Part shown: positions 1 through 64,000 of the stretch, piece by piece | How positions within the stretch are numbered: the first letter of the stretch is position 1 | Layout of the letters: each line of letters starts with the position of its first letter | DNA from: Argentina anserina | Taxonomy: Eukaryota; Streptophyta; Magnoliopsida; Rosales; Rosaceae | DNA length: 64,000 nt | Assembly (NCBI RefSeq): GCF_933775445.1 | Contig: NC_065872.1 | Location: 23,126,001-23,190,000, forward strand | Direction: 5' to 3' | Notes under the pieces: generated by a model | Database searches by the model: none | What the model saw: only the letters and a program-made list of their open reading frames with translations | Told to the model about the DNA's origin: nothing | Translations under genes and position numbers: made by a program

Positions 1-346
<346 letters not shown>

Positions 347-1774
347 GTAAACTCGTGCCTATTTAGACGGTCACGATGCTTGACTTTTGTGTTTTGTGTT
401 TCTTTAATCAACGGTGTGGATTTCATCGTTTCTGTATGTTACGGATCGCAAAACCTGAATACTCGCTTCCTGGTTGGCCAAAATTAATCCCTTTGTTCAC
501 TAACTCGTGACAGAGAGTCAGAGATTGACTATAGGTGTATAATTTCCCAGCCTTTATTATTATCATTTTTTTTATTTCCAGTTTAAGACATTTCTTTTGT
601 GGGTCCGAGGGTAAATCCAGCGGAAAGTTACAGAACATGAGATAGAACATCTGTATATCAAACAACATCTAAAGTAGATTGACGCAAGGTACTCCAATCC
701 CTAAAACATGAACCGATCGAAGGGTTATCACGTTCGATAGTTATCGAAGCCACGAAGGCCCATCCTCCAACCATAACACACGCTCATCCCCTCGGGTGAC
801 ATGACTTGCAATTTCCCAGCCTTTATTAATTTGATTTGTTTTCATAAAGTTTGGAGGATTTTACTGGATTTCCCAACTTAATAGACATGATCAGTGGCTC
901 AAAGGAGGAAAGAAGTTAAAAATATTTCTGAATCGAATCATCCATCTCCAATAAATAGGCATATTAATCGAACTTTAGTCCTCGAAAGATTACAATAGTA
1001 ATTGTAACCAAAAAAAGAAAGATTACGATAGTAACTGCAACGACAGACTCTAGCCCTCAACAATTGACGGAAGTCTCTCATTTCCATTTGCCAGTATCAT
1101 GTAGCTGCAATCGGCTCAGCTAGATCATTCACATTAGATGACGCAAACTCGTAGATTTCACATTCACGGCTCAATGAAGAAATCTGAAATGCATTTGCCT
1201 CAGTTAGCATTGAAGCTGTGGTTTAATTGTCAAGAAATAAGCAAAATAAGGTGTAGAAACAGACAGAAATCCGAAAATAAATCTCACTACCGTGTAAACA
1301 AATAGTTTGAGAGTAAGCATTACAAAATCTCCAAGATTTTTTTTAGGAAAAAAGAAAATAGATTCTCTACTTTTATACCACATACCGACTTTTTCTTTTT
1401 CTTTTTGACACCAAGAAATAAAGTGGGGTGATCTAGATTTGTCGCCGTTGTAATAATTTCAATATTTGAATTGAGATCATGACTCGTGTCTACATCATTT
1501 ATCTGAGATCACACAAAAGAAAATACACATACAGAAGGGAATCAATTACAGTTCAACTAAAAGTTTCAACTTCCAACTCTAGCAAACGAAATATGACTAT
1601 CAACTAATTCATATTCCCAGTAGACCAAGTGGATCTTAAAAGGGGGTAACACTACTAAATTTAGCCATTTAGATGTCCTTGTAATCTTGTATTGTATCAA
1701 GTGGAAGTTAATTGATCGTTTGTCCTGAGTATTGGTTAGTAGTCAAAAAGTCGGCCACAAAGGATGTAGGTTAT
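347..1774. other. Intergenic region between histone H3 and GT47 genes
   Basis: AT-rich unique-looking sequence. It should hold the upstream promoter of the H3 gene on its left and the 3' untranslated region of the GT47 gene on its right. I saw no convincing coding region, transposon ends or structured RNA. The short ORFs here have no recognisable protein motif. Confidence 0.5.
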
Positions 1775-4700
1775 CTACCAAAAGTTTTTCGGTGATGGTA
1801 TCCTTGTCAACCCCTTCTCATTCTGGATAGGAGTACGAGAGAACCGTCTAGACTTGTGCAGCTTCAATTTTATCCCAGGAACCTTTCGAGCAACTGCTCT
1901 CCATATCATCTGAACTGCATCACCCTCTCTTGACGGGTAATGAAACTCGTAGAAATTTTGAACCTCCTGTAATCTCTTCCACATTCGCGTCCACTCATCC
2001 CTACCAATGCTTCTTATGAGGTTAATAAGATAGTCCTTTTTAACAGCATCACTTGTACGAACAAATATGCAGAACTCAGAGTAGTCAAGCACATCTTCAT
2101 ATGGGAGTTCAATATCATCACTGATGATAACAGGCACACAGTGGCTCGCAATCGCATCAAAAAGCCGATTTGACGATGGGGTGTCACCAGCTATGTTAAG
2201 ACAGAATTTGGAGGAATGCATGCCCTGCGTTGCATCTTTTATTCCATTTTTTTGAACAGTCCCAAATGCAAAATGCACATCCTTTTCATCTTTAAGAAGA
2301 TAGAATAACTCTTGCCGAGCAAAACCACCCTGCACAATATAGCCAGAAAGCAGAACCATCAGTAATGGAATAAGAGATGAAGACAGCCTACACATGATTA
2401 GAAAAATAAAGGACAAAGTAGCAAGAAGAAGTAAAGAAGTTGAAACACTTGTGAGAGCAAGGAATCAAATTAAGTTACTTAATTTGTTCTTTTGCAATTG
2501 CTAATTAATTTAAGCTTGCCAGGAAAAAGTTAACGGTTAAAGGATTCCTAAATACACGTACAGTACCTGCACTCACGAGACCAGATCTACATGAGTGAGC
2601 AAAATCGTGCACCCTAATACAGTTTAAAGGTTGGTCTTTCAACGGCGTGAATTTTAATGAGGAAAAGACATATGCAATTAAAATTAAATAATGATGGTTT
2701 GATGTGTAAGCATATGTCATAATGCAGTAATAAATAAAATTGGAGATTCCATCGCTCCTATATTCTGATATCAGATGTCATTAATCCACACACACCTCTT
2801 AACTAAAGTGAACAACGTGCTAACATGGGAGTAATTTTTTGTATAATGTATGTCTTAACTTTCTGTCGGATTGTTTGTGTGCTGAAGAAGACATAATAAT
2901 TATCTGAAACGCAACCAACAATTTTGGCCCTTGCTTTATAAACCTCTAGAAAAGTTGACTAGAAACTGTGATTATTAAAAATAACTTCTTTATCAGATAT
3001 CACGGACAAAAGTCCTGCTAGCTTTGTCCCACGGAAACATATACCTCCTAGTTACTAGACATAAATATATTTTATGAGGGGAACAACCCAATTCCTAAGA
3101 AGAGATTATGAAGGAAAGCATACACAAGATTATGGCTTGTCTCATACTGTTTACATCTAATTATACAGTGATAAACAAAAAATATGATCCTTAATACTGG
3201 TCACTTCTTATTCCCTTAATATTTTCCCTACCCAACGCAGGACACTGTTTAAAGGAATTTCAAATATTAAGGCAAACGTAACTAATTTTATTGTGATGCT
3301 TTCTACAGAAATATGAAGCCGTTAAATCATAGTCAGGAATGGGAAGGATTATGGTGTCAAGTATAGGATCAAATAAACTTGCAAGAGGCCAAATGTGCAT
3401 AATATGGAAAAAGAAAAAAAAATAACAGATTTGGTTTGTGAAATCAAATTGGCAATGTCAACTAACGGGACAAGGGAATTGTATACCAATAAAAAGATGC
3501 AAACGGAAGGTACTCTGTAGCTGAAAAAACTTTGATATGTTCTCTAACAAAACATAGTCAGAAATGTATTTTATTGCTGTATGAACTGGAAGAGAGCTAT
3601 AAACTGAAGGATGGAAAGATACTAAAATTTTGCATGCCGCATATTGTACCTTGGCAAGAGCATACTATATAGAATATGAATAAGTTGGCATGTGGTACAA
3701 AATCTTGAATCATCTCCTCCAACTAAATCACACCAGAGCACCCAAGAGTGTTTTATTCAAAATGCAGAAACTATGCATAAAAATAATAAAACATTAAATC
3801 ATAATTTGAATAACTTGAGACCCTTTCTAATTCTCTATTATACTGATAATAGCGTTAAAAAAATACTTATGAGCTCATGTACTTCATACTTGTAATTTAA
3901 AGTCCCAGTTAAACTTAGTCTGATGTAATATCGAAGCAGGAAGTAGACAATCTGCTCAAGGATCTGATGACCAGCATTAACACAATTGTGAAGCACGTAG
4001 CCAATCAAGAAGAACAAGGAGAAGCAACATAATTGACATTTGAAATATATCATAAACTAAAGCCAGCAAGAACACTAAACACATATGCAAGTAAATGAAG
4101 CAGAATGAGCACTTACATCTTTTCGGTATATTGCTCCTTGGAAGTAAAGCAAAGTTGGACGGCTCTCAAAAGTAGATGAATCGCTTACAAAGGTTTTGAC
4201 TACATGCTTGTATGGTGCAATAACATCTTTCTCCACATTGGCTACATTTGGGGGATACCTCCCAAAGTCTGAAAGTATGAAAGTTGCAGGCCACAGCTGC
4301 ATCCTTGCATCCAGAAGGCTATTTGGATGGTGAGCCACAATTAAATGGTCTCTTCCCCCTGAGACCTTCCATTCCTTTTGAGCTGTCAAATACTGAACCA
4401 ATTTATCTTGAAGGACTTTGTTATTGCTCCTCTTTTGGTGTGGGTCTATTTTGGAGAATCGGTTATAGCTCAAGGAAGAAAAGAATGGTACAAATATAAT
4501 ATCAGCTTCAGTGACATTGCGCACTCTGATTGCAAAACGAGCATTTGGGGGATTGGGAAGTTCTGAAGCAAGGAGGTCCAATGTCAACCAATATTCTATA
4601 CTATGTTGCAAATTCAGGCCACCAGGGTAATGCGGCACTTTAGTTTGAAGATCCGGCCAGACAGCACCCCCTGTGGGTTCCCAGTCTAAGAGTCCAAAAT

Positions 4701-5070
4701 GAAACTCAGAAGGTAAATCATGCATGAACACCTTCAGAACATCTTTTTCATTGGTGTTACATTTCACACCACCATTAGGTCGGGAGGAAGATGATGATCT
4801 CTCTTTTCCTTCCTTATCTACAAGAATTGCTCGATTCCCGACAGAGGGTTCGACAGCATCCTTGTGACTCTCAGTTGCGGAAATGGCATGGTCAATAACA
4901 GCAAGAAGCTTAGAATTAGGCAGCAATGTATTTTCTATGAATTGAGGGCGACTGGTTGACCGCAGCACAAAGACCCAAGATAGTACGAAGAGTAGTGATG
5001 TAAATGTGAACAAACAGAAGAAAGATTTCCGAGTAACAATCACAAGGGATGGTGCATTCCTTTCGGCCAT
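1775..5070 (-). CDS. GT47 (exostosin-family) glycosyltransferase, ARAD-like, two exons
   Basis: Type II Golgi glycosyltransferase of family GT47, the group that includes plant cell-wall arabinosyl- and xylosyltransferases. Exon 1 is 4117-5070 and exon 2 is 1775-2329. The intron 2330-4116 has a GTAAGT donor and a TGCAG acceptor and joins in phase 0, restoring YRKD-GGFARQELFYLL, a hallmark of the clade. The protein is 502 aa from ATG 5068-5070; an upstream in-frame ATG at 5095-5097 would add nine residues. Residues about 16-36 form the single membrane anchor. A variable acidic/serine-rich stem follows, then the exostosin domain from about VFMHDLPSEFHFG to KAVARK-like WRAVARKVPG. The motifs SSLSYNRFSK, DHLIVAHHPNSL, FCLNIAGDTPSSNRLFDAI and PVIISDDIELPYEDVLDY are present. 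No frame break is seen. The precise sugar donor and acceptor cannot be read from sequence. A 5' UTR intron upstream of 5098 is possible. Confidence 0.93.
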
Positions 5071-5481
5071 TGCGAAAACTCTCGAAAGGATCAACAACTT
5101 ATTCCATGAATCATAATGAAAACCAAAGCAGGCAGAGATAACTAGACAGAAACATCAAATCCAAAGCAATGAGCAGAGCACAGTAAACAAGAATGAATCC
5201 AGATTGGTTCAATGGAAATGAGAGTGAGGTGAGCCGTAAAAACAGATCTCATAATGCTCATGCATTCTGCACTGACCCAGAAATATAAAGAATCAGCTGA
5301 GCAAGATGTGACAAGCAATTGATAAAATGGAATCGAACCCGATCAAATCCACCAAGCAGTAACAAAACCAGAATGCAAGCAAAGCTAAAGGAGCAAAACA
5401 GAAAAACCAATGTGGATTTTGAGGCGCGGGAATCGTACCGTAGAGGAAAAGCAAATGGCAACAGAGGGTAGGTGTTTCTGC

Positions 5482-5509
5482 GAAGAAGAAGAAGAAGAAG
5501 AAGAAGAAG
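5482..5509. repeat. (GAA)n microsatellite upstream of the GT47 gene
   Basis: About nine uninterrupted GAA triplets. On the GT47 sense strand this is a TTC tract in the promoter or 5' leader about 0.4 kb upstream of the start codon. Confidence 0.9.
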
Positions 5510-5599
5510 CGTGGGAATAGGTGGGAGTGGTCTATCTCCTGTTGAAGCGGGCTGTTTTCTCTCGCTCGTCGTGGACCTCGTCCTTCAATCACTCTCTAT

Positions 5600-6166
5600 A
5601 CGTATGATTACATCCTTTTCTTATTTATTTATTTTCCGTCCTCTACTCACTCTTTTAGACTTTAGTTTAGCACCCACGGTATAATTTCCACCATCCCAGT
5701 TTACCATAATGTATAACGACTATTTTTTATGGTCATCTTAGCCATGTTTTTCATTTTTGCTCATGGCTGAAATTACCATCACTTTTCTTTTGTAAATGAA
5801 AAAACGGAAAAGAGAAAATGGTTAAAATTGACATAGTGTTCCGAGAGAATCTACTTTTATGTGTGTTTTAGCCTAATTAGTTTTCTTATTAGAGATAAAT
5901 TTACATCTCTGTAATCTATTATGATTCAGATCCATCACGTTTATGTCTTTGTAATTTCTGTAAATAAATAGGCTCTTATATCATTCAACGAAACTACAGT
6001 TTATAAAATGTGTTTATAAAAATGAAATTCGTTGCATATGCTATAACATATTTAGGTCACAATTGTATGGCAGAGTTATCCGGGCTATAGCCCTGATGAG
6101 ATTTCTGATATTTTATACACTATATGTTCTATGTTTATGTAAACCCGTGTTGGATCAGTTGGCTAA
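5600..6166. other. Intergenic, no gene seen
   Basis: AT-rich stretch between the GT47 upstream region and the Pack-type element. No coding region, terminal repeat or structured element could be supported. Confidence 0.5.
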
Positions 6167-6899
6167 GAGCATCTCCAATGGAGTATTCAAATTTTTTTTG
6201 TCAAATTCAAAATTTGACATGTGACATGGCAAATATAACTTTTGCTAATTTGGTTAATCTCTTCTCCAATGGAGATGTCAAATTTGAATATTTACTTGGT
6301 ATTTAAACAATCATTTAAACTTATCAACAAGTAAAAACAACATAGTTACTCATCTCCAACAAAGCTAATAAAATTAGCACCAACTCTATCTACTCAGTCA
6401 TACATGTAATTCTTGGAGATAACAAGTTCCTCTATCAGCATGTCACTGCTCTAGCAATCACAAGTTATTGCTCGATCTTGTTTGCTTGTCAAGGTTACTG
6501 CTGATTTTCTTAGAAGAAAAGTTGGACTGAAGCATCAACATTCTTTCCCTCCTTATATAGAAACAGTAGTACGACATGCTCAAAAACCACATAGTCCTTC
6601 CCCAACAACATTCCCATCACCATATCATTATACTTATCAAGAAAGTAATACCTAGTAGACTTGCAATCTTGTCTCCACATCAAACCCTGCAAGCTTACAT
6701 ACCCTCCTTGTACGTTTACTCCAAAGAAACACAGCATGAAATTATATGTACGAAAGTGAAGTCAACAAAACAATCATGTACGAAAGTGAAATTCATGAAA
6801 CAGAAAAAATGTATAACGATATGAAATTTGTGTTAAGAACTATATTTAGTTGAGCTAGTCATGTAAGCTTCTAGTCCTTTAATGCATGAGCATACCGGC

Positions 6900-7135
6900 T
6901 GACATATAGGGACAAAGTTTGAAGTTCCAAATCTATCATTAATTTGTCCAACAATTTCATGAACTTGACTCGAAAGCTTTTTATCTGTCAATGCCCCAGT
7001 AAGCAAGTTATAACTCCATGATAATCTAACAATACATGACAAAACAATTTGCAGCAAAACCACTTTGTCTAGGCAAATTGGGTTTTCCTCAATAAACTTT
7101 TCAAAAGCCCATATCTTTTATCATATCAAGACGAT
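6900..7135 (-). pseudogene. Captured trehalose-6-phosphate synthase (TPS) fragment
   Basis: Read on the minus strand this piece shows, in the family order, LDRLDMIKD, then in the next frame AFEKFIEENP and DKVVLLQIV, then SSQVHEIVGQINDRFGT followed by a VPI. These match the conserved GT20 domain of class I plant trehalose-6-phosphate synthases (around VDRLDMIKG, AFEKFLEENP, VVLLQIAVP, QVHEIVGRINGRFGT). The first block is out of frame with the second, the VPTRTDVPEY segment is replaced by unrelated residues, and everything after VPI is lost. It is therefore a non-functional gene fragment. It lies inside the element with CTCCAATGG ends, so capture by the transposon is the simplest explanation. 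Confidence 0.85.
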
Positions 7136-7693
7136 CAAGAATATCACCTAATCAAACAGTTATAATGAATTATAATAAAATGTATCCAACAACATCTTAA
7201 ATCACAAGCTCAAGCACACACACTATCAGTTGAACAAGCCACAACAAATTATTCGAACTAATTCCCAGAAAAAAAAAAACCACGAACATTCCTAGAAAAC
7301 TAATTCATGGTACATTTAATCAGAAGATTGAGTAAAAAAACATAAAACCATAGAGGAGATAAAAGGGAACAAACAAATCTAGAAATTGACAAGGTAGACA
7401 GAAAAGAAAAGAACAATAATAAACCTAGAAAAAAAGAGAGAACAGGAAAACACAAGCAGAAAGATTGAGGGAGAGGAACTACTCTGTACAAGACAAGTGC
7501 GGAACAAGGCAGATCTATCACCAAACTTGATGCCTATTGAAATCAGAAGGTAAGGGGAAGTCGGGGAGAAGAGGGAGTGCTAAATCGAGGTTGTCCGTCG
7601 GACTGGACTGCTCGACGGCGGCACCAGTGGATTGGGTATGAGTCGGTTATTCTAGGTGGGAGTTCCACTCTTTGTTCTGGTTGTTTGATGTTG

Positions 7694-7695
<2 letters not shown>

Positions 7696-7728
<33 letters not shown>
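7696..7728. repeat. (GA)n microsatellite
   Basis: An uninterrupted run of GA dinucleotides just inside the right end of the Pack-type element. On the minus strand it is a CT-rich tract of the kind often found in plant 5' leaders, and it precedes the captured TPS piece in the minus direction. Confidence 0.95.
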
Positions 7729-7731
<3 letters not shown>

Positions 7732-8185
7732 GTACAACTAATAAAAAAAATATTGACAGTTTGCCTTTGCTATGTCAATTTTGATATGGGCCTCTCGTAT
7801 GCCAATTACACGTGAGAATAGCTAATCCATTGGAGTGGGTTCATCACTATCAAATAGAAGTCGTTGGGCTGGGTTGTCATAAATAACTTAACCGCTCTAA
7901 GGACCAGTCTGATTTTAAGTTTTAAACCTGGTTAGGTAGGTTGTAGGTTTGATTCCTCTCACAGTGAAGAGTTTTTGTTGTGTTCTTGTTTAAGTTTCTT
8001 TTCTTTCTCCTTTTTTTTTTTCAGATTCTCTCTGTCTTCTGTATCCTTTACCAGTTTTAGCCACTATGTCTATTCTTTCCCCCATTTTTTTTCTCTCTTC
8101 TTCTTTAGCTACATCATATTCTATTACAATTTCTTTAGTTATTTCCCTTCTATTTGTAGAACGCGAATCTGAAAACAAACAAAAA

Positions 8186-8897
8186 TGCAGACACGTGTAC
8201 AAATAAAATGTGATTTATTGAATATAAAGCGCGGGGTTACAATCTTTGTGAACTCCTCTGATTCTATCTCCGTATATGACTTGACTCAAGGGTGACGTGC
8301 ACTTGATCTTGAGAATTTGAGTTTGATTTGGATTTGGAGTTCATGAAGAACGAGCGATTTGGCCGCTTGATGATTCTTCGTGGACTTGAGTTTGAATTTG
8401 GATTTGATGAAGAACGAGCGATTTGGCCGCTTAATGATTCTTCGTGGACTTGAGTTTGGATTTGGATTTGATGTTGAAAGGGGTGTATTTATAGTGTCAA
8501 GGTTTCTATTTTGTAGAATTTTTTAATGACACTAAAATAATAAATTATTTAATTGTATAATTAAATCAATATGTATTTTCCGATTAATTTAAAATTAGTT
8601 ATTCTCATAACTAAATTAAACAGAAAATAATTGATTTAATTATGACCGTTTAGAAATTTATTAATTTAATCAAATGTCCAATTACCATTTCAAATCGTCA
8701 ATGACATTCAATTTTCTGATGCAATTCGGAATCACGTAGCTTCGATTACGATCATCTGTTTATGTGCTGACATGAGTTTTATTAGGATCCGCACCAACTT
8801 TGTTGACTTTTGGCCACGTGTGCAATTTTGTCGGGCTCTTGGTCGATTTAATTATTTAACGAAGATAATTTACTTAATTAAATTTCATGTGTCTACA
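8186..8897 (-). mobile_element. Solo LTR of a retrotransposon (712 bp)
   Basis: On the minus strand it starts TGTAGACACATG and ends CACGTGTCTGCA, giving the TG...CA ends and short inverted repeats of an LTR. Inside, in the right order for the minus strand, are a TATAAATA box (8486-8493) and, further along, AATAAA near 8205-8225, as expected for U3-R-U5. There are no internal retrotransposon genes on either side, so it is a solo LTR. The flanking 5-mers (AAAAA and CTATT) do not match, so the target duplication is lost or the element recombined. Confidence 0.75.
8330..8470. repeat. Two direct copies of a ~68-bp unit in the solo LTR
   Basis: The unit containing GAAGAACGAGCGATTTGGCC and ATGATTCTTCGTGGACTTGA occurs twice in tandem with very few differences. 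It lies downstream of the LTR TATA box in the minus direction, that is in the R/U5 part. Confidence 0.9.
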
Positions 8898-9675
8898 CTA
8901 TTCTTAAAAACTTTGCTACCTTAAAATTAGCAATACCCATTTGTACTTCCTAGTTCCGACACTGAAGTCTGTATGGGGATGTTTCATGGACCAATAGGGT
9001 TCCGGAGGCATCTAATGCCCTCCTTTTTTGAGAATATGAATTTTGATTGCCCTAGAAGGAGGAAGTCACTTATCACTACTTTGTATTCATGTGTCATATA
9101 TAATGACCATCTATTCACTTAATAAAATATCAATACGTTGCCTTAAGAAGGCCACCCTGAGCATGCCATTTTAGAACTCGTGAGCATGTCATTATCAAAC
9201 TCGTTATGAGACAAAACTCAGTCACACGAGCCTCTAGCCGCCTGAGCAAGAGAAAACATACTCGGGCAAGCCCTACAAAAATCATAGTGTGCGGCTAGGT
9301 CAATTATGATGAACCCCAAGACTTCAAATTTCAAATATGGCGACACCAGCCTCTCGAACTCTCTCTTCCAATGATTAAAATATCGAAGATCATAGAAATG
9401 TCAGTAATTTGAAGGGAAAAAATATGGAAATATCTACAAGACATCACATGTCTACTTAAAATTTAAAGATAAGACAAGTTCGAGGAAATGTCACATTCAA
9501 ACCATAGTTGATTTGCTCCAACATCATCAAATATTTTAGTACCGCAGCCAAGGAAACCGTGAATTTTTTCATACTAGCAAGAATTAGTCAAATTCACTTT
9601 GCTCCAATGCACAGGATTACAAACTCTTAACCATGGAAGCTTATCGTAGTGTTGGAAAAGGACCAAAAGAAAGGA
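8898..9675. other. Downstream flank of CBR1, no gene seen
   Basis: It should contain the CBR1 3' untranslated region and terminator next to 9675. No coding potential, repeat structure or transposon ends were recognised in the rest. Confidence 0.5.
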
Positions 9676-12600
9676 TCAGAACTGAAACTGCATATGAGGT
9701 TCGTATTCAAGTGATTCAAGATGAGCAGCCATGGCCTTGTTCATGGGTGGCGGACCACATCTCAGGATCTACAGAATCCAGAGGCAAAATCAGCATTAAC
9801 ATATCAAACAAAGCTCAGTCGATTTTCAAATCTAAGTGGCAAAACAGAAGTTTACAGGGCATGTCAACAGATCTACTATTTGTTTCTTACCTGAATATCA
9901 GGGCTAGGGGCTGGCAAGTGGGTTTGAATCATTTCCTTTGAGACAAATCCAACACCACCATCCCATACTTCAGGAGGCTGAGAAGTAACATTTTGTTAGG
10001 AGAAAAATAAATTAATCGTCATATGCACGAATCTCTTGACATTTATAACATGAGCTGCAGTATACTCAACAAAGAAAAACATGATATACTGTTCAAATGA
10101 AAGAAACAGTTTCAGAGGGTCCTCAAGCTCCATGAGGAGAACTTAAAATATTATTTGTGTAGATCACCAATTCTTATAACTCACATCTTGATATAAGTTG
10201 CACTTAATCACATCCACTAACATTTCGATTAATTATATTCTTACAGAATTTCTAATTGATATAATGTCCCAAAAAGCATACAAATAGACACGCATTCCAG
10301 GAACTGCAATGCAATATCTGGTCCAACTCAGTGCATTAGAAAGCTCTAGAGGCTATTGTACTAAGAAGATGTTTATGCTCTTAAGATTGACAGTGTTTTC
10401 CAATATATTTGCTTATAGTTATACTGTAATTATTTCTAAATCACTAACAGCCATCTTCATGCAAATTGACAATTAAGAAAGTATACAGTGGCATAATATA
10501 TCTAATAACTAAATAAAAGGTAATCTCAAATTTCTATATATTTTCGAGTAACAAGAAAGGAGTAAGATATATATGGGAAAGAAACACAAATGATATGGGA
10601 ACGCAAGAGCAAGGCAACTAACCTGATTCAGTACGTAGTAGATTTGGAAACGATCAGGATAAGTACTAGCAAGGCCATCCAACTCATCCTGCAGATACAG
10701 AGGAATAAATTTAATAAAAATACCTGAACAACAATTTATACCCTCAAATACTTCAAATTCAAAATTTCCATGCTCTATGAATCCAGTCAGAAACAAACAG
10801 CATCCTCAATAATTAAAAAAAAAACTGGAAAACAGATTTACAGGCCTGCTCTGAAAGCAGATGAGTAACACTCACCTTCCCATGATAAGGAAAACCTTCT
10901 ATGAGGCCACATAGGAGAAGTTACAAACACAACGGGTCGCCAATGACATCTCAATTAAAAGCAGAATATTCTAATATTCCCAATGTAAGTCATCAATTAG
11001 AAGGACAAACTTATCCTTAAAGGAAAATTGCTGATCACAAGTAATGTTTCTTTTTCGTAAGGTCCTTGGCTTCAAGATGAATAATCCAGTTGAGTAAAAG
11101 ATTTTCAAAACTTAAATCATTTTATCAAGAAAGGCACCAGATGCCTAAATTTTAAAGTACAAGGTAGAAAACATTCATCTGAACATCACATACCGTAAGA
11201 ACTCATTTTACTTTCCAGTACTTGAATATTAAAAACTTAGGCTTCTAAAGTTACTCCATGCCATCTGTTTCTTATTAGTGGGATTAATGTACCCTGGTGC
11301 AATCTTATGTATTTATCCATTACTGACCTGCTACCTTATAACATCCACGATCATTAGCTGTCCACTGGCGTCATAACTATCCCAAATTACCACTTACTTT
11401 ATTTTATTTACTGGATATGTGCTAACCATAGTATCAACTAGCCATTAGACACCAACTGAGCATTCAACCCGATGCCACGATATTGGGCCTAAACCAAGAT
11501 CTTTGCACGCAGTCAGATGTAACTTAACCCGAAGCTTAAGCATAAACATAAGACACAATAAAGTGCGCAAGATGATACTTGATAGTTGATACAAAGAAGA
11601 GAGGAGGTACCTTCAAAAGAATGTCCTCGTAGGTCACATTCGCATAGATCAGGTGAACCCTTGTTTTATCTTTTGGATTTTCTAATATTGCCCTAGCAAC
11701 CTAAAGCAGATGTCAAAAAGAAAATTAGTTTTTAACTGTAAAGAATCCAGACATTTATTACCAGTTTCATGTACATACCTGAAACATTGGAGTTATTCCA
11801 GAGCCTCCAGCAAGCATCCCAAAAGCTCTGACTTGGCCAGGCACATACTTAAAACGGCCCTGGTATCAGAGAAATTCCATAGATTAACTTGGTAAAAAGG
11901 ACCATAGTACCTCATACAAAAGTATATAAATTAATTTCAGGCAAGATAACAATTATGTAGTCACATAGGCGACCTACGAATAGCAGGCTCTACTTGCTGC
12001 AACAGTTTAACACGATCAATTCAAAAGCATTGTGTTAGGAAACGCGTTAAGTGCAGAGTTAACACGATCAATTCTAGTATCTATGGTATCGTGTAACATT
12101 CACAATGAAAATTAACATTTCAAGTTTCTATTAACATCAAATGGACAGGTTGAAAAAGCCTTACTTTGACTCTTGAATATATTCCAAACAATAAGTAATC
12201 CAATACGTGCCAATGTTATTTTATTACGAAGTATCTGAGATATGAGAGCAATGCCAGATATGAGTAACACACTCTAGAACTACAATCACACGTGCATAAA
12301 TACCCGCCTAGAGAGATTACCTAATTACTAGACTATGAGCATGTACCTTGGGTCCCTTGACAGCAAGATGATCTCCAACACGCATCTCACGGAAATGGTG
12401 TGACATTCTTCCTTGAGGATACATCTAAGACAAATAGATGACCAAAGATAAAACAACCATATCCATGATTTTGTGCTGCGAACAAAGTAAAAGTATGAGG
12501 TGTATCTCTCTATAAACTCAAAAATAGATTAGACAATTACCTTTATCACTAGTTCAAAGTATCCAACGTCAGAATCCAATGTAGTTGGAGTATAAGGTTT

Positions 12601-14163
12601 TATAACCTCTTCCCCTTGGCCATCCTTGCCCCTATTTGATAAAGTAGCTAATGTAAGAGGTTACAATGTTCTATATTTATGCACATTTTAGCTAAACAAA
12701 CTTCTATTTTTATCTATTAGCACATCTGACCACCATTCAGTGTTGTGGATAGTCACTCATCTGATTAGCAATTATTGAAAGACGTATAGAATGTCAATCT
12801 CAATAAACCATACCTACAACTTATGTGTTGTCCAATTGGAAGACCTAAAATTGAAGTCGGTGTCGGAAGCTCAAATTTGAACTTTGCCACATTGTGGCTC
12901 AGTTGTGTACGCTTGACAAGTTTGAAGTCCTTGAAATTCTGGGGATCTAAGCAACCTATAAAAACACTCGACCAGATAAGCAAGTTAACAAGATAGTGAA
13001 GCATAATTCCACACATTTTGTACATTTAAGAGATATAAAGTACACAGAACAGAAAAGAAACTTTCATAAGAGTTGTAATTCACACTGAAAAAGAAATGAA
13101 GTAACATGAAGAATGAAAAAGAGCGAAAGCAAAGGGTTAAAATTTATGGTGAATGATTCCCAATGTTCCTAGACTGTCAAAAGATTCAACTTTCACAGTA
13201 GACATTAAAGGACAGATATGTATTTATCTCCTCCAGTGCCAGAAAGCCAATTAAACATAACAAACATGAATTTGGTTACATACTGGATATATTTTTTCTT
13301 GAGAAGATTCCAACTTCTTTTATAAAAATGAAGTAGTCGCAGAAAGAAATAACACATCACAGAAGATACAAAAGCAGATCAAAATAACCAAACTTAAAGG
13401 ACAACAACCAGCTAAACACTGGCTACTAAATTCACCCGATTGCAGACAGACTTACATAACTCAAAGCTACTGAAATAGAAACACAAAACGAGGGAACAAA
13501 AGGAAAAAATAAATATCCACTGGTTAGTCCACCCCAAAAACAATCCGTTCAATACAAGCTCAGTGGATTAACTTTGAACCTATAAAATGTAAATCGATGT
13601 CACGCATTCCCTAATTCTACATAATTCAACCACAAGTCCTTTAATTTTATCCAAAACGACATGCTTAAAAATAGTCATATACCAGATTTCCGGAAACAGT
13701 GAAGGTGAGGAGCACATAGTTCTGATATCTAAGGCTGCTTCAATCAAAACAAAAACAAAGAACAAAATTTTTAAGCATTTTCATACTGGCTTGAAACTAG
13801 TTTCCTATATATAATGTTTGGCCCAAGTATGAGGAGAGAAACAGTTTGTGTTGAATGAGTTTAAGTTTATATCTAGTGTCCTCCACGTTCTTCACAATTT
13901 TACTGAGTGATGGAAGTAAAGGAGTACATGAAAGAGGCCAGCTGGATACTTAAACTGACATGAATATCCCAGATCATACATTTTCTTGCAAGAACAGAAG
14001 ACAAACAAGTGATGGGGGCAGTAAACATAGACAAAAAAAATAACAAACCTTTGGGCTTCTTGGAGGAGAAGAGAAAAGCCGCAACCACAATGGCGACAAA
14101 AGCAACAGATACACCCACAAGGATCTGAGGATCCAGTGACTCGATGAACTCCATGGGATTCAT
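9676..14163 (-). CDS. CBR1: NADH-cytochrome b5 reductase 1, nine exons, 280 aa
   Basis: ER/outer-membrane flavoprotein that passes electrons from NADH to cytochrome b5 for fatty-acid desaturation and other lipid reactions. Nine exons can be placed exactly: 14049-14163, 12814-12955, 12541-12631, 12347-12424, 11779-11859, 11611-11700, 10623-10688, 9891-9977, 9676-9768; all use GT-AG and total 843 nt with one stop. The N-terminus has a membrane anchor (about residues 15-33, [18 protein letters not shown]). Next come the FAD-binding domain with KPYTPTT and GRMSHHF, and the NAD-binding domain with AGGSGITPM, then CGPPPM and the C-terminal FQF. The length and end match the plant CBR1 family. All motifs are intact and the frame is open, so it is likely functional. 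Its first intron (12956-14048) is the longest. It is the only multi-exon gene in the left third without a break. Confidence 0.97.
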
Positions 14164-14785
14164 GTTAGCTTTGTTTCTATCGATCCTGAGGAACTGGGGG
14201 AGCAGAAGTAGGAGAGTGTTTGATATCTGATGTGGGTGTTGAAATGAGAATGGGGTAGGTCAATAGCTCATGGGTTGTGACTTACGAGTGGATCTGGTAT
14301 ACCAACCAAAGCCGACTCCCCACCAGACGCCAGAAACCAACCACGAAAATGACGCCTCAAATATTTACTCTCTCTTCCTAAAACCACGAGTCCACACCAA
14401 TGTAAATCAGGAACGCACACAGAAACTGAACGGAAGAAAACAAAAATCAATTTTTATAACTGCGGAAAGATCCCTCTATTAACTTTTAGTTTTTGGCAAC
14501 TTTCATCATTTTTTCTACAGTCACTGGAAATTCTACTATTTGGAAGCATTACAAGAACTTTCCCTATGTATATTATTTCAGGGTTGTATGCCATACAGAT
14601 ATAGTAAAAGTTTCAAGTTAAACAATTGTTTGCTAATGCTCACCTTTTAAACATGTATGCTTCTTTCTTATTTTGAATGTACAAACAGTTAAATCAAGCT
14701 CTAGACTTTGATACAAATCTAGCAAAAATATTCTGTACATTATATTCTTTAAGAGTGTACAAGTTTCAGGTTAGAAACAATGCCA
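14164..14785. promoter_or_regulatory. CBR1 upstream region
   Basis: This 620-bp gap separates the CBR1 start codon from the 3' end of the BODYGUARD-like pseudogene on the same strand, so it must hold the CBR1 promoter and 5' leader. A TTATAAAAA word on the minus strand near 14452-14460 is a possible TATA box. No other coding or repeat feature was seen. Confidence 0.5.
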
Positions 14786-15670
14786 TCAGTATGAGGAAGC
14801 GGCCCAAACGCGTTCTAGATGGAGAGTGAAATCTTTATCACGGCCAAGGATTACAGAAGAATGATCAGTATTTTTTATGATGTTAATTTGTGCATCACGA
14901 ACTGCCGTCTGAATGTTGATGATGCACTCTATAGGAACAACCTGGTCTCTATCTCCATGGATCACACATACTTTTACCCCAGCTTTGCCTATAATTTCCA
15001 AGTAGCATTCCATTAATTTTGCACCCCCACATATCACATTGTGCATGGAATGCCATGCTGAGTGATGGGTGTGCCTACTCAAGTCCATTGTCATAAAATG
15101 AAGATCCCTGTAAATCAGACCCAACTCTCTTAACTTTCTTGTGATCAAATGATAGAAAAACATATTATAATAATCATCATAATTAGTTGAAAAATGATTT
15201 GGTTTTGTCCTGCTTTTCAATAGTGGTAAACTGGTAACCATAAATCTGTGTTGAAAAGTAAAAATTTGAAACACAATAGCTTTTTTTTCCTTGTTGATCG
15301 TATTAGTACCTTCTCCAAGTGATTAACTTAACAATCCTCTCCCATATCCTGTGGTTGCGGCATACAAGGAAACAGACACATCGACCCAGATGCTCATACC
15401 ATGACATAAATGATGTTCCAAAGACGAAAAGTGACCACAATTTCCTTTCAGCAAGTTTGTGAAGCACTCTTAAACTAACTCCATCTTTAGAAGGTAAGTA
15501 AGGCTGCAAACAAAGTCCCATACAAATTAAATTTGTTTTGAAGCTGAAAGAACAGGAAGAAAGCAAAGAAAGGCTCGATATATTGCAAGTTCAGGTGAAC
15601 TTACAGGTGCTACAAGAGTGACTGATTTTACCAAGTGCGAGTGCTTAGCAGCTAATGCAATTGCAATCAG

Positions 15671-15704
<34 letters not shown>

Positions 15705-15959
15705 ATCAACTGGAAGGGGGAGATGACAGATTTCTCAATCATATTTAAGTGATCCTTCAAAGTATACAAACACTCCCTCGGCTTCGGGCTGGAACCAAAT
15801 CCCAATAGATCTATGGCAAACAACCTATAATGCCGACTCACAGGTTCCGAAATGTTTGGAAATACTGTTTCAGACCAAAATGAGGAAGAAGAAAGAAACC
15901 GGTGAAGGAATATCACATTCTCGACTGCTTGTACTCCGCAATCCTCAGAGACAGCTATG
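14786..15959 (-). pseudogene. BODYGUARD-like alpha/beta hydrolase, C-terminal part of a broken gene
   Basis: BODYGUARD proteins are plant extracellular alpha/beta hydrolases needed for cuticle (cutin) formation. Three exons are readable on the minus strand: about 15605-15943, 15310-15503 and 14786-15107, all with GT-AG junctions that restore the frame. They give FLSSSSFWSETVFPN, the nucleophile elbow HLVAHSMGCLIAIALA, MSWYEHLGRCVCF, HTHHSAWHSMHNVICGG, the acid HGDRDQVVP and the base NTDHSSV. The oxyanion motif, normally HG, reads HR here (FLHRFLSS). The N-terminal half is missing at this end and lies at 18792-19185 beyond about 2.8 kb of transposon DNA. I call it a pseudogene because of that separation and the frameshift in the other half. 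Confidence 0.9.
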
Positions 15960-16048
15960 AATCATAAGATAGCAACAACATTCATGAGGTCAGACAGAAA
16001 AACTAATCTTTTCAACATCAGAAATACGAATAAAGCTTTCTATCATAC

Positions 16049-18262
16049 TATGCACGCTAGGCCTCATCATTTAGCCTGCGGATCCGAAAAAACGCGCGGA
16101 AGTCCCGCAAACCCGATAGGCTTTTAGCCGGCCCAGCCCGGCCCGCGAAAAAGTCCGTCAAAACCCGTTTCCATGGATAAAGGGTCGAGCTTAGATTATA
16201 AGTATGAAATCCGGCCCGCCAAAAGCCCGTAAGACCCGGCCCATAATAGCCCGTCAAATAATAAAATATTATACATACATATTTTATTAGGTTTATAATA
16301 AAACTACTGCATTATGAAGCAACTATATGAATGAAACTTCTCGGTATCGATCGACACTAGCCAATATGATCGATATATATATCTAGTGACCATGTAAAAA
16401 TTTCATCTAATTCGGACCTCGTTTAACCGTCGGAATTTATGGTAAACCGAAAACAACACTAATATGTCATAAAGGAAGACCTATTACCAAAATGCGAACA
16501 CCGAAAGTCGTTTTCATATCTGAAATCAACTAATTTTTATCATCAATTGTGTGCGGTCGCACCAAGGAAACTCATTTAGCAAAGCCCCGGTCAATGGGGA
16601 TTTTAATATGTCAAAACGCCTCTTTTTTTGTTGACCGTAGGTACGGACGGTCAAACAATGTCTAAAACAGATGAAATTTTTATGGGTTCCCTACATATAT
16701 ATACTGATCACATCTGCTGGTGTCGATCGACCATATTTCAAACTGGAGTTATCGATCGCCGAAGTGTCTACTAATGTATCATAATATTTATATTAGGTTT
16801 TATAATAAAACTATCGCATTATGAAGCAATTATATGAAGGAAAATTCTCAGGATTGATCGACACCAGTTGATGTGATCGGTATATATATTTAGTGACCCT
16901 GTAAAAATTTCATCTAATTCGGACCTCGTTTGACAGTCAGAATTTCCAGTAAACTGAAAACACCACTAATATGTCATAAGGTATGACCTATTACAAAGAT
17001 GCAAAAGCCGTTTGCATATATGAAATTATCTAATTTTTGTTACCTATCGTGCACGGTCGCACTGAGAAAACCCATTTAGCAAAGCTTCGGTCAAGGGGGA
17101 TTTTAATATCTCAAAACGCCTCTTTTTTGGTTGACCGTAGGTACAACCGTCAAACCATGTCCAAAATAAATAAATTTGTTACGGGGTCCCTAATATATAT
17201 ACCGATCACATCTACTGGTGTCGATCGACCATATTTCGAACTGGAGTTGGTGATCGCCTAAGTGTCCACTAATGTATCATAACTTTTACATTAGGTTTAG
17301 AATAAAACTATTGTAATATGAAGCGACTATATGAAGGAAACTTCTCAGGATCGATCGACACTAGCCGATGTGATCGATATATATACTTAGTGACCCTGTA
17401 AAAAATTCATCCAATTCGGACCTCGTTTGACCGTCGGAATTTTCGGTAAATCGAAAACACCACTAATATGCCCTAAGGGAGGACCTATTACAAATATGCG
17501 AACGCCGAAAGCCGTTTGCATATCTAAAATCACATAATTTTTGTTACCTATTGTGCGTGGTCGCACTGAAGAAATCAATTTGACAAAGTCCCGGTCAATG
17601 GGGTTTCAATATGTCAAAACGTCTCTTTTTTAATTGACCGTTGGTACGAACGATCAAACCATGTCCAAAATGGAAGAAAGTTTTACAGGTTCCCTAAATT
17701 TATATACCGATCACATCTACTGGTGTCGATCGACCATATTTCTAACTAGAGTTGTCGATCGCCGAAGTGTCCGCTAATATATCATAACCTTTATATTATG
17801 TTTATAATAAAACTATCGCATTATGAAGCGACTATATGAAAAAAACTTCTCGGAATCGATCGACATCATCCGATGTGATCGGTATATATATTTAGTGACC
17901 ATTTTAAAATTTCATCTAATTCGGACTTTGTTTGACCGTCAGAATTTCCGGTAAATCAAAAACAACACTAATATGCATTAAGGGGGGACCCATTACCAAG
18001 ATGCGAATGCGAAAAGTTGTTTATATATTTGAAATCACCTAATTTTTGTCACCGATCGTGCGTGGTCGCAACGAGGAAACACATTTGGCAAAGCCCCGGT
18101 CAATGAGGTTTTATTATGTTAAAACTTCTCTTTTTTTGTTGACAGTAGATACAAACGATCAAACCATGTTCAAAACGGATGAAATTTTTACAGGATCCTT
18201 AAATATATATATCGATCATATCTACTAGTGTCGATCGACAATATTTCGAAAATAGAATTTAT
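16049..18262. mobile_element. hAT-like element with internal ~500-bp tandem array
   Basis: The left part begins near CTAGGCCTCATCATTTAGCC and is followed by GC-rich words such as GGCCCAGCCCGGCCCG that are typical of some plant hAT ends. It then passes into a tandem array (16262-18255). No transposase is present. I could not find the opposite terminus or a target duplication, so the right edge is only where the array stops. It lies between the two halves of the BODYGUARD-like gene. Classification as hAT is inferred from the end sequence and from the similar, fully bounded hAT element at 53361-56070. Confidence 0.5.
16262..18255. repeat. Tandem array of a ~500-bp unit, four copies
   Basis: The anchor CGATCGAC followed by ATATTTC recurs at 16724, 17222, 17727 and 18232, spacing 498, 505 and 505 bp. 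Each unit also has AATAAAACTA..GCATTATGAAGC, ATCTAATTCGGAC, GTTGACCGTAGGTAC and GATCACATCT in the same order. Copies are diverged by point changes and small indels. The short ORFs in it are not conserved between copies, so it is non-coding. Confidence 0.93.
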
Positions 18263-18305
18263 TTCTGACTTTTTAAGAATGTTTTATTATAATTTTTTAT
18301 TGTTT

Positions 18306-18356
18306 CAAACCACCTTTTTCTCGGATGAAGCGCGATTCCGAGAAAAAGGTGGTTTG
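18306..18356. other. Perfect 20-bp inverted repeat with 11-nt loop
   Basis: CAAACCACCTTTTTCTCGGA at 18306-18325 is followed after 11 nt by its exact complement at 18337-18356, and pairing extends a few bases outward through a G-U pair. It lies just beyond the tandem array. It may be a young snap-back duplication or the core of a small foldback element. The loop and arms are too short for a typical plant miRNA precursor. Confidence 0.9.
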
Positions 18357-18721
18357 GAAATATATAGTCGCTTCATAACCTTTTCTCGCCGAAATGTTTT
18401 TTGCTTAAGCTATTTCTACTTGTGCTTTTCATTGCTTCACCTATTTCACTACCAGAAAACCTGATTGTGAGTTCTCAAACTACACTGTAATACTAATTAT
18501 ATGCAAGTGAACTGGATTCAATCCTCATGCAGAAAGCCTTTCGGGGATGTCGAAACTTCCAATTGATACACCATTCATGAAGTTCAAATTGAGTTTTTTT
18601 ATATATATAGGATTAGTCCAAATTGAGTTGGTATGGGTTTGATCACTACTTGATGGTAAGTATAACATATGCTATTTTTTTGTTTTTGTAATATTATATA
18701 TACAGGTTAATATCTTTAATT

Positions 18722-18791
18722 ATATATTATTTTATTCCGCGCTTCCAAACGCTTCGCTTCCACGTCCCCGCTTTCGATTCCATGCAGCCTA
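18722..18791. mobile_element. Right-end fragment of the small GGAAACG-rich hAT family
   Basis: This stretch closely matches the right ends of the elements at 24771-25201 and (inverted) 58166-58756: CTTCCAAACG, TTCGCTTCCACGT.CCCG and GATTCCATGCAGCCTAG. The other end is absent. It abuts, at 18791/18792, the coding sequence of the BODYGUARD-like gene, so this insertion marks the point where that gene was broken. Confidence 0.75.
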
Positions 18792-19185
18792 GGTGCCTAA
18801 CAACAAGATGTAAGTTGTGATCAGTATCTTTCAGCCATGAAACACAAGTGACATCCACAGTCGGACCACCTGCCAACTCTGCCGCCACTTGTTTCGAGGG
18901 AACGTTTTGCAAGTCCAACAATACCCAATTCCCTGAAAACGTTTTTCCTCCGGTATAGAGTATCTGAAAGCTGGTTATCTTCTTCATCACCAACCACATT
19001 CCTGACCTGCTCCGCTATTTCGTTGCCTCCACAATAACAAGAGCCGGGCCGCCCTTCAAAAAGTGGTCAATATATCGGAACATTATACAGGGGATGGCGT
19101 CAAGAAAGTCAAAAATTAGGAAAATAATGAAGCCCAAGGAAGACTTGAGAGCTGTTGCCGGCTTTTTCAGCCACAGAGGAGACAT
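18792..19185 (-). pseudogene. BODYGUARD-like hydrolase, N-terminal part with frameshift
   Basis: From ATG 19183-19185 the minus strand gives MSPLWLKK, then a membrane segment SLGFIIFLIFDFLDAI and MFRYIDHFLKG, the conserved start of BODYGUARD-type proteins. Near 19050 the frame must shift by one base to continue as PGSCYCGGNE, DTLYRRKNVFREL and RWSDCGCHLCVSW, then HNLHLVV where the transposon end begins. The cysteine-rich WSDCGC..C block is also characteristic of the family. The frameshift plus the transposon insertion make a functional product unlikely. The rest of the gene is at 14786-15959. Confidence 0.87.
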
Positions 19186-19717
19186 GGTTGGTAACAAGTT
19201 CGCAGCAAGTGAGGTGGAGTCGTGGAGATAGCAATATATCAAGTTTAAAAATAAAAAAAACAAATTTGTGGAAATTGTATTTGAAAGGCGAAAACACCGC
19301 ACGACCAACTTATTCTAAGTCAGGCAGAAGCAAGAGCTTCATTACAAAACTAGAAAGTTCCAGCCTAAAATAAGTAACGAAAACAAACTAACTAAGCCTA
19401 GGAAAAACCAAGCAAAATCCGAAACAATGAAAAAACCCAAATTAATGCAAACATATAGGAAAAATTTCCATTTAGTACCAAAAAATTTAGCCATTTTTTA
19501 TTCATTCCTCCCATTTGGCTATTTAGGACCTCCAATAATAACTTTTGTCATTATGAAATTCAATTTTTGTTCTTTACTTCTTTTAACCAAAATCCTTACC
19601 TCTATAGCTGTTTTTGATTTTCAACACCGATGTTCCTTCGAACCCAGCTAGAGACATAATTTTTTCTTTCTTTGGGGATAAAAATTTCTTTGATAAATTG
19701 AGTGCGTCTCTTTTACG
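19186..19717. other. Upstream remnant of the BODYGUARD-like gene
   Basis: This region would have held the promoter and leader of the broken hydrolase gene. It ends at the Copia insertion. No coding motif or repeat was recognised. Confidence 0.45.
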
Positions 19718-19722
19718 CAGAG

Positions 19723-20978
19723 TGTAGAAAATGTTTTCCATTAATCTTGTATGATACAAGATTTACAAATATATAGACTTCATACTACAATCACTATATC
19801 CTAGTATTGATTACAATCGTTGACAACTATGAATACAAATATGTAACTGATGATTCTAGCAATCAATCAGATAGCATAATTGATGCACATAGATATAACC
19901 ATATCAGTAGGTAGTCAATGAAGGAGATTGAGCAATTAGTGGAGAAAATTGAGTAGCTTTAACATCCCCCCGCAAACTTGATGGTCCCGAACTGACAAGT
20001 TTGCTAGCAAAGAGAGCATGACGGTGCTTGTGAAGTGGTTTGGTAAGTAAATCAACTGGTTGATCAATAGATGGGATGAAACAGACCCGGTGACTACCAA
20101 GCGCCACTTTTTCACGAACAAAGTGATAATCGAACTCTATGTGTTTAGAGCGGGCATGAAAAACTGGATTATTAGCCATATATGTGGCACTAAGATTATC
20201 ACAATGTAGAAGAATTGGAAATTGGATACGAGCACCTAACTCATAAAGCAAGAAGGCTAACCAAGTGGTTTCGGCACTGGCATGAGAGAGAGACCGGTAT
20301 TCAGATTCGCTAGAACGAGCAATGGTAGGTTGCTTTTTAGAGCACCAGGAGATCAAGTTTGTGCCAAGGTAACAGAGTAAAGGCCAGCAAATGGTGAGAT
20401 AGTGGTTGGGCCGGAATATTGGTGTGGACAGTGAGACAACTCATGATAGTTAGAGTGACAATTAGGACACCATTGAGGGCCATAAAATTCATGACGCACT
20501 GCCCAAGGAGGAGAAGCAAAGGGGTTGACTACGTTGTGCATTTGTGGCATCACAATTCTTGAGGGAGGGACAAAATGTTGTTGTTGTCGTGATAGGGAGT
20601 TGTTATGACTATTGTGGTACATGAGTGTAGCCATAGGAAGGGAAGAATAAGAATGATTTTGAAGATTGAGTATGAAAGGTTTGGGATGAAACAAGATGGG
20701 AAAAAGAATCGATAAACACCTAAACTAGTGATACCATGTAGAAAATGATTTCCATTAATCTTGAATGATACAAGATTTACAAATATATAGACTTCATACT
20801 ACAATCACTATATCCTAGTATTGATTACCATCATTGACAGCTATGAATACAAATATGTAACTGATGATTCTAGCAATCAATCAGATAGCATAATTGATGC
20901 ACATAGATATAAACATAACAGTAGGTAGTCAATGAAAGAGATTGAGCAATTAGTGGAGAAGATTGAGTAGCTTTAACA
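19723..20978 (-). mobile_element. Short, internally deleted Copia LTR retrotransposon with both LTRs
   Basis: Two 242-bp LTRs (19723-19964 and 20737-20978) run TGTAGAAAATG to CTTTAACA and differ at about nine positions by eye. The flanking 5-mers are both CAGAG (19718-19722 and 20979-20983), a true target duplication. On the minus strand a TGGTATCA primer-binding site follows the 5' LTR (20737-20978), and a purine run GCGGGGGGA precedes the 3' LTR. The inside keeps a gag piece with the zinc-knuckle-like block CPNCHSNYHELSHCP, then jumps directly to the C-terminal RNase H domain (NLISWCSKKQPTIARSS, ESEYRSLSHASAE, LHCDNLSATYMA, ARSKHIEFDYHFVRE, DLLTKPL). Protease, integrase and reverse transcriptase are deleted, and the joint is out of frame. 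It could move only with help from a complete relative. Confidence 0.93.
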
Positions 20979-20983
20979 CAGAG

Positions 20984-21656
20984 ATTGGACAAAAAAAAAA
21001 ACAATGAACTTTAAATATCGAAGCTCTAGAAGATGAGGAAAAAAAACTGTGCAGCCGCATTCTCTTAACAAAACCTGTTCTCTAATCTCTTCAAACAAAT
21101 GTCACCAGAAATTATCCTCTCCTCCATTTGTATAATCAAAATTATAGAGTCACCACCAGACCTCCTCTGATACAAATTAACATATTGTAAAGTAAATTTG
21201 GAACACATTCGGACAATAGTTATAGCATCGTTTACTTTGGCTTTGTTTTTGGGTAGAATCTGCCAAGTGAGGGGTACGAATAGAAGCACTCATAGAAAAA
21301 TCTGGTTTCAAAAAGAAAAATATTCAAAAACAACTACATACATAAGTAATAAACAAGATATCAGGAGCATGTGTAGGTCAGATCAGGTAAAGAGAGTAGA
21401 TCAGATCAGAGTAAAGAGAGAAGTAATAGACCACCAAGAAAAATCATGGCTTCCAATCAGGTACCAATGAATGGATCTCTATAGATATATTAATCCTTTT
21501 TTTTTTCGATACAACAATATATCAATCCATATACAGCATACACTATAACACTAAATGGTTACAATAGTTTCGGAAGTACAAATGATTCGGAAACAAAAGA
21601 ACATAAGGACATTTATCTCAAGCTTCCGGAACAACAAAAGAACTACTATTTCAAAC
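20984..21656. other. Downstream flank of the VAR3-like gene
   Basis: Probably the 3' region of the VAR3-like gene. A short direct repeat of GTAAAGAGAG/AGATCAGATCAG words lies at about 21375-21425. No gene or transposon end was recognised. Confidence 0.45.
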
Positions 21657-24588
21657 TTAGATACCATCATCTTCCTTCATTGTATCAGAGCTCACTACAG
21701 GAAGGCTTTTTATGTACTGTGGAGACGTCAGCCTCCTCTCCTGAGGTGTTTTCCTCTTGATGACCACAAACCGATTCACTCCTTTGCGCATTGGCATTAT
21801 TGAAGGGAAATCTTCATCAGGAATCTTCTGAAATGTCTTTAATTTGGGCAACACGCTTAAACCATCTCTCTGCGTTTGCCTCTGACATATCTAAAGGATT
21901 TGGTTCCTTCACTGCTGACCCCTCCAGACTCTTCCCTGTCCAGCACTGTCTAATATTTTGTTCATTGGACGGATGCTGTGTTTTCACTGCCTCATCAAAT
22001 TTCTCTTTCCCTGAAGATCCACTGTTGAATTTATACCTGCTATTAGTGCTAGGATTACCAAACTTTATGGAAGAACTTCCACTCATTGGGGCTCCATTTA
22101 CAGAGCTAGTCCATTTTTTCCCAAGATTATCTTCAGAAGGTCTAGATTTCAAGTCTGGCAACATGGGTTTCCCGACTTTCGTCTTTTGACTATGACCAGC
22201 ATTCTGCTTCCCAGGTTTGGTCTAAAACGATTTGTTTGGAGGATTCTCTGGCATCATAGTCGGAGTCGCCTCGACACTAGTCTTGTTATCAATAGGCGTC
22301 CCATTTGTTTGTGGGTTGTCTACTTTAGCAAAGTAATCAGGTGGGAAGGGAACGAAGGGAACATAGTTGGCACTGTTAGCTAGTTCCATACTGGTACCTT
22401 TCTTGTATTCTGGAGAAGACAAAGAGCGATCCTTCTTCTTGCTGAGCACAAATCGATTCTGTCCTCTGCGGACCAGCATAATTTCGGGGAAGTCCTCGTC
22501 AGAAATTGCACTTGCAAGATCTGTAACATCGTGCAACTCTGCAACCCTCTTAAACCATCTCTCAGATTTTTCGGCTTGTTCCTTATCTTGGTTCCTGCTG
22601 CCAACTTGTTTTATGAACTTTCCAGATAGAAGATTGTCTTCTGATTTTCCAAATTGATTGTTACCTGAAATGCCTTCCAATTCACGGCCTTTCAGAGTGA
22701 TGGACTCATTTTGGTCTCTCACTAACTTCCCACTCTCCTCTGTATAAGAATTTTTGGGTTTCTTCCCAAAAGCATCTGCAGGTAATGGCACAAAGGGAGC
22801 ATCATTTGAGTTACTCCGTCTGTGCTGTTGATACTGTGCGGAACTTGCGCTAGAGATAAAAGATGGGGTATCAGTTTGTTCTCCAGGAATGGTAGCGGTA
22901 GTATTTGATTCAGAATCAGATGAACCACCACGAATAGTATCTAATCTCGGGCTGGATGTAGTAGTACCATGTGACTTATTTGCATTTCCCAATTGGAGAT
23001 CCTTGATTTCATCACTATCCAACATTCTTTGGTGTTGGATATTTTCCAGTCTCCTCTGTAATGGTGTCTTCCTTGTACTGACAACAAATCTATTTACACC
23101 TTTCCTCAATGGCATAATTTCAGGAAAATCTTCATCTGATATCATACTGCTGATGTCAGAAGTTCTGTCCAACTGAGAAATCTTACTGAACCACCGCTGT
23201 GCCTTCTCTTCATTGGCAGCCAGCCTGCTATTGATATCAGCCTTATCTGGTTCATCTACATTGTCGAATCCAATATCTAAATTAGCTTTAATGGTGCCGA
23301 TATCCAGGGGTTGCTTGCAATCACACCTCAAGCATACCACATTTCTCCCGTAGTTCAAGAAATCACATCTGACCAAGTAATTCTCAAAGTCATTATACAA
23401 GAAAACGCAGATAAAAACATTGGAAGATGTAACAAAGAAACAATGCTCACTGAGGACACTCCCACTCTCTGCCAGTCAGCTGTCTGTGTGGCCTTTGCCT
23501 CATTGCCTCATTGCATTTATGACATTTCATGTTTATTGCGAAGTTCATAAAATTGCACCTGCTCATAATAGATAACAGTACATGAAAAGTGTGGAAAAAA
23601 GATATGTCAAGTAAACAAGCAAGCCTATATTCGACAATCATTTCATACAAAATGCATTGAATCGTTAACAAGACCTAACCCACGAACTCAGTGCCCATTG
23701 GCCATAAAAAGTTATCTACCTTGAGCAAATCCAGTCATCTTCTTTCATTTCAATTGTTTTGCTTACTGTCCCAACAGAGTTGGACTCTGGAGCGCTATAA
23801 CAAAGCTTTGTCATCTCTCTCAACAGATTACGGACAGACGATTCGACACTTTCACAATTGTAGAAGTTGCCTCGCTCTGAATAAACAACAGGATTGCTAG
23901 CATAACTCAAAATGTATCTCATCAAATCAACCGTTTCTGCTTTATCATCATCGAAGGCCTATACATAGGAGCATACACAAGACCAAGTTAGAAAACACTA
24001 CTCAAATTACTCGAGAGCATAGTTAGTAATCCGACATCAATAACAGAGCTCACACTGACATTATCGCCTCGGACGACAAATGAGGTCATCCTCCGGGCTG
24101 AACTGGAACAAAAAGGGCGACCCACCCTCGACCACAACCTGTAAATCTCTTTGAGAAAGAAAGCGGAGAAGGCCGGGTCGTGCTGTAGCAAAGCCCAAAT
24201 AAACACGGGCAGCGCGGACAAAGTGGTCCGGCAAGTCTCCGGTGAAGGCGTCTTGGCCGTGGAGTTCATTATAGCCGGCGGCAGAGAGGACAGTAAGGAG
24301 GTGGGACCACTCCGGCCAGGGATGCGGAGGTGGGTCGGCGGCGGGGGGAACGGGAGAGGAGGCGTTGCAGTGACGGGAGGATGATTTGGGAGTAGAAAAG
24401 GAGGAGGAGCGAAAAGAGAGAGTTGGTGAGTGGTGGTGGCGGCGAGAAGAGAGAGGGGGGCGGGAAGAGTGGCGAGACAGGCGGAGGAGGAGGAGGAGAC
24501 AAGGGAAGCGGTGGTGGAGTTGGAGAGGCGAAGGGTGCGGCGTCGTGGTGGAGAGAAGGCTGAAGAATCTGTTGCTACCAGCACCCAT
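21657..24588 (-). pseudogene. VAR3: VAR3-like RanBP2-type zinc-finger gene with several disabling changes
   Basis: VAR3 is a plastid protein needed for normal chloroplast development; loss gives variegated leaves. Exons on the minus strand: 24054-24588 (from ATG 24586-24588, Ser/Arg-rich N-terminus like a transit peptide, then WPEWSHLLTVLSAAGY), 23720-23958, 23451-23558, and 21657-23368. Two RanBP2 zinc fingers are intact: WICSRCNFMNFAINMKCHKC and WECPQCDFLNYGRNVVCLRC. The C-terminal part has three copies of the family repeat with ERWF/QRWF, DEDFP.IM and RFV(V/L)S-like cores. Breaks: a one-base frameshift late in exon 1 (near 24105), an in-frame TAG at 22222-22224, and a deletion that shifts frame between DISE and IPDEDFP near 21850. 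Any of these alone could be a sequencing error, but three together suggest a pseudogene. A hAT element lies about 180 bp upstream. Confidence 0.87.
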
Positions 24589-24770
24589 TACGGCGCGGCG
24601 GAAACAATCTCTGCTTACTTTGGGCCGTTGAGTGAGCCATCTCGGCTCTGGGGAGACTGGGTCCAAGAACCGTGAAACCGGTCTGAGACGGCATTGCAAA
24701 GCTCGGCCCGGAAAAAACAAATTTATAATGGTCGACAACTAGGGTTGCAATCTCGTTCGATTATACTACT

Positions 24771-25201
24771 CCAGGAAGCACGGAAATGTGCATACACCCA
24801 CGTTTCCCGCTTCCAAAGCGGAACCACTCCGGAAACGGGCCGGAAACGCCCGGAAACACCCGGAAACGTGCCGAAAACGTGTTTCCAGAAAAATGAGTTT
24901 TGGAAACGCGGTGGAAACGCGAGTTTCTGAATTGGAAACGCGATGGAAACACGAGTTTCCGAATTGGAAACGCGAGTTTCCAAAATATAAAGGTTTTTTT
25001 TATGTTTTTTTATTTGAGATTTTGAGTTACTTAAACTAAAAATTTATTATTATATTTTTTTGTATAATTTATATATATTTATATTTTTTTTATTTCGACG
25101 TTTCCAAAACGTACCCGCTTCCTAAATTTTTTGAAAAACACGCTTCCGCGTTTCCAAACGTTTCGCTTCCACGTACCCGTATCCGATTCCGTGCAGCCTA
25201 G
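24771..25201. mobile_element. Small non-autonomous hAT element (431 bp), GGAAACG-rich
   Basis: The element starts CCAGGAAGCACGGAAATGTG and ends GATTCCGTGCAGCCTAG, and is flanked on both sides by ATACTACT (24763-24770 and 25202-25209), an 8-bp duplication typical of hAT. It has no coding capacity. The left half contains nine GGAAAC words within about 140 bp, as CCGGAAACG or TGGAAACGCG, plus inverted copies GTTTCC in both halves. Such dense subterminal words are where hAT transposases bind. A relative in the opposite orientation is at 58166-58756. Confidence 0.9.
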
Positions 25202-25209
25202 ATACTACT

Positions 25210-25950
25210 ACACTCTCATACTCGTTTTGGTGTGCTGATACGTTTTTACTCATCTAATCCGCCGCTCCACTTCATTTTCTACAAATCTCATCATTCTTAC
25301 TATTGCATGCGGATATACTCATCTAATCATCGTATTTCACTCATAATTTTTTGCTACTATATCTATTAAGGTTCATGTGGTTACGTGTTATTGCTACCGT
25401 TAGTTGAGACTACATTTGATTACCATTTGCTACTTATCAAATCATGTTATTGCACTCATAATTGTCATTGTTAGCAACTGTTACTATTAAAATCACCATG
25501 TTACTGCTTCTAAAAGGTTTATCATGCTTGTGTTGCTCATGGTGGCTAAAATACGAAATTCCAAAGTTTCTCAAAATATATATTTCACTATTCTCAAATG
25601 AAAGCTCATAAGATAAGGAATAACTTTGTAGTTTAAATCTTCTCCAAATTGTCGACGATTTAGCAAGAAAACTTGAAGTTTTCAAAAATAACTGAAAAAA
25701 CATGAGGGAGATACTTATCCGTCAATGGTGTGGTATTATGGTAATTTTCGCGAAATCAGTGATATTTCAACATCCAATAATTAGTTAGTTTTAGGATCAC
25801 ATAATTATGGGCTTGGACTTGGGCTTATGTTCTTATTTGTTAAAATCTTTTGTATGGTGAGATTTTTGTTTTTGGGGTTTGATAATTAAGGGCATTTAAA
25901 GACCCAAAATGTTAATTTGGCCTCCTAATTTGGGCTTCTGATAAAAAAGA
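25210..25950. other. AT-rich stretch before the Mutator-like element
   Basis: No gene seen. The left end of the large Mutator-like element must lie in this stretch or just after it, but I could not identify terminal inverted repeats or a 9-bp duplication. Confidence 0.4.
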
Positions 25951-27720
25951 GTATGTGCAAAATCTCTACCCTTTAAAGTTTAAATTATTACAAACATGTC
26001 ACTCAAAACCTAACCGGCTAAACCGTCTCTCTCTCTCAGACTCCATTTCTCTTTCCCTCTTTCTTTTTCACACTTTCTCTCTCTCTTTCTCTCTGCAACT
26101 GCGCCAACCGCACAAAAACATTTGGTTGAAAATCGCTCAACATTCTCTCTCTCTCTCTCTCTCCCCCCAAACCGAGACAAACACTGGCGCCCGGATCAGA
26201 TTTTCCGACGAAGTTCATCTCTCTCTCCCCTCGTCCGCTGCCGCGCCTATCCTCCGCTCTCAAAGATGAGATAAACTTGAATCTGAATACTTAAACACAT
26301 TACAATCTCTATTTGGGTAACTATTTATCTGGGTAACACAATCTTGAATCTCTATTCCGGACGGATTTTTCTTCTTCATTTGAATATGAACTTATCTTCC
26401 TCCTATGGATTTGAATCTCTATGTTTGATATCAGTTAGTTAGGCTTGGGAAAGCTGTTGTTACATGAAATTGTGATTATACTCGGTTGATTACTCTATGC
26501 TTGCGTTGAATTCAATTTGTATGTGAGTATGATGAATGGGCCATCCTATAATGCTATAATCTCCTTTTGGTATGTTTTGCACATCTGAATTTATTTTTAG
26601 GTAACTAATTTTTCATACACCTAACTGTGTAAGTAACTATCCAAATAACTGAATTTATTGTTATACAGTATCGATTTGATTGCATGATTGTTCATGCACA
26701 TAACTGTGTAAGTAACTGTGGAAGTGGATTTAGAGCCTTGCTTTGTGTAGTAGGAATCCAAGAATGGCGAAAAGCTCTGATAGCTCACGCCAAGAAACAA
26801 CATCCGAACGCCTTGAGGTCAGAATCATATATAAATTATGAGCTACGCACAAAGGCGAGGAATGATTGTAATCTTGTGACTAATGAAGGTGATTCAGATT
26901 ATAATCCTTCAGAAGAGGCAAACGACAATTCTAAGGATTTTGGTTCAAAGGAGACAAAGGTGAGAATGTTACTAGTTGTAGTTTTTAGTATGATTTTTTT
27001 GTGTGTACATATGGATGGAACCATTATTAGGTAACTATCTTAGTATCTGTGCTTGTATCTTTGAGCTAACTATTTGGTGTTGGGTAACTCTCTAAGTAAC
27101 TGTGTGATTACTATTTCATAACTGTTCACTTAGCCTTGTGTATGTCTGCGTACATATCAGGTTACATCAATCTCTTTTTTTCTCATATATGCAGAAAAAC
27201 ATGGCCCCAAAAGTAGGCAATAGAAAAAGAAAAGAAGTTAGTAGCGATGACGATGACGATGCCAATGATGATAGAGATCACAATGCAGTAGTGAAGAGGC
27301 AAAAAAAAAGACACAAGAAAAGAAAAACAGAAGGGAATAAATCATGTAATAGTCATTGTACATTCATTTTACACTTATAAACTGTTAGCATAAGTATTAT
27401 GCTTGGGTAATGTAATTGTTAGTGTACTTATCATCCAACTATGATTCACTTTAAACATTTACAGGCAACAAAGAAAGCAAGGGCAACAACAAAGAAGACT
27501 ATTGCTCATCCAAAACCAACCAAGCTGCAGAGAAAAGAGATGAGGAAAGGAAGAGACAGAGAGGTAACTATCATTGTAACTGATTCAATAACTTGATAGG
27601 TAACTGTGAGTATAAAATAATTGTGTTAGTGTATTTATCATCTAACTATAATCTAGTTTTGAGTTTTATAGGAAACAAAGAAAGCAAGGAAGGCTAGTAG
27701 CAGTAGAGCCGAGAAAGGAA

Positions 27721-28140
27721 AAGACAAAAAAGTTAGTGCTCAACCTTGTAACTGCTTGTAATAACTTAATGGGTAACTGTATGAATGCAAAGTAACTGTG
27801 CATGTAACTTGATGTGTAACTGTGTCAGTGTATCATGTAACTTATTAAGAAACTATGTGATTGACCCTAAATAGTTCATTTTAGAAAATATATAAAGTAA
27901 CTATGTGAGTAACTGGATATGTAATTGTGTGAGTAACTGCATCTGCGTATCATGTAACTGTTTGAGTAACTGTATGAGTGTAAAGTAACTAGATTAGTAA
28001 CTGTGTGAGTAACTGTATTTGCATATCATGTAACTTATTAAGTAACTGTGTGACAGTAAAATAACTAGATTAGTAACAGTGTCAATAATGTGTATGCGTA
28101 TCATGTAACTGATTGAGTAACTGTTTGAGTATGATTTGTT
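27721..28140 (+). repeat. GTAACT-word cluster in introns of the VANC/Ulp1-like gene
   Basis: I counted 18 exact GTAACT hexamers on the plus strand in this 420-bp stretch, usually as GAGTAACTG, CATGTAACTT or AAGTAACTG, spaced about 12-40 bp. It is not a strict tandem array; spacer sequences vary while the hexamer is kept. The adjoining exon 28156-28811 has no GTAACT and one AGTTAC. The same word recurs in other introns and intergenic parts of the element between about 26.6 and 37.7 kb. Confidence 0.95.
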
Positions 28141-30009
28141 TTTGTCATTTACAGGAACCAACTTACCAATTCAGAAGCTCTCTCCCTTCCTTAAATGAAT
28201 ACGGCTCTGTACCCGAAGGCGCAATGAAGTTGCTGGATGATACTCCATTTGGGAGGCTTTTTCCAGCGATAGAGAAGGGGTTTGTGAAGGGGAGCGGCAA
28301 ATCAAATCTGCAAGTCGGAATGCTGGCAGAATGCTATGACGAAAAGAATAAAGGTTTTGTATTTGGAGGAAAGACCTACCGTCTTACTGATGCAGACACA
28401 ACAAATATATTAGGACTCAACCTAGATGGGTCCTATGTTGTCGCAAAGGTGAGTGAAGAATTTGACTTTACAAAGACTTTCTTTGGTGAAAAAAAGGATG
28501 TGGGCAAGGGCATGGTGCTTAAAAAGATACAGGAGGAGTGTAAAAAAAATCCGAAAACTGAAGAAGAGGTTGAGAGAAGGGATGAAAACATAGCACGCCT
28601 CATGATCCTAGACATGTTGATTAAGTTCTTAAGGCCCAATGTCAAAGGAGACATTTCATGGGACTATGTAAGGGCTGTGGAGAACTTGGATGAGTTGAAG
28701 AACATATGTTGGGCGAGGGAAGTTACTCATTATTTGAAAGGACGTATGACACAACTCAAACGATCCACATCTGAAATTCAAAACATTGGTGGTTGTATTC
28801 AACTCTTCTTGGTAAGCTCTCTTTATCTCAAGTACCATTACTGATTTTAAGAATTACGACCAATCTCTTTGAGTAACTTGATAGGTAACTGTGTCAGTGC
28901 ATCATGTAACTTGTTCCATAACTGTTTGAGTGTACTTGATTTTCCATACCAGTATTGGTTTTGCATGAAGAGCGGTAAGGTGCCAACAATGCCTGGTATG
29001 GATGTTGAGAAGCTACTGATCAAGAGATGGGATCTTGAAGAGCTCCGGAAAAAGCTGAAAAATTGCAACTTGAAAGATGTGGCGGTAAGTGTGCTCTCAT
29101 ATCCTTCACATTTGGTAACTGCATAAGTAACTGGTTATGTAACTGTCTGTATGTAATATAACTGTGCATGTAGCTTGATGGTTAACTGTGTAGATATCAT
29201 TGTAGCTAGTTGAGTAAATGTGTGATTGACTTTGAAAATAGTCATTCAGAGGATATATTTGCTTAACTAGGTGAATAATTGGATAGGTAACAGTGTGAGT
29301 AACTGGATAGGTATCTCTGTGCGCGATTGGATAAGTAACTATGTGAGTAACTGGATATGTAACTATATGAGTTTAAAGTAACTGTGTATGTAACTGTGAA
29401 ACTAACGGTATTGATATTTTGTAACTTGTTCAATAACTATGTGATTTAATCTTTTCAGAAAATGTTTCTCGATGTGGCGAAAGATCGCTTGGATGAGGAT
29501 GATGACGCGGAGAAGTCAAAGACAACAGATCCATTGGATAAGGATGATGAGATGGAGAAGTCAAAGACAACAGATTTGCATGAAGAGGAATTTGTGAAGA
29601 TTAAAGATTCACATGCAGAAGAACTTAGAAAGATGAATGAAAACCACAACATGCAGAAGGAGGAGCTGCAAGCGAAGTTGCTGAAACTAGAGGGTGATTG
29701 GGAAATGATGTATATCGCACATAAGATAATTGTTGAAATAAACAAAACACTCAAAAATAAAATACGGATCTCAAAGTCTATATCCGGAAGCTTGAGGAAA
29801 GGGATGGATTGTCAAACGATCAAGACAAACAAATTAAAAAAGATGAGAATCAAGTTGCCAAAGGATTAGAATAATCTTCTGCTTTTTTTTTAAATTGCAT
29901 TTAAACATTTTGTTGGTATGAAACAATTTATGTGACTTGCTACTTATAAAATATTTAAATCCAAGATTTTTAGTTGCATTTTGACTGGTATTATAGTTAC
30001 GCAGTTCAT

Positions 30010-30430
30010 TCTTGCTATTGTAAATGTAACTGTGTATGTAACTACCATTTGCACATGTGATTTTGCACACAAAATATTTGAGGTTATTGAACAGGCATCG
30101 TCCCAAGACACCGACATCTTAGAAGAAATAAACATGATTGAAACAGAGGCAAGAATGAAGCGGCAACATGAGTCTGACCAAAAATCCAAAGGTAACTATA
30201 GTAACTATATGAATAACTTGTAGTTACAAATTTCTTTTTTGCTATTGCAAATGTAACTGTGTATGTAACTACCATTTGCACATGTGATTTTGCTAACAAA
30301 AAACCTGAGGTGATTGAACTGGGCTCGTCTCAAGATACAGACATTTTAGAAGAGGTAGAAAGGATTGAAAAAGAGGCAACAATATAGCGAAATCATGAGT
30401 CGGATGTTGCTGCGCAAAAATCTGAGGGTA
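30010..30430 (+). repeat. Tandem duplication of an intron-exon unit (~227 bp)
   Basis: The block with GTAACTGTGTATGTAACTACC, CATTTGCACATGTGATTTTGC and the exon coding SSQDTDILEE appears twice, starting about 30010 and 30237. The first copy encodes IEQASSQDTDILEEINMIE; the second IELGSSQDTDILEEVERIE followed by a TAG. The duplication therefore added one exon to the gene, and the second copy has decayed. Confidence 0.85.
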
Positions 30431-31569
30431 TTTCTCATTCCAGTTGTTGATATGTAACTAACTGTGTTATATATCATAAATATAACTATAAATTCTTCCA
30501 TACTCTGTAGATTCCGAACTCGAGAAGGTAGATCGAAGACCTGAGAAGTGCATTAAGGGTATGTTACTACCTATGTAACTAGTTAGGTAACTATACATGT
30601 GATTTTAAAATTCTGCCTATCTGTTGATGTAACTCATAGTTACACAGGCAGTTACACAAGTAGTTACATGACTAATTTTGCTAAGAATTTAAATAACTTG
30701 TTAAGTAACTATACATGTAACTGATAGTTACATAGAACATTTATGCTAAGAATTGAAATAACTACTTAGGTAACTATACATGTAATTCTATAACTGATAA
30801 TTACACATGCAGTTACATGACCATTTTTGTATGTTTCTTACTCGACAGATAATGCAATGCAACAACATGTTTGATCACCGCCTCACTCAATCCCTAGAGA
30901 AGCAAGATGGTTGCCAGTGTCGCCGGTGACAGACATGCCATCATTCAATCTTGGATTCTCTCCTTTTTTAACTCCTACTTCACCTGTCATTCATATCCCG
31001 GCTAGTAATTACAAGAGTCCATCTCAGGTGATGATGGAGGCTAAACCAGAGAAGTATCAAATTATTGAATCACCACATGCAACTCCGATAAGCTATTTGC
31101 CAATGAAAAAGAAGGACCATTTGCCGGTGAAAAAGTATGACCATTTGCCGGCGAAGAAGAAGGTCCAGAAATTTGAATTGGACGAGAATGCTGGAAAGAC
31201 AGCATCCTCCTTGGGTCTGTACTCCTACATTGTCTGTTTGAAGGCCAAAATCCGAATTCCAAAAAAGTGTAATATATACTGGTGGGATGACGTGAAAAAA
31301 GCAAGAGAACAGAAAAAACGGGAGAAAGAAATGTGGGAAAGGAAGAAAAAGGAGGCTGAAGAACAGAAGAAGAATACAACATCTCAACTGAATATTTCCC
31401 CCGAGGTATTTGAGACGACAAAGAACGGTAATCTCGTATATGCTGTAACTGATACCGAAGAACCTGAGGCTAGCCCGGTGGTAGTGCCTGACTGGGACAA
31501 ACACCCTGTTTACAAATGTTTGGACCCTGATACAAAGCAGAGACTACGAGAATATTGTCAAGATGAAAA

Positions 31570-32045
31570 TGGGTAAGTACCTGGTTAACTAACTGACCTA
31601 GTAACTATCTATTATTGGTATCTATCTGCATAACTGTCTTTGTATTTGGATATTGGTAACTATCTGGGTATCTATTGGGGTAACTATCTGTGTAACTATC
31701 TTTGTTTTTGGTTGTGTAACTATCTAGGTAACTACTTGTGTGCCTGTCTTTGTATATGGATATTGGTAACTATCTACGTAACTGTCTTTGTATCTAGATG
31801 TGTAACTATCTATTGTTGGTAACTATCGAAGTAACTATCTGCGTAATTGTCTTTGTATCTAGATATTGGTACCTATTTGGGTAACTATATGTGTAACTTT
31901 CTTTGTATCTGGATATGTAACTATCTATTGTTGGTAACTATATAGGTAACTATCTACGTAACTGTTTTTGTATCTGGATGTGTAACTATCTATTGTTGAT
32001 AACTATCTGTGTAACTGTCTTTGTATCTGGATGTGTAACTGCAAC
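31570..32045 (+). repeat. GTAACT-word cluster with TATCT/GTCTTTGTATCTGG spacers
   Basis: About 20 exact GTAACT hexamers in 475 bp, as alternating GGTAACTATCT, TGTAACTGTCTTTGTATCTGG and TGTAACTATCTATTGTTGG. The spacing is more regular than in the 27.7-28.1 kb cluster, so local tandem duplication has amplified it. It lies in the intron right after the long exon. Confidence 0.93.
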
Positions 32046-32594
32046 TTTGTGACTTCATGTGCAGACTTTTTAATCTGGGAGGGCCCTGGGATCGCAACTG
32101 AAATAGGCATGTATGAAATCGAGTAGATGGTAATGCAAGCTCCAGTTGCAAACAACGTTATAGATGCATATGGAGCTTTGTTGTATGGTGAAATGAATGA
32201 AAAGAACAATCATTGTCCACCAACAGTGGAAGTCATGCACACACATTCTTGGGTAAAAAAACTGACTTTTGAGAAAGCAATAAAATGAAAAATTTATTTT
32301 GAAAACGACAACCTGAAAGAAAGCTAAGCCTTTGTTTTGTATGAAACAGAATGCGACGGAAACTCTTGAAGCCCAATACATGCACAAGTTCCAATGTGAA
32401 CCATTGTATGAGAAAATTGGAAAAGCAGACCTCATACTTTTCCCAATGACAGATGGAACAGGGTTTCACCACACTTTGTTGGTTTTTGATAGAGAAGGAT
32501 ACAGATTTGTCCATTTTGATTCGTTACGTAATACGTCAAAACCAGATAGCGGGGATAGCTTCAAGAATGCTGAAAAACTGGTATGCCGCCCTTA

Positions 32595-33230
32595 CTTATT
32601 TTCATTTAGCTAGTTACAGAGGCAGTTACATAGCTTGTTACCTTTCGTTGATGTTATTTACTTAGCTACCTTTAGTTGTTGTCCTTTAGCTTGTTACCTT
32701 TTCTTGCTCTCATTTAACTAGTTATGGGGACATTTACATAGCTAATTACCTTTACTTAATGTCATTTAGCCGGAGACAATTACATAGTTAGTTACCTTTG
32801 GTTGTTGTTATTTACTTAGTTACGAAGACAATTACTACCTTTATTTTCTGTCATTTACTTAGTTACCTTTGCTTATTGTCATTTACCTAGTTACGGAGAC
32901 AGTTACATAGCTAGTTACCTATGGTTTCTTTCATTTACTTAGTTATGGAGACAGTTACTTCCTTTATTTGCTGTCATTTACTTATTTACCTTTTCTTATT
33001 GTTATTTACCTAGTTACGGAGACAGTTACATAGCTAGTTACCTTTGGTTGCTGTCATTTACTTAGTTACGGAGACAGTTACATAACTAGTTACCGAGACA
33101 GTTACATATATATTTACCTTTACTTGATTTCATTTAGCTAGTTGCAGGAGACAGTTACATATCTAGTTACCTTTATTTAATGTCATATAGCTAGTTATGG
33201 AGACAGTCACATATCTAGTTACCTTGGGAA
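32595..33230 (-). repeat. AGTTAC-word array (inverted GTAACT) between Ulp1-like exons
   Basis: A degenerate tandem repeat of CTAGTTACGGAGACAGTTACATAG and CTAGTTACCTTTGGTTG.TGTCATTTACTTAG, carrying the GTAACT word on the minus strand. It fills the intron between the exon with the His/Asp motifs and the next Ulp1-like exon. Confidence 0.93.
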
Positions 33231-34436
33231 AACACTGCAACTAAAATTTAATGTTTTTTAATGTAAAAAAGGCTCGTATGATTAATATATGGATGAGAGC
33301 TGTCCAGGACCAAGCGGATGAAATGTTGAAGCAAGGATGCCGGTTTAGACCAGACGAGAACGAGAGCACTAATAAAACACTGAATTTGGTGCAACACCAT
33401 CTCTCTGATATTGAAAGGCAGACAATCATCTGGATTAAAGACAACTATATGATGAATATACCGTGGCTTCTTTCAAAGGACACTTGCCTCAACAAAAATC
33501 TGGGACGTAAGTACTGGTAACTGTCATAGTAACTATTAATAACTTTCTTGGTAACTGTCTAAGTACTAGTAACTGAATTTGTATCCTGGTAACTTGATTA
33601 GTAACTATCTTCATTACTTTTTATAACAGGATAGACTATGGAATTTACGTCCTATACTACATGAGCACAATTATATCTTTGGGGGAATAACCGACAAAGT
33701 TCACAAAGAAAGATGACATCAATCCTCCAAGGTATATGGCGAAAGTTTTGAAGAGATTTGTGGACAATCGGCACAGTTGGAGAAAAGCATAAACAAATAG
33801 GATTCAGATGTAGTAGGATTCAGATATGTAGGTGGAAAGTAATTAAGAAATTGTTTGATTTATGGAAATTCACATTATGTTGACTAACTTGCTTGGTAAT
33901 TGTATAATCATTTGGTAACTTTCTTAGTAACTATATTTCCGAATATTATCAAATAGTTCTACGGTTAATAAACCCTACACCATAAACGCCAAAACATTGC
34001 TCTGCGCCACTTATTGTTCACTCATGAGTATGATGACCATATTTACCATAAAAGAATCATCGTCACCACCCAAGTAACTATATATTGAACGTTTAAGTTT
34101 GTTGAGTTATCTAAAACTGCACTATGTGGATGCAAATTAGAACGTTAGGGTCCTACCATTTGATAATTGTTTTTTCTTTCATCAAAGGCAGCGTGCCGCT
34201 GCACCGCGCCTCGGCAGCGTTCCGCTGGACGAACCGATATGAAGAACTGACGTATTAAAGCCGGTAACTAACCAAATAACTACAAATGTAACCATATAAT
34301 ATCAATTATGTAAAAAACAATCTACTATTGCTTACTCAGTATATCTGCTATGAGCAATGTATATTATTTCTAAATACACGAACAAAATATCTGCTAATAT
34401 AATTCAAGATTTATATTAAAGTAACTAGGATAGTAA

Positions 34437-37165
34437 CTATATTGGGTTTTTACAAGTCAATCTGTTGTGATTTGCATACTTCTTGCACCTACTACATTTG
34501 ATTGTCCTTAGAACTTCATTCTTACTTCTAAACCTCTGTGTCTTTGGCCTTCCAGCCCGCCTTTTTGTCAAAGGCGGCTCCAATATAAATAATGAAGATA
34601 GAGCTACATCGACCGGCTTTAAAATTGTAGGAACAAGATTGATTGAAAAAGAATACGTCTCAAGGTACTTTTCCACCTTTACAAACACACAACAAAAAAC
34701 AATAGTTACCAAAACAGTTAGTTAGACAGTTACACAGGCTGAGACCACATGTAATAGGATGTGTAACTAGCTAAGAAATACCTGCACAACAACAAAATAA
34801 ATAGTGTAGAGATTAAAGAACAATAACGCACCGTGAAAATAGGGTTGATGTATGAGTAAGGCGAGGCACCATGTTGCTGAATGACAACGAGGGCATGTGA
34901 GCAAGGAAATCCATGAACTTGCCATTCTCCACACGAACAATAAGAATCTGTCAAATTCACCATAACTGAATACTTCTGAGTTTGAACTTCATACACATGG
35001 GTATCAAATCTGCTAATTTTCCAGTATCTTCCCAACTCCAAGTTATCAATTAACTTCTTTTCTACCCTCGGGCACAACTCAGTGATCCAATTTTTTGAGT
35101 CTTCTTTACAAGTTGCAATTAGCACCATAGACTTAATTCTAATACCTTCATTAAGCTCAATAATAGGAAGACTTTTCAAATCCTTCACCCAATTATTGAA
35201 GCACTCAGCGAGATTGTTTGTCATTTCTCCAAACCTTTCACCATTAAAGTAAGATGAAGCCCATGTGTCCAAAGGGAGATCCACTAAAAATTTTTCAACA
35301 ACTTCACCACCTTCACGCTTAAATTTCTCAAAGTTCATCTGAAACTGATCCGTGGTACGGGAATAAGTACAACACATGAATAATTTTGAAATCCTGCTTC
35401 TAAGATATGAACCAACAACAAACTTTCCTTCAAGATTATCACGGAGATGCCTGTAACAATATCCCACTGGAGCGTTAGGAAACACTGATGGACTGATTTA
35501 CGAAGCCCATGATTGCGATCAGAAATGAATGTGATCTGCCTTGTAGAGTATGTAGACATATATTCAGCTAAAATCCCCAAAAAGAACGTCCGGTTATTCT
35601 CGGTTTCAGAATCCACAATAGCATAAGCTACCGGATACAAACCTGTAAAACAATCAAAAAAAAGAACATAAGTACCTATATACGTAACTATGTAAGTAAC
35701 CATGTCAGATTCTTAGTTAAATGAATAGTTACAATGTTAGATTCGTAGTTACATAAATAGTTACATTCACAGAAACGTTTGGAAGTGAGAAAGCAAAAGA
35801 ATAATAAGAGGTATTTATGTAACTATTTGTAATACTGGTCAAGTAAGTCATATATTCAAAGTTACTTGACTAGTTACATAAACATAGTCCACATGAAGGA
35901 AATCAGAAAAGAAGAAGAAATTAAGGGGCAGGACCTTGATTTGCATCCTTTGCTGATGCAGAAAGAAGCTATCCTTTGTACTTATTGGTGATAAAGGTAG
36001 CATCAATAAAGAGAATTAGTTTGCAACTCTGGAAATCTTTCATCCAAGCATCATAACTCACAAATAAACGAAGAAACCTTTTTGTTTCTATATCCCATTG
36101 CACTGTCACCCTTGAACCAGGGTTGCATTCAACGGTGCGGTTGCAGAACCAAGACAAATGATTGTAAAACTCAGCTTCATTACCAAGAAATTCTTCTCTA
36201 GCGCGTTCCCTACCATACTAGGCAGTACAATAAGGAACATCCAAACCATAATTTTGTTTTATATCTTGACATATATCAATAGCCTTCTTGTTAGGATTCT
36301 CCCGCAACTTATCAAGCATTATCTCCTTTATAATCTTGCTTCCCATCATCTTACTCTTTTGAAGTCGGATAACACCACGACATTTATGTTCGTTCACCAA
36401 TTCCTTAATCTCAAAGAAACCATTATACCTGCGTAAAAAGTATCATCAATGAAACTAACTACAATAAAATAATAAAAATAATAAGAGTAACTGCAAGGAG
36501 AACTGCTAAAGTAACTGAGATAAAACTCTAGTAACTATGAATGTAATTAAACTGGAATGAAAAACATATACATTATACCTGCTTAAAGATACCTTCACAG
36601 ACCACTCACAATCTTCAGAAACGTTCTTCTTATAGCAAGCAACAACACGATGCTTCGTATTTGTAACAAAATCAAATTCAAATCCAACTTCAATTGCATA
36701 CATTCTCAACTTCGTCCTAAACTCTTTCATGCCATCCTAAAAAATCTAACCTTTGGAGTGAATCAGAGATTCCCATCCTTTTGTTAAATACATCTTTGAT
36801 GCCTCCCGCCTATAACAACCCAAGTACTCATTTTCATCAAGCATCACACTAGACTCGTCACTAACATCATTGCTCACTACACTGGAAGAAGATCAACTAG
36901 CATCCATCAAGCAGACATCTACATCAACAAAATCAGAATTATACCGCTCTAAAACTCTAAACATCAACTTCATGTCAACTTCATTTCCCAATTGGTATAC
37001 AGTAGTATCTGGAGGAACAATATACTTGAGCTTCAAAGCACCTCTACACAAATCTAGAAAACGATCTCTTACGCAGTGACAAAAATCGGGGAAAGAACAA
37101 TTATATGAAAATGAAATAGCTGCTCCTTCACCAGAATATACAAGATTAGCTATAAATCCTTCCAT
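34437..37165 (-). pseudogene. MURA transposase of the Mutator-like element, decayed
   Basis: DDE transposase of the Mutator superfamily, read on the minus strand. Exons: 36760-37165 (N-terminal domain), about 36591-36738 (FRTKLRMYAIEVGFEFDF, the Mutator DNA-binding domain), 35935-36430 (first Asp in FIDATFITNKYKG), 34840-35645 (LYPVAYAIVDSE, second Asp in ISDRNHGL, Glu in NNLAECFNNW, then the SWIM finger CSCGEWQVHGFPCSH) and about 34437-34690 (KRRAGRPKTQR and a zinc-knuckle-like CSRCKKYANHNRLTC). Disabling changes: TGA at 36893-36895, TAG at 36218-36220 where the family has Trp, TAG at 35969-35971, and a frameshift near 35485 just after the second Asp. All catalytic landmarks are still visible, so decay is moderate. 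The element can no longer move itself. Confidence 0.92.
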
Positions 37166-38039
37166 TCCACCTACAAAAGAGATTATGAATCATAATCAGA
37201 TGGATAGTACCTATAAACACCTGGTAACTATACAATCAGTGTAACTAGGGTTGGAATTGTAACAATGCAAATAACCATACATGTAACTATCCGAGCTACA
37301 AATTACCAGCAAGGTAACTACGAAGCAACATACTAAATAATGAAAGTAACACACAAAAGCAAAATTCAAAAACTATAGACTCAAAACAATGTGAAGCAAT
37401 CAACAAATCAATTATTCATTTTGACAAGACAAAAACGAAAGGGAAAACAACATGTGAAGACCGAAAGAAATCAAAATAAAACTACTGACTACTCAATATA
37501 CAATGAAACAAAGTCGAAATGACATATGAAGCTATCAGAGTTGACAAACAAGCTAAAATTAAGTAAATAGCTCAAGTAACTGACAAAGTAACTACCAACA
37601 TAACTGTGAGACAAAACGAAAGAAACATCATGATACAAAACAAAACAACAAATGCAGCTATAAAAGTTGACAAACCAGCTAAAATCAAGAAAATAACTCA
37701 AGTAACTACCAACATAACTGTGAGACAAACAAAAGAAACTTAAAAAATTTCGAGCAATGTACGAAATCAGAGAGCAAAATGTAATCTAACAACGCTGAAA
37801 ACCTATCTAAACAGGAAATACAACATTGTAACTGAAAAATCACACAATATAATTTACCCAAATCGAAATAAACTATGATGATTTGAATGATCAAACAAGA
37901 AAATGATGACCATTGAGACGAAATTGATGTAAGGCGTGCATTGATTACCTGAGATCAGAAGAGGAGCTTCAATGCCAGAATGACAGATGGAGAAGAAGAA
38001 CTGACCAGGTTGTCTTCGTCTTCGTCTTCAACATCGTCT

Positions 38040-38071
38040 TCAATAGAAACGGAGAGAGAATTTCGATCTGG

Positions 38072-38102
<31 letters not shown>

Positions 38103-38135
38103 GTTTCGATGAGAAAGCTTCGATCAAGAGAGAGA
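38040..38135 (-). promoter_or_regulatory. CT-rich probable 5' leader of the MURA gene
   Basis: On the minus strand this is CTCTCTC-rich with interspersed TCGAAAC words, placed upstream of the MURA reading frame. A similar CT-rich tract lies at 26025-26270 upstream of the opposing gene. Both look like plant 5' leaders; no clear TATA box was fixed. Confidence 0.4.
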
Positions 38136-38139
38136 GAAG

Positions 38140-38829
38140 GAGAAATTTAGATCAGTTACAAGTAATATCAGGTAAAAAGAAGAAGAAAGGGTATACAGGT
38201 CATAGGGAAAAAAGAAAACATCACCCTTTTATCATTTTGTAAAAGAAAAAGAACATTTTTATTATTCATACTCTTTAATTAGGGTCTTTTGTATTCAACG
38301 GTTTCATTAATGAAGGTTTGAGGGCAGCCGCACTAGCCCTTATATAAAAAAAACATATCAGTTAAAGTAAAAAAGAAAGAGGGAGAGGGGAGAGAAAGAG
38401 CGCCAATTTGGGAAATTGTCAAATCTTGACCAACAATAACTCCACCTATATTATTAGTACCCTAGTATGTGCGAGTACTAGTGTGATTAGGAATTATTTG
38501 TGATGTTCTCGTTGGAGCCAACATCAACAAGGCAGACACATAATTATGGAGAGAGACTATAGCCATAACAAAGAGTCTGGAGTTACATGTCCAACCCTCA
38601 TGTGCATTTATGTGTTGAAAGCAATCAAGAGCAAATGACCACTCTAATTGCATATCTAACATAGACCTTGAGATTCACTACTGGTGAATGGAGTCAAACG
38701 AAGAATCAAGTCATCAAGGGATGCAGAACGGTTCTGCAGCTGGAGCAGCAACTATAAGTGGAAGGACCAAATAAAACACCACAACTAGATAGTTGATTTA
38801 GATCTTGGAAAAGTGTTGCGGATAGAGAC
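38140..38829. other. Between Mutator-like element and Copia gag remnant
   Basis: The right terminus of the Mutator-like element probably lies in the left part (38150-38345). The remainder has no recognisable gene and may be more of the decayed Copia element that follows. Confidence 0.4.
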
Positions 38830-39660
38830 AAGAGCTCAATGAGTAACAAGGGTCATGAGAGGAGTATCCAGGTCGGTAAAATTTTGATTATTAATTTGAA
38901 TTTTAGAACTCAAAACAAGAGCGTTAAGGACATCATAATAAATGGGTATATCTCTGGCTTTGGCGACACTAATAATATTCTCTATCAGAGGCCCACCGTT
39001 ATTCATTATTATAAAGGTGAGGTCAAAATAATCAATAGGATGTCCCAATTGAGCAAGGTATCAAAAACTTAGTTGATTTTATCAAGATAGTCAGAGATTG
39101 ACATATCCCCCGAGAGGTGTGAAGGAGTTGGTTGCAAAGTTGAAGGATATAATTTTGGTTTATTGAGAGGCATACTGGCTTACCAATAATGTCCATGTTG
39201 GATAAGAAGAAAGACCATGCCACTGTGGCTTGAATAAAGGAAGTAAGCGATCCAATGATCCACCCAATAATCATTTGATCAGTAGCCAACCATTCCTCAT
39301 AGGCAGGATTGACTTTATCAGTGAGAGTGGCTATTGGATTATTGGAAAATGTAGTGGGGCAGGGAAGGGTCCCTTCACAAAACCCATCATATTTTGAATT
39401 TTTAGAAGGGGAGTTATTTGTGCTACATTACATAGAGGGAATACTTGGGTGTAGTCTAGTTTGATTGTCAGAAAATTGGATATGGTGGTGGTGGTGGTGG
39501 GGGGGGGGGGGCAATAGTGATAATAGGATCGGATGACTTGGGGATTGATTTCGGTAGAAGGAGGGATGGGGTTGTTGGTAAAGCCTACATGAGAGAGAAT
39601 TGAGAGATTGAATAAAAAAACATTTCGTTTAAACAAAGACTCATGATACCATGAAGCATT
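38830..39660 (-). mobile_element. Copia gag remnant with primer-binding site
   Basis: The minus strand near 39640-39655 reads TGGTATCATGAG, a primer-binding site for initiator tRNA-Met. It is followed by decayed gag: a proline/threonine run, FLTIKLDYTQVFPLCNVAQI, IQNMMGFVKG, then LATDQMIIGWIIGSLT and further pieces in shifted frames. These match the usual Copia gag order (TLNIKLD..NY..W, GY.DG, WIVGSLS). The rest of the element and recognisable LTR ends were not found. It also contains a short (GGT)n/(G)n tract at 39484-39511. Confidence 0.7.
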
Positions 39661-40150
39661 CTAAATTGAAGACGTAAAGTTTGTTGATTTTTCAATCATG
39701 AACCATCTGATATATACGATAGGAGTATATATTCACATTTATTTAAATCTTAAAGTTTAGGTATCCACGTGTGCTTCTGGCTTGGTGACGTGTGCTTTGG
39801 CATGCCAACTTGTGGTCAAGTGAGGTTTATGGCGAATCGAGGTTTCAAAGTTATTGTGCGCTGTTTTGACTTCTATTTAAATGACTGTAAGCTAAGGAAA
39901 GATCACTCTTGCGCAAAATTTTGTTTGCCTTGGATTAAGGACTTTAACATGAGACGGCTTTGCCACGATGTTCGTCTGACTTGGTGAATATTGTGAATGT
40001 GATAGTGATATGTGATTCTTTTGTGATTTTCTTATATAAATTGCATAGAATTATAAAAAATCAAAGTACAGGCGACCAAAATAAATTGCAAAAACATAAC
40101 AAATAAGAACGTAAAGAACAATAAGTGCATGAAAGATAGATGAATATCAA
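39661..40150. other. No gene recognised
   Basis: May be the LTR of the Copia remnant on its left. A 72-codon plus-strand ORF at 39769-39987 has a compositionally protein-like sequence with several cysteines but no motif I can name, so I do not call it a gene. Confidence 0.4.
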
Positions 40151-41904
40151 TGTAATAACCTGAATTTTCGATTTCCATTCTTGTAATTTCTTGAAAATTA
40201 ATAGATTGGTGATTTGGATAAATTCTAATTCTATACCTTCAATATAGTCCTTCTTTGAAAGTCGAATTGATTTCAAGAACCAAGAGCTTGAAAAACGCCT
40301 AAGTTTCTAAAGGCTTAAGAGTTGACTTTTAATTCGTCTCTTATTTTTGAAAACTTTCTTCAGGAAAGTTGTAGAGTTCGTCGATGCGAGTACACAAACA
40401 CACGAAATGCATAAATCGAACATCGTATGAAAAAGTTATGAATCAAAAATGATGTTGGGGCATTTTAAGAAGTGGTAAAAATAGGGGTAGAATAGAGGAA
40501 CCCCTAAAAGGAAAATCATAATTTTTTTTGAAGGAGAGCAGCCGACTGACTCCCTCTCCTCTCTCTCCATTGCGCCAAACGTTTCCAGCTTGGAGCTTCG
40601 CTGTCCGACCACCAATCCAACCGCCACTGGTCCCGTTGGAACTGCACGACCACCCTTTTCAAGTCTGGGGTGGTGGCACATCACCCCTTGCCACCTAGCA
40701 ACCGCTGCGACGTCGTTAAGCCGGCGGTTTAGCCAGCGTTTCTCCCCATTTAGGCCACCATAGGCCATGAAACCAATCCATTAGGAGCGCAAGGGGTCGT
40801 GTTCCATACCCTCCAAGTGGCTTGATCCAATCCGAAGCAAGGAGGAAGAATCGAATGAAAATCCAAACCGGGCTATTTCTTGAAATCGAACTTTGCGAGG
40901 TAATTTCCAAGTTGTCCTTTAGTTTTGGACTTGATGCTAGTTTAAGAAGTTGTTGGGTAGGTTGTGGAGAAGAGTTTAGTGTAGGGAAGCCGACCCAAAA
41001 TGCTCGGGTTGTCACCGGAACATAGGGCCCACGCGCAGTCGGCCGTGTCGGCGTGTGGTGGCGGGTTTGACTAGTTTTGGAGCCGTTTTGTACTCTGTGA
41101 TGTTGTACACGTTGATTATAGTGCGTGTTTATAATTTTGAAGAATTTGGAATAAGTTGTTGCTAGTGGAATTAAGGTTGAATCGATTCATGAAGTTTTTG
41201 ATATGGTCGGAATCCAAAAATCGGAAACTTGTTTAGTAAGTTGCTGATAGTGTATTAGTGAGGTGGAAAGTTGACAATTGCATGAGAGTCATTAGAGAGA
41301 ATGTTTGATTGATTGATTTATTTTGGTTTATATTATTACTAAGTGAAGACTATATCACTTAGGTGTTGACGAGACGAGGGGATGAGCCTCACTTGGTGTA
41401 GTAGAAGACGTAGTGGGGGTAAGAGGTGAGTAAATCTCCTTAGTTACAATTTAATTTGAGTTATTAACATAGTCCATGTATCATTAACTTATAAAATTGT
41501 TCTAAAATAAGTTTTGGTTTTAAATTACATGAACTTGATTGTCTATTGTCCATGGGTAAGATTTTAATAAATGATTTCAAATTTGGTAATTATGGACTAT
41601 GGTTAAAGTTGAGTATGAAATTGGATTATACAATAAGCTGTGGAAAATAGCACACGACAGCGGCCAATGCCATATTAACCCCGCAACTATTTCAACCGCG
41701 GTATTTGTAGGTACAACCCACTTGTCCTACCATGCCACGTGGTCTTACCAAATATAGGTTCAAACAATTATACATTTTAGACTTCATGGCCAAGTACATG
41801 TGTTATTATGTAAATACTTTAGAGTGAATTTTTATCAAGCATGACTATCGAAATTGTGCAAGGATAAATGTAAGTGTTTCAAGAACGAATCCAGAGACAA
41901 GGAT
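40151..41904 (+). mobile_element. Gypsy-type LTR fragment
   Basis: It begins TGTAATAACCTGAATTTTCG, a usual start for plant Gypsy LTRs, and has the long non-coding body typical of such LTRs. I could not find its end; it is interrupted at 41904 by the solo LTR that follows. The ORFs on the minus strand at 40436-41015 show no known protein motif. Confidence 0.5.
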
Positions 41905-44196
41905 TGTAATACTCCGAAATTTAGTATTTACTATTTAGTACTCTAAGGTTATAAATTAGAATTAATTCAATTTTTCTTCTAATATTTCTCTTTAGAAACC
42001 AATGATACTAAGGTTCATACTTTCAAAGATAGAATATTTCTTTTTGTAAGTATTAGACCACGATATGAATATGTTAGATCATATTCTTGCGTATACTCGA
42101 TACTTTATAATCGAGTTTAAGACTAATACTAATAGTATTATCTTTTATGCATTATATTAGTATTAGATAGTGCAAATATATTGAAAACCTTATGAAATGA
42201 ATATACTAAATTCATTTACTTTTTAGAATAACACATATAAATGTGTTTGTTATATCTACATATATATATATAATCCATATGTCAATATATTTTGAACCTA
42301 GCTGATTTATTTTTATGTTTTACCCCATCACACTATTTTTTTTCTTTGCCAACAACCACACTAACTAGCTATGTCATCACTCAATAATAATTATTGAGAA
42401 TGGTAGGTGAGAATTAAACTTTTGTGTTCCTTCTTGGCCTATTTATAATTGTGAGCTGCCTCAAGTTTTCTTCACACTTCAAAATTATAAATCATGCAAG
42501 TCTAGAGTTCTCTTAGTTGATAGAAAACTCAACCATCCAATGTTTCTCAAGCTAAAATTCTAGCATTCACTCTTTCTCTCTTAAACAAGTTCCTTCTTTA
42601 CTTAAGTACCCAACTTTGGATCCACATCAAAACCTTATTTTCATCCCTGAAATTTCAAGGTAAGTACATCTTAGATCCTTATAATCTTTTGTCTTTTAAG
42701 ATTTATCAAAATGCATAGCTAAGGATAAAATGGAAAAACCATGTTTTGGTAAGAGTTATATTTTCATATTTTATAACATGTGAGTTTGTCCAAGGTAACA
42801 ATAACATTAAATTCCTCATGAGAAATGCTTCAATTTTAGGCTTTTCAATTACTCAAAAATGTTTAGAAATGAATAAGTTATGGCTAATAAAAGTTAGAGT
42901 TAATAAACTCACTAAACATCTTTTGTAGCACTCACAACTTTAAAAACTCATATATCAGTCATTTCTTAACCATTTTCCACAAACTTATATCAAATTAAAG
43001 TATAAGACCTCTACTTTTAATCTGGAAAGTTTCAGAACAAATGATAAAATGTTTGTTACAAGTAGAATATGTAGACATCTAAAATGATAACTTGATGATC
43101 AGTTTCTGCACTGCTACTGTGTTTGAACTTTTTTGGACTCAATGACTTTGAACTCGACTGTATGACTTATCATATTGGATTCTATACAAAAAATCCTTGA
43201 ACATAGACTCCTCACTTGCCTAATTTTGACGTTTATTGATTGAGTTATCGATACGGAAAGTTGATGGACTTCGACACTATAATTTGAATGATAATTGCTA
43301 TTTTGGACAAAGACTTTCCTTATTATGGGAGAAATGACTACTAATTTTTTGACTACTAACTAATATTATCTAATTAAAGTACATTTACTTTATCTGCACA
43401 TGTATTTTCAAGTTGATTAACTTGTTTATTTCATGCATACATTGAGTTATTGATAAATATTTATATCTTGGTGTAAGATTATATATATATATATATATAT
43501 TTTTTAGTATTTAAATATTGTCTTAATTACTAAACTCTGTGATATTTTATTGACGTTATTGAGTTGGAGGTGTGAAGCCAGGTGATTAGTATTATCCCGT
43601 GCTTAAGTGAATTGCTGGTAAAATTGTTTTGTGCTTTGTGAGTTAGCCTTGGGCTCTAGTCTCTACAAATAGTGCACTATTATACTCATAGGAGAATTGA
43701 CCTTGAGTATACATACTTTGGTGTTTGTCTCGGTATGCTGAGGCTTATCCGTGTTTTGGGTAAACGTGAACCCTAACATGTGACTTTGTGATTAATTACC
43801 AGTTTTCTTGAAAATTCGCACAATTTATTGAATATATTATAAGAATGTATTATGTACTTATTGAGTCTGTGTTACTCATGATGCTACACAATATTATTTT
43901 CAGATAATGAGTAGATGCTTGGGGAATGTGATGAATCTACTAAATAAAATGAGGATTTTTCTTCACTTATTATTTCAAGACAATAAATGCGAGACTCATG
44001 TATCTTCGCTAAATTTCAGTATTTCTAAATCCGCTGTATTAGAAAATTACTTTGATTTTGTTTCCTAATAAAAATATTATTCATACATATATTTCTATCA
44101 GTTTTATTAAGGAAATTTTATTGATTTTAAGGTCACACCTCTAATTCGGGAACCATATTTTCATATAATAGTGGTCTCGAATTTGAGGGCGTGACA
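41905..44196 (+). mobile_element. Solo Gypsy-type LTR (2292 bp) with perfect 5-bp target duplication
   Basis: Starts TGTAATACTCCGAAATTTAG and ends GAGGGCGTGACA. Immediately outside, AGGAT is present on both sides (41900-41904 and 44197-44201). The start and end words are those of plant Gypsy LTRs that open TGTAACACCCCGAAATT. There is no internal region, so an ancestral full element has recombined between its LTRs. An (AT)n run lies at about 43483-43500. No protein is encoded. Confidence 0.9.
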
Positions 44197-44339
44197 AGGA
44201 TACATGGTGCAGTGATGATGATGGAGAATGAAGGGTTGTTTGTTAAATAAGCCTTGTGGATGGTAAAAGTGTCTACATGGGTGAAAGAAAGATTGCAAGG
44301 GTGCTAGAAATTACAATAGCTTATATTAAGGGTTTTTGC

Positions 44340-45052
44340 TATATTGGAATTTTAGATTTTGATAAGGTAGTGAGAACAAGTTAGTCGGTTTATAGTTTGA
44401 GTAGTACAAGTCAGTGGGTTCATGAGGTCGTTTTCTTCTACCTTGACAGATTCTTCTTCCCCAAATTTATTCTCAATAATCATGTTATGCAAGATAATGC
44501 AAGCGATCATTATGCTTCTCAGTGTGGACCTCTTGTGCAAACGAGCCCTATGACGAATGATTGCCCAACGAGATTGCAGGATGCCGAATCACATCTCCTC
44601 ATCTTTGTGGTACGCTTCTTGTTTATTTGCAAATAGTTTATACGCTTATGACTGGGGGTTTGTAATAGCTTTCACAAATGTAGGATAGATTCCATCAGCA
44701 AGATAATATGTATTGATATATCTACTACCATTGACGTGAAATGTCACAGTTGGGGTGTTACCAGCAGTCATTCCTTTAAAGACCGATGATTATTCGAGCA
44801 CGTAAATATCGTTTTGAGCTCCTGGCACACTGAAGAAAGCATGTCATACCCATGTGTCATACAAGGCCACCGCTTCAAGAATAATTGTGGGATGTCCTTT
44901 CCATCCAGTGTAAGCCTCTTGCCATCCGGTTGGACAGTTCTTCCACTCCCAATACATACAATCGATACCTCCGATCATATCTGGAAATCCCCAGTGATCA
45001 GTCCTTACTAGAAGTCTTCGGAGGTCTTGCAACGCCTCGTACCAAGAATATC
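44340..45052 (-). pseudogene. PIF/Harbinger transposase, C-terminal half
   Basis: The minus strand reads EALQDLRRLLV, FPDMIGGIDCMYWEWKNCP, GWKGHPTIILEAVALYD, then across a stop HAFFSVPGAQNDIYVLE, VNGSRYINTYYLADGIYP and FVKAITNPQS. These are the DDE blocks of PIF/Harbinger transposases: first Asp in GGIDCM, second Asp in QNDI, and the region around YYLADGIYP. Several stops break the later part. The N-terminal half lies at 47396-48053 beyond an LTR-like insertion. Confidence 0.9.
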
Positions 45053-45301
45053 TAGCATTTAACTTAATTACATAGTATTTAGATATCCATTAGCCTTAAT
45101 TACATCATAAATAATTAGGAAGTAATTTTTATAACTTTTTTTGAAAATTAGTTTCAAAGTTTAAAAAAATAGAGTTCAACGATACGAGAGCATACGTGCT
45201 AACAGTTCGTTAAATGGAGTTGTAAAGAGGAAATTATGATTATATTTGTTTGAGGACATTTTGGTCTTTTCTTTACTAAAACCCTGGTTTAATTATAAAG
45301 A

Positions 45302-45338
<37 letters not shown>

Positions 45339-47395
45339 CCGAGAACGCACCTCCTTTTACCACTGTCAAGACCACTTCGCCGCCACCAATTCCAACTACT
45401 TCCGGTAATAAAATTGGTATTATTTTCTTCATCCCTTCATGCTATTTTTATCCATACTAGCCATGTAACTTATTTCTTTTTATGCTCAATAAATCAAACT
45501 ATAGAAGATATGGAGCTTTTCCAGTGAAATTGCAAATTCGGCCAATCGATCAAGGGTTTGGGGAAACCCCGAGTTATAAACTCTATACCTCTGGGATAAT
45601 CTTTTAAGTATAGGATTCCATCTAGATTTGAATTTTATGGAGATAGAGTTTTGGCCACCATGAACCACCGTGGCTGCACCACATCCGGTGGTGATTCATA
45701 GTACTTTTAGTCAATTTTAGGCCTTATTCTACCTCTTTAATTGTGTGGGAATTAGCCAAAGTGAATTGTTAATATTTGGGTGAGGAATTAGATTTTGGTG
45801 ATGAGACTTTATTGGTGAAATTGAATTGGAAGTGTTGGACTTGAGGATGAGAAGTAGATTATAATAGGTTCGATTGTTAATGGGGAAGCTTGAGTGAGCG
45901 ACGGTTACTAGGATGCATCCATGTTATTTTTACTTAATTTATTTAAATTTGATTTAAAAACTTGTTTATATTATTATTTGGTAAGGTGATCCGATAGTGC
46001 GAGCTTCCGAGGACAATCCTCAGACGGGACACACCTAGCTACTCTTCATTGTGAGTTGGACTTTGTTTTAAAAAAAGAGAAATGCATGCAAATATTTTGA
46101 CTTGAATTTCCTAATTTATGCTTTCATATCCTATCTATATGGTGTTCTTCTCATAAATTAAATTTTATATATTTGGTTTTAAATGTTTATGTGGTTTATA
46201 ATATGTCCTCAAGTAAGTTGTGTGATTTGTAATATATTACTAGTTTTAGTGAAAAAGAGGAAGAAAATTCTTAAACCATTTTTCTTGGTTAGTTAATTAC
46301 AAAATTTAAATATTTTTTAATGTGTATAAAAGGAAGGAAAACATAAATTTGAGAAAGTAAAATAAGACCTTATTTTTATACACCTTACGAGTACCCAACT
46401 CCAGCAAATTCTAGATTGACGGTCTAGATATTTTAGTTACGTGCACATATACCTAAACGCTCTGCTTGTGTATCGGCGGACGCACATGTGCATGACCAGA
46501 TCCCCCGCTTTGCCTGATGCGCACAGATGCATGACCAGCTATTCCCCCTCTCCCGCTCTGCTTATGTTGAGTTCGCTCAACATAAGTGCATGATCAGTTG
46601 TCCACCATGCTCTGCCTAATCTGACTTAGTCATTTTAGGTGCATGACCAGTTTACTTTTGGGTACAAATTGCAAGAAGTGTTGTTGCTATTTTCAATTCG
46701 TTCATTAACTTACGAATTTTTATTATGGCATAAACTATATTTTGTAATGAGTTGTACTCTATGTTTAAGTCCTTGAAGCATTCCTATATTTTATAGCACG
46801 ATAGTTTCATTCCTTTAGTATTATTATTGAATGCATAAACATTTGTGAAAGAGAAATAATTTTTAAAGAATATCGAATTTCTTGACGTATAGTTTTATAA
46901 TTATATTTTTATCCTCTCACGTCTCACGTTTTCCTATGTTTTTTCTCAGGGCTCTTTGGTTTTCTGTTTTGCTCATATATTAGATTTCACTGAGGTTAGA
47001 CCGCACCACGTTAAGGCATTCTCCTTATCTACTGTCATCCTTTCAATCTTGTAGGATTTGTTTCTTTCGTATCTTTGCATTTTTGTACATCATTTGATCT
47101 AGTAACTCATGCTCTGATGTAAATAAAGTTGGATACATGATTCCTAGTTGTAATGTTAGGCTAATGACCGTCGTATTTTGGGTTGGTAGTGGATGCTTTT
47201 ATGAGGGACAACATGTCTTATTTGGGAGTTTAATATATATGTGTTTTTATTAGAAGTGTGTTATTTGATTTACAGGTTTTGGGATAGTCCATTTTTAAGG
47301 GAGGTTATGCCGAATTTTTGACGTAAAAAATATTTTCTAATTATGGCTACACAAGTCCACCTCGGATTTCAAGGGGAAATCCGGGAATAGGTCTG
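45053..47395 (+). mobile_element. LTR-like Gypsy fragment inserted in the Harbinger transposase
   Basis: Non-coding sequence separating the two transposase halves. Words such as GGTGATCCGATAGTGCGAGC, CGAGGACAATCCTCAGACGG and, near the right end, TTAAGGGAGGTTATGCCGAA are of the kind found in long plant Gypsy LTRs. It carries a (GA)n tract at 45299-45338. The exact ends and a target duplication were not found. Confidence 0.5.
46440..46660. repeat. Degenerate ~60-bp tandem repeat with GTGCATGACCAG
   Basis: The word GCATGACCAG (or GCATGATCAG) recurs four times with CTCTGCCTGAT-like and CCCC-rich spacers. Within the second unit GTTGAG and CTCAAC flank a short palindrome (TTATGTTGAG..CTCAACATAA). 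Confidence 0.7.
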
Positions 47396-48053
47396 TCAGT
47401 TCCGCCTTTGTTGGAGCGCGAAGGTACTCATGACCAAAAATAAATTCCACCTATTGATAAAACTTCTTCATGCACGCTAATGTAGTTGATTCTCCCATCC
47501 TAGTTATCTCCTTACATTGATCAGCAGTTGCACTGTATGCCAACATAAGAAGGGCCCATGTCATTTTTTGTTGGGGCAGCAATCGTAGTACTCCAAGGGC
47601 ATCTGGTTGTTGATGCCAATAATGGTCGTGGTTGCAGAGGGCCGTTATGATGCGGTTGAACATGTGGCTATGCATTCGGTACCTCCAACGAAATTCTTTT
47701 GGTCCGAAGATCGGATGCTCGATGAAGTAATCTTTTATGAGATATTTTCCCTTAGATAGCTTGTGTCTGGGGTGATTAGGAGAGCGGCCAAGACGTGAAC
47801 CATGTCCTTGTGGCTCATCTGAAGTATCAAGATGTGCCATTATCATGGCCACACTATTCATCATTGTATCCATCACCTCAGCATCCTCTTGAATGTGTTG
47901 TTCTCTCTGCTTCAACAATTTGCGCAAAAACTCATTGTAGTGATGGGGAAGTGAGGAAATCTGGTGAACTAACAAAAGTTTTGAAAGATTTGGAAGAAAT
48001 TTATGAAGATTGAAGTGAGTAGATTGTCTGTAATAAGTATTTTTTATGTTCAA
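47396..48053 (-). pseudogene. PIF/Harbinger transposase, N-terminal half
   Basis: From the minus strand: an N-terminal region, then KDYFIEHPIFGPKEFRWRYR, RMHSHMFNRIITALCNHD, LGVLRLLPQQKMTWALLMLAY, ADQCKEITRMGESTTLACMKKFYQ, a TGA stop, then EYLRAPT. This is the usual order of PIF/Harbinger transposases up to the YLR.PT block that precedes the DDE core. The core continues at 44340-45052. The stop and the insertion make it inactive. Confidence 0.9.
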
Positions 48054-48059
48054 TTTCAG

Positions 48060-49199
48060 GTTATAAACTTTAATCGTTATTATACGTGTCGAATCATCAT
48101 ATTAGAAATCCACTGACATTATTTGTTGACAAATACATATGGCGATGACACATGTTACATTTTGGGTGGTCGAAAATCCAATCGGAAATCCTATAACATT
48201 ATTTGGTTGATAGCAATATCCTATAAAAGCCACGTGTTATTCTGCAATTGGTTGAAATTAATTTATAAAATCTAATTAAAAAAATATTAAATGGATGAAT
48301 AGTAATTATAAGATTAACAGACATGTACCGCTATATAAAAACTGGTACATAAATGTGATTTACAATAATGAATAGTAATTAATAGAGGTAATTGATGAAT
48401 TGGAGCTGTGATAGAGCTTCATATGCTTCTTTTATGTATCAATGAGGCCCAATGCGAAATATAAATACAAATATATATACAATCAAGAGCATCTAGCTAC
48501 GTAATAGAATCCACATAATGTGCACTTCAACCTAGAAATTCCATGATTTAATTGTAAGAAAACAAATGACTAGTGGACTGTTCATGTTAATCATGAGCAT
48601 GCACGATTAATTATAAATATGCAAAAAATTTCTTGGTCAAAGTTCAAGTTCTATTATAAGAGATGGTAGCAAAGCAGAGAGTTTTTATGGCCGGCATCTA
48701 GAACCATATATGTGCATAGAATCAAACGGAAGCCAAATATGTGGAGTTTAATATGTAGATGCCAGCCAATAAAAGTTGATATCACATGGTATTTCTCTAC
48801 TAACGCGCTCTAATGTTTTTTGTTAGAACATCCGTCAGTTGTGGATTGGTTATATTGGTCGGTCTGCTTCTTTATCGAGGCTTCCACGTACTCTCCCCAT
48901 GCACTTTCACCCTCCAGTTCTATCTCTATTCTCTACATCACTTCTTGCAAAACCTAAATACTCGAAGAAATTTTGTATCCAATTATTCCACTATAACTGT
49001 GGAGAACTTTGGACATGTCTACCTTTTTTCGGGCGATGGAAGAATGTTGAGACTACTGACGGAGGACTCAACACAGTTCCGAAAAAATCCAGTACGTTAT
49101 ACTCACCTATTTCACAGTAATAAGCTTACCGTCAATATGTAGAATAATGATCACCCGACAACGCACATTACCGTCAAGTAATTTTATACAAGCAATAAG
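48060..49199. other. No gene recognised
   Basis: AT-rich, probably includes the left flank of the Harbinger element. Two overlapping plus-strand ORFs at 48813-49142 have no motif and look like chance ORFs. No terminal repeats were matched. Confidence 0.45.
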
Positions 49200-49860
49200 G
49201 TTCAACAAGCTTTTTTTTTTTACGACTGATCCAATACCAGTTTATGGAAGAAAAGGAAGAAGCTGCAGTCGTAATCTGACAAATCCAGGGAGATGCAGAC
49301 CAAGAAGCTAAAACCTTTGGGGAGTTCAAAGCTGTTACATAAGAGAGACAATCAACTTCTAAAAAAGAGAAGACATATTCAGGGACTTGGCCAACTCAAT
49401 GCCTAAAAGTATGGCTTGTGCTTCAGCAGCTTCCGCATAAACCGCAAAGGAAGAAGAAGTAAAACCACCAAGAAGAGCACCGTTAGAACTACGAGCCAGA
49501 GCTGCTAAACTACTGATCAATGTCGTGGCAGACAAACTAGCATAAGTATTTATTTTAGCACCCATAACAGGAGGAATCCAGCAAAGAGAAAAGGAAGAAG
49601 GTGCATGAGACGAGGAAATAGCTAGACTTGAGGAACCAGAGGAGAGAAATTCATTTGCCAAAGCAAAAGAGCGATGAGCAACAAGCACTGGATCGCAAAC
49701 CACATGCGAATAAACAGCCGCACAACGCGATGTCCAAATGCTCCAAAGTAGAAAAGCTATGTGAGTCGACAAAAATTTGAAATCTGCAGATGAAACTATA
49801 AACGAACTCAGATGAGAAATCCACCTATCCAGGGACGTAATCATAGAAGCAACAAGCTAA
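49200..49860 (-). pseudogene. LINE-type (non-LTR) retroelement RNase H tail
   Basis: The minus strand gives FLLWSIWTSRCAAVYSH, then after a serine-rich linker WIPPVMGAKINTYASL, SSLAALARSSNGALLGGF, AVYAEAAEAQAILLGIELAK and SLNMSSLF. This is the reverse-transcriptase-linked RNase H domain seen at the end of plant L1-type LINEs and related domesticated fragments. The first catalytic Asp (normally in N.DAS) is Tyr here (NTYAS), and stops follow after SSLF. Only the tail remains. Confidence 0.85.
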
Positions 49861-50663
49861 GACTCACTGTTTAGTCTCTGCTGCCGAACTAAGCAAGGTC
49901 GAACAAGATTTGCATGGTAACTATTATGAAAAGCATCATTTATAAACAAATTATACATATACATGTATATGTATATTGTAACAGTAAAGAGAGTATGCTA
50001 AAAAAATACTGCAATATAATCAAATAAGGATAATATAGTAAATCTATACTATTAATAACACAAATGCACTTTTTAAACCAAAATGACTGAAAAGACATTA
50101 AAACTCTTAGACCATATTTTATTTTTGATAAACTTTTAATATATGAAATGTGTATATGTAAATAACAAAATATAGAAAGTAAATACAAATTATAATAAAT
50201 AATTATCCACAACTTTGCTCATTTTCTTGACAAATAACTTCTCAACTTCTACTTTTACACGTGGATAACTTCCTCCTCTCGCTATATTCATATGCCTAGC
50301 ATATATGCCAAGGTTAGTATACATATAAATAAAACCATTTATATACTCTATTTAATCATACTTTAGGAAATTCCATACAGAGACTTTTCTATATATTTTA
50401 TATATGTTATCACAGAAGCTAATTTACTTCAAATAACATGGAAAAAGAAACTGGAAAGAAAGGATAAATAGTTAGATGAAACAAAACTACTCGAGAAAAG
50501 CATGGGACAAAGAATCTCTCATGCATGCATGTAGATAATGTCTAGCTAATAATCACATTCTGCTGTAGGGGAAAAAGAGGGATGATGAAGATCGAGGAAG
50601 AAGAAGCTAGATTGATGTAGGAGCCCTCAATAATATAATTGGCAGGTGCATCAGCTTTGTAGC
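49861..50663. other. AT-rich region downstream of the WOX gene
   Basis: Very AT-rich, no gene seen. The right part (about 50550-50663) should be the 3' untranslated region of the WOX gene. Confidence 0.5.
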
Positions 50664-51257
50664 TTAAGTTGGTCTGGAAACCTGCATTTATTAATTAAGT
50701 AACTTAGTGAGGTTTTAATTTACGAATAAGAAGCTAAGCAAGAAAGACCAAATTAGAAAACAAAAAATCGAGGAGATTACATACATATAGTCTTAAGAAG
50801 TTAGGGGAACTATATAAATGTTACCAATATGTGCTATCCTCCATCTAGAAAGGTTAAAGCTAAATCCAAGTAAATCCAACTAAAATCCTGAGATGTTACC
50901 AATGAAAACCTCCATTAATTTGGAATCTTGAAGTGATTAAACAAACCAGTTCATCATATATGAGTAATATGACTGATTTATCTATACAATCAGTCCAACT
51001 AAAGGAAAGGTTCCCTCCTTGGAGTCTGTAAATTCTCTAACATCCCCATATATATTAAACAGAAATGAGTTTAAGGCTATAAGCGTCACAGCTCATGCAG
51101 CTGATTTCAACTTTTTAATCAAGTACCGTTCGTATGAACTAACATATAGAAATTAATCTTTCACTCGCATAAAATAATGCAAGAGAATACTGCAAGTGCA
51201 TTATTCCTATAATAAAGTTTATACTGATTACGATGTACTTCAATTCTGACTCATGTG

Positions 51258-51307
<50 letters not shown>

Positions 51308-53186
51308 AGGAAATAGCTTTCACCAGGCTGCAAGCTGTGGGCTAAGAAACCAAACTCATTGATTGGGAGTGGAACTCCTGAGGAATGAACCATTAACACA
51401 TCTTGAGTGCCAAACATGGCTTTCATGTCGAGTGGCCCTCTTGGAACTTCTGTTGGAACCCCATTAATAAACACGGTCATCATCAGGTTCACACCTAGCC
51501 CTGCATATTGTTAACCAACTTGATTATGTATACAGATCGAGATTTAGTATCAGGCAATTTCGATCTTCTCTCTCCAGAACCGTTATCAACAACTAGGAGA
51601 CCCATTTCAGACGATTTAGTAGCAAAATGAAGGCATTTTTGAGGTTTTCTGAAAAAGAAGAAAATAAACTGAAGAGCAAAAAGTCACCAAAAGTTGGCCG
51701 AATCTTATACAATACATAAGGAAATGAGATTTTACTAAGGGTTTGGAATTCCATGGCGAGTTTCTCATATTCTTTGGTTATAGGGCATGCATAAAAATAG
51801 GAATGTAAATCATATGTTTCAGGGAAAGCTGAAACTAAAAATATAAGTTTTATCGGAAAGTTTTCTTCAGAAAGTGAAAAGACTGCCGCTGAAAAGGAGT
51901 TGCATGTTTTCAGGGAAAGTATACTGCAATGTTCATGGTATTCAAAACAGAAGAACAGTAGCATCAACAAAAGGTAATTATTAATTAGTACTCATATTCA
52001 TTCATGAATCTTAACATTTCACACAGCATTAACAGATCACTGCTTAATTATCTCCAAAAATTTGAATGCTTATATAACTTGTGAATAATAGTTCTCCTCC
52101 TGAATTCCTGTATTACAAATCATTAAATACTAATTATCAGATTCTTTCGTTTTCGTTTTTGAAGGAAGAAAAACAATATTAGTAGGTATGTAGCTATTCA
52201 CCGAGCAGACTAATGCCATCTTGAGGAATTCGTAGCAAGTATTAATTTTAATTATTATATTTTTAATTCCAAGTAAACAGTGAATTAATGGATTTCTAAG
52301 CAACTAGATATATTCGAAATTAAATTAGACCGTTCATAAAGAGAGTAATCTGATGAGTGTCGGAGAGTATGAATCAAAGTTTACTGAAACGGTGATATTA
52401 AGATGAAACAAACGAAATAAACGGAAATTAAGCTATAATTATGATATATAGGTAAAGTTTTAAGTTAAGAGAAAAGGATCGAAATGGCAAAAGAGAAATA
52501 GAGAGAAAACGTGAAACTGAATCTGAAACGGTCGGCCAATTGTATTAACTAGGCATGCACTAACCAGATTGGAAGTGCAAAGTTGAGGCATCTGAAGGAC
52601 CTAACACAGACGTTACACCAGAGGATGTGTGCTCGATTTCTGGAAAACCCATTTGACCGGAAACTGAAAAGAAATGATCATCTGGTGCCATAGAAGCACA
52701 AGAAGACGAAGAAGAATCTCCCACAAGATCATAATTAGAAACAAAAGTCGGAGGAGTAGATGCTCCAAAAGCCATGACTTCTTGTGATGGTGGCTGTAGA
52801 GCAGTGAAACTAGTAGCACTAGAGCTTCCATACAGAAATGCACCACCAACTTGTTGGTCAGCTGCTGCTTGGTTCTTCTGGTCAAGGCTGGCTTGCAATT
52901 GCCGTTGTCGGCGACGGGATCTTGACCGTCGGTTTTGAAACCAGTAGAAGACGTTTGCATCCCCAACAGACCCAAATTTCTCTAGCAGCTTTCTTATCCT
53001 AACAGTCTCTTCTTTCGGTGGATTTACCATTCCACTGTTGAAAATAGACTCCAGAATCAGGATTTGCTCTGGTTTCGGTATCCACCTTGACCTAATTGGT
53101 TCACTTCTCTCTGAGCAACCATTACTGTTTGGACTGTTTGGCTCTTTGGCCTCTTTGCCTCCTCCATGGCCTTGATGATCTTCCAT
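50664..53186 (-). CDS. WOX11: WUSCHEL-related homeobox protein, WOX11/12 type, three exons, 277 aa
   Basis: Nuclear transcription factor of the intermediate WOX clade; WOX11/12 start root founder-cell fate and adventitious rooting in other plants. Exons: 52565-53186, 51307-51500, and a tiny 18-nt last exon 50664-50681, all GT-AG and in frame (834 nt with stop). The homeodomain is at residues about 31-96, with [35 protein letters not shown] and the WOX-type long loop. The C-terminal block [16 protein letters not shown] and the end [11 protein letters not shown] match WOX11/12, which is what fixes the last exon. No break is seen. Intron 2 starts directly with a CT repeat (see 51260-51305). WOX11 versus WOX12 cannot be told apart here, so the symbol is provisional. 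Confidence 0.94.
51260..51305. repeat. (GA)n microsatellite forming the donor side of WOX intron 2
   Basis: About 22 GA repeats. On the gene strand this is TTTCCTG followed by GTCTCTCTCTCT, so the intron 2 donor is GT followed at once by the CT tract, and positions +3 to +6 do not match the usual GTAAGT. Confidence 0.93.
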
Positions 53187-53321
53187 TACAGTGAGGAAGG
53201 AAGAAGAGGAAGAAAATATAAAAAAAAGACAAGAGAAAAGAAAAATAATGTTCTTGAACCTGAAACCTAGGTCGAAGGGAAATAATGAATTAAGTACATG
53301 AACCGCTTCAAGGAAGTCGGG

Positions 53322-53331
53322 CTATATATAG
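53322..53331 (-). promoter_or_regulatory. TATA box of the WOX gene
   Basis: CTATATATAG lies 136 bp upstream of the ATG at 53184-53186, putting the transcription start near 53290-53295. A hAT element begins at 53361, only about 30 bp further upstream. Confidence 0.7.
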
Positions 53332-53360
53332 ATCATGAAGTAAAATTGATGACTGCCATC

Positions 53361-56070
53361 TAGGGGTGTTAATTGAAAACCGAAAACCGAAAAAAAACCA
53401 AACCATAATCGAAAAAAACCGAAGAAAAAAAAAACCGCACCAAACCGCAAAAAAACCGCACCAAACCGAAAGATTTGGTGTGGTTTTGATTTGGGATGTT
53501 TGGAAACCGAAACTGAACCGAAAAACCGAATATATATATATTATAAAGAAATTATATTATTTATAGATATATTTAATATACATAATTAAATATGTTATCG
53601 ATCGAGGCCCAAACTTTATCAAAATTCGGTGAATTTTTTACCATATCTGTATTTATATATGCTGATCACATCTGACGGTCGAAATTTAATAATTTGAATT
53701 TTAGATATTGGAACCACAACATGTCTACTAATGTGGTATAACTAGTTTAGTGGTCTTTTTGTAAATGTATGCAGTTGTGAAGCAACTATATCTTATAAAT
53801 AGAATTTTGCAAATCTGTCCGCATGATGCGTTACGTATAGTGAAATATGGTTATGGTAAAAAAATCACATATTTTCGATAATTTTTGTGTCCTGATCGAG
53901 GCGGTCAACCCTTTTTACGCTTATTATCACCTATGGGTAGCCTTATCCCTGGAACGTAAAATTTTTGAAAATTTTACACGAGCTGCTACATCACATATAT
54001 GTGAGAGTTTGTGCATGAAAAAATCCACCAAAACTAGTCAAGAAGGATGAGGTAAGAACAAATTCACTTAATTAGATGAAATTAAGTTAATGTTGACCAC
54101 ATCGATCGAGACCCAAATATTATCAACATTAGATGAATTTTTTACCATATCCTTATTTAAATATGCTGATCACATCTGACGGTCAAAATGTAATATTTTG
54201 AATTTTAGACATTGGAACCACAACATGTCTACTAATGTGGTATAACTTATTTAGTGGGTTTTTGCAAATGTATGCATTTGTGAAGTAACTATATATTATA
54301 AATATAATTTTGCAAATATGTCCGCATGATGCGTTACGTATTGTGAAATATGGTTATGGTAAAAAAATCACATATTTTCGATAACGTTTGTGTCCCGATC
54401 GAGGCGGTCAACTCTTTTTACGCTTATTATCCCTGGAACGTAAAATTTTTGAAAATTTTACACGAGCTGCTACATCACATATATGTGAGAGTGTGTGCAT
54501 GAAAAAATCCACCAAAACTAGTCAAGAAGGAGGGGGTAAGAACAAATTCACTTAATTAGATGAAATTAAGTTAATGTTGACCACATCGATCGAGACCCAA
54601 ATATTATCAACATTAGATGAATTTTTTACCATATCCTTATTTAAATATGCTGATCACATCTGACGGTCAAAATGTAATATTTTGAATTTTAGACATTGGA
54701 ACCACAACATGCCTACTAATGTGGTATAACTTATTTAGTGGGTTTTTGCAAATGTATGCATTTGTGAAGTAACTATATATTATAAATATAATTTTGCAAA
54801 TATGTCCGCATGATGCGTTACGTATTGTGAAATATGGTTATGGTAAAAAAATCACATATTTTCGATAACGTTTGTGTCCCGATCGAGGCGGTCAACTCTT
54901 TTTACGCTTATTATCCCGTATGGGTAGCCTTATCCCTGGAACGTAAAATTTTTGAAAATTTTACACGAGCTGCTACATCACATATATGTGAGAGTGTGTG
55001 CATGAAAAAATCCACCAAAACTAGTCAAGAAGGAGGGGGTAAGAACAAATTCACTTAATTAGATGAAATTAAGTTAATGTTGACCACGTCGATCGAGACC
55101 CAAATATTATCAACATTAGATGAATTTTTTACCATATCCTTATTTAAATATGCTGATCACATCTGACGGTCAAAATGTAATATTTTGAATTTTAGACATT
55201 GGAACCACAACATGCCTACTAATGTGGTATAACTTGTTTAGTGGCTTTTTGCAAATGTATGCATTTGTGAAGCAACTATATATTATAAATAGAATTTTGC
55301 AAATATGTCCGCATGATGCGTTACATATTGTGAAATATGGTTATGGTAAAAAAAATCACATATTTTCGATAACGTTTGTGTCTCGATCGAGGCGGTCAAC
55401 CCTGTTTACGCTTATTATCCCCTATGGGCCTATGGGTAGCCCTATCCCTGGAAGGTAAAATTTTTGAAAATTTTACACGAGCTACTACATCACATATATA
55501 TGAGAGTGTGTGCGTGAAAGAATCCACCAAAACTAGTCAAGAAGGAGGGGGTAAGAACGAATTCACACTTAATTAGATGAAATTAAGTTAATGTTGACCA
55601 CATCGATCGAGACCCAAATTTTATCAAAATTAGATGAATTTTTTACCATATCCGTATTTAAATATGCTGATCACATCTGACGGTCAAATTTTAATATTTT
55701 GAATTTTAGACATTGGAACCACAATATGCCTACTAATGTGGTATAAGTTGTTTAGTGGCTTTTTGCAATTGTTTACATTTGTGAAGCAACTATATCTTGT
55801 AAATAGATTTTTGCAAATCTGTCCACATGTTCTTTTTATTTCGTTAAGAATCAAGTAGATAGACAAGGAAAGAAACTCCGATTTTCTTTACAAAATAACC
55901 GAAAGAAAAACCGATATAAACCAGAGAAAAACCAAACCGAACCAAACCGAACACAATTGGTTTTTGAAAAAAAAAGTGAAAAACCAAACCGAACCAAACC
56001 GAATAAATAGAACGGTTTGGTGTTCAGTATCACCTATAAACCGAACCATTCACACCGATTAACACCCCTA
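53361..56070. mobile_element. hAT non-autonomous element (2710 bp) upstream of the WOX gene
   Basis: Terminal inverted repeats TAGGGGTGTTAAT and ATTAACACCCCTA (13 bp) mark the ends, and CTGCCATC occurs on both sides (53353-53360, 56071-56078), the 8-bp duplication of a hAT insertion. Subterminal regions are rich in AACCGAA words on both sides (about 53377-53530 and 55895-56060), probably transposase-binding sites. The core is a ~500-bp tandem array. No transposase is encoded, so movement would need a partner. Confidence 0.95.
53599..55825. repeat. Tandem array of a ~500-bp unit, four full copies plus a partial
   Basis: The anchor CGATCGAG.CCCAAA recurs at 53599, 54103, 54587, 55090 and 55604, spacing 504, 484, 503 and 514 bp. 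The second unit lacks about 20 bp around CCTATGGGTAGCC. Copies are much more alike than those at 16262-18255. Each has GATCACATCTGACGGTC, CTACTAATGTGGTATAA, TTGTGAAG.AACTATAT and TTCGATAA.. in the same order. ORFs near 53847, 54834 and 55376 are copies of one frame, but it is not kept in all units. Confidence 0.96.
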
Positions 56071-56078
56071 CTGCCATC

Positions 56079-56324
56079 GGAAAAAAAAAGGCCTTCTTAT
56101 AAAAAAATTACATTTCACACCCTAAATTAGAAAAAAGTCGCTTAAATTTCCAAAATTATAAAAATGTCAGTTTCTTAAAACTCTTAAAATATTGCCCATA
56201 ATTTTGTAAATATTTACAGCATGTGCCATTAATTCTAAATTAAAGAAAACTTCAAACCATCGTTGGCAATTTGGGAATTGCGACGGAGATGAAGCATGAG
56301 GCGCAAGCCCCCGATCAAATTCGA

Positions 56325-56360
<36 letters not shown>

Positions 56361-56900
56361 GGGTCGACCTCGATCTCCACCTGCACAACCAACTCCGACG
56401 ACTCCGGTTCCACTTGCTTCGCTGCCGAGCTCTCCACCTCGACTCAGTCAGCTTGGCTCTCTCTCTCTCTTCGCCCTCTTTAGGATCGACCTCGGGCCCA
56501 ACCTCCTCCTTATCACCATATCTAAAGAAGCGGATCTTGGGGATCGATGATCGAGGTCTTGCCGATGCGGAGCCGTAGATTAGGTGGTCATAGGGTGAAG
56601 TAGAGAATGACCGAAAGGAAGCTAAATTGTGAAGATGAAGTAGGTGAGGTTTGAAAAAGCCACATGAATTACAAGTGCAGATCGAAAATATTGCAGTTGC
56701 TAAGGTCAAACATGATGTCGTAAGGCAATGTTGTAGTTGCTAGAGATATGGGAGAAAGAAGGCATGGGAAATTAACATGAAGTCGCCGATTGGAGAAGAT
56801 GACATGGGTGCCCAAAGTAGATTTTGGGTGCCCAGTTTTGAATACTAGTTTCAGATTTCATAGATTTGACTAATTGGTTTTGTGACTGGAAATGTAGCTG
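56079..56900. other. Unassigned, with (CT)n tract
   Basis: A (CT)n microsatellite lies at about 56329-56358. The minus-strand ORF 56167-56709 crosses it and has low-complexity RERERE content, so I do not accept it as a gene. Serine/arginine- and proline-rich frames nearby also look like chance products of the repeats. Confidence 0.45.
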
Positions 56901-57595
56901 ACCGATCTATCCGTCACATTACCTGTCACACTACCAGCCATATTATCAGTCACACTAACTTTGTGATGTGATAGGTAGTGTGATAGGTATTGTGACAGGT
57001 ATTGTGATAGCTAATGTGATAGGCAGTGTGACAGGTAGTGTGATAGCTAGTGGGATAAGTAGTGTGACAAGCAGTGTGACTGGTGGTGTTATGTACGACA
57101 ACATAAGTGTCGATATGTAGATCATATTAGTTCAAGATTACACAGTTCTGTGATAATGAGTGTGATAGGAGGTGTGACAGGAGGTGTGACAGTTAGTGTA
57201 ATAGGTAGTGTGATAGTGGTTATGACAAGTAGTGTGACAGAGGTTGTCACAGTGGGTGTAAATAGATAGTGTGATAGCGGTTGTGACAGTATGTGTGACA
57301 ATATCTGTGACAGCGTCTGTGACAGGAGCTGTGACATGTCGAGAGGAAATGTGGAAATATGTGAAATTTTGTTAAAATTCAAATGAGATTGGTATGACAG
57401 TGGGTGTGACCGTTAGTATAAATAGATAGTGTGACAGCTTCTGTGACAGTGGGTGTGATAGGAGCTGTGACAGCGTCTGTGACAGTGTCTGTGACAGTGT
57501 CTGTGACAACGTCTGTGACAGGAGTTGTGACATGCCGAGAGGAAATGTGGAAATATGTGAAATTTTGTTAAAATTCAAATGAGATTGGTATAAGT
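56900..57595. repeat. TGTGACAG-type minisatellite with a ~200-bp duplication
   Basis: About thirty TGTGA words, mostly as GTGTGATAG, CTGTGACAG or GTGTGACAGG, in roughly 600 bp. Toward the right they become regular (CTGTGACAGTGT repeats). The flank GAGAGGAAATGTGGAAATATG and the following AATTTTGTTAAAATTCAAATG occur twice (about 57338 and 57537), so one block of about 200 bp is duplicated. The minus-strand LSQTLSQ-like ORFs are by-products of the repeat. Confidence 0.9.
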
Positions 57596-58157
57596 ATGCT
57601 CAGAATGAAGAGAATAGCAGGAATTAGGGAATCTTGAGCTTCGGTTTCGCCGGAATTGCTTGAAGCACCGCCATTGATAGAAGCAACCCTTTGTGATGGT
57701 TGTTGCGCCTTGTAAGGTTGGTCGATTCGGAGTGGGTAGTATATCAAATGAAAGAGGGGAGCGAGATATTTCTAACGGTACGAATTTCGTCAAAATCTAT
57801 CGCCGGACGAGAAAGTTATGTCCGAAATTAGAAAAAGAAGGAAAAAAAGAAGAAAAAGAGTAAGAAATGACAAAATAGTCCATAAAATATTTTGAAAGTG
57901 ACTTTTTTCTAATTTTGTTGACATTTTTATAATTTCCACTTAAATGTGATGACTTTTTTATAATTAATTTATAAGTAGTGATTTTTTTCTAATATAAGTT
58001 AGGAGATTGTACCTGTTTTATAATTTGCCCAAAACAAAACGCTGATGACTGATTTTACAAAACCGCCCATCACAATAAAATTTCCCCATCACAATTGATA
58101 CTAATTTGGGAGGTCTTGGCCCTTATAAATGGCAACTCTAGATTGAACATAAGGTAA
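57596..58157. other. No gene recognised
   Basis: A minus-strand ORF at 57575-57793 contains a plausible-looking segment (SFDILPTPNRPTLQGATTITKG) that I could not assign. The right part is AT-rich with poly-A-like runs. Confidence 0.4.
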
Positions 58158-58165
58158 CTTATGGT

Positions 58166-58756
58166 CTAGGCTGCATGGAATCGAGTACGGGTACGTGGAA
58201 GCGAAACGTTTGGAAACGCGGATGCGTGTTTTTCAAAAATTTTAGAAAGCGGGTACGTTTTGGAAACGTCGAAATAAAAAAAAATATAGATATTATATAA
58301 AAAAATAAATATAATAACAAATTTTAGGTTTAAGTAACTCAAAATCTCAAATAACTTAAATAACTTGGTGTTCAACATTCCAAATAATACAAATATAATG
58401 AGAAATCTAGGTATCAACAAGAGAGAAGGAGGGTCGACGACTCGGCGGGAGGTCAAAAATATGTGGAAATAAGTCATTTAATTCGACGAAAGTAGGCCTA
58501 GCCTTTCATTTAAAAACTAAAAAAAAACATAAAAAACCTTTATTTTTTGGAAACTCGCGTTTCCAATTCGGAAACTCGTGTTTTCACCGCGTTTCCAAAA
58601 CACATTTTTCCGGAAACACGTTTCCGGGAGTTTCCGAGCGTTTCCGGTACGTTGCGGTGAGTTTCCGGGCGTTTCCAAGCGTTTTCGGACGTTTCCGGAG
58701 TGGTTCCGCTTCGGAAGCGGGAAACGTGGGTGTAAGCACATTTCCAGGCTTCCTAG
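58166..58756. mobile_element. Small non-autonomous hAT element (591 bp), GGAAACG family, inverted relative to 24771
   Basis: Begins CTAGGCTGCATGGAATCGAG and ends GGAAATGTGCTTACA-like on the complement with final CTAG; flanked by CTTATGGT on both sides (58158-58165 and 58757-58764), an 8-bp target duplication. The ends match those of 24771-25201 in opposite orientation. Its right half is packed with GTTTCCGG and GTTTCCAA words. A middle insert (about 58350-58510) is absent from the shorter relative. No coding capacity. Confidence 0.92.
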
Positions 58757-58764
58757 CTTATGGT

Positions 58765-59715
58765 CCGCACGATATGTTTTAATGTGTAGTATATTTTATG
58801 TACAATTAGGAGCTTCCATAGTTCATAAATTTTTGATCCGTTAGTAAGGTGGCATTTTTGATCCGTTAGTAAGGTGGCAGCGGTGGGGTATATAATGAGT
58901 GCATTGATTAACTAATGTACTTTATCTCAATTAAATTGAAATTTCTATGACATTTGATTAATATATGTATATATATCAATATATAATCCGCACCAATTGA
59001 GAAATTAAATTAAAATTTTATTAATAGTCATTTCGGTTATGAAACTGTCATCCGCTTTTGTCACCAGATTAAAATAAACATGTTGCGTGAGAAATTTGAT
59101 AAAACACATAAGAAAATATATAAGAAAAAGAATTAGATGAATGTTTTCGGATATAACTCGTCGGACTATGGTCACTGGTCACCAGTCTCTACTCTTCGGT
59201 TGTCAAATTTAGGTCATCGATTGTGATCGCCGGAATTTGAAATCTGATAATCGAAATTCAGTCTTCAGAATCTGATCGCCTGATTTTTTTTTTCAAAACT
59301 TCAACGTATCCGGTCCACGATAATAAATACTTACGCTAAATGATCTGAGTAATAAATTATTGAGCAATGGTGACATCAAATGCTGACCACTAGTAACTAT
59401 AACCATAAATTATTAAATAACTTATTCTCAGTAGCCCCAAATATAAATTATTAATCCCTAGTACGTACTCATGTTAATAAATTATTGAACCCTAGTACGT
59501 ACTCTTGATAATAAATTACTGGTTCCTAATAACTCATAATAATAATTTATCGGCAAAATTTTAGGAATGGTACATGAAATTTAAATCACTGATAATTAAG
59601 TCGTTGAATTTTGAAAAACAACTAAACTGATAGTCTTTTAGTACATCTGTTAATTGCACCGTCAACTTGATATTGCAATTAATATTTTTAAAGGGTAGTT
59701 TGGTATGTTCATCAT
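58765..59715. other. AT-rich region with a short tandem repeat
   Basis: ATAAATTATT and CCCTAGTACGTACTC alternate as a diverged repeat of about 38-40 bp between roughly 59385 and 59545. Also GATCCGTTAGTAAGGTGGCA is duplicated at about 58840-58878. No gene seen. Confidence 0.5.
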
Positions 59716-59716
59716 T

Positions 59717-59765
<49 letters not shown>

Positions 59766-59778
59766 CTATCTCTCTCTC
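59716..59778. repeat. Compound (CT)n(AT)n(CT)n microsatellite
   Basis: A CT run passes into a TA run and back into CT. The minus-strand ORF with YIYIYIY and RERERE is a product of this repeat. Confidence 0.9.
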
Positions 59779-61150
59779 TGATGCAGCTCAACTAACTCGT
59801 TGGAATCCACCATCGGCAACCTTGAATCCACAAGACTAGGGTTTCTCGAATTCAGCAGGATAATTGAATAAACTCAAATGTTTATTGATATAGTTCTCCA
59901 AATACAAAAAAAAAAGATGATTCTTATATATGCATCAATAACCTAAACAAAATCAAAGTCATAATCTAACATTGAAACCGAAAGAATCCAAATTAAAAAG
60001 AAAACAAAGAAACCTAAATAATAGAGTTCTAAAAGGAAAATAAAACTAGCCTAAAACACTAAATGTTGAATCGGAACATTGAAATGTCATTACTCGTCGT
60101 TCCCATTCCAGAAATGAATTATGCTTCTCAAACAAACATTCTAGCCAAAATCTGCTCAAATCTGATTCACAAATTAAAATCTGCAATTTTGTACGAGTAA
60201 CTCGAAAAATCTAAAAGATCTTCTTCTTAAATATTCCAGTTGCTAGTTGCCTTAGAACACGCCAATTACCTATCGTCAAATCATTCTTCTTAATCGTTCA
60301 CCGCTTCCTTACTTTTACATTATTCTGATTTAATTTACCCCCTCCTTGTCCCGTATCACACACTCTCTCTCTCCCTCCCTCCCCCTGTCATCGACCTTCA
60401 TCAAATCTCTCTCTCTCTCTCTCCCTGTCATCGACCTTCATCAAATCTCTCTGTAATCGCAACATCCTCTAGTTCTTCCTTCACCGGCTGCCTCAGATTG
60501 CATCACTACTCCGGCTGGAAGGTCGCAGACTTGCTATTATATGCTTTGGTTAAGCCTTCATGCTCTTCTTCTCAAATGAGTGTGAAATAACCTTATTCTC
60601 TTTACTGTACAAAATTTCAGATGAAGAAGATATTGAAGAAAGAAATCTAAGCATAGATCAGGAAGCAATTGGGTTCTTGTTTAAAATAGTAACTCATAGA
60701 AAAGTTGAAGCAATGTCAAACCAAGTTACTTGTATCAACCTCCTGAATAATTTCCCAACACACTTGTCAAACCAAGTTGAAAGATTTGAATTAGGTATTC
60801 CATAAGTCTATCATTACTCAAATTTCCATTGCACTTGTTGATGCCGATTTTAGCACTAACCGGTCAACGATAGTTCCGTTGAAATCCAACGTGTAAAGTG
60901 GTGGGGTTATTCTCTTGTAGTTGGCTTTTCTTCTCCTTCGATTAGTTGGATTTTATGTGTGATCCAAGTCATCTAGGTTGGGTGATTGAAGATATGCCAC
61001 TGTGGTATGTGTTGTTTCCTTGTAGTCCACATAATGTGATTATAAATTAAATATGGCATTAGCGAAGTTGTACCCTCGACCTCCTTAAATGATGTTGAAT
61101 ACTTGGTCTTGAGCACTACCTCCCTCATTCTATTAGTGAAGTATGTGAGA
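59779..61150. other. Unassigned region
   Basis: The plus-strand ORF 60560-60805 gives SDEEDIEERNLSIDQEAIGFLFK, protein-like in composition, preceded by CAGATGAAG that could be a splice acceptor. I know no family for it, and it may be a gene fragment. Nothing else could be supported. Confidence 0.3.
60358..60455. repeat. Two tandem copies of a CT-rich ~45-bp unit
   Basis: CCCTGTCATCGACCTTCATC followed by AAATCTCTCT occurs twice with CT runs between, in a plus-strand CT-rich stretch that could be a 5' leader. Confidence 0.85.
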
Positions 61151-61199
61151 GCATGACTGTTATTGTTCACCCTCTTTGTTGGGCGAAGTTGATGTTGGC

Positions 61200-61660
61200 C
61201 TCGGACATCCGACACTCAATGGTGGTGGTCGATCACTTGATAGTTGGACACCTCGATGTGGTGCAACACTTTCTCCTCTTGATGATAAGTGTCCAAATCT
61301 CATGTTTGATGAAGTGGGTAGTCTCGTCTTGGACCTCTATTGACTGATGTTAAGTTTTCACACTCAAAGAAGCTAATGTTTGGCCTTGGTCATCCGACAA
61401 TCGATGGTGGGCGTCGACCTTCCTTAGTAGGTGTACTACTAATATGTTTGGCCTCAGTCGTCATCCGCTTGATGGTGGGCATCAATCGTTTTTGGTAGTT
61501 GTCCAACTAGCTATCTTTGGCCTTGGTTGTCCAGAGCCTGATTGCGGATGTTGATCATCCATGGTAGGTGGATGCCTGACATGTTGCCTTGGTCGTTCTC
61601 CACCTGATGGTAGGTGTCGATCGTCCTTGTTAGATGGACACCCGACTCTCTTTTTGGTGG
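61200..61660. repeat. Degenerate ~60-bp repeat with GATGGTGGGCGTCGATC words
   Basis: Variants of GATGGTGGGCATCAATCG / GATGGTAGGTGTCGATCG followed by TTGGTAG-like and GGACACCCGA-like words recur about every 60 bp, mixed with TTGGCCTTGGTC. Divergence is high. No protein is conserved in it. Confidence 0.65.
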
Positions 61661-61852
61661 AGCTCTAACTCTCTTAAAGAAACTTCATCGTAGCAGTGAC
61701 TTGCAAAAGTAGAGAGACAGAATGTCATTGACGGACTAGCCTAAAGCTGGCCAAACACTCTCCGACGCCCAAATCGGTGATGTGTTTGAACGATGAATAA
61801 GGGAATGAGAAGAAAAGTACGATGCATACTCTAGTGTGGCAAGACAAGCATC

Positions 61853-61922
61853 CCTAGAAGGTGTGGGAAAAGCATCCCTGGAAGGTGTGGGCAAAGCATC
61901 CCTGGAAGGTATGGGCGAAACA
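61853..61922. repeat. 24-bp tandem repeat, three copies
   Basis: GCATCCCTGGAAGGTGTGGG with four spacer bases is repeated three times with few changes. Being a multiple of three, it yields PSRDALPTPSRDAF-type repeats in a minus-strand frame (61736-62023), but no gene context supports translation. Confidence 0.9.
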
Positions 61923-63862
<1,940 letters not shown>

Positions 63863-64000
63863 CTTCTCCGATTTCGATTCACAACGACGTTTCCATATGC
63901 ATCTAGGTTTCGTTTCCTCTCTCTCTCAAATGATTTGATTGATGTTGTTAGAAAGACCGAGAGCCTGAAATTCTCATATCTCATATCGGGTAGGTCTCAT

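Follow-up and report, generated by a model that had tools for sequence, protein, structure and literature searches.

The word GTAACT (AGTTAC on the other strand) fills the non-coding DNA of a defective Mutator-like element of Argentina anserina, and is probably best explained by a VANC-type self-recognition system similar to that of the Arabidopsis VANDALs, with other words. Within the window, the whole 64,000-nucleotide stretch analysed in this study, 136 word starts on both strands were counted in 26270-38170 and 133 in 26590-37720, and no other 6-mer of the element is so strongly enriched (at the frequency of the remaining window, 6.8 rather than 136 would be expected). Concatenated non-coding DNA holds 133 words, whereas 200 first-order Markov sequences average 8.1 and reach 15 at most, and concatenated exons hold two, compared with a Markov mean of 1.7. 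Exon limits were placed manually, following open frames and splice sites; with the resulting 5593 bp of exon and 6308 bp of non-exon DNA, this split has a Fisher p of 5.6e-34. Two words lie wholly inside exons (28721 and 31445), and one crosses an exon edge (34433). The initial annotation proposed that exons avoid the word; the enrichment is indeed absent from exons, but avoidance was dropped, since their count is at chance level.

The clusters described in the initial annotation were recovered on recounting, with 18 word starts in 27721-28140, 20 in 31570-32045, 19 in the AGTTAC array of 32595-33230, 32 in 28800-30800 and 8 in 33500-33950, as well as 7, 3 and 7 in the clusters assigned to transposase introns (35650-35900, 36480-36540 and 37200-37720). 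Its chance level of 0.1 per 400 bp per strand also agrees with the remainder of the window, where 29 words occur (0.56 per kb on both strands). The word has a longer form, YAGTTAC (GTAACTR on the other strand), as T or C precedes AGTTAC in 123 of 136 cases, and the most frequent same-strand spacing is 12 bp (32 GTAACT and 13 AGTTAC spacings). Across the whole genome, GTAACT triples at gaps of 0-10 bp occur at 297 places, compared with 9 for the reversed pattern. Dense words can arise by tandem amplification alone.

Table 1. Genes, exons and word arrays of the family A element, in window positions
Feature	Position	Strand	Remarks
Mutator-like element, family A, defective copy	25880..38284		ends approximate
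Plus-strand gene, candidate reader	26763..33790	+	frames and splice sites by eye, Pfam
3 GTAACT, one intron	26960..27194
3 GTAACT, one intron	27564..27671		first at 5' splice site
Word array, 18 GTAACT, one intron	27732..28154
DUF1985/PMD-like exon	28155..28811	+	PMD E 2.6e-4, DUF1985 E 0.014, both below Pfam cut-offs
3 GTAACT, one intron	28812..28952
Word array, 10 GTAACT, one intron	29085..29458
Coiled-coil-like exon (inferred)	29459..29866	+	Tropomyosin E 0.02, weak, below cut-off
13 GTAACT and 7 AGTTAC across four introns	29870..30847
Word array, 20 GTAACT, one intron	31572..32064		autocorrelation peak 12 bp
Ulp1-like (Peptidase C48) exons, word-filled intron between	32065..33790	+	PF02902 E 0.0042, one exon, below cut-off
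Inverted word array, 19 AGTTAC, one intron	32582..33271
6 GTAACT in last intron and 6 between both genes	33507..34437
MURA-type transposase gene	34437..37172	-	MULE domain, SWIM zinc finger, PB1-like N-terminal exon
Transposase intron, 1 GTAACT and 2 AGTTAC	34671..34833
Transposase intron, 2 GTAACT and 5 AGTTAC	35646..35934
Transposase intron, 3 GTAACT	36437..36575
Upstream of transposase reading frame, 8 GTAACT and 1 AGTTAC	37173..38170

The left edge of similarity to a related copy (C6:7036k) falls between about 25875 and 25892, and no convincing terminal inverted repeat was seen at the approximate ends of the element. A direct repeat of 10 bp, TCTTTTGTAT, occurs at 25846 and 38285, on the left 20-35 bp outside the similarity edge, and is weakly suggestive of a target-site duplication; VANDAL target duplications are about 9 bp long. 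In the transposase, the SWIM match exceeds its Pfam cut-off (E 4.4e-10), and the MULE (E 5.7e-4) and PB1 (E 0.008) matches fall below theirs. Its relatives include proteins named as Rosa and Fragaria (60-63% identity), and the 120 listed of 143 matches, many of them without a name, include none named as Arabidopsis.

The plus-strand gene runs from basic and acidic N-terminal exons through the DUF1985/PMD-like and coiled-coil-like exons to the Ulp1-like exons, and is interrupted by frame changes and in-frame stops. Its Ulp1-like region reads IDYG, compared with IDCG, including the D-C-G motif, in two other copies. DUF287 gave no match in the six plus-strand stretches scanned with Pfam; some VANC types have no DUF287. 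The DUF1985/PMD-like exon has relatives elsewhere in the genome, including one in clade E whose DUF1985 match (E 3e-6) is also below the Pfam cut-off. A profile of six such genome proteins, that of the window included, recovered VANC21 from the PDB at E 9.1e-6. With the two more typical DUF1985/PMD proteins removed, the four-protein profile lost VANC21 and gave two weak other matches in the PDB, and VANC21 was not returned by the window exon alone, the clade B exon or any of three single relatives searched against the PDB. Compared with two DUF1985/PMD proteins, the four-protein profile reached profile-comparison probabilities of 62% and 1.4%. The single-sequence structure model of the DUF1985-like exon has a mean pLDDT of 37.5, and of the 7996 candidates scored when the joined reader was compared with 5.8 billion proteins, none reached E 0.001. 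It is plausible, from the domain matches and the six-protein profile, that the product of this gene reads GTAACT.

The word is a property of the family rather than of one copy. Family A exons led to 12 other segments in 10 regions, each of which carries it, at 6.4-20.3 per kb. No related copy devoid of the word was found among them; the initial annotation had named intact copies of that kind as contrary evidence. AGTTAC reaches 10.5 per kb in the seven of these segments with autonomous-type genes and 15.6 per kb in the five with a DUF1985 stub. Equal density elsewhere was not found either, with about 0.55 per kb in the window outside elements, 0.44 at eight other MULE loci, 0.68 in sister clade B (14 segments), 0.09 in clade C and background levels at other DUF1985 loci. 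The other family A copies are also broken, with stops in or beside matches, and no intact copy was seen among those examined. Three further segments, in which neither similarity to the element nor exons were detected, are full of AGTTAC, but since the word was what they were fetched by, their density does not count as independent evidence.

Words are also better retained between family A copies than control hexamers are. Comparing the window copy with seven segments, and counting where no gap lay within 50 columns, 162/178 words were kept, compared with 205/276 non-coding hexamers of the same composition, 785/1279 hexamers near words and 6312/8309 exon hexamers; isolated words were kept in 12 of 13 cases. 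Seven family A segment pairs, drawn from five element pairs with no element in common and counted in both directions, kept 286/336 words and 978/1303 same-composition hexamers, with one pair showing no difference (34/48 vs 133/188). The copies share history, and p-values for such comparisons are therefore overstated. Retention of TGTCAC in clade B was 22/29, against 636/926 controls, no clear difference, and mock words (16/21, 6/9 and 4/6) offered too few cases.

Sister clades in the same genome carry other words, which is what a self-recognition code predicts. TGTCACA marks clade B in 14/14 segments (9 elements), at 7.5 per kb compared with 0.83 in a degenerate B relative and 0.06-0.39 elsewhere, and AGTAGCA marks clade C in 3/3 segments (2 elements), at 5.4 per kb compared with 0-0.32 elsewhere. 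In the clade B element at C7:16439-16446 kb, the DUF1985 exon and the transposase matches are free of stops. On the transposase and DUF1985 trees alike, the word labels need four changes for five groups, the minimum possible, a fit equalled in 0/200 shuffles. Families A and B are nearest neighbours on the transposase tree and have the 12-bp step in common, though their letters differ. A leading T or C precedes the words of clades A, B and C in 616/712, 318/376 and 60/69 cases (YAGTTAC, YTGTCAC(A) and YAGTAGC(A)), and in just 3/8 AGTCACA of the degenerate B relative. CAGTAA occurs 15 times in the single clade D segment, scoring 19.3 where shuffles reach at most 12.2, and is no more than suggestive as a word of that clade. 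No saturating word was found in the three clade E segments, one copy of which has an open DUF1985 exon and transposase, or at three other DUF1985 loci, the top 6-mers lying within the range of 40 shuffles in both. Whole-genome AGTAGCA triples, left out of the clade C count, number 364 against 6, and those listed often have 25-bp steps.

Similar systems are known from Arabidopsis. According to Hosaka et al. (2017; PMC5735166), VANC21 binds a short word in tandem repeats of VANDAL21 non-coding DNA, with binding and demethylation both demonstrated, and VANC6 is associated with short words in tandem repeats in non-coding parts of its VANDALs. As described there, VANDAL21 resembles family A in being a Mutator-like element with a DUF1985 protein besides the transposase (here the DUF1985 match is below cut-off), in carrying its word as fast-changing tandem repeats of non-coding DNA, absent from coding probes, and in pairing a fast-evolving reader, here a candidate one, with a transposase that is better conserved (PMC5735166). 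The differences lie in the word, YAGTTAC, often at 12-bp steps, and in an Ulp1-like match with no DUF287 match in the stretches scanned, and the Arabidopsis words are at background in the element (one YAGTATTAY, no AGTTGTMC). The initial annotation regarded this as an independent version of the code, a view not upheld, as DUF1985 kinship and the YAGT start common to YAGTTAC and the VANC21 word YAGTATTAY (PMC5735166) hint at common descent. VANDAL6 shows, in the same paper, that the tandem repeats in the non-coding DNA of related elements can consist of another word (AGTTGTCC/AGTTGTAC), which is also found on an element unrelated to VANDAL (PMC5735166), much as the three segments fetched by the word carry AGTTAC here; the family A word differs from that of VANDAL6. 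KIU-type VANDALs with Ulp1 (Kaonashi) are likewise Mutator-like; they lack clear terminal inverted repeats, of which no convincing one was seen here, and have a gene with an Ulp1-like domain, for which the match here is below cut-off. A review states that such elements recognise words carried by their own kind (PMC13317346). Family A differs in its Rosaceae host and its words, and in that one genome hosts several words at once.

Passive minisatellites, in which slippage and unequal exchange spread a 12-bp unit from intron to intron and the word has no protein reader, are an unlikely explanation. Many words do stand in tandem arrays, repeats are tolerated in introns, and both the clade B retention and the one family A pair without a difference fit such a process. 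However, linkers diverge while the word stays, isolated words included, arrays in different introns, in either orientation, have the word in common but differ in their whole units, two sister families have different words at the same step, and the same word recurs in the three segments fetched by it that lack detected similarity to the element. That the words are binding sites of the MURA transposase, comparable to the subterminal repeats of other DNA transposons, is quite improbable. Whilst the words track the transposase tree as well, transposase sites usually cluster near element ends, and the termini here are almost free of words (none in 25801-26316 and one beyond 37828) when the internal introns are full.

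Transposons are known to collect host sites, and a host DNA-binding factor might read the word, with the transposon gathering sites for tissue-specific expression; this is very improbable, as sister clades within one host genome differ in word in agreement with transposon gene trees. A role in RNA, as splice donors, splicing enhancers or decoys, can hardly be credited, despite the likeness of GTAACT to a 5' splice site and the two introns that begin with it (27564 and 30192). All 19 words of the intron at 32582-33271 are antisense, a freedom of orientation that points to DNA rather than RNA. Transposase introns hold both orientations, words also occur between and outside reading frames and in segments without detected exons, and the TGTCACA of clade B is unlike a splice donor.

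Under the favoured VANC-type reading, YAGTTAC would be the DNA address of transposon family A. A DUF1985/Ulp1-type protein from intact copies, present now or in the past, would bind the rows of words in introns and upstream regions, commonly 12 bp apart, and by analogy with VANC would most likely work against DNA methylation by the host and the silencing of its own family. It would also act in trans for non-autonomous relatives in which the word persists, and sister families of this genome would follow a like plan, each with a different word. A single template, Y-W-G-T-N-R-C, drawn up after the words were known, fits those of clades A, B and C. Rather tentatively, there may be at least three parallel address codes derived from one template, in which the reader keeps a half-site and the pitch and the other half-site changes, so that a single family would divide into mutually blind codes; a reader of fixed pitch could perhaps assemble side by side along the DNA.

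The principle of such recognition is already published; the words, the parallel codes and the shared pitch were not found in print. AGTTAC, GTAACT and TGTCACA were not found in the text of two VANC papers, although Sasaki et al. (2022, EMBO J) may list such words. Literature on GTAACT with transposons and tandem repeats yielded only Drosophila condensin, judged by title, and none was found on Fragaria vesca with Mutator-like elements and VANDAL.

VANC-type systems show that a selfish element can escape being silenced while doing its host little harm. In the present case, three family-word pairs occur in one small plant genome outside Arabidopsis, making the joint change of a DNA-binding domain and its address directly testable. 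If true, the fixed pitch and shared half-site would give a handle for designing sequence-specific demethylation tools, and also a simple genome scan, namely to find the word that saturates the introns of DUF1985/Ulp1 MULEs.

No other 6-mer of the defective Mutator-like element in the window is as enriched as GTAACT (AGTTAC on the other strand), which reaches 19-fold; its single-base neighbours are enriched at most 3.7-fold, GTTACT (6.3-fold) being set apart because it can overlap GTAACT. There are 136 starts of the word in 26270-38170 and 29 in the remaining part of the 64-kb window, and the word occurs in both orientations across introns and stretches outside the reading frames, the element termini being almost without it. 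Our recount agrees with the counts in the initial annotation, which had described the word as saturating non-coding DNA and avoiding exons. The first part is borne out, with 133 words in the concatenated non-coding DNA versus a mean of 8.1 and a maximum of 15 in 200 first-order Markov sequences, but "avoiding" is too strong, since the concatenated exons hold 2 words against 1.7 expected from such sequences, which is background. The base before AGTTAC is a pyrimidine in 123 of the 136 words, and the commonest step between successive same-strand words is 12 bp.

Both genes of the element contain in-frame stops and frame changes, and the Ulp1-like motif reads IDYG in the window copy versus IDCG in two other copies. 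Because two plus-strand introns start with GTAACT, the word would act as a 5' splice site there. CG dinucleotides are scarce in the word arrays, at an observed-to-expected ratio of 0.33 where exons have 0.57 and the window otherwise 0.70, a depletion such as prolonged methylation would leave.

Features of the element and its surroundings in window coordinates (among the MULE, SWIM, DUF1985/PMD, coiled-coil and Ulp1-like matches, SWIM alone passed the Pfam cut-off)
Feature	Position	Strand	Content
Mutator-like element	25880-38284 (ends approximate)		
Plus-strand gene	26763..33790	plus	DUF1985/PMD-like exon, coiled-coil-like exon, Ulp1-like (C48) exons
Transposase gene	34437..37172	minus	MULE and SWIM matches
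Introns opening with GTAACT	27564; 30192	plus	
Word arrays	27732-28154; 29085-29458; 31572-32064		
Word array, intron	32582-33271		19 words, inverted
GC-rich tract just left of element	24819-24975		GGAAACG-type tandem repeats, units 10, 11 and 31-32 bp
Possible non-autonomous clade B element	56924-57532		21 TGTCACA/TGTGACA (clade B word), many at 12-bp steps

The genome searched comprises 236.8 Mb in 146 contigs, the loci coming from seven contigs of 24-37 Mb. Exon searches gave at least 50 transposase-exon and at least 26 DUF1985-like-exon matches, and segments of about 1.5 kb either side of 30 and 26 of these, respectively, were compared, the window's own included. Exons of family A (the window element's own family) as queries returned 12 other segments in 10 regions, seven from five elements with autonomous-type genes and five with a DUF1985-exon stub only. 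All 12 are dense in the word (6.4-20.3 per kb), and all of these copies have stops within or beside the matched frames, single pieces excepted. Triple spaced GTAACT occurs at 297 places genome-wide, versus 9 for the reversed pattern. Searching for GTAACT/AGTTAC directly brought in three further segments, in which neither nucleotide similarity to the window element (at 1e-15) nor a match to its exons (at 1e-3) was detected.

The word also appears to be held more firmly than its surroundings. In comparisons of the window copy with seven related segments, scoring hexamers with no gap within 50 columns, 162 of 178 words were retained, compared with 205/276 non-coding hexamers of the same composition, 785/1279 hexamers near words and 6312/8309 exon hexamers. 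Across seven pairs of segments, drawn from five pairs of elements with no element in common (both directions, no gap within 40 columns), retention was 286/336 for words versus 978/1303 for same-composition hexamers, one pair showing no difference. As the copies share history, p-values are overstated, and it is the direction of the difference that counts. For TGTCAC the figures are 22/29 against 636/926 controls, too few cases to weigh.

Sister clades carry other words. The leading 6-mer falls in TGTCACA in all 14 clade B segments (nine elements) and is AGTAGC(A) in all three clade C segments (two elements); clade B shows mostly 45-59% identity in transposase pieces and about 33% in the DUF1985 exon. 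AGTTAC reaches 10.5 per kb in the other family A copies, and its density falls to 0.68 in clade B, 0.09 in clade C and 0.44 across eight other MULEs, with 0.55 for window DNA lying outside elements. For TGTCACA the values are 7.5 in B and 0.06-0.39 elsewhere, and for AGTAGCA 5.4 in C and 0-0.32 elsewhere. A degenerate clade B relative at C4:10695 kb has 3 TGTCACA (0.83 per kb) and 8 AGTCACA. Two published Arabidopsis words stayed at background in the same comparison. Triple spaced TGTCACA was found at 1842 places genome-wide, versus 6 for the reversed pattern. A minority of these and of the GTAACT places was inspected, and we infer that clade B probably has many non-autonomous followers. AGTAGCA triples, a repeat that may or may not be related to clade C, occupy 364 places (e.g., C1:7424409-7424591), with 25-bp steps frequent among the places listed.

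Mapped onto trees of the transposase (24 rows) and of DUF1985 (16 rows), word labels need four changes each time, the minimum. Family A is supported at 99/98 and clade B at 100/100 on the former, and at 99/97 and 94/92 on the latter, which carries a long-branch warning. A simple rule of one clade, one word is counted against by the three segments of clade E, in which one element has open exons, and by three further DUF1985 loci, none of these having a word that exceeded shuffles; the single clade D segment gives no more than a suggestion of a word of its own. Open DUF1985/PMD-type frames at C6:2123091 and C1:18270849 (L065, L066), with no saturating word nearby, are possibly host genes or a different kind of element.

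The closest parallel is offered by the Arabidopsis VANDALs, whose VANC proteins bring about methylation loss and whose words are fast-changing, non-coding tandem repeats, VANC21 binding YAGTATTAY and VANC6 going with AGTTGTCC/AGTTGTAC (PMC5735166; PMC10398659). A 2026 review notes that the VANC gene of some VANDALs includes Ulp1 and that these elements recognise others of their kind, and extends such systems to eudicots at large (PMC13317346). A profile of six DUF1985-like proteins from this genome matched VANC21 in the PDB (9lnj, 9lnk; E 9.1e-6), but a profile of four, leaving out two more typical DUF1985/PMD proteins, did not find it, so that the putative reader is likely akin to VANC21 at the level of the domain, short of proof for family A alone. 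Most likely, the plus-strand protein reads the word and lifts silencing; the word and its specificity are direct observations, while binding by the protein and its effect on silencing are inferred.

In the published literature searched, a key 2022 paper falling outside its scope, neither these words nor parallel codes within a single Rosaceae genome nor a shared pitch were found. Ten or more Arabidopsis VANC systems were reportedly described by Sasaki et al. in 2022, with motif density and helical spacing said to play a role. A pyrimidine stands in front of 616/712 words in pooled family A, 318/376 in B and 60/69 in C, and 12-bp steps make up 279/592 (A) and 219/347 (B) of successive spacings up to 60 bp; clade C has no clear 12-bp step, its commonest spacing being 20 bp. 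On a bolder reading, the three words fit one template, Y-W-G-T-N-R-C, drawn after the words were known. If this template holds, the readers would retain one contact half and a fixed pitch, while the other half changes.
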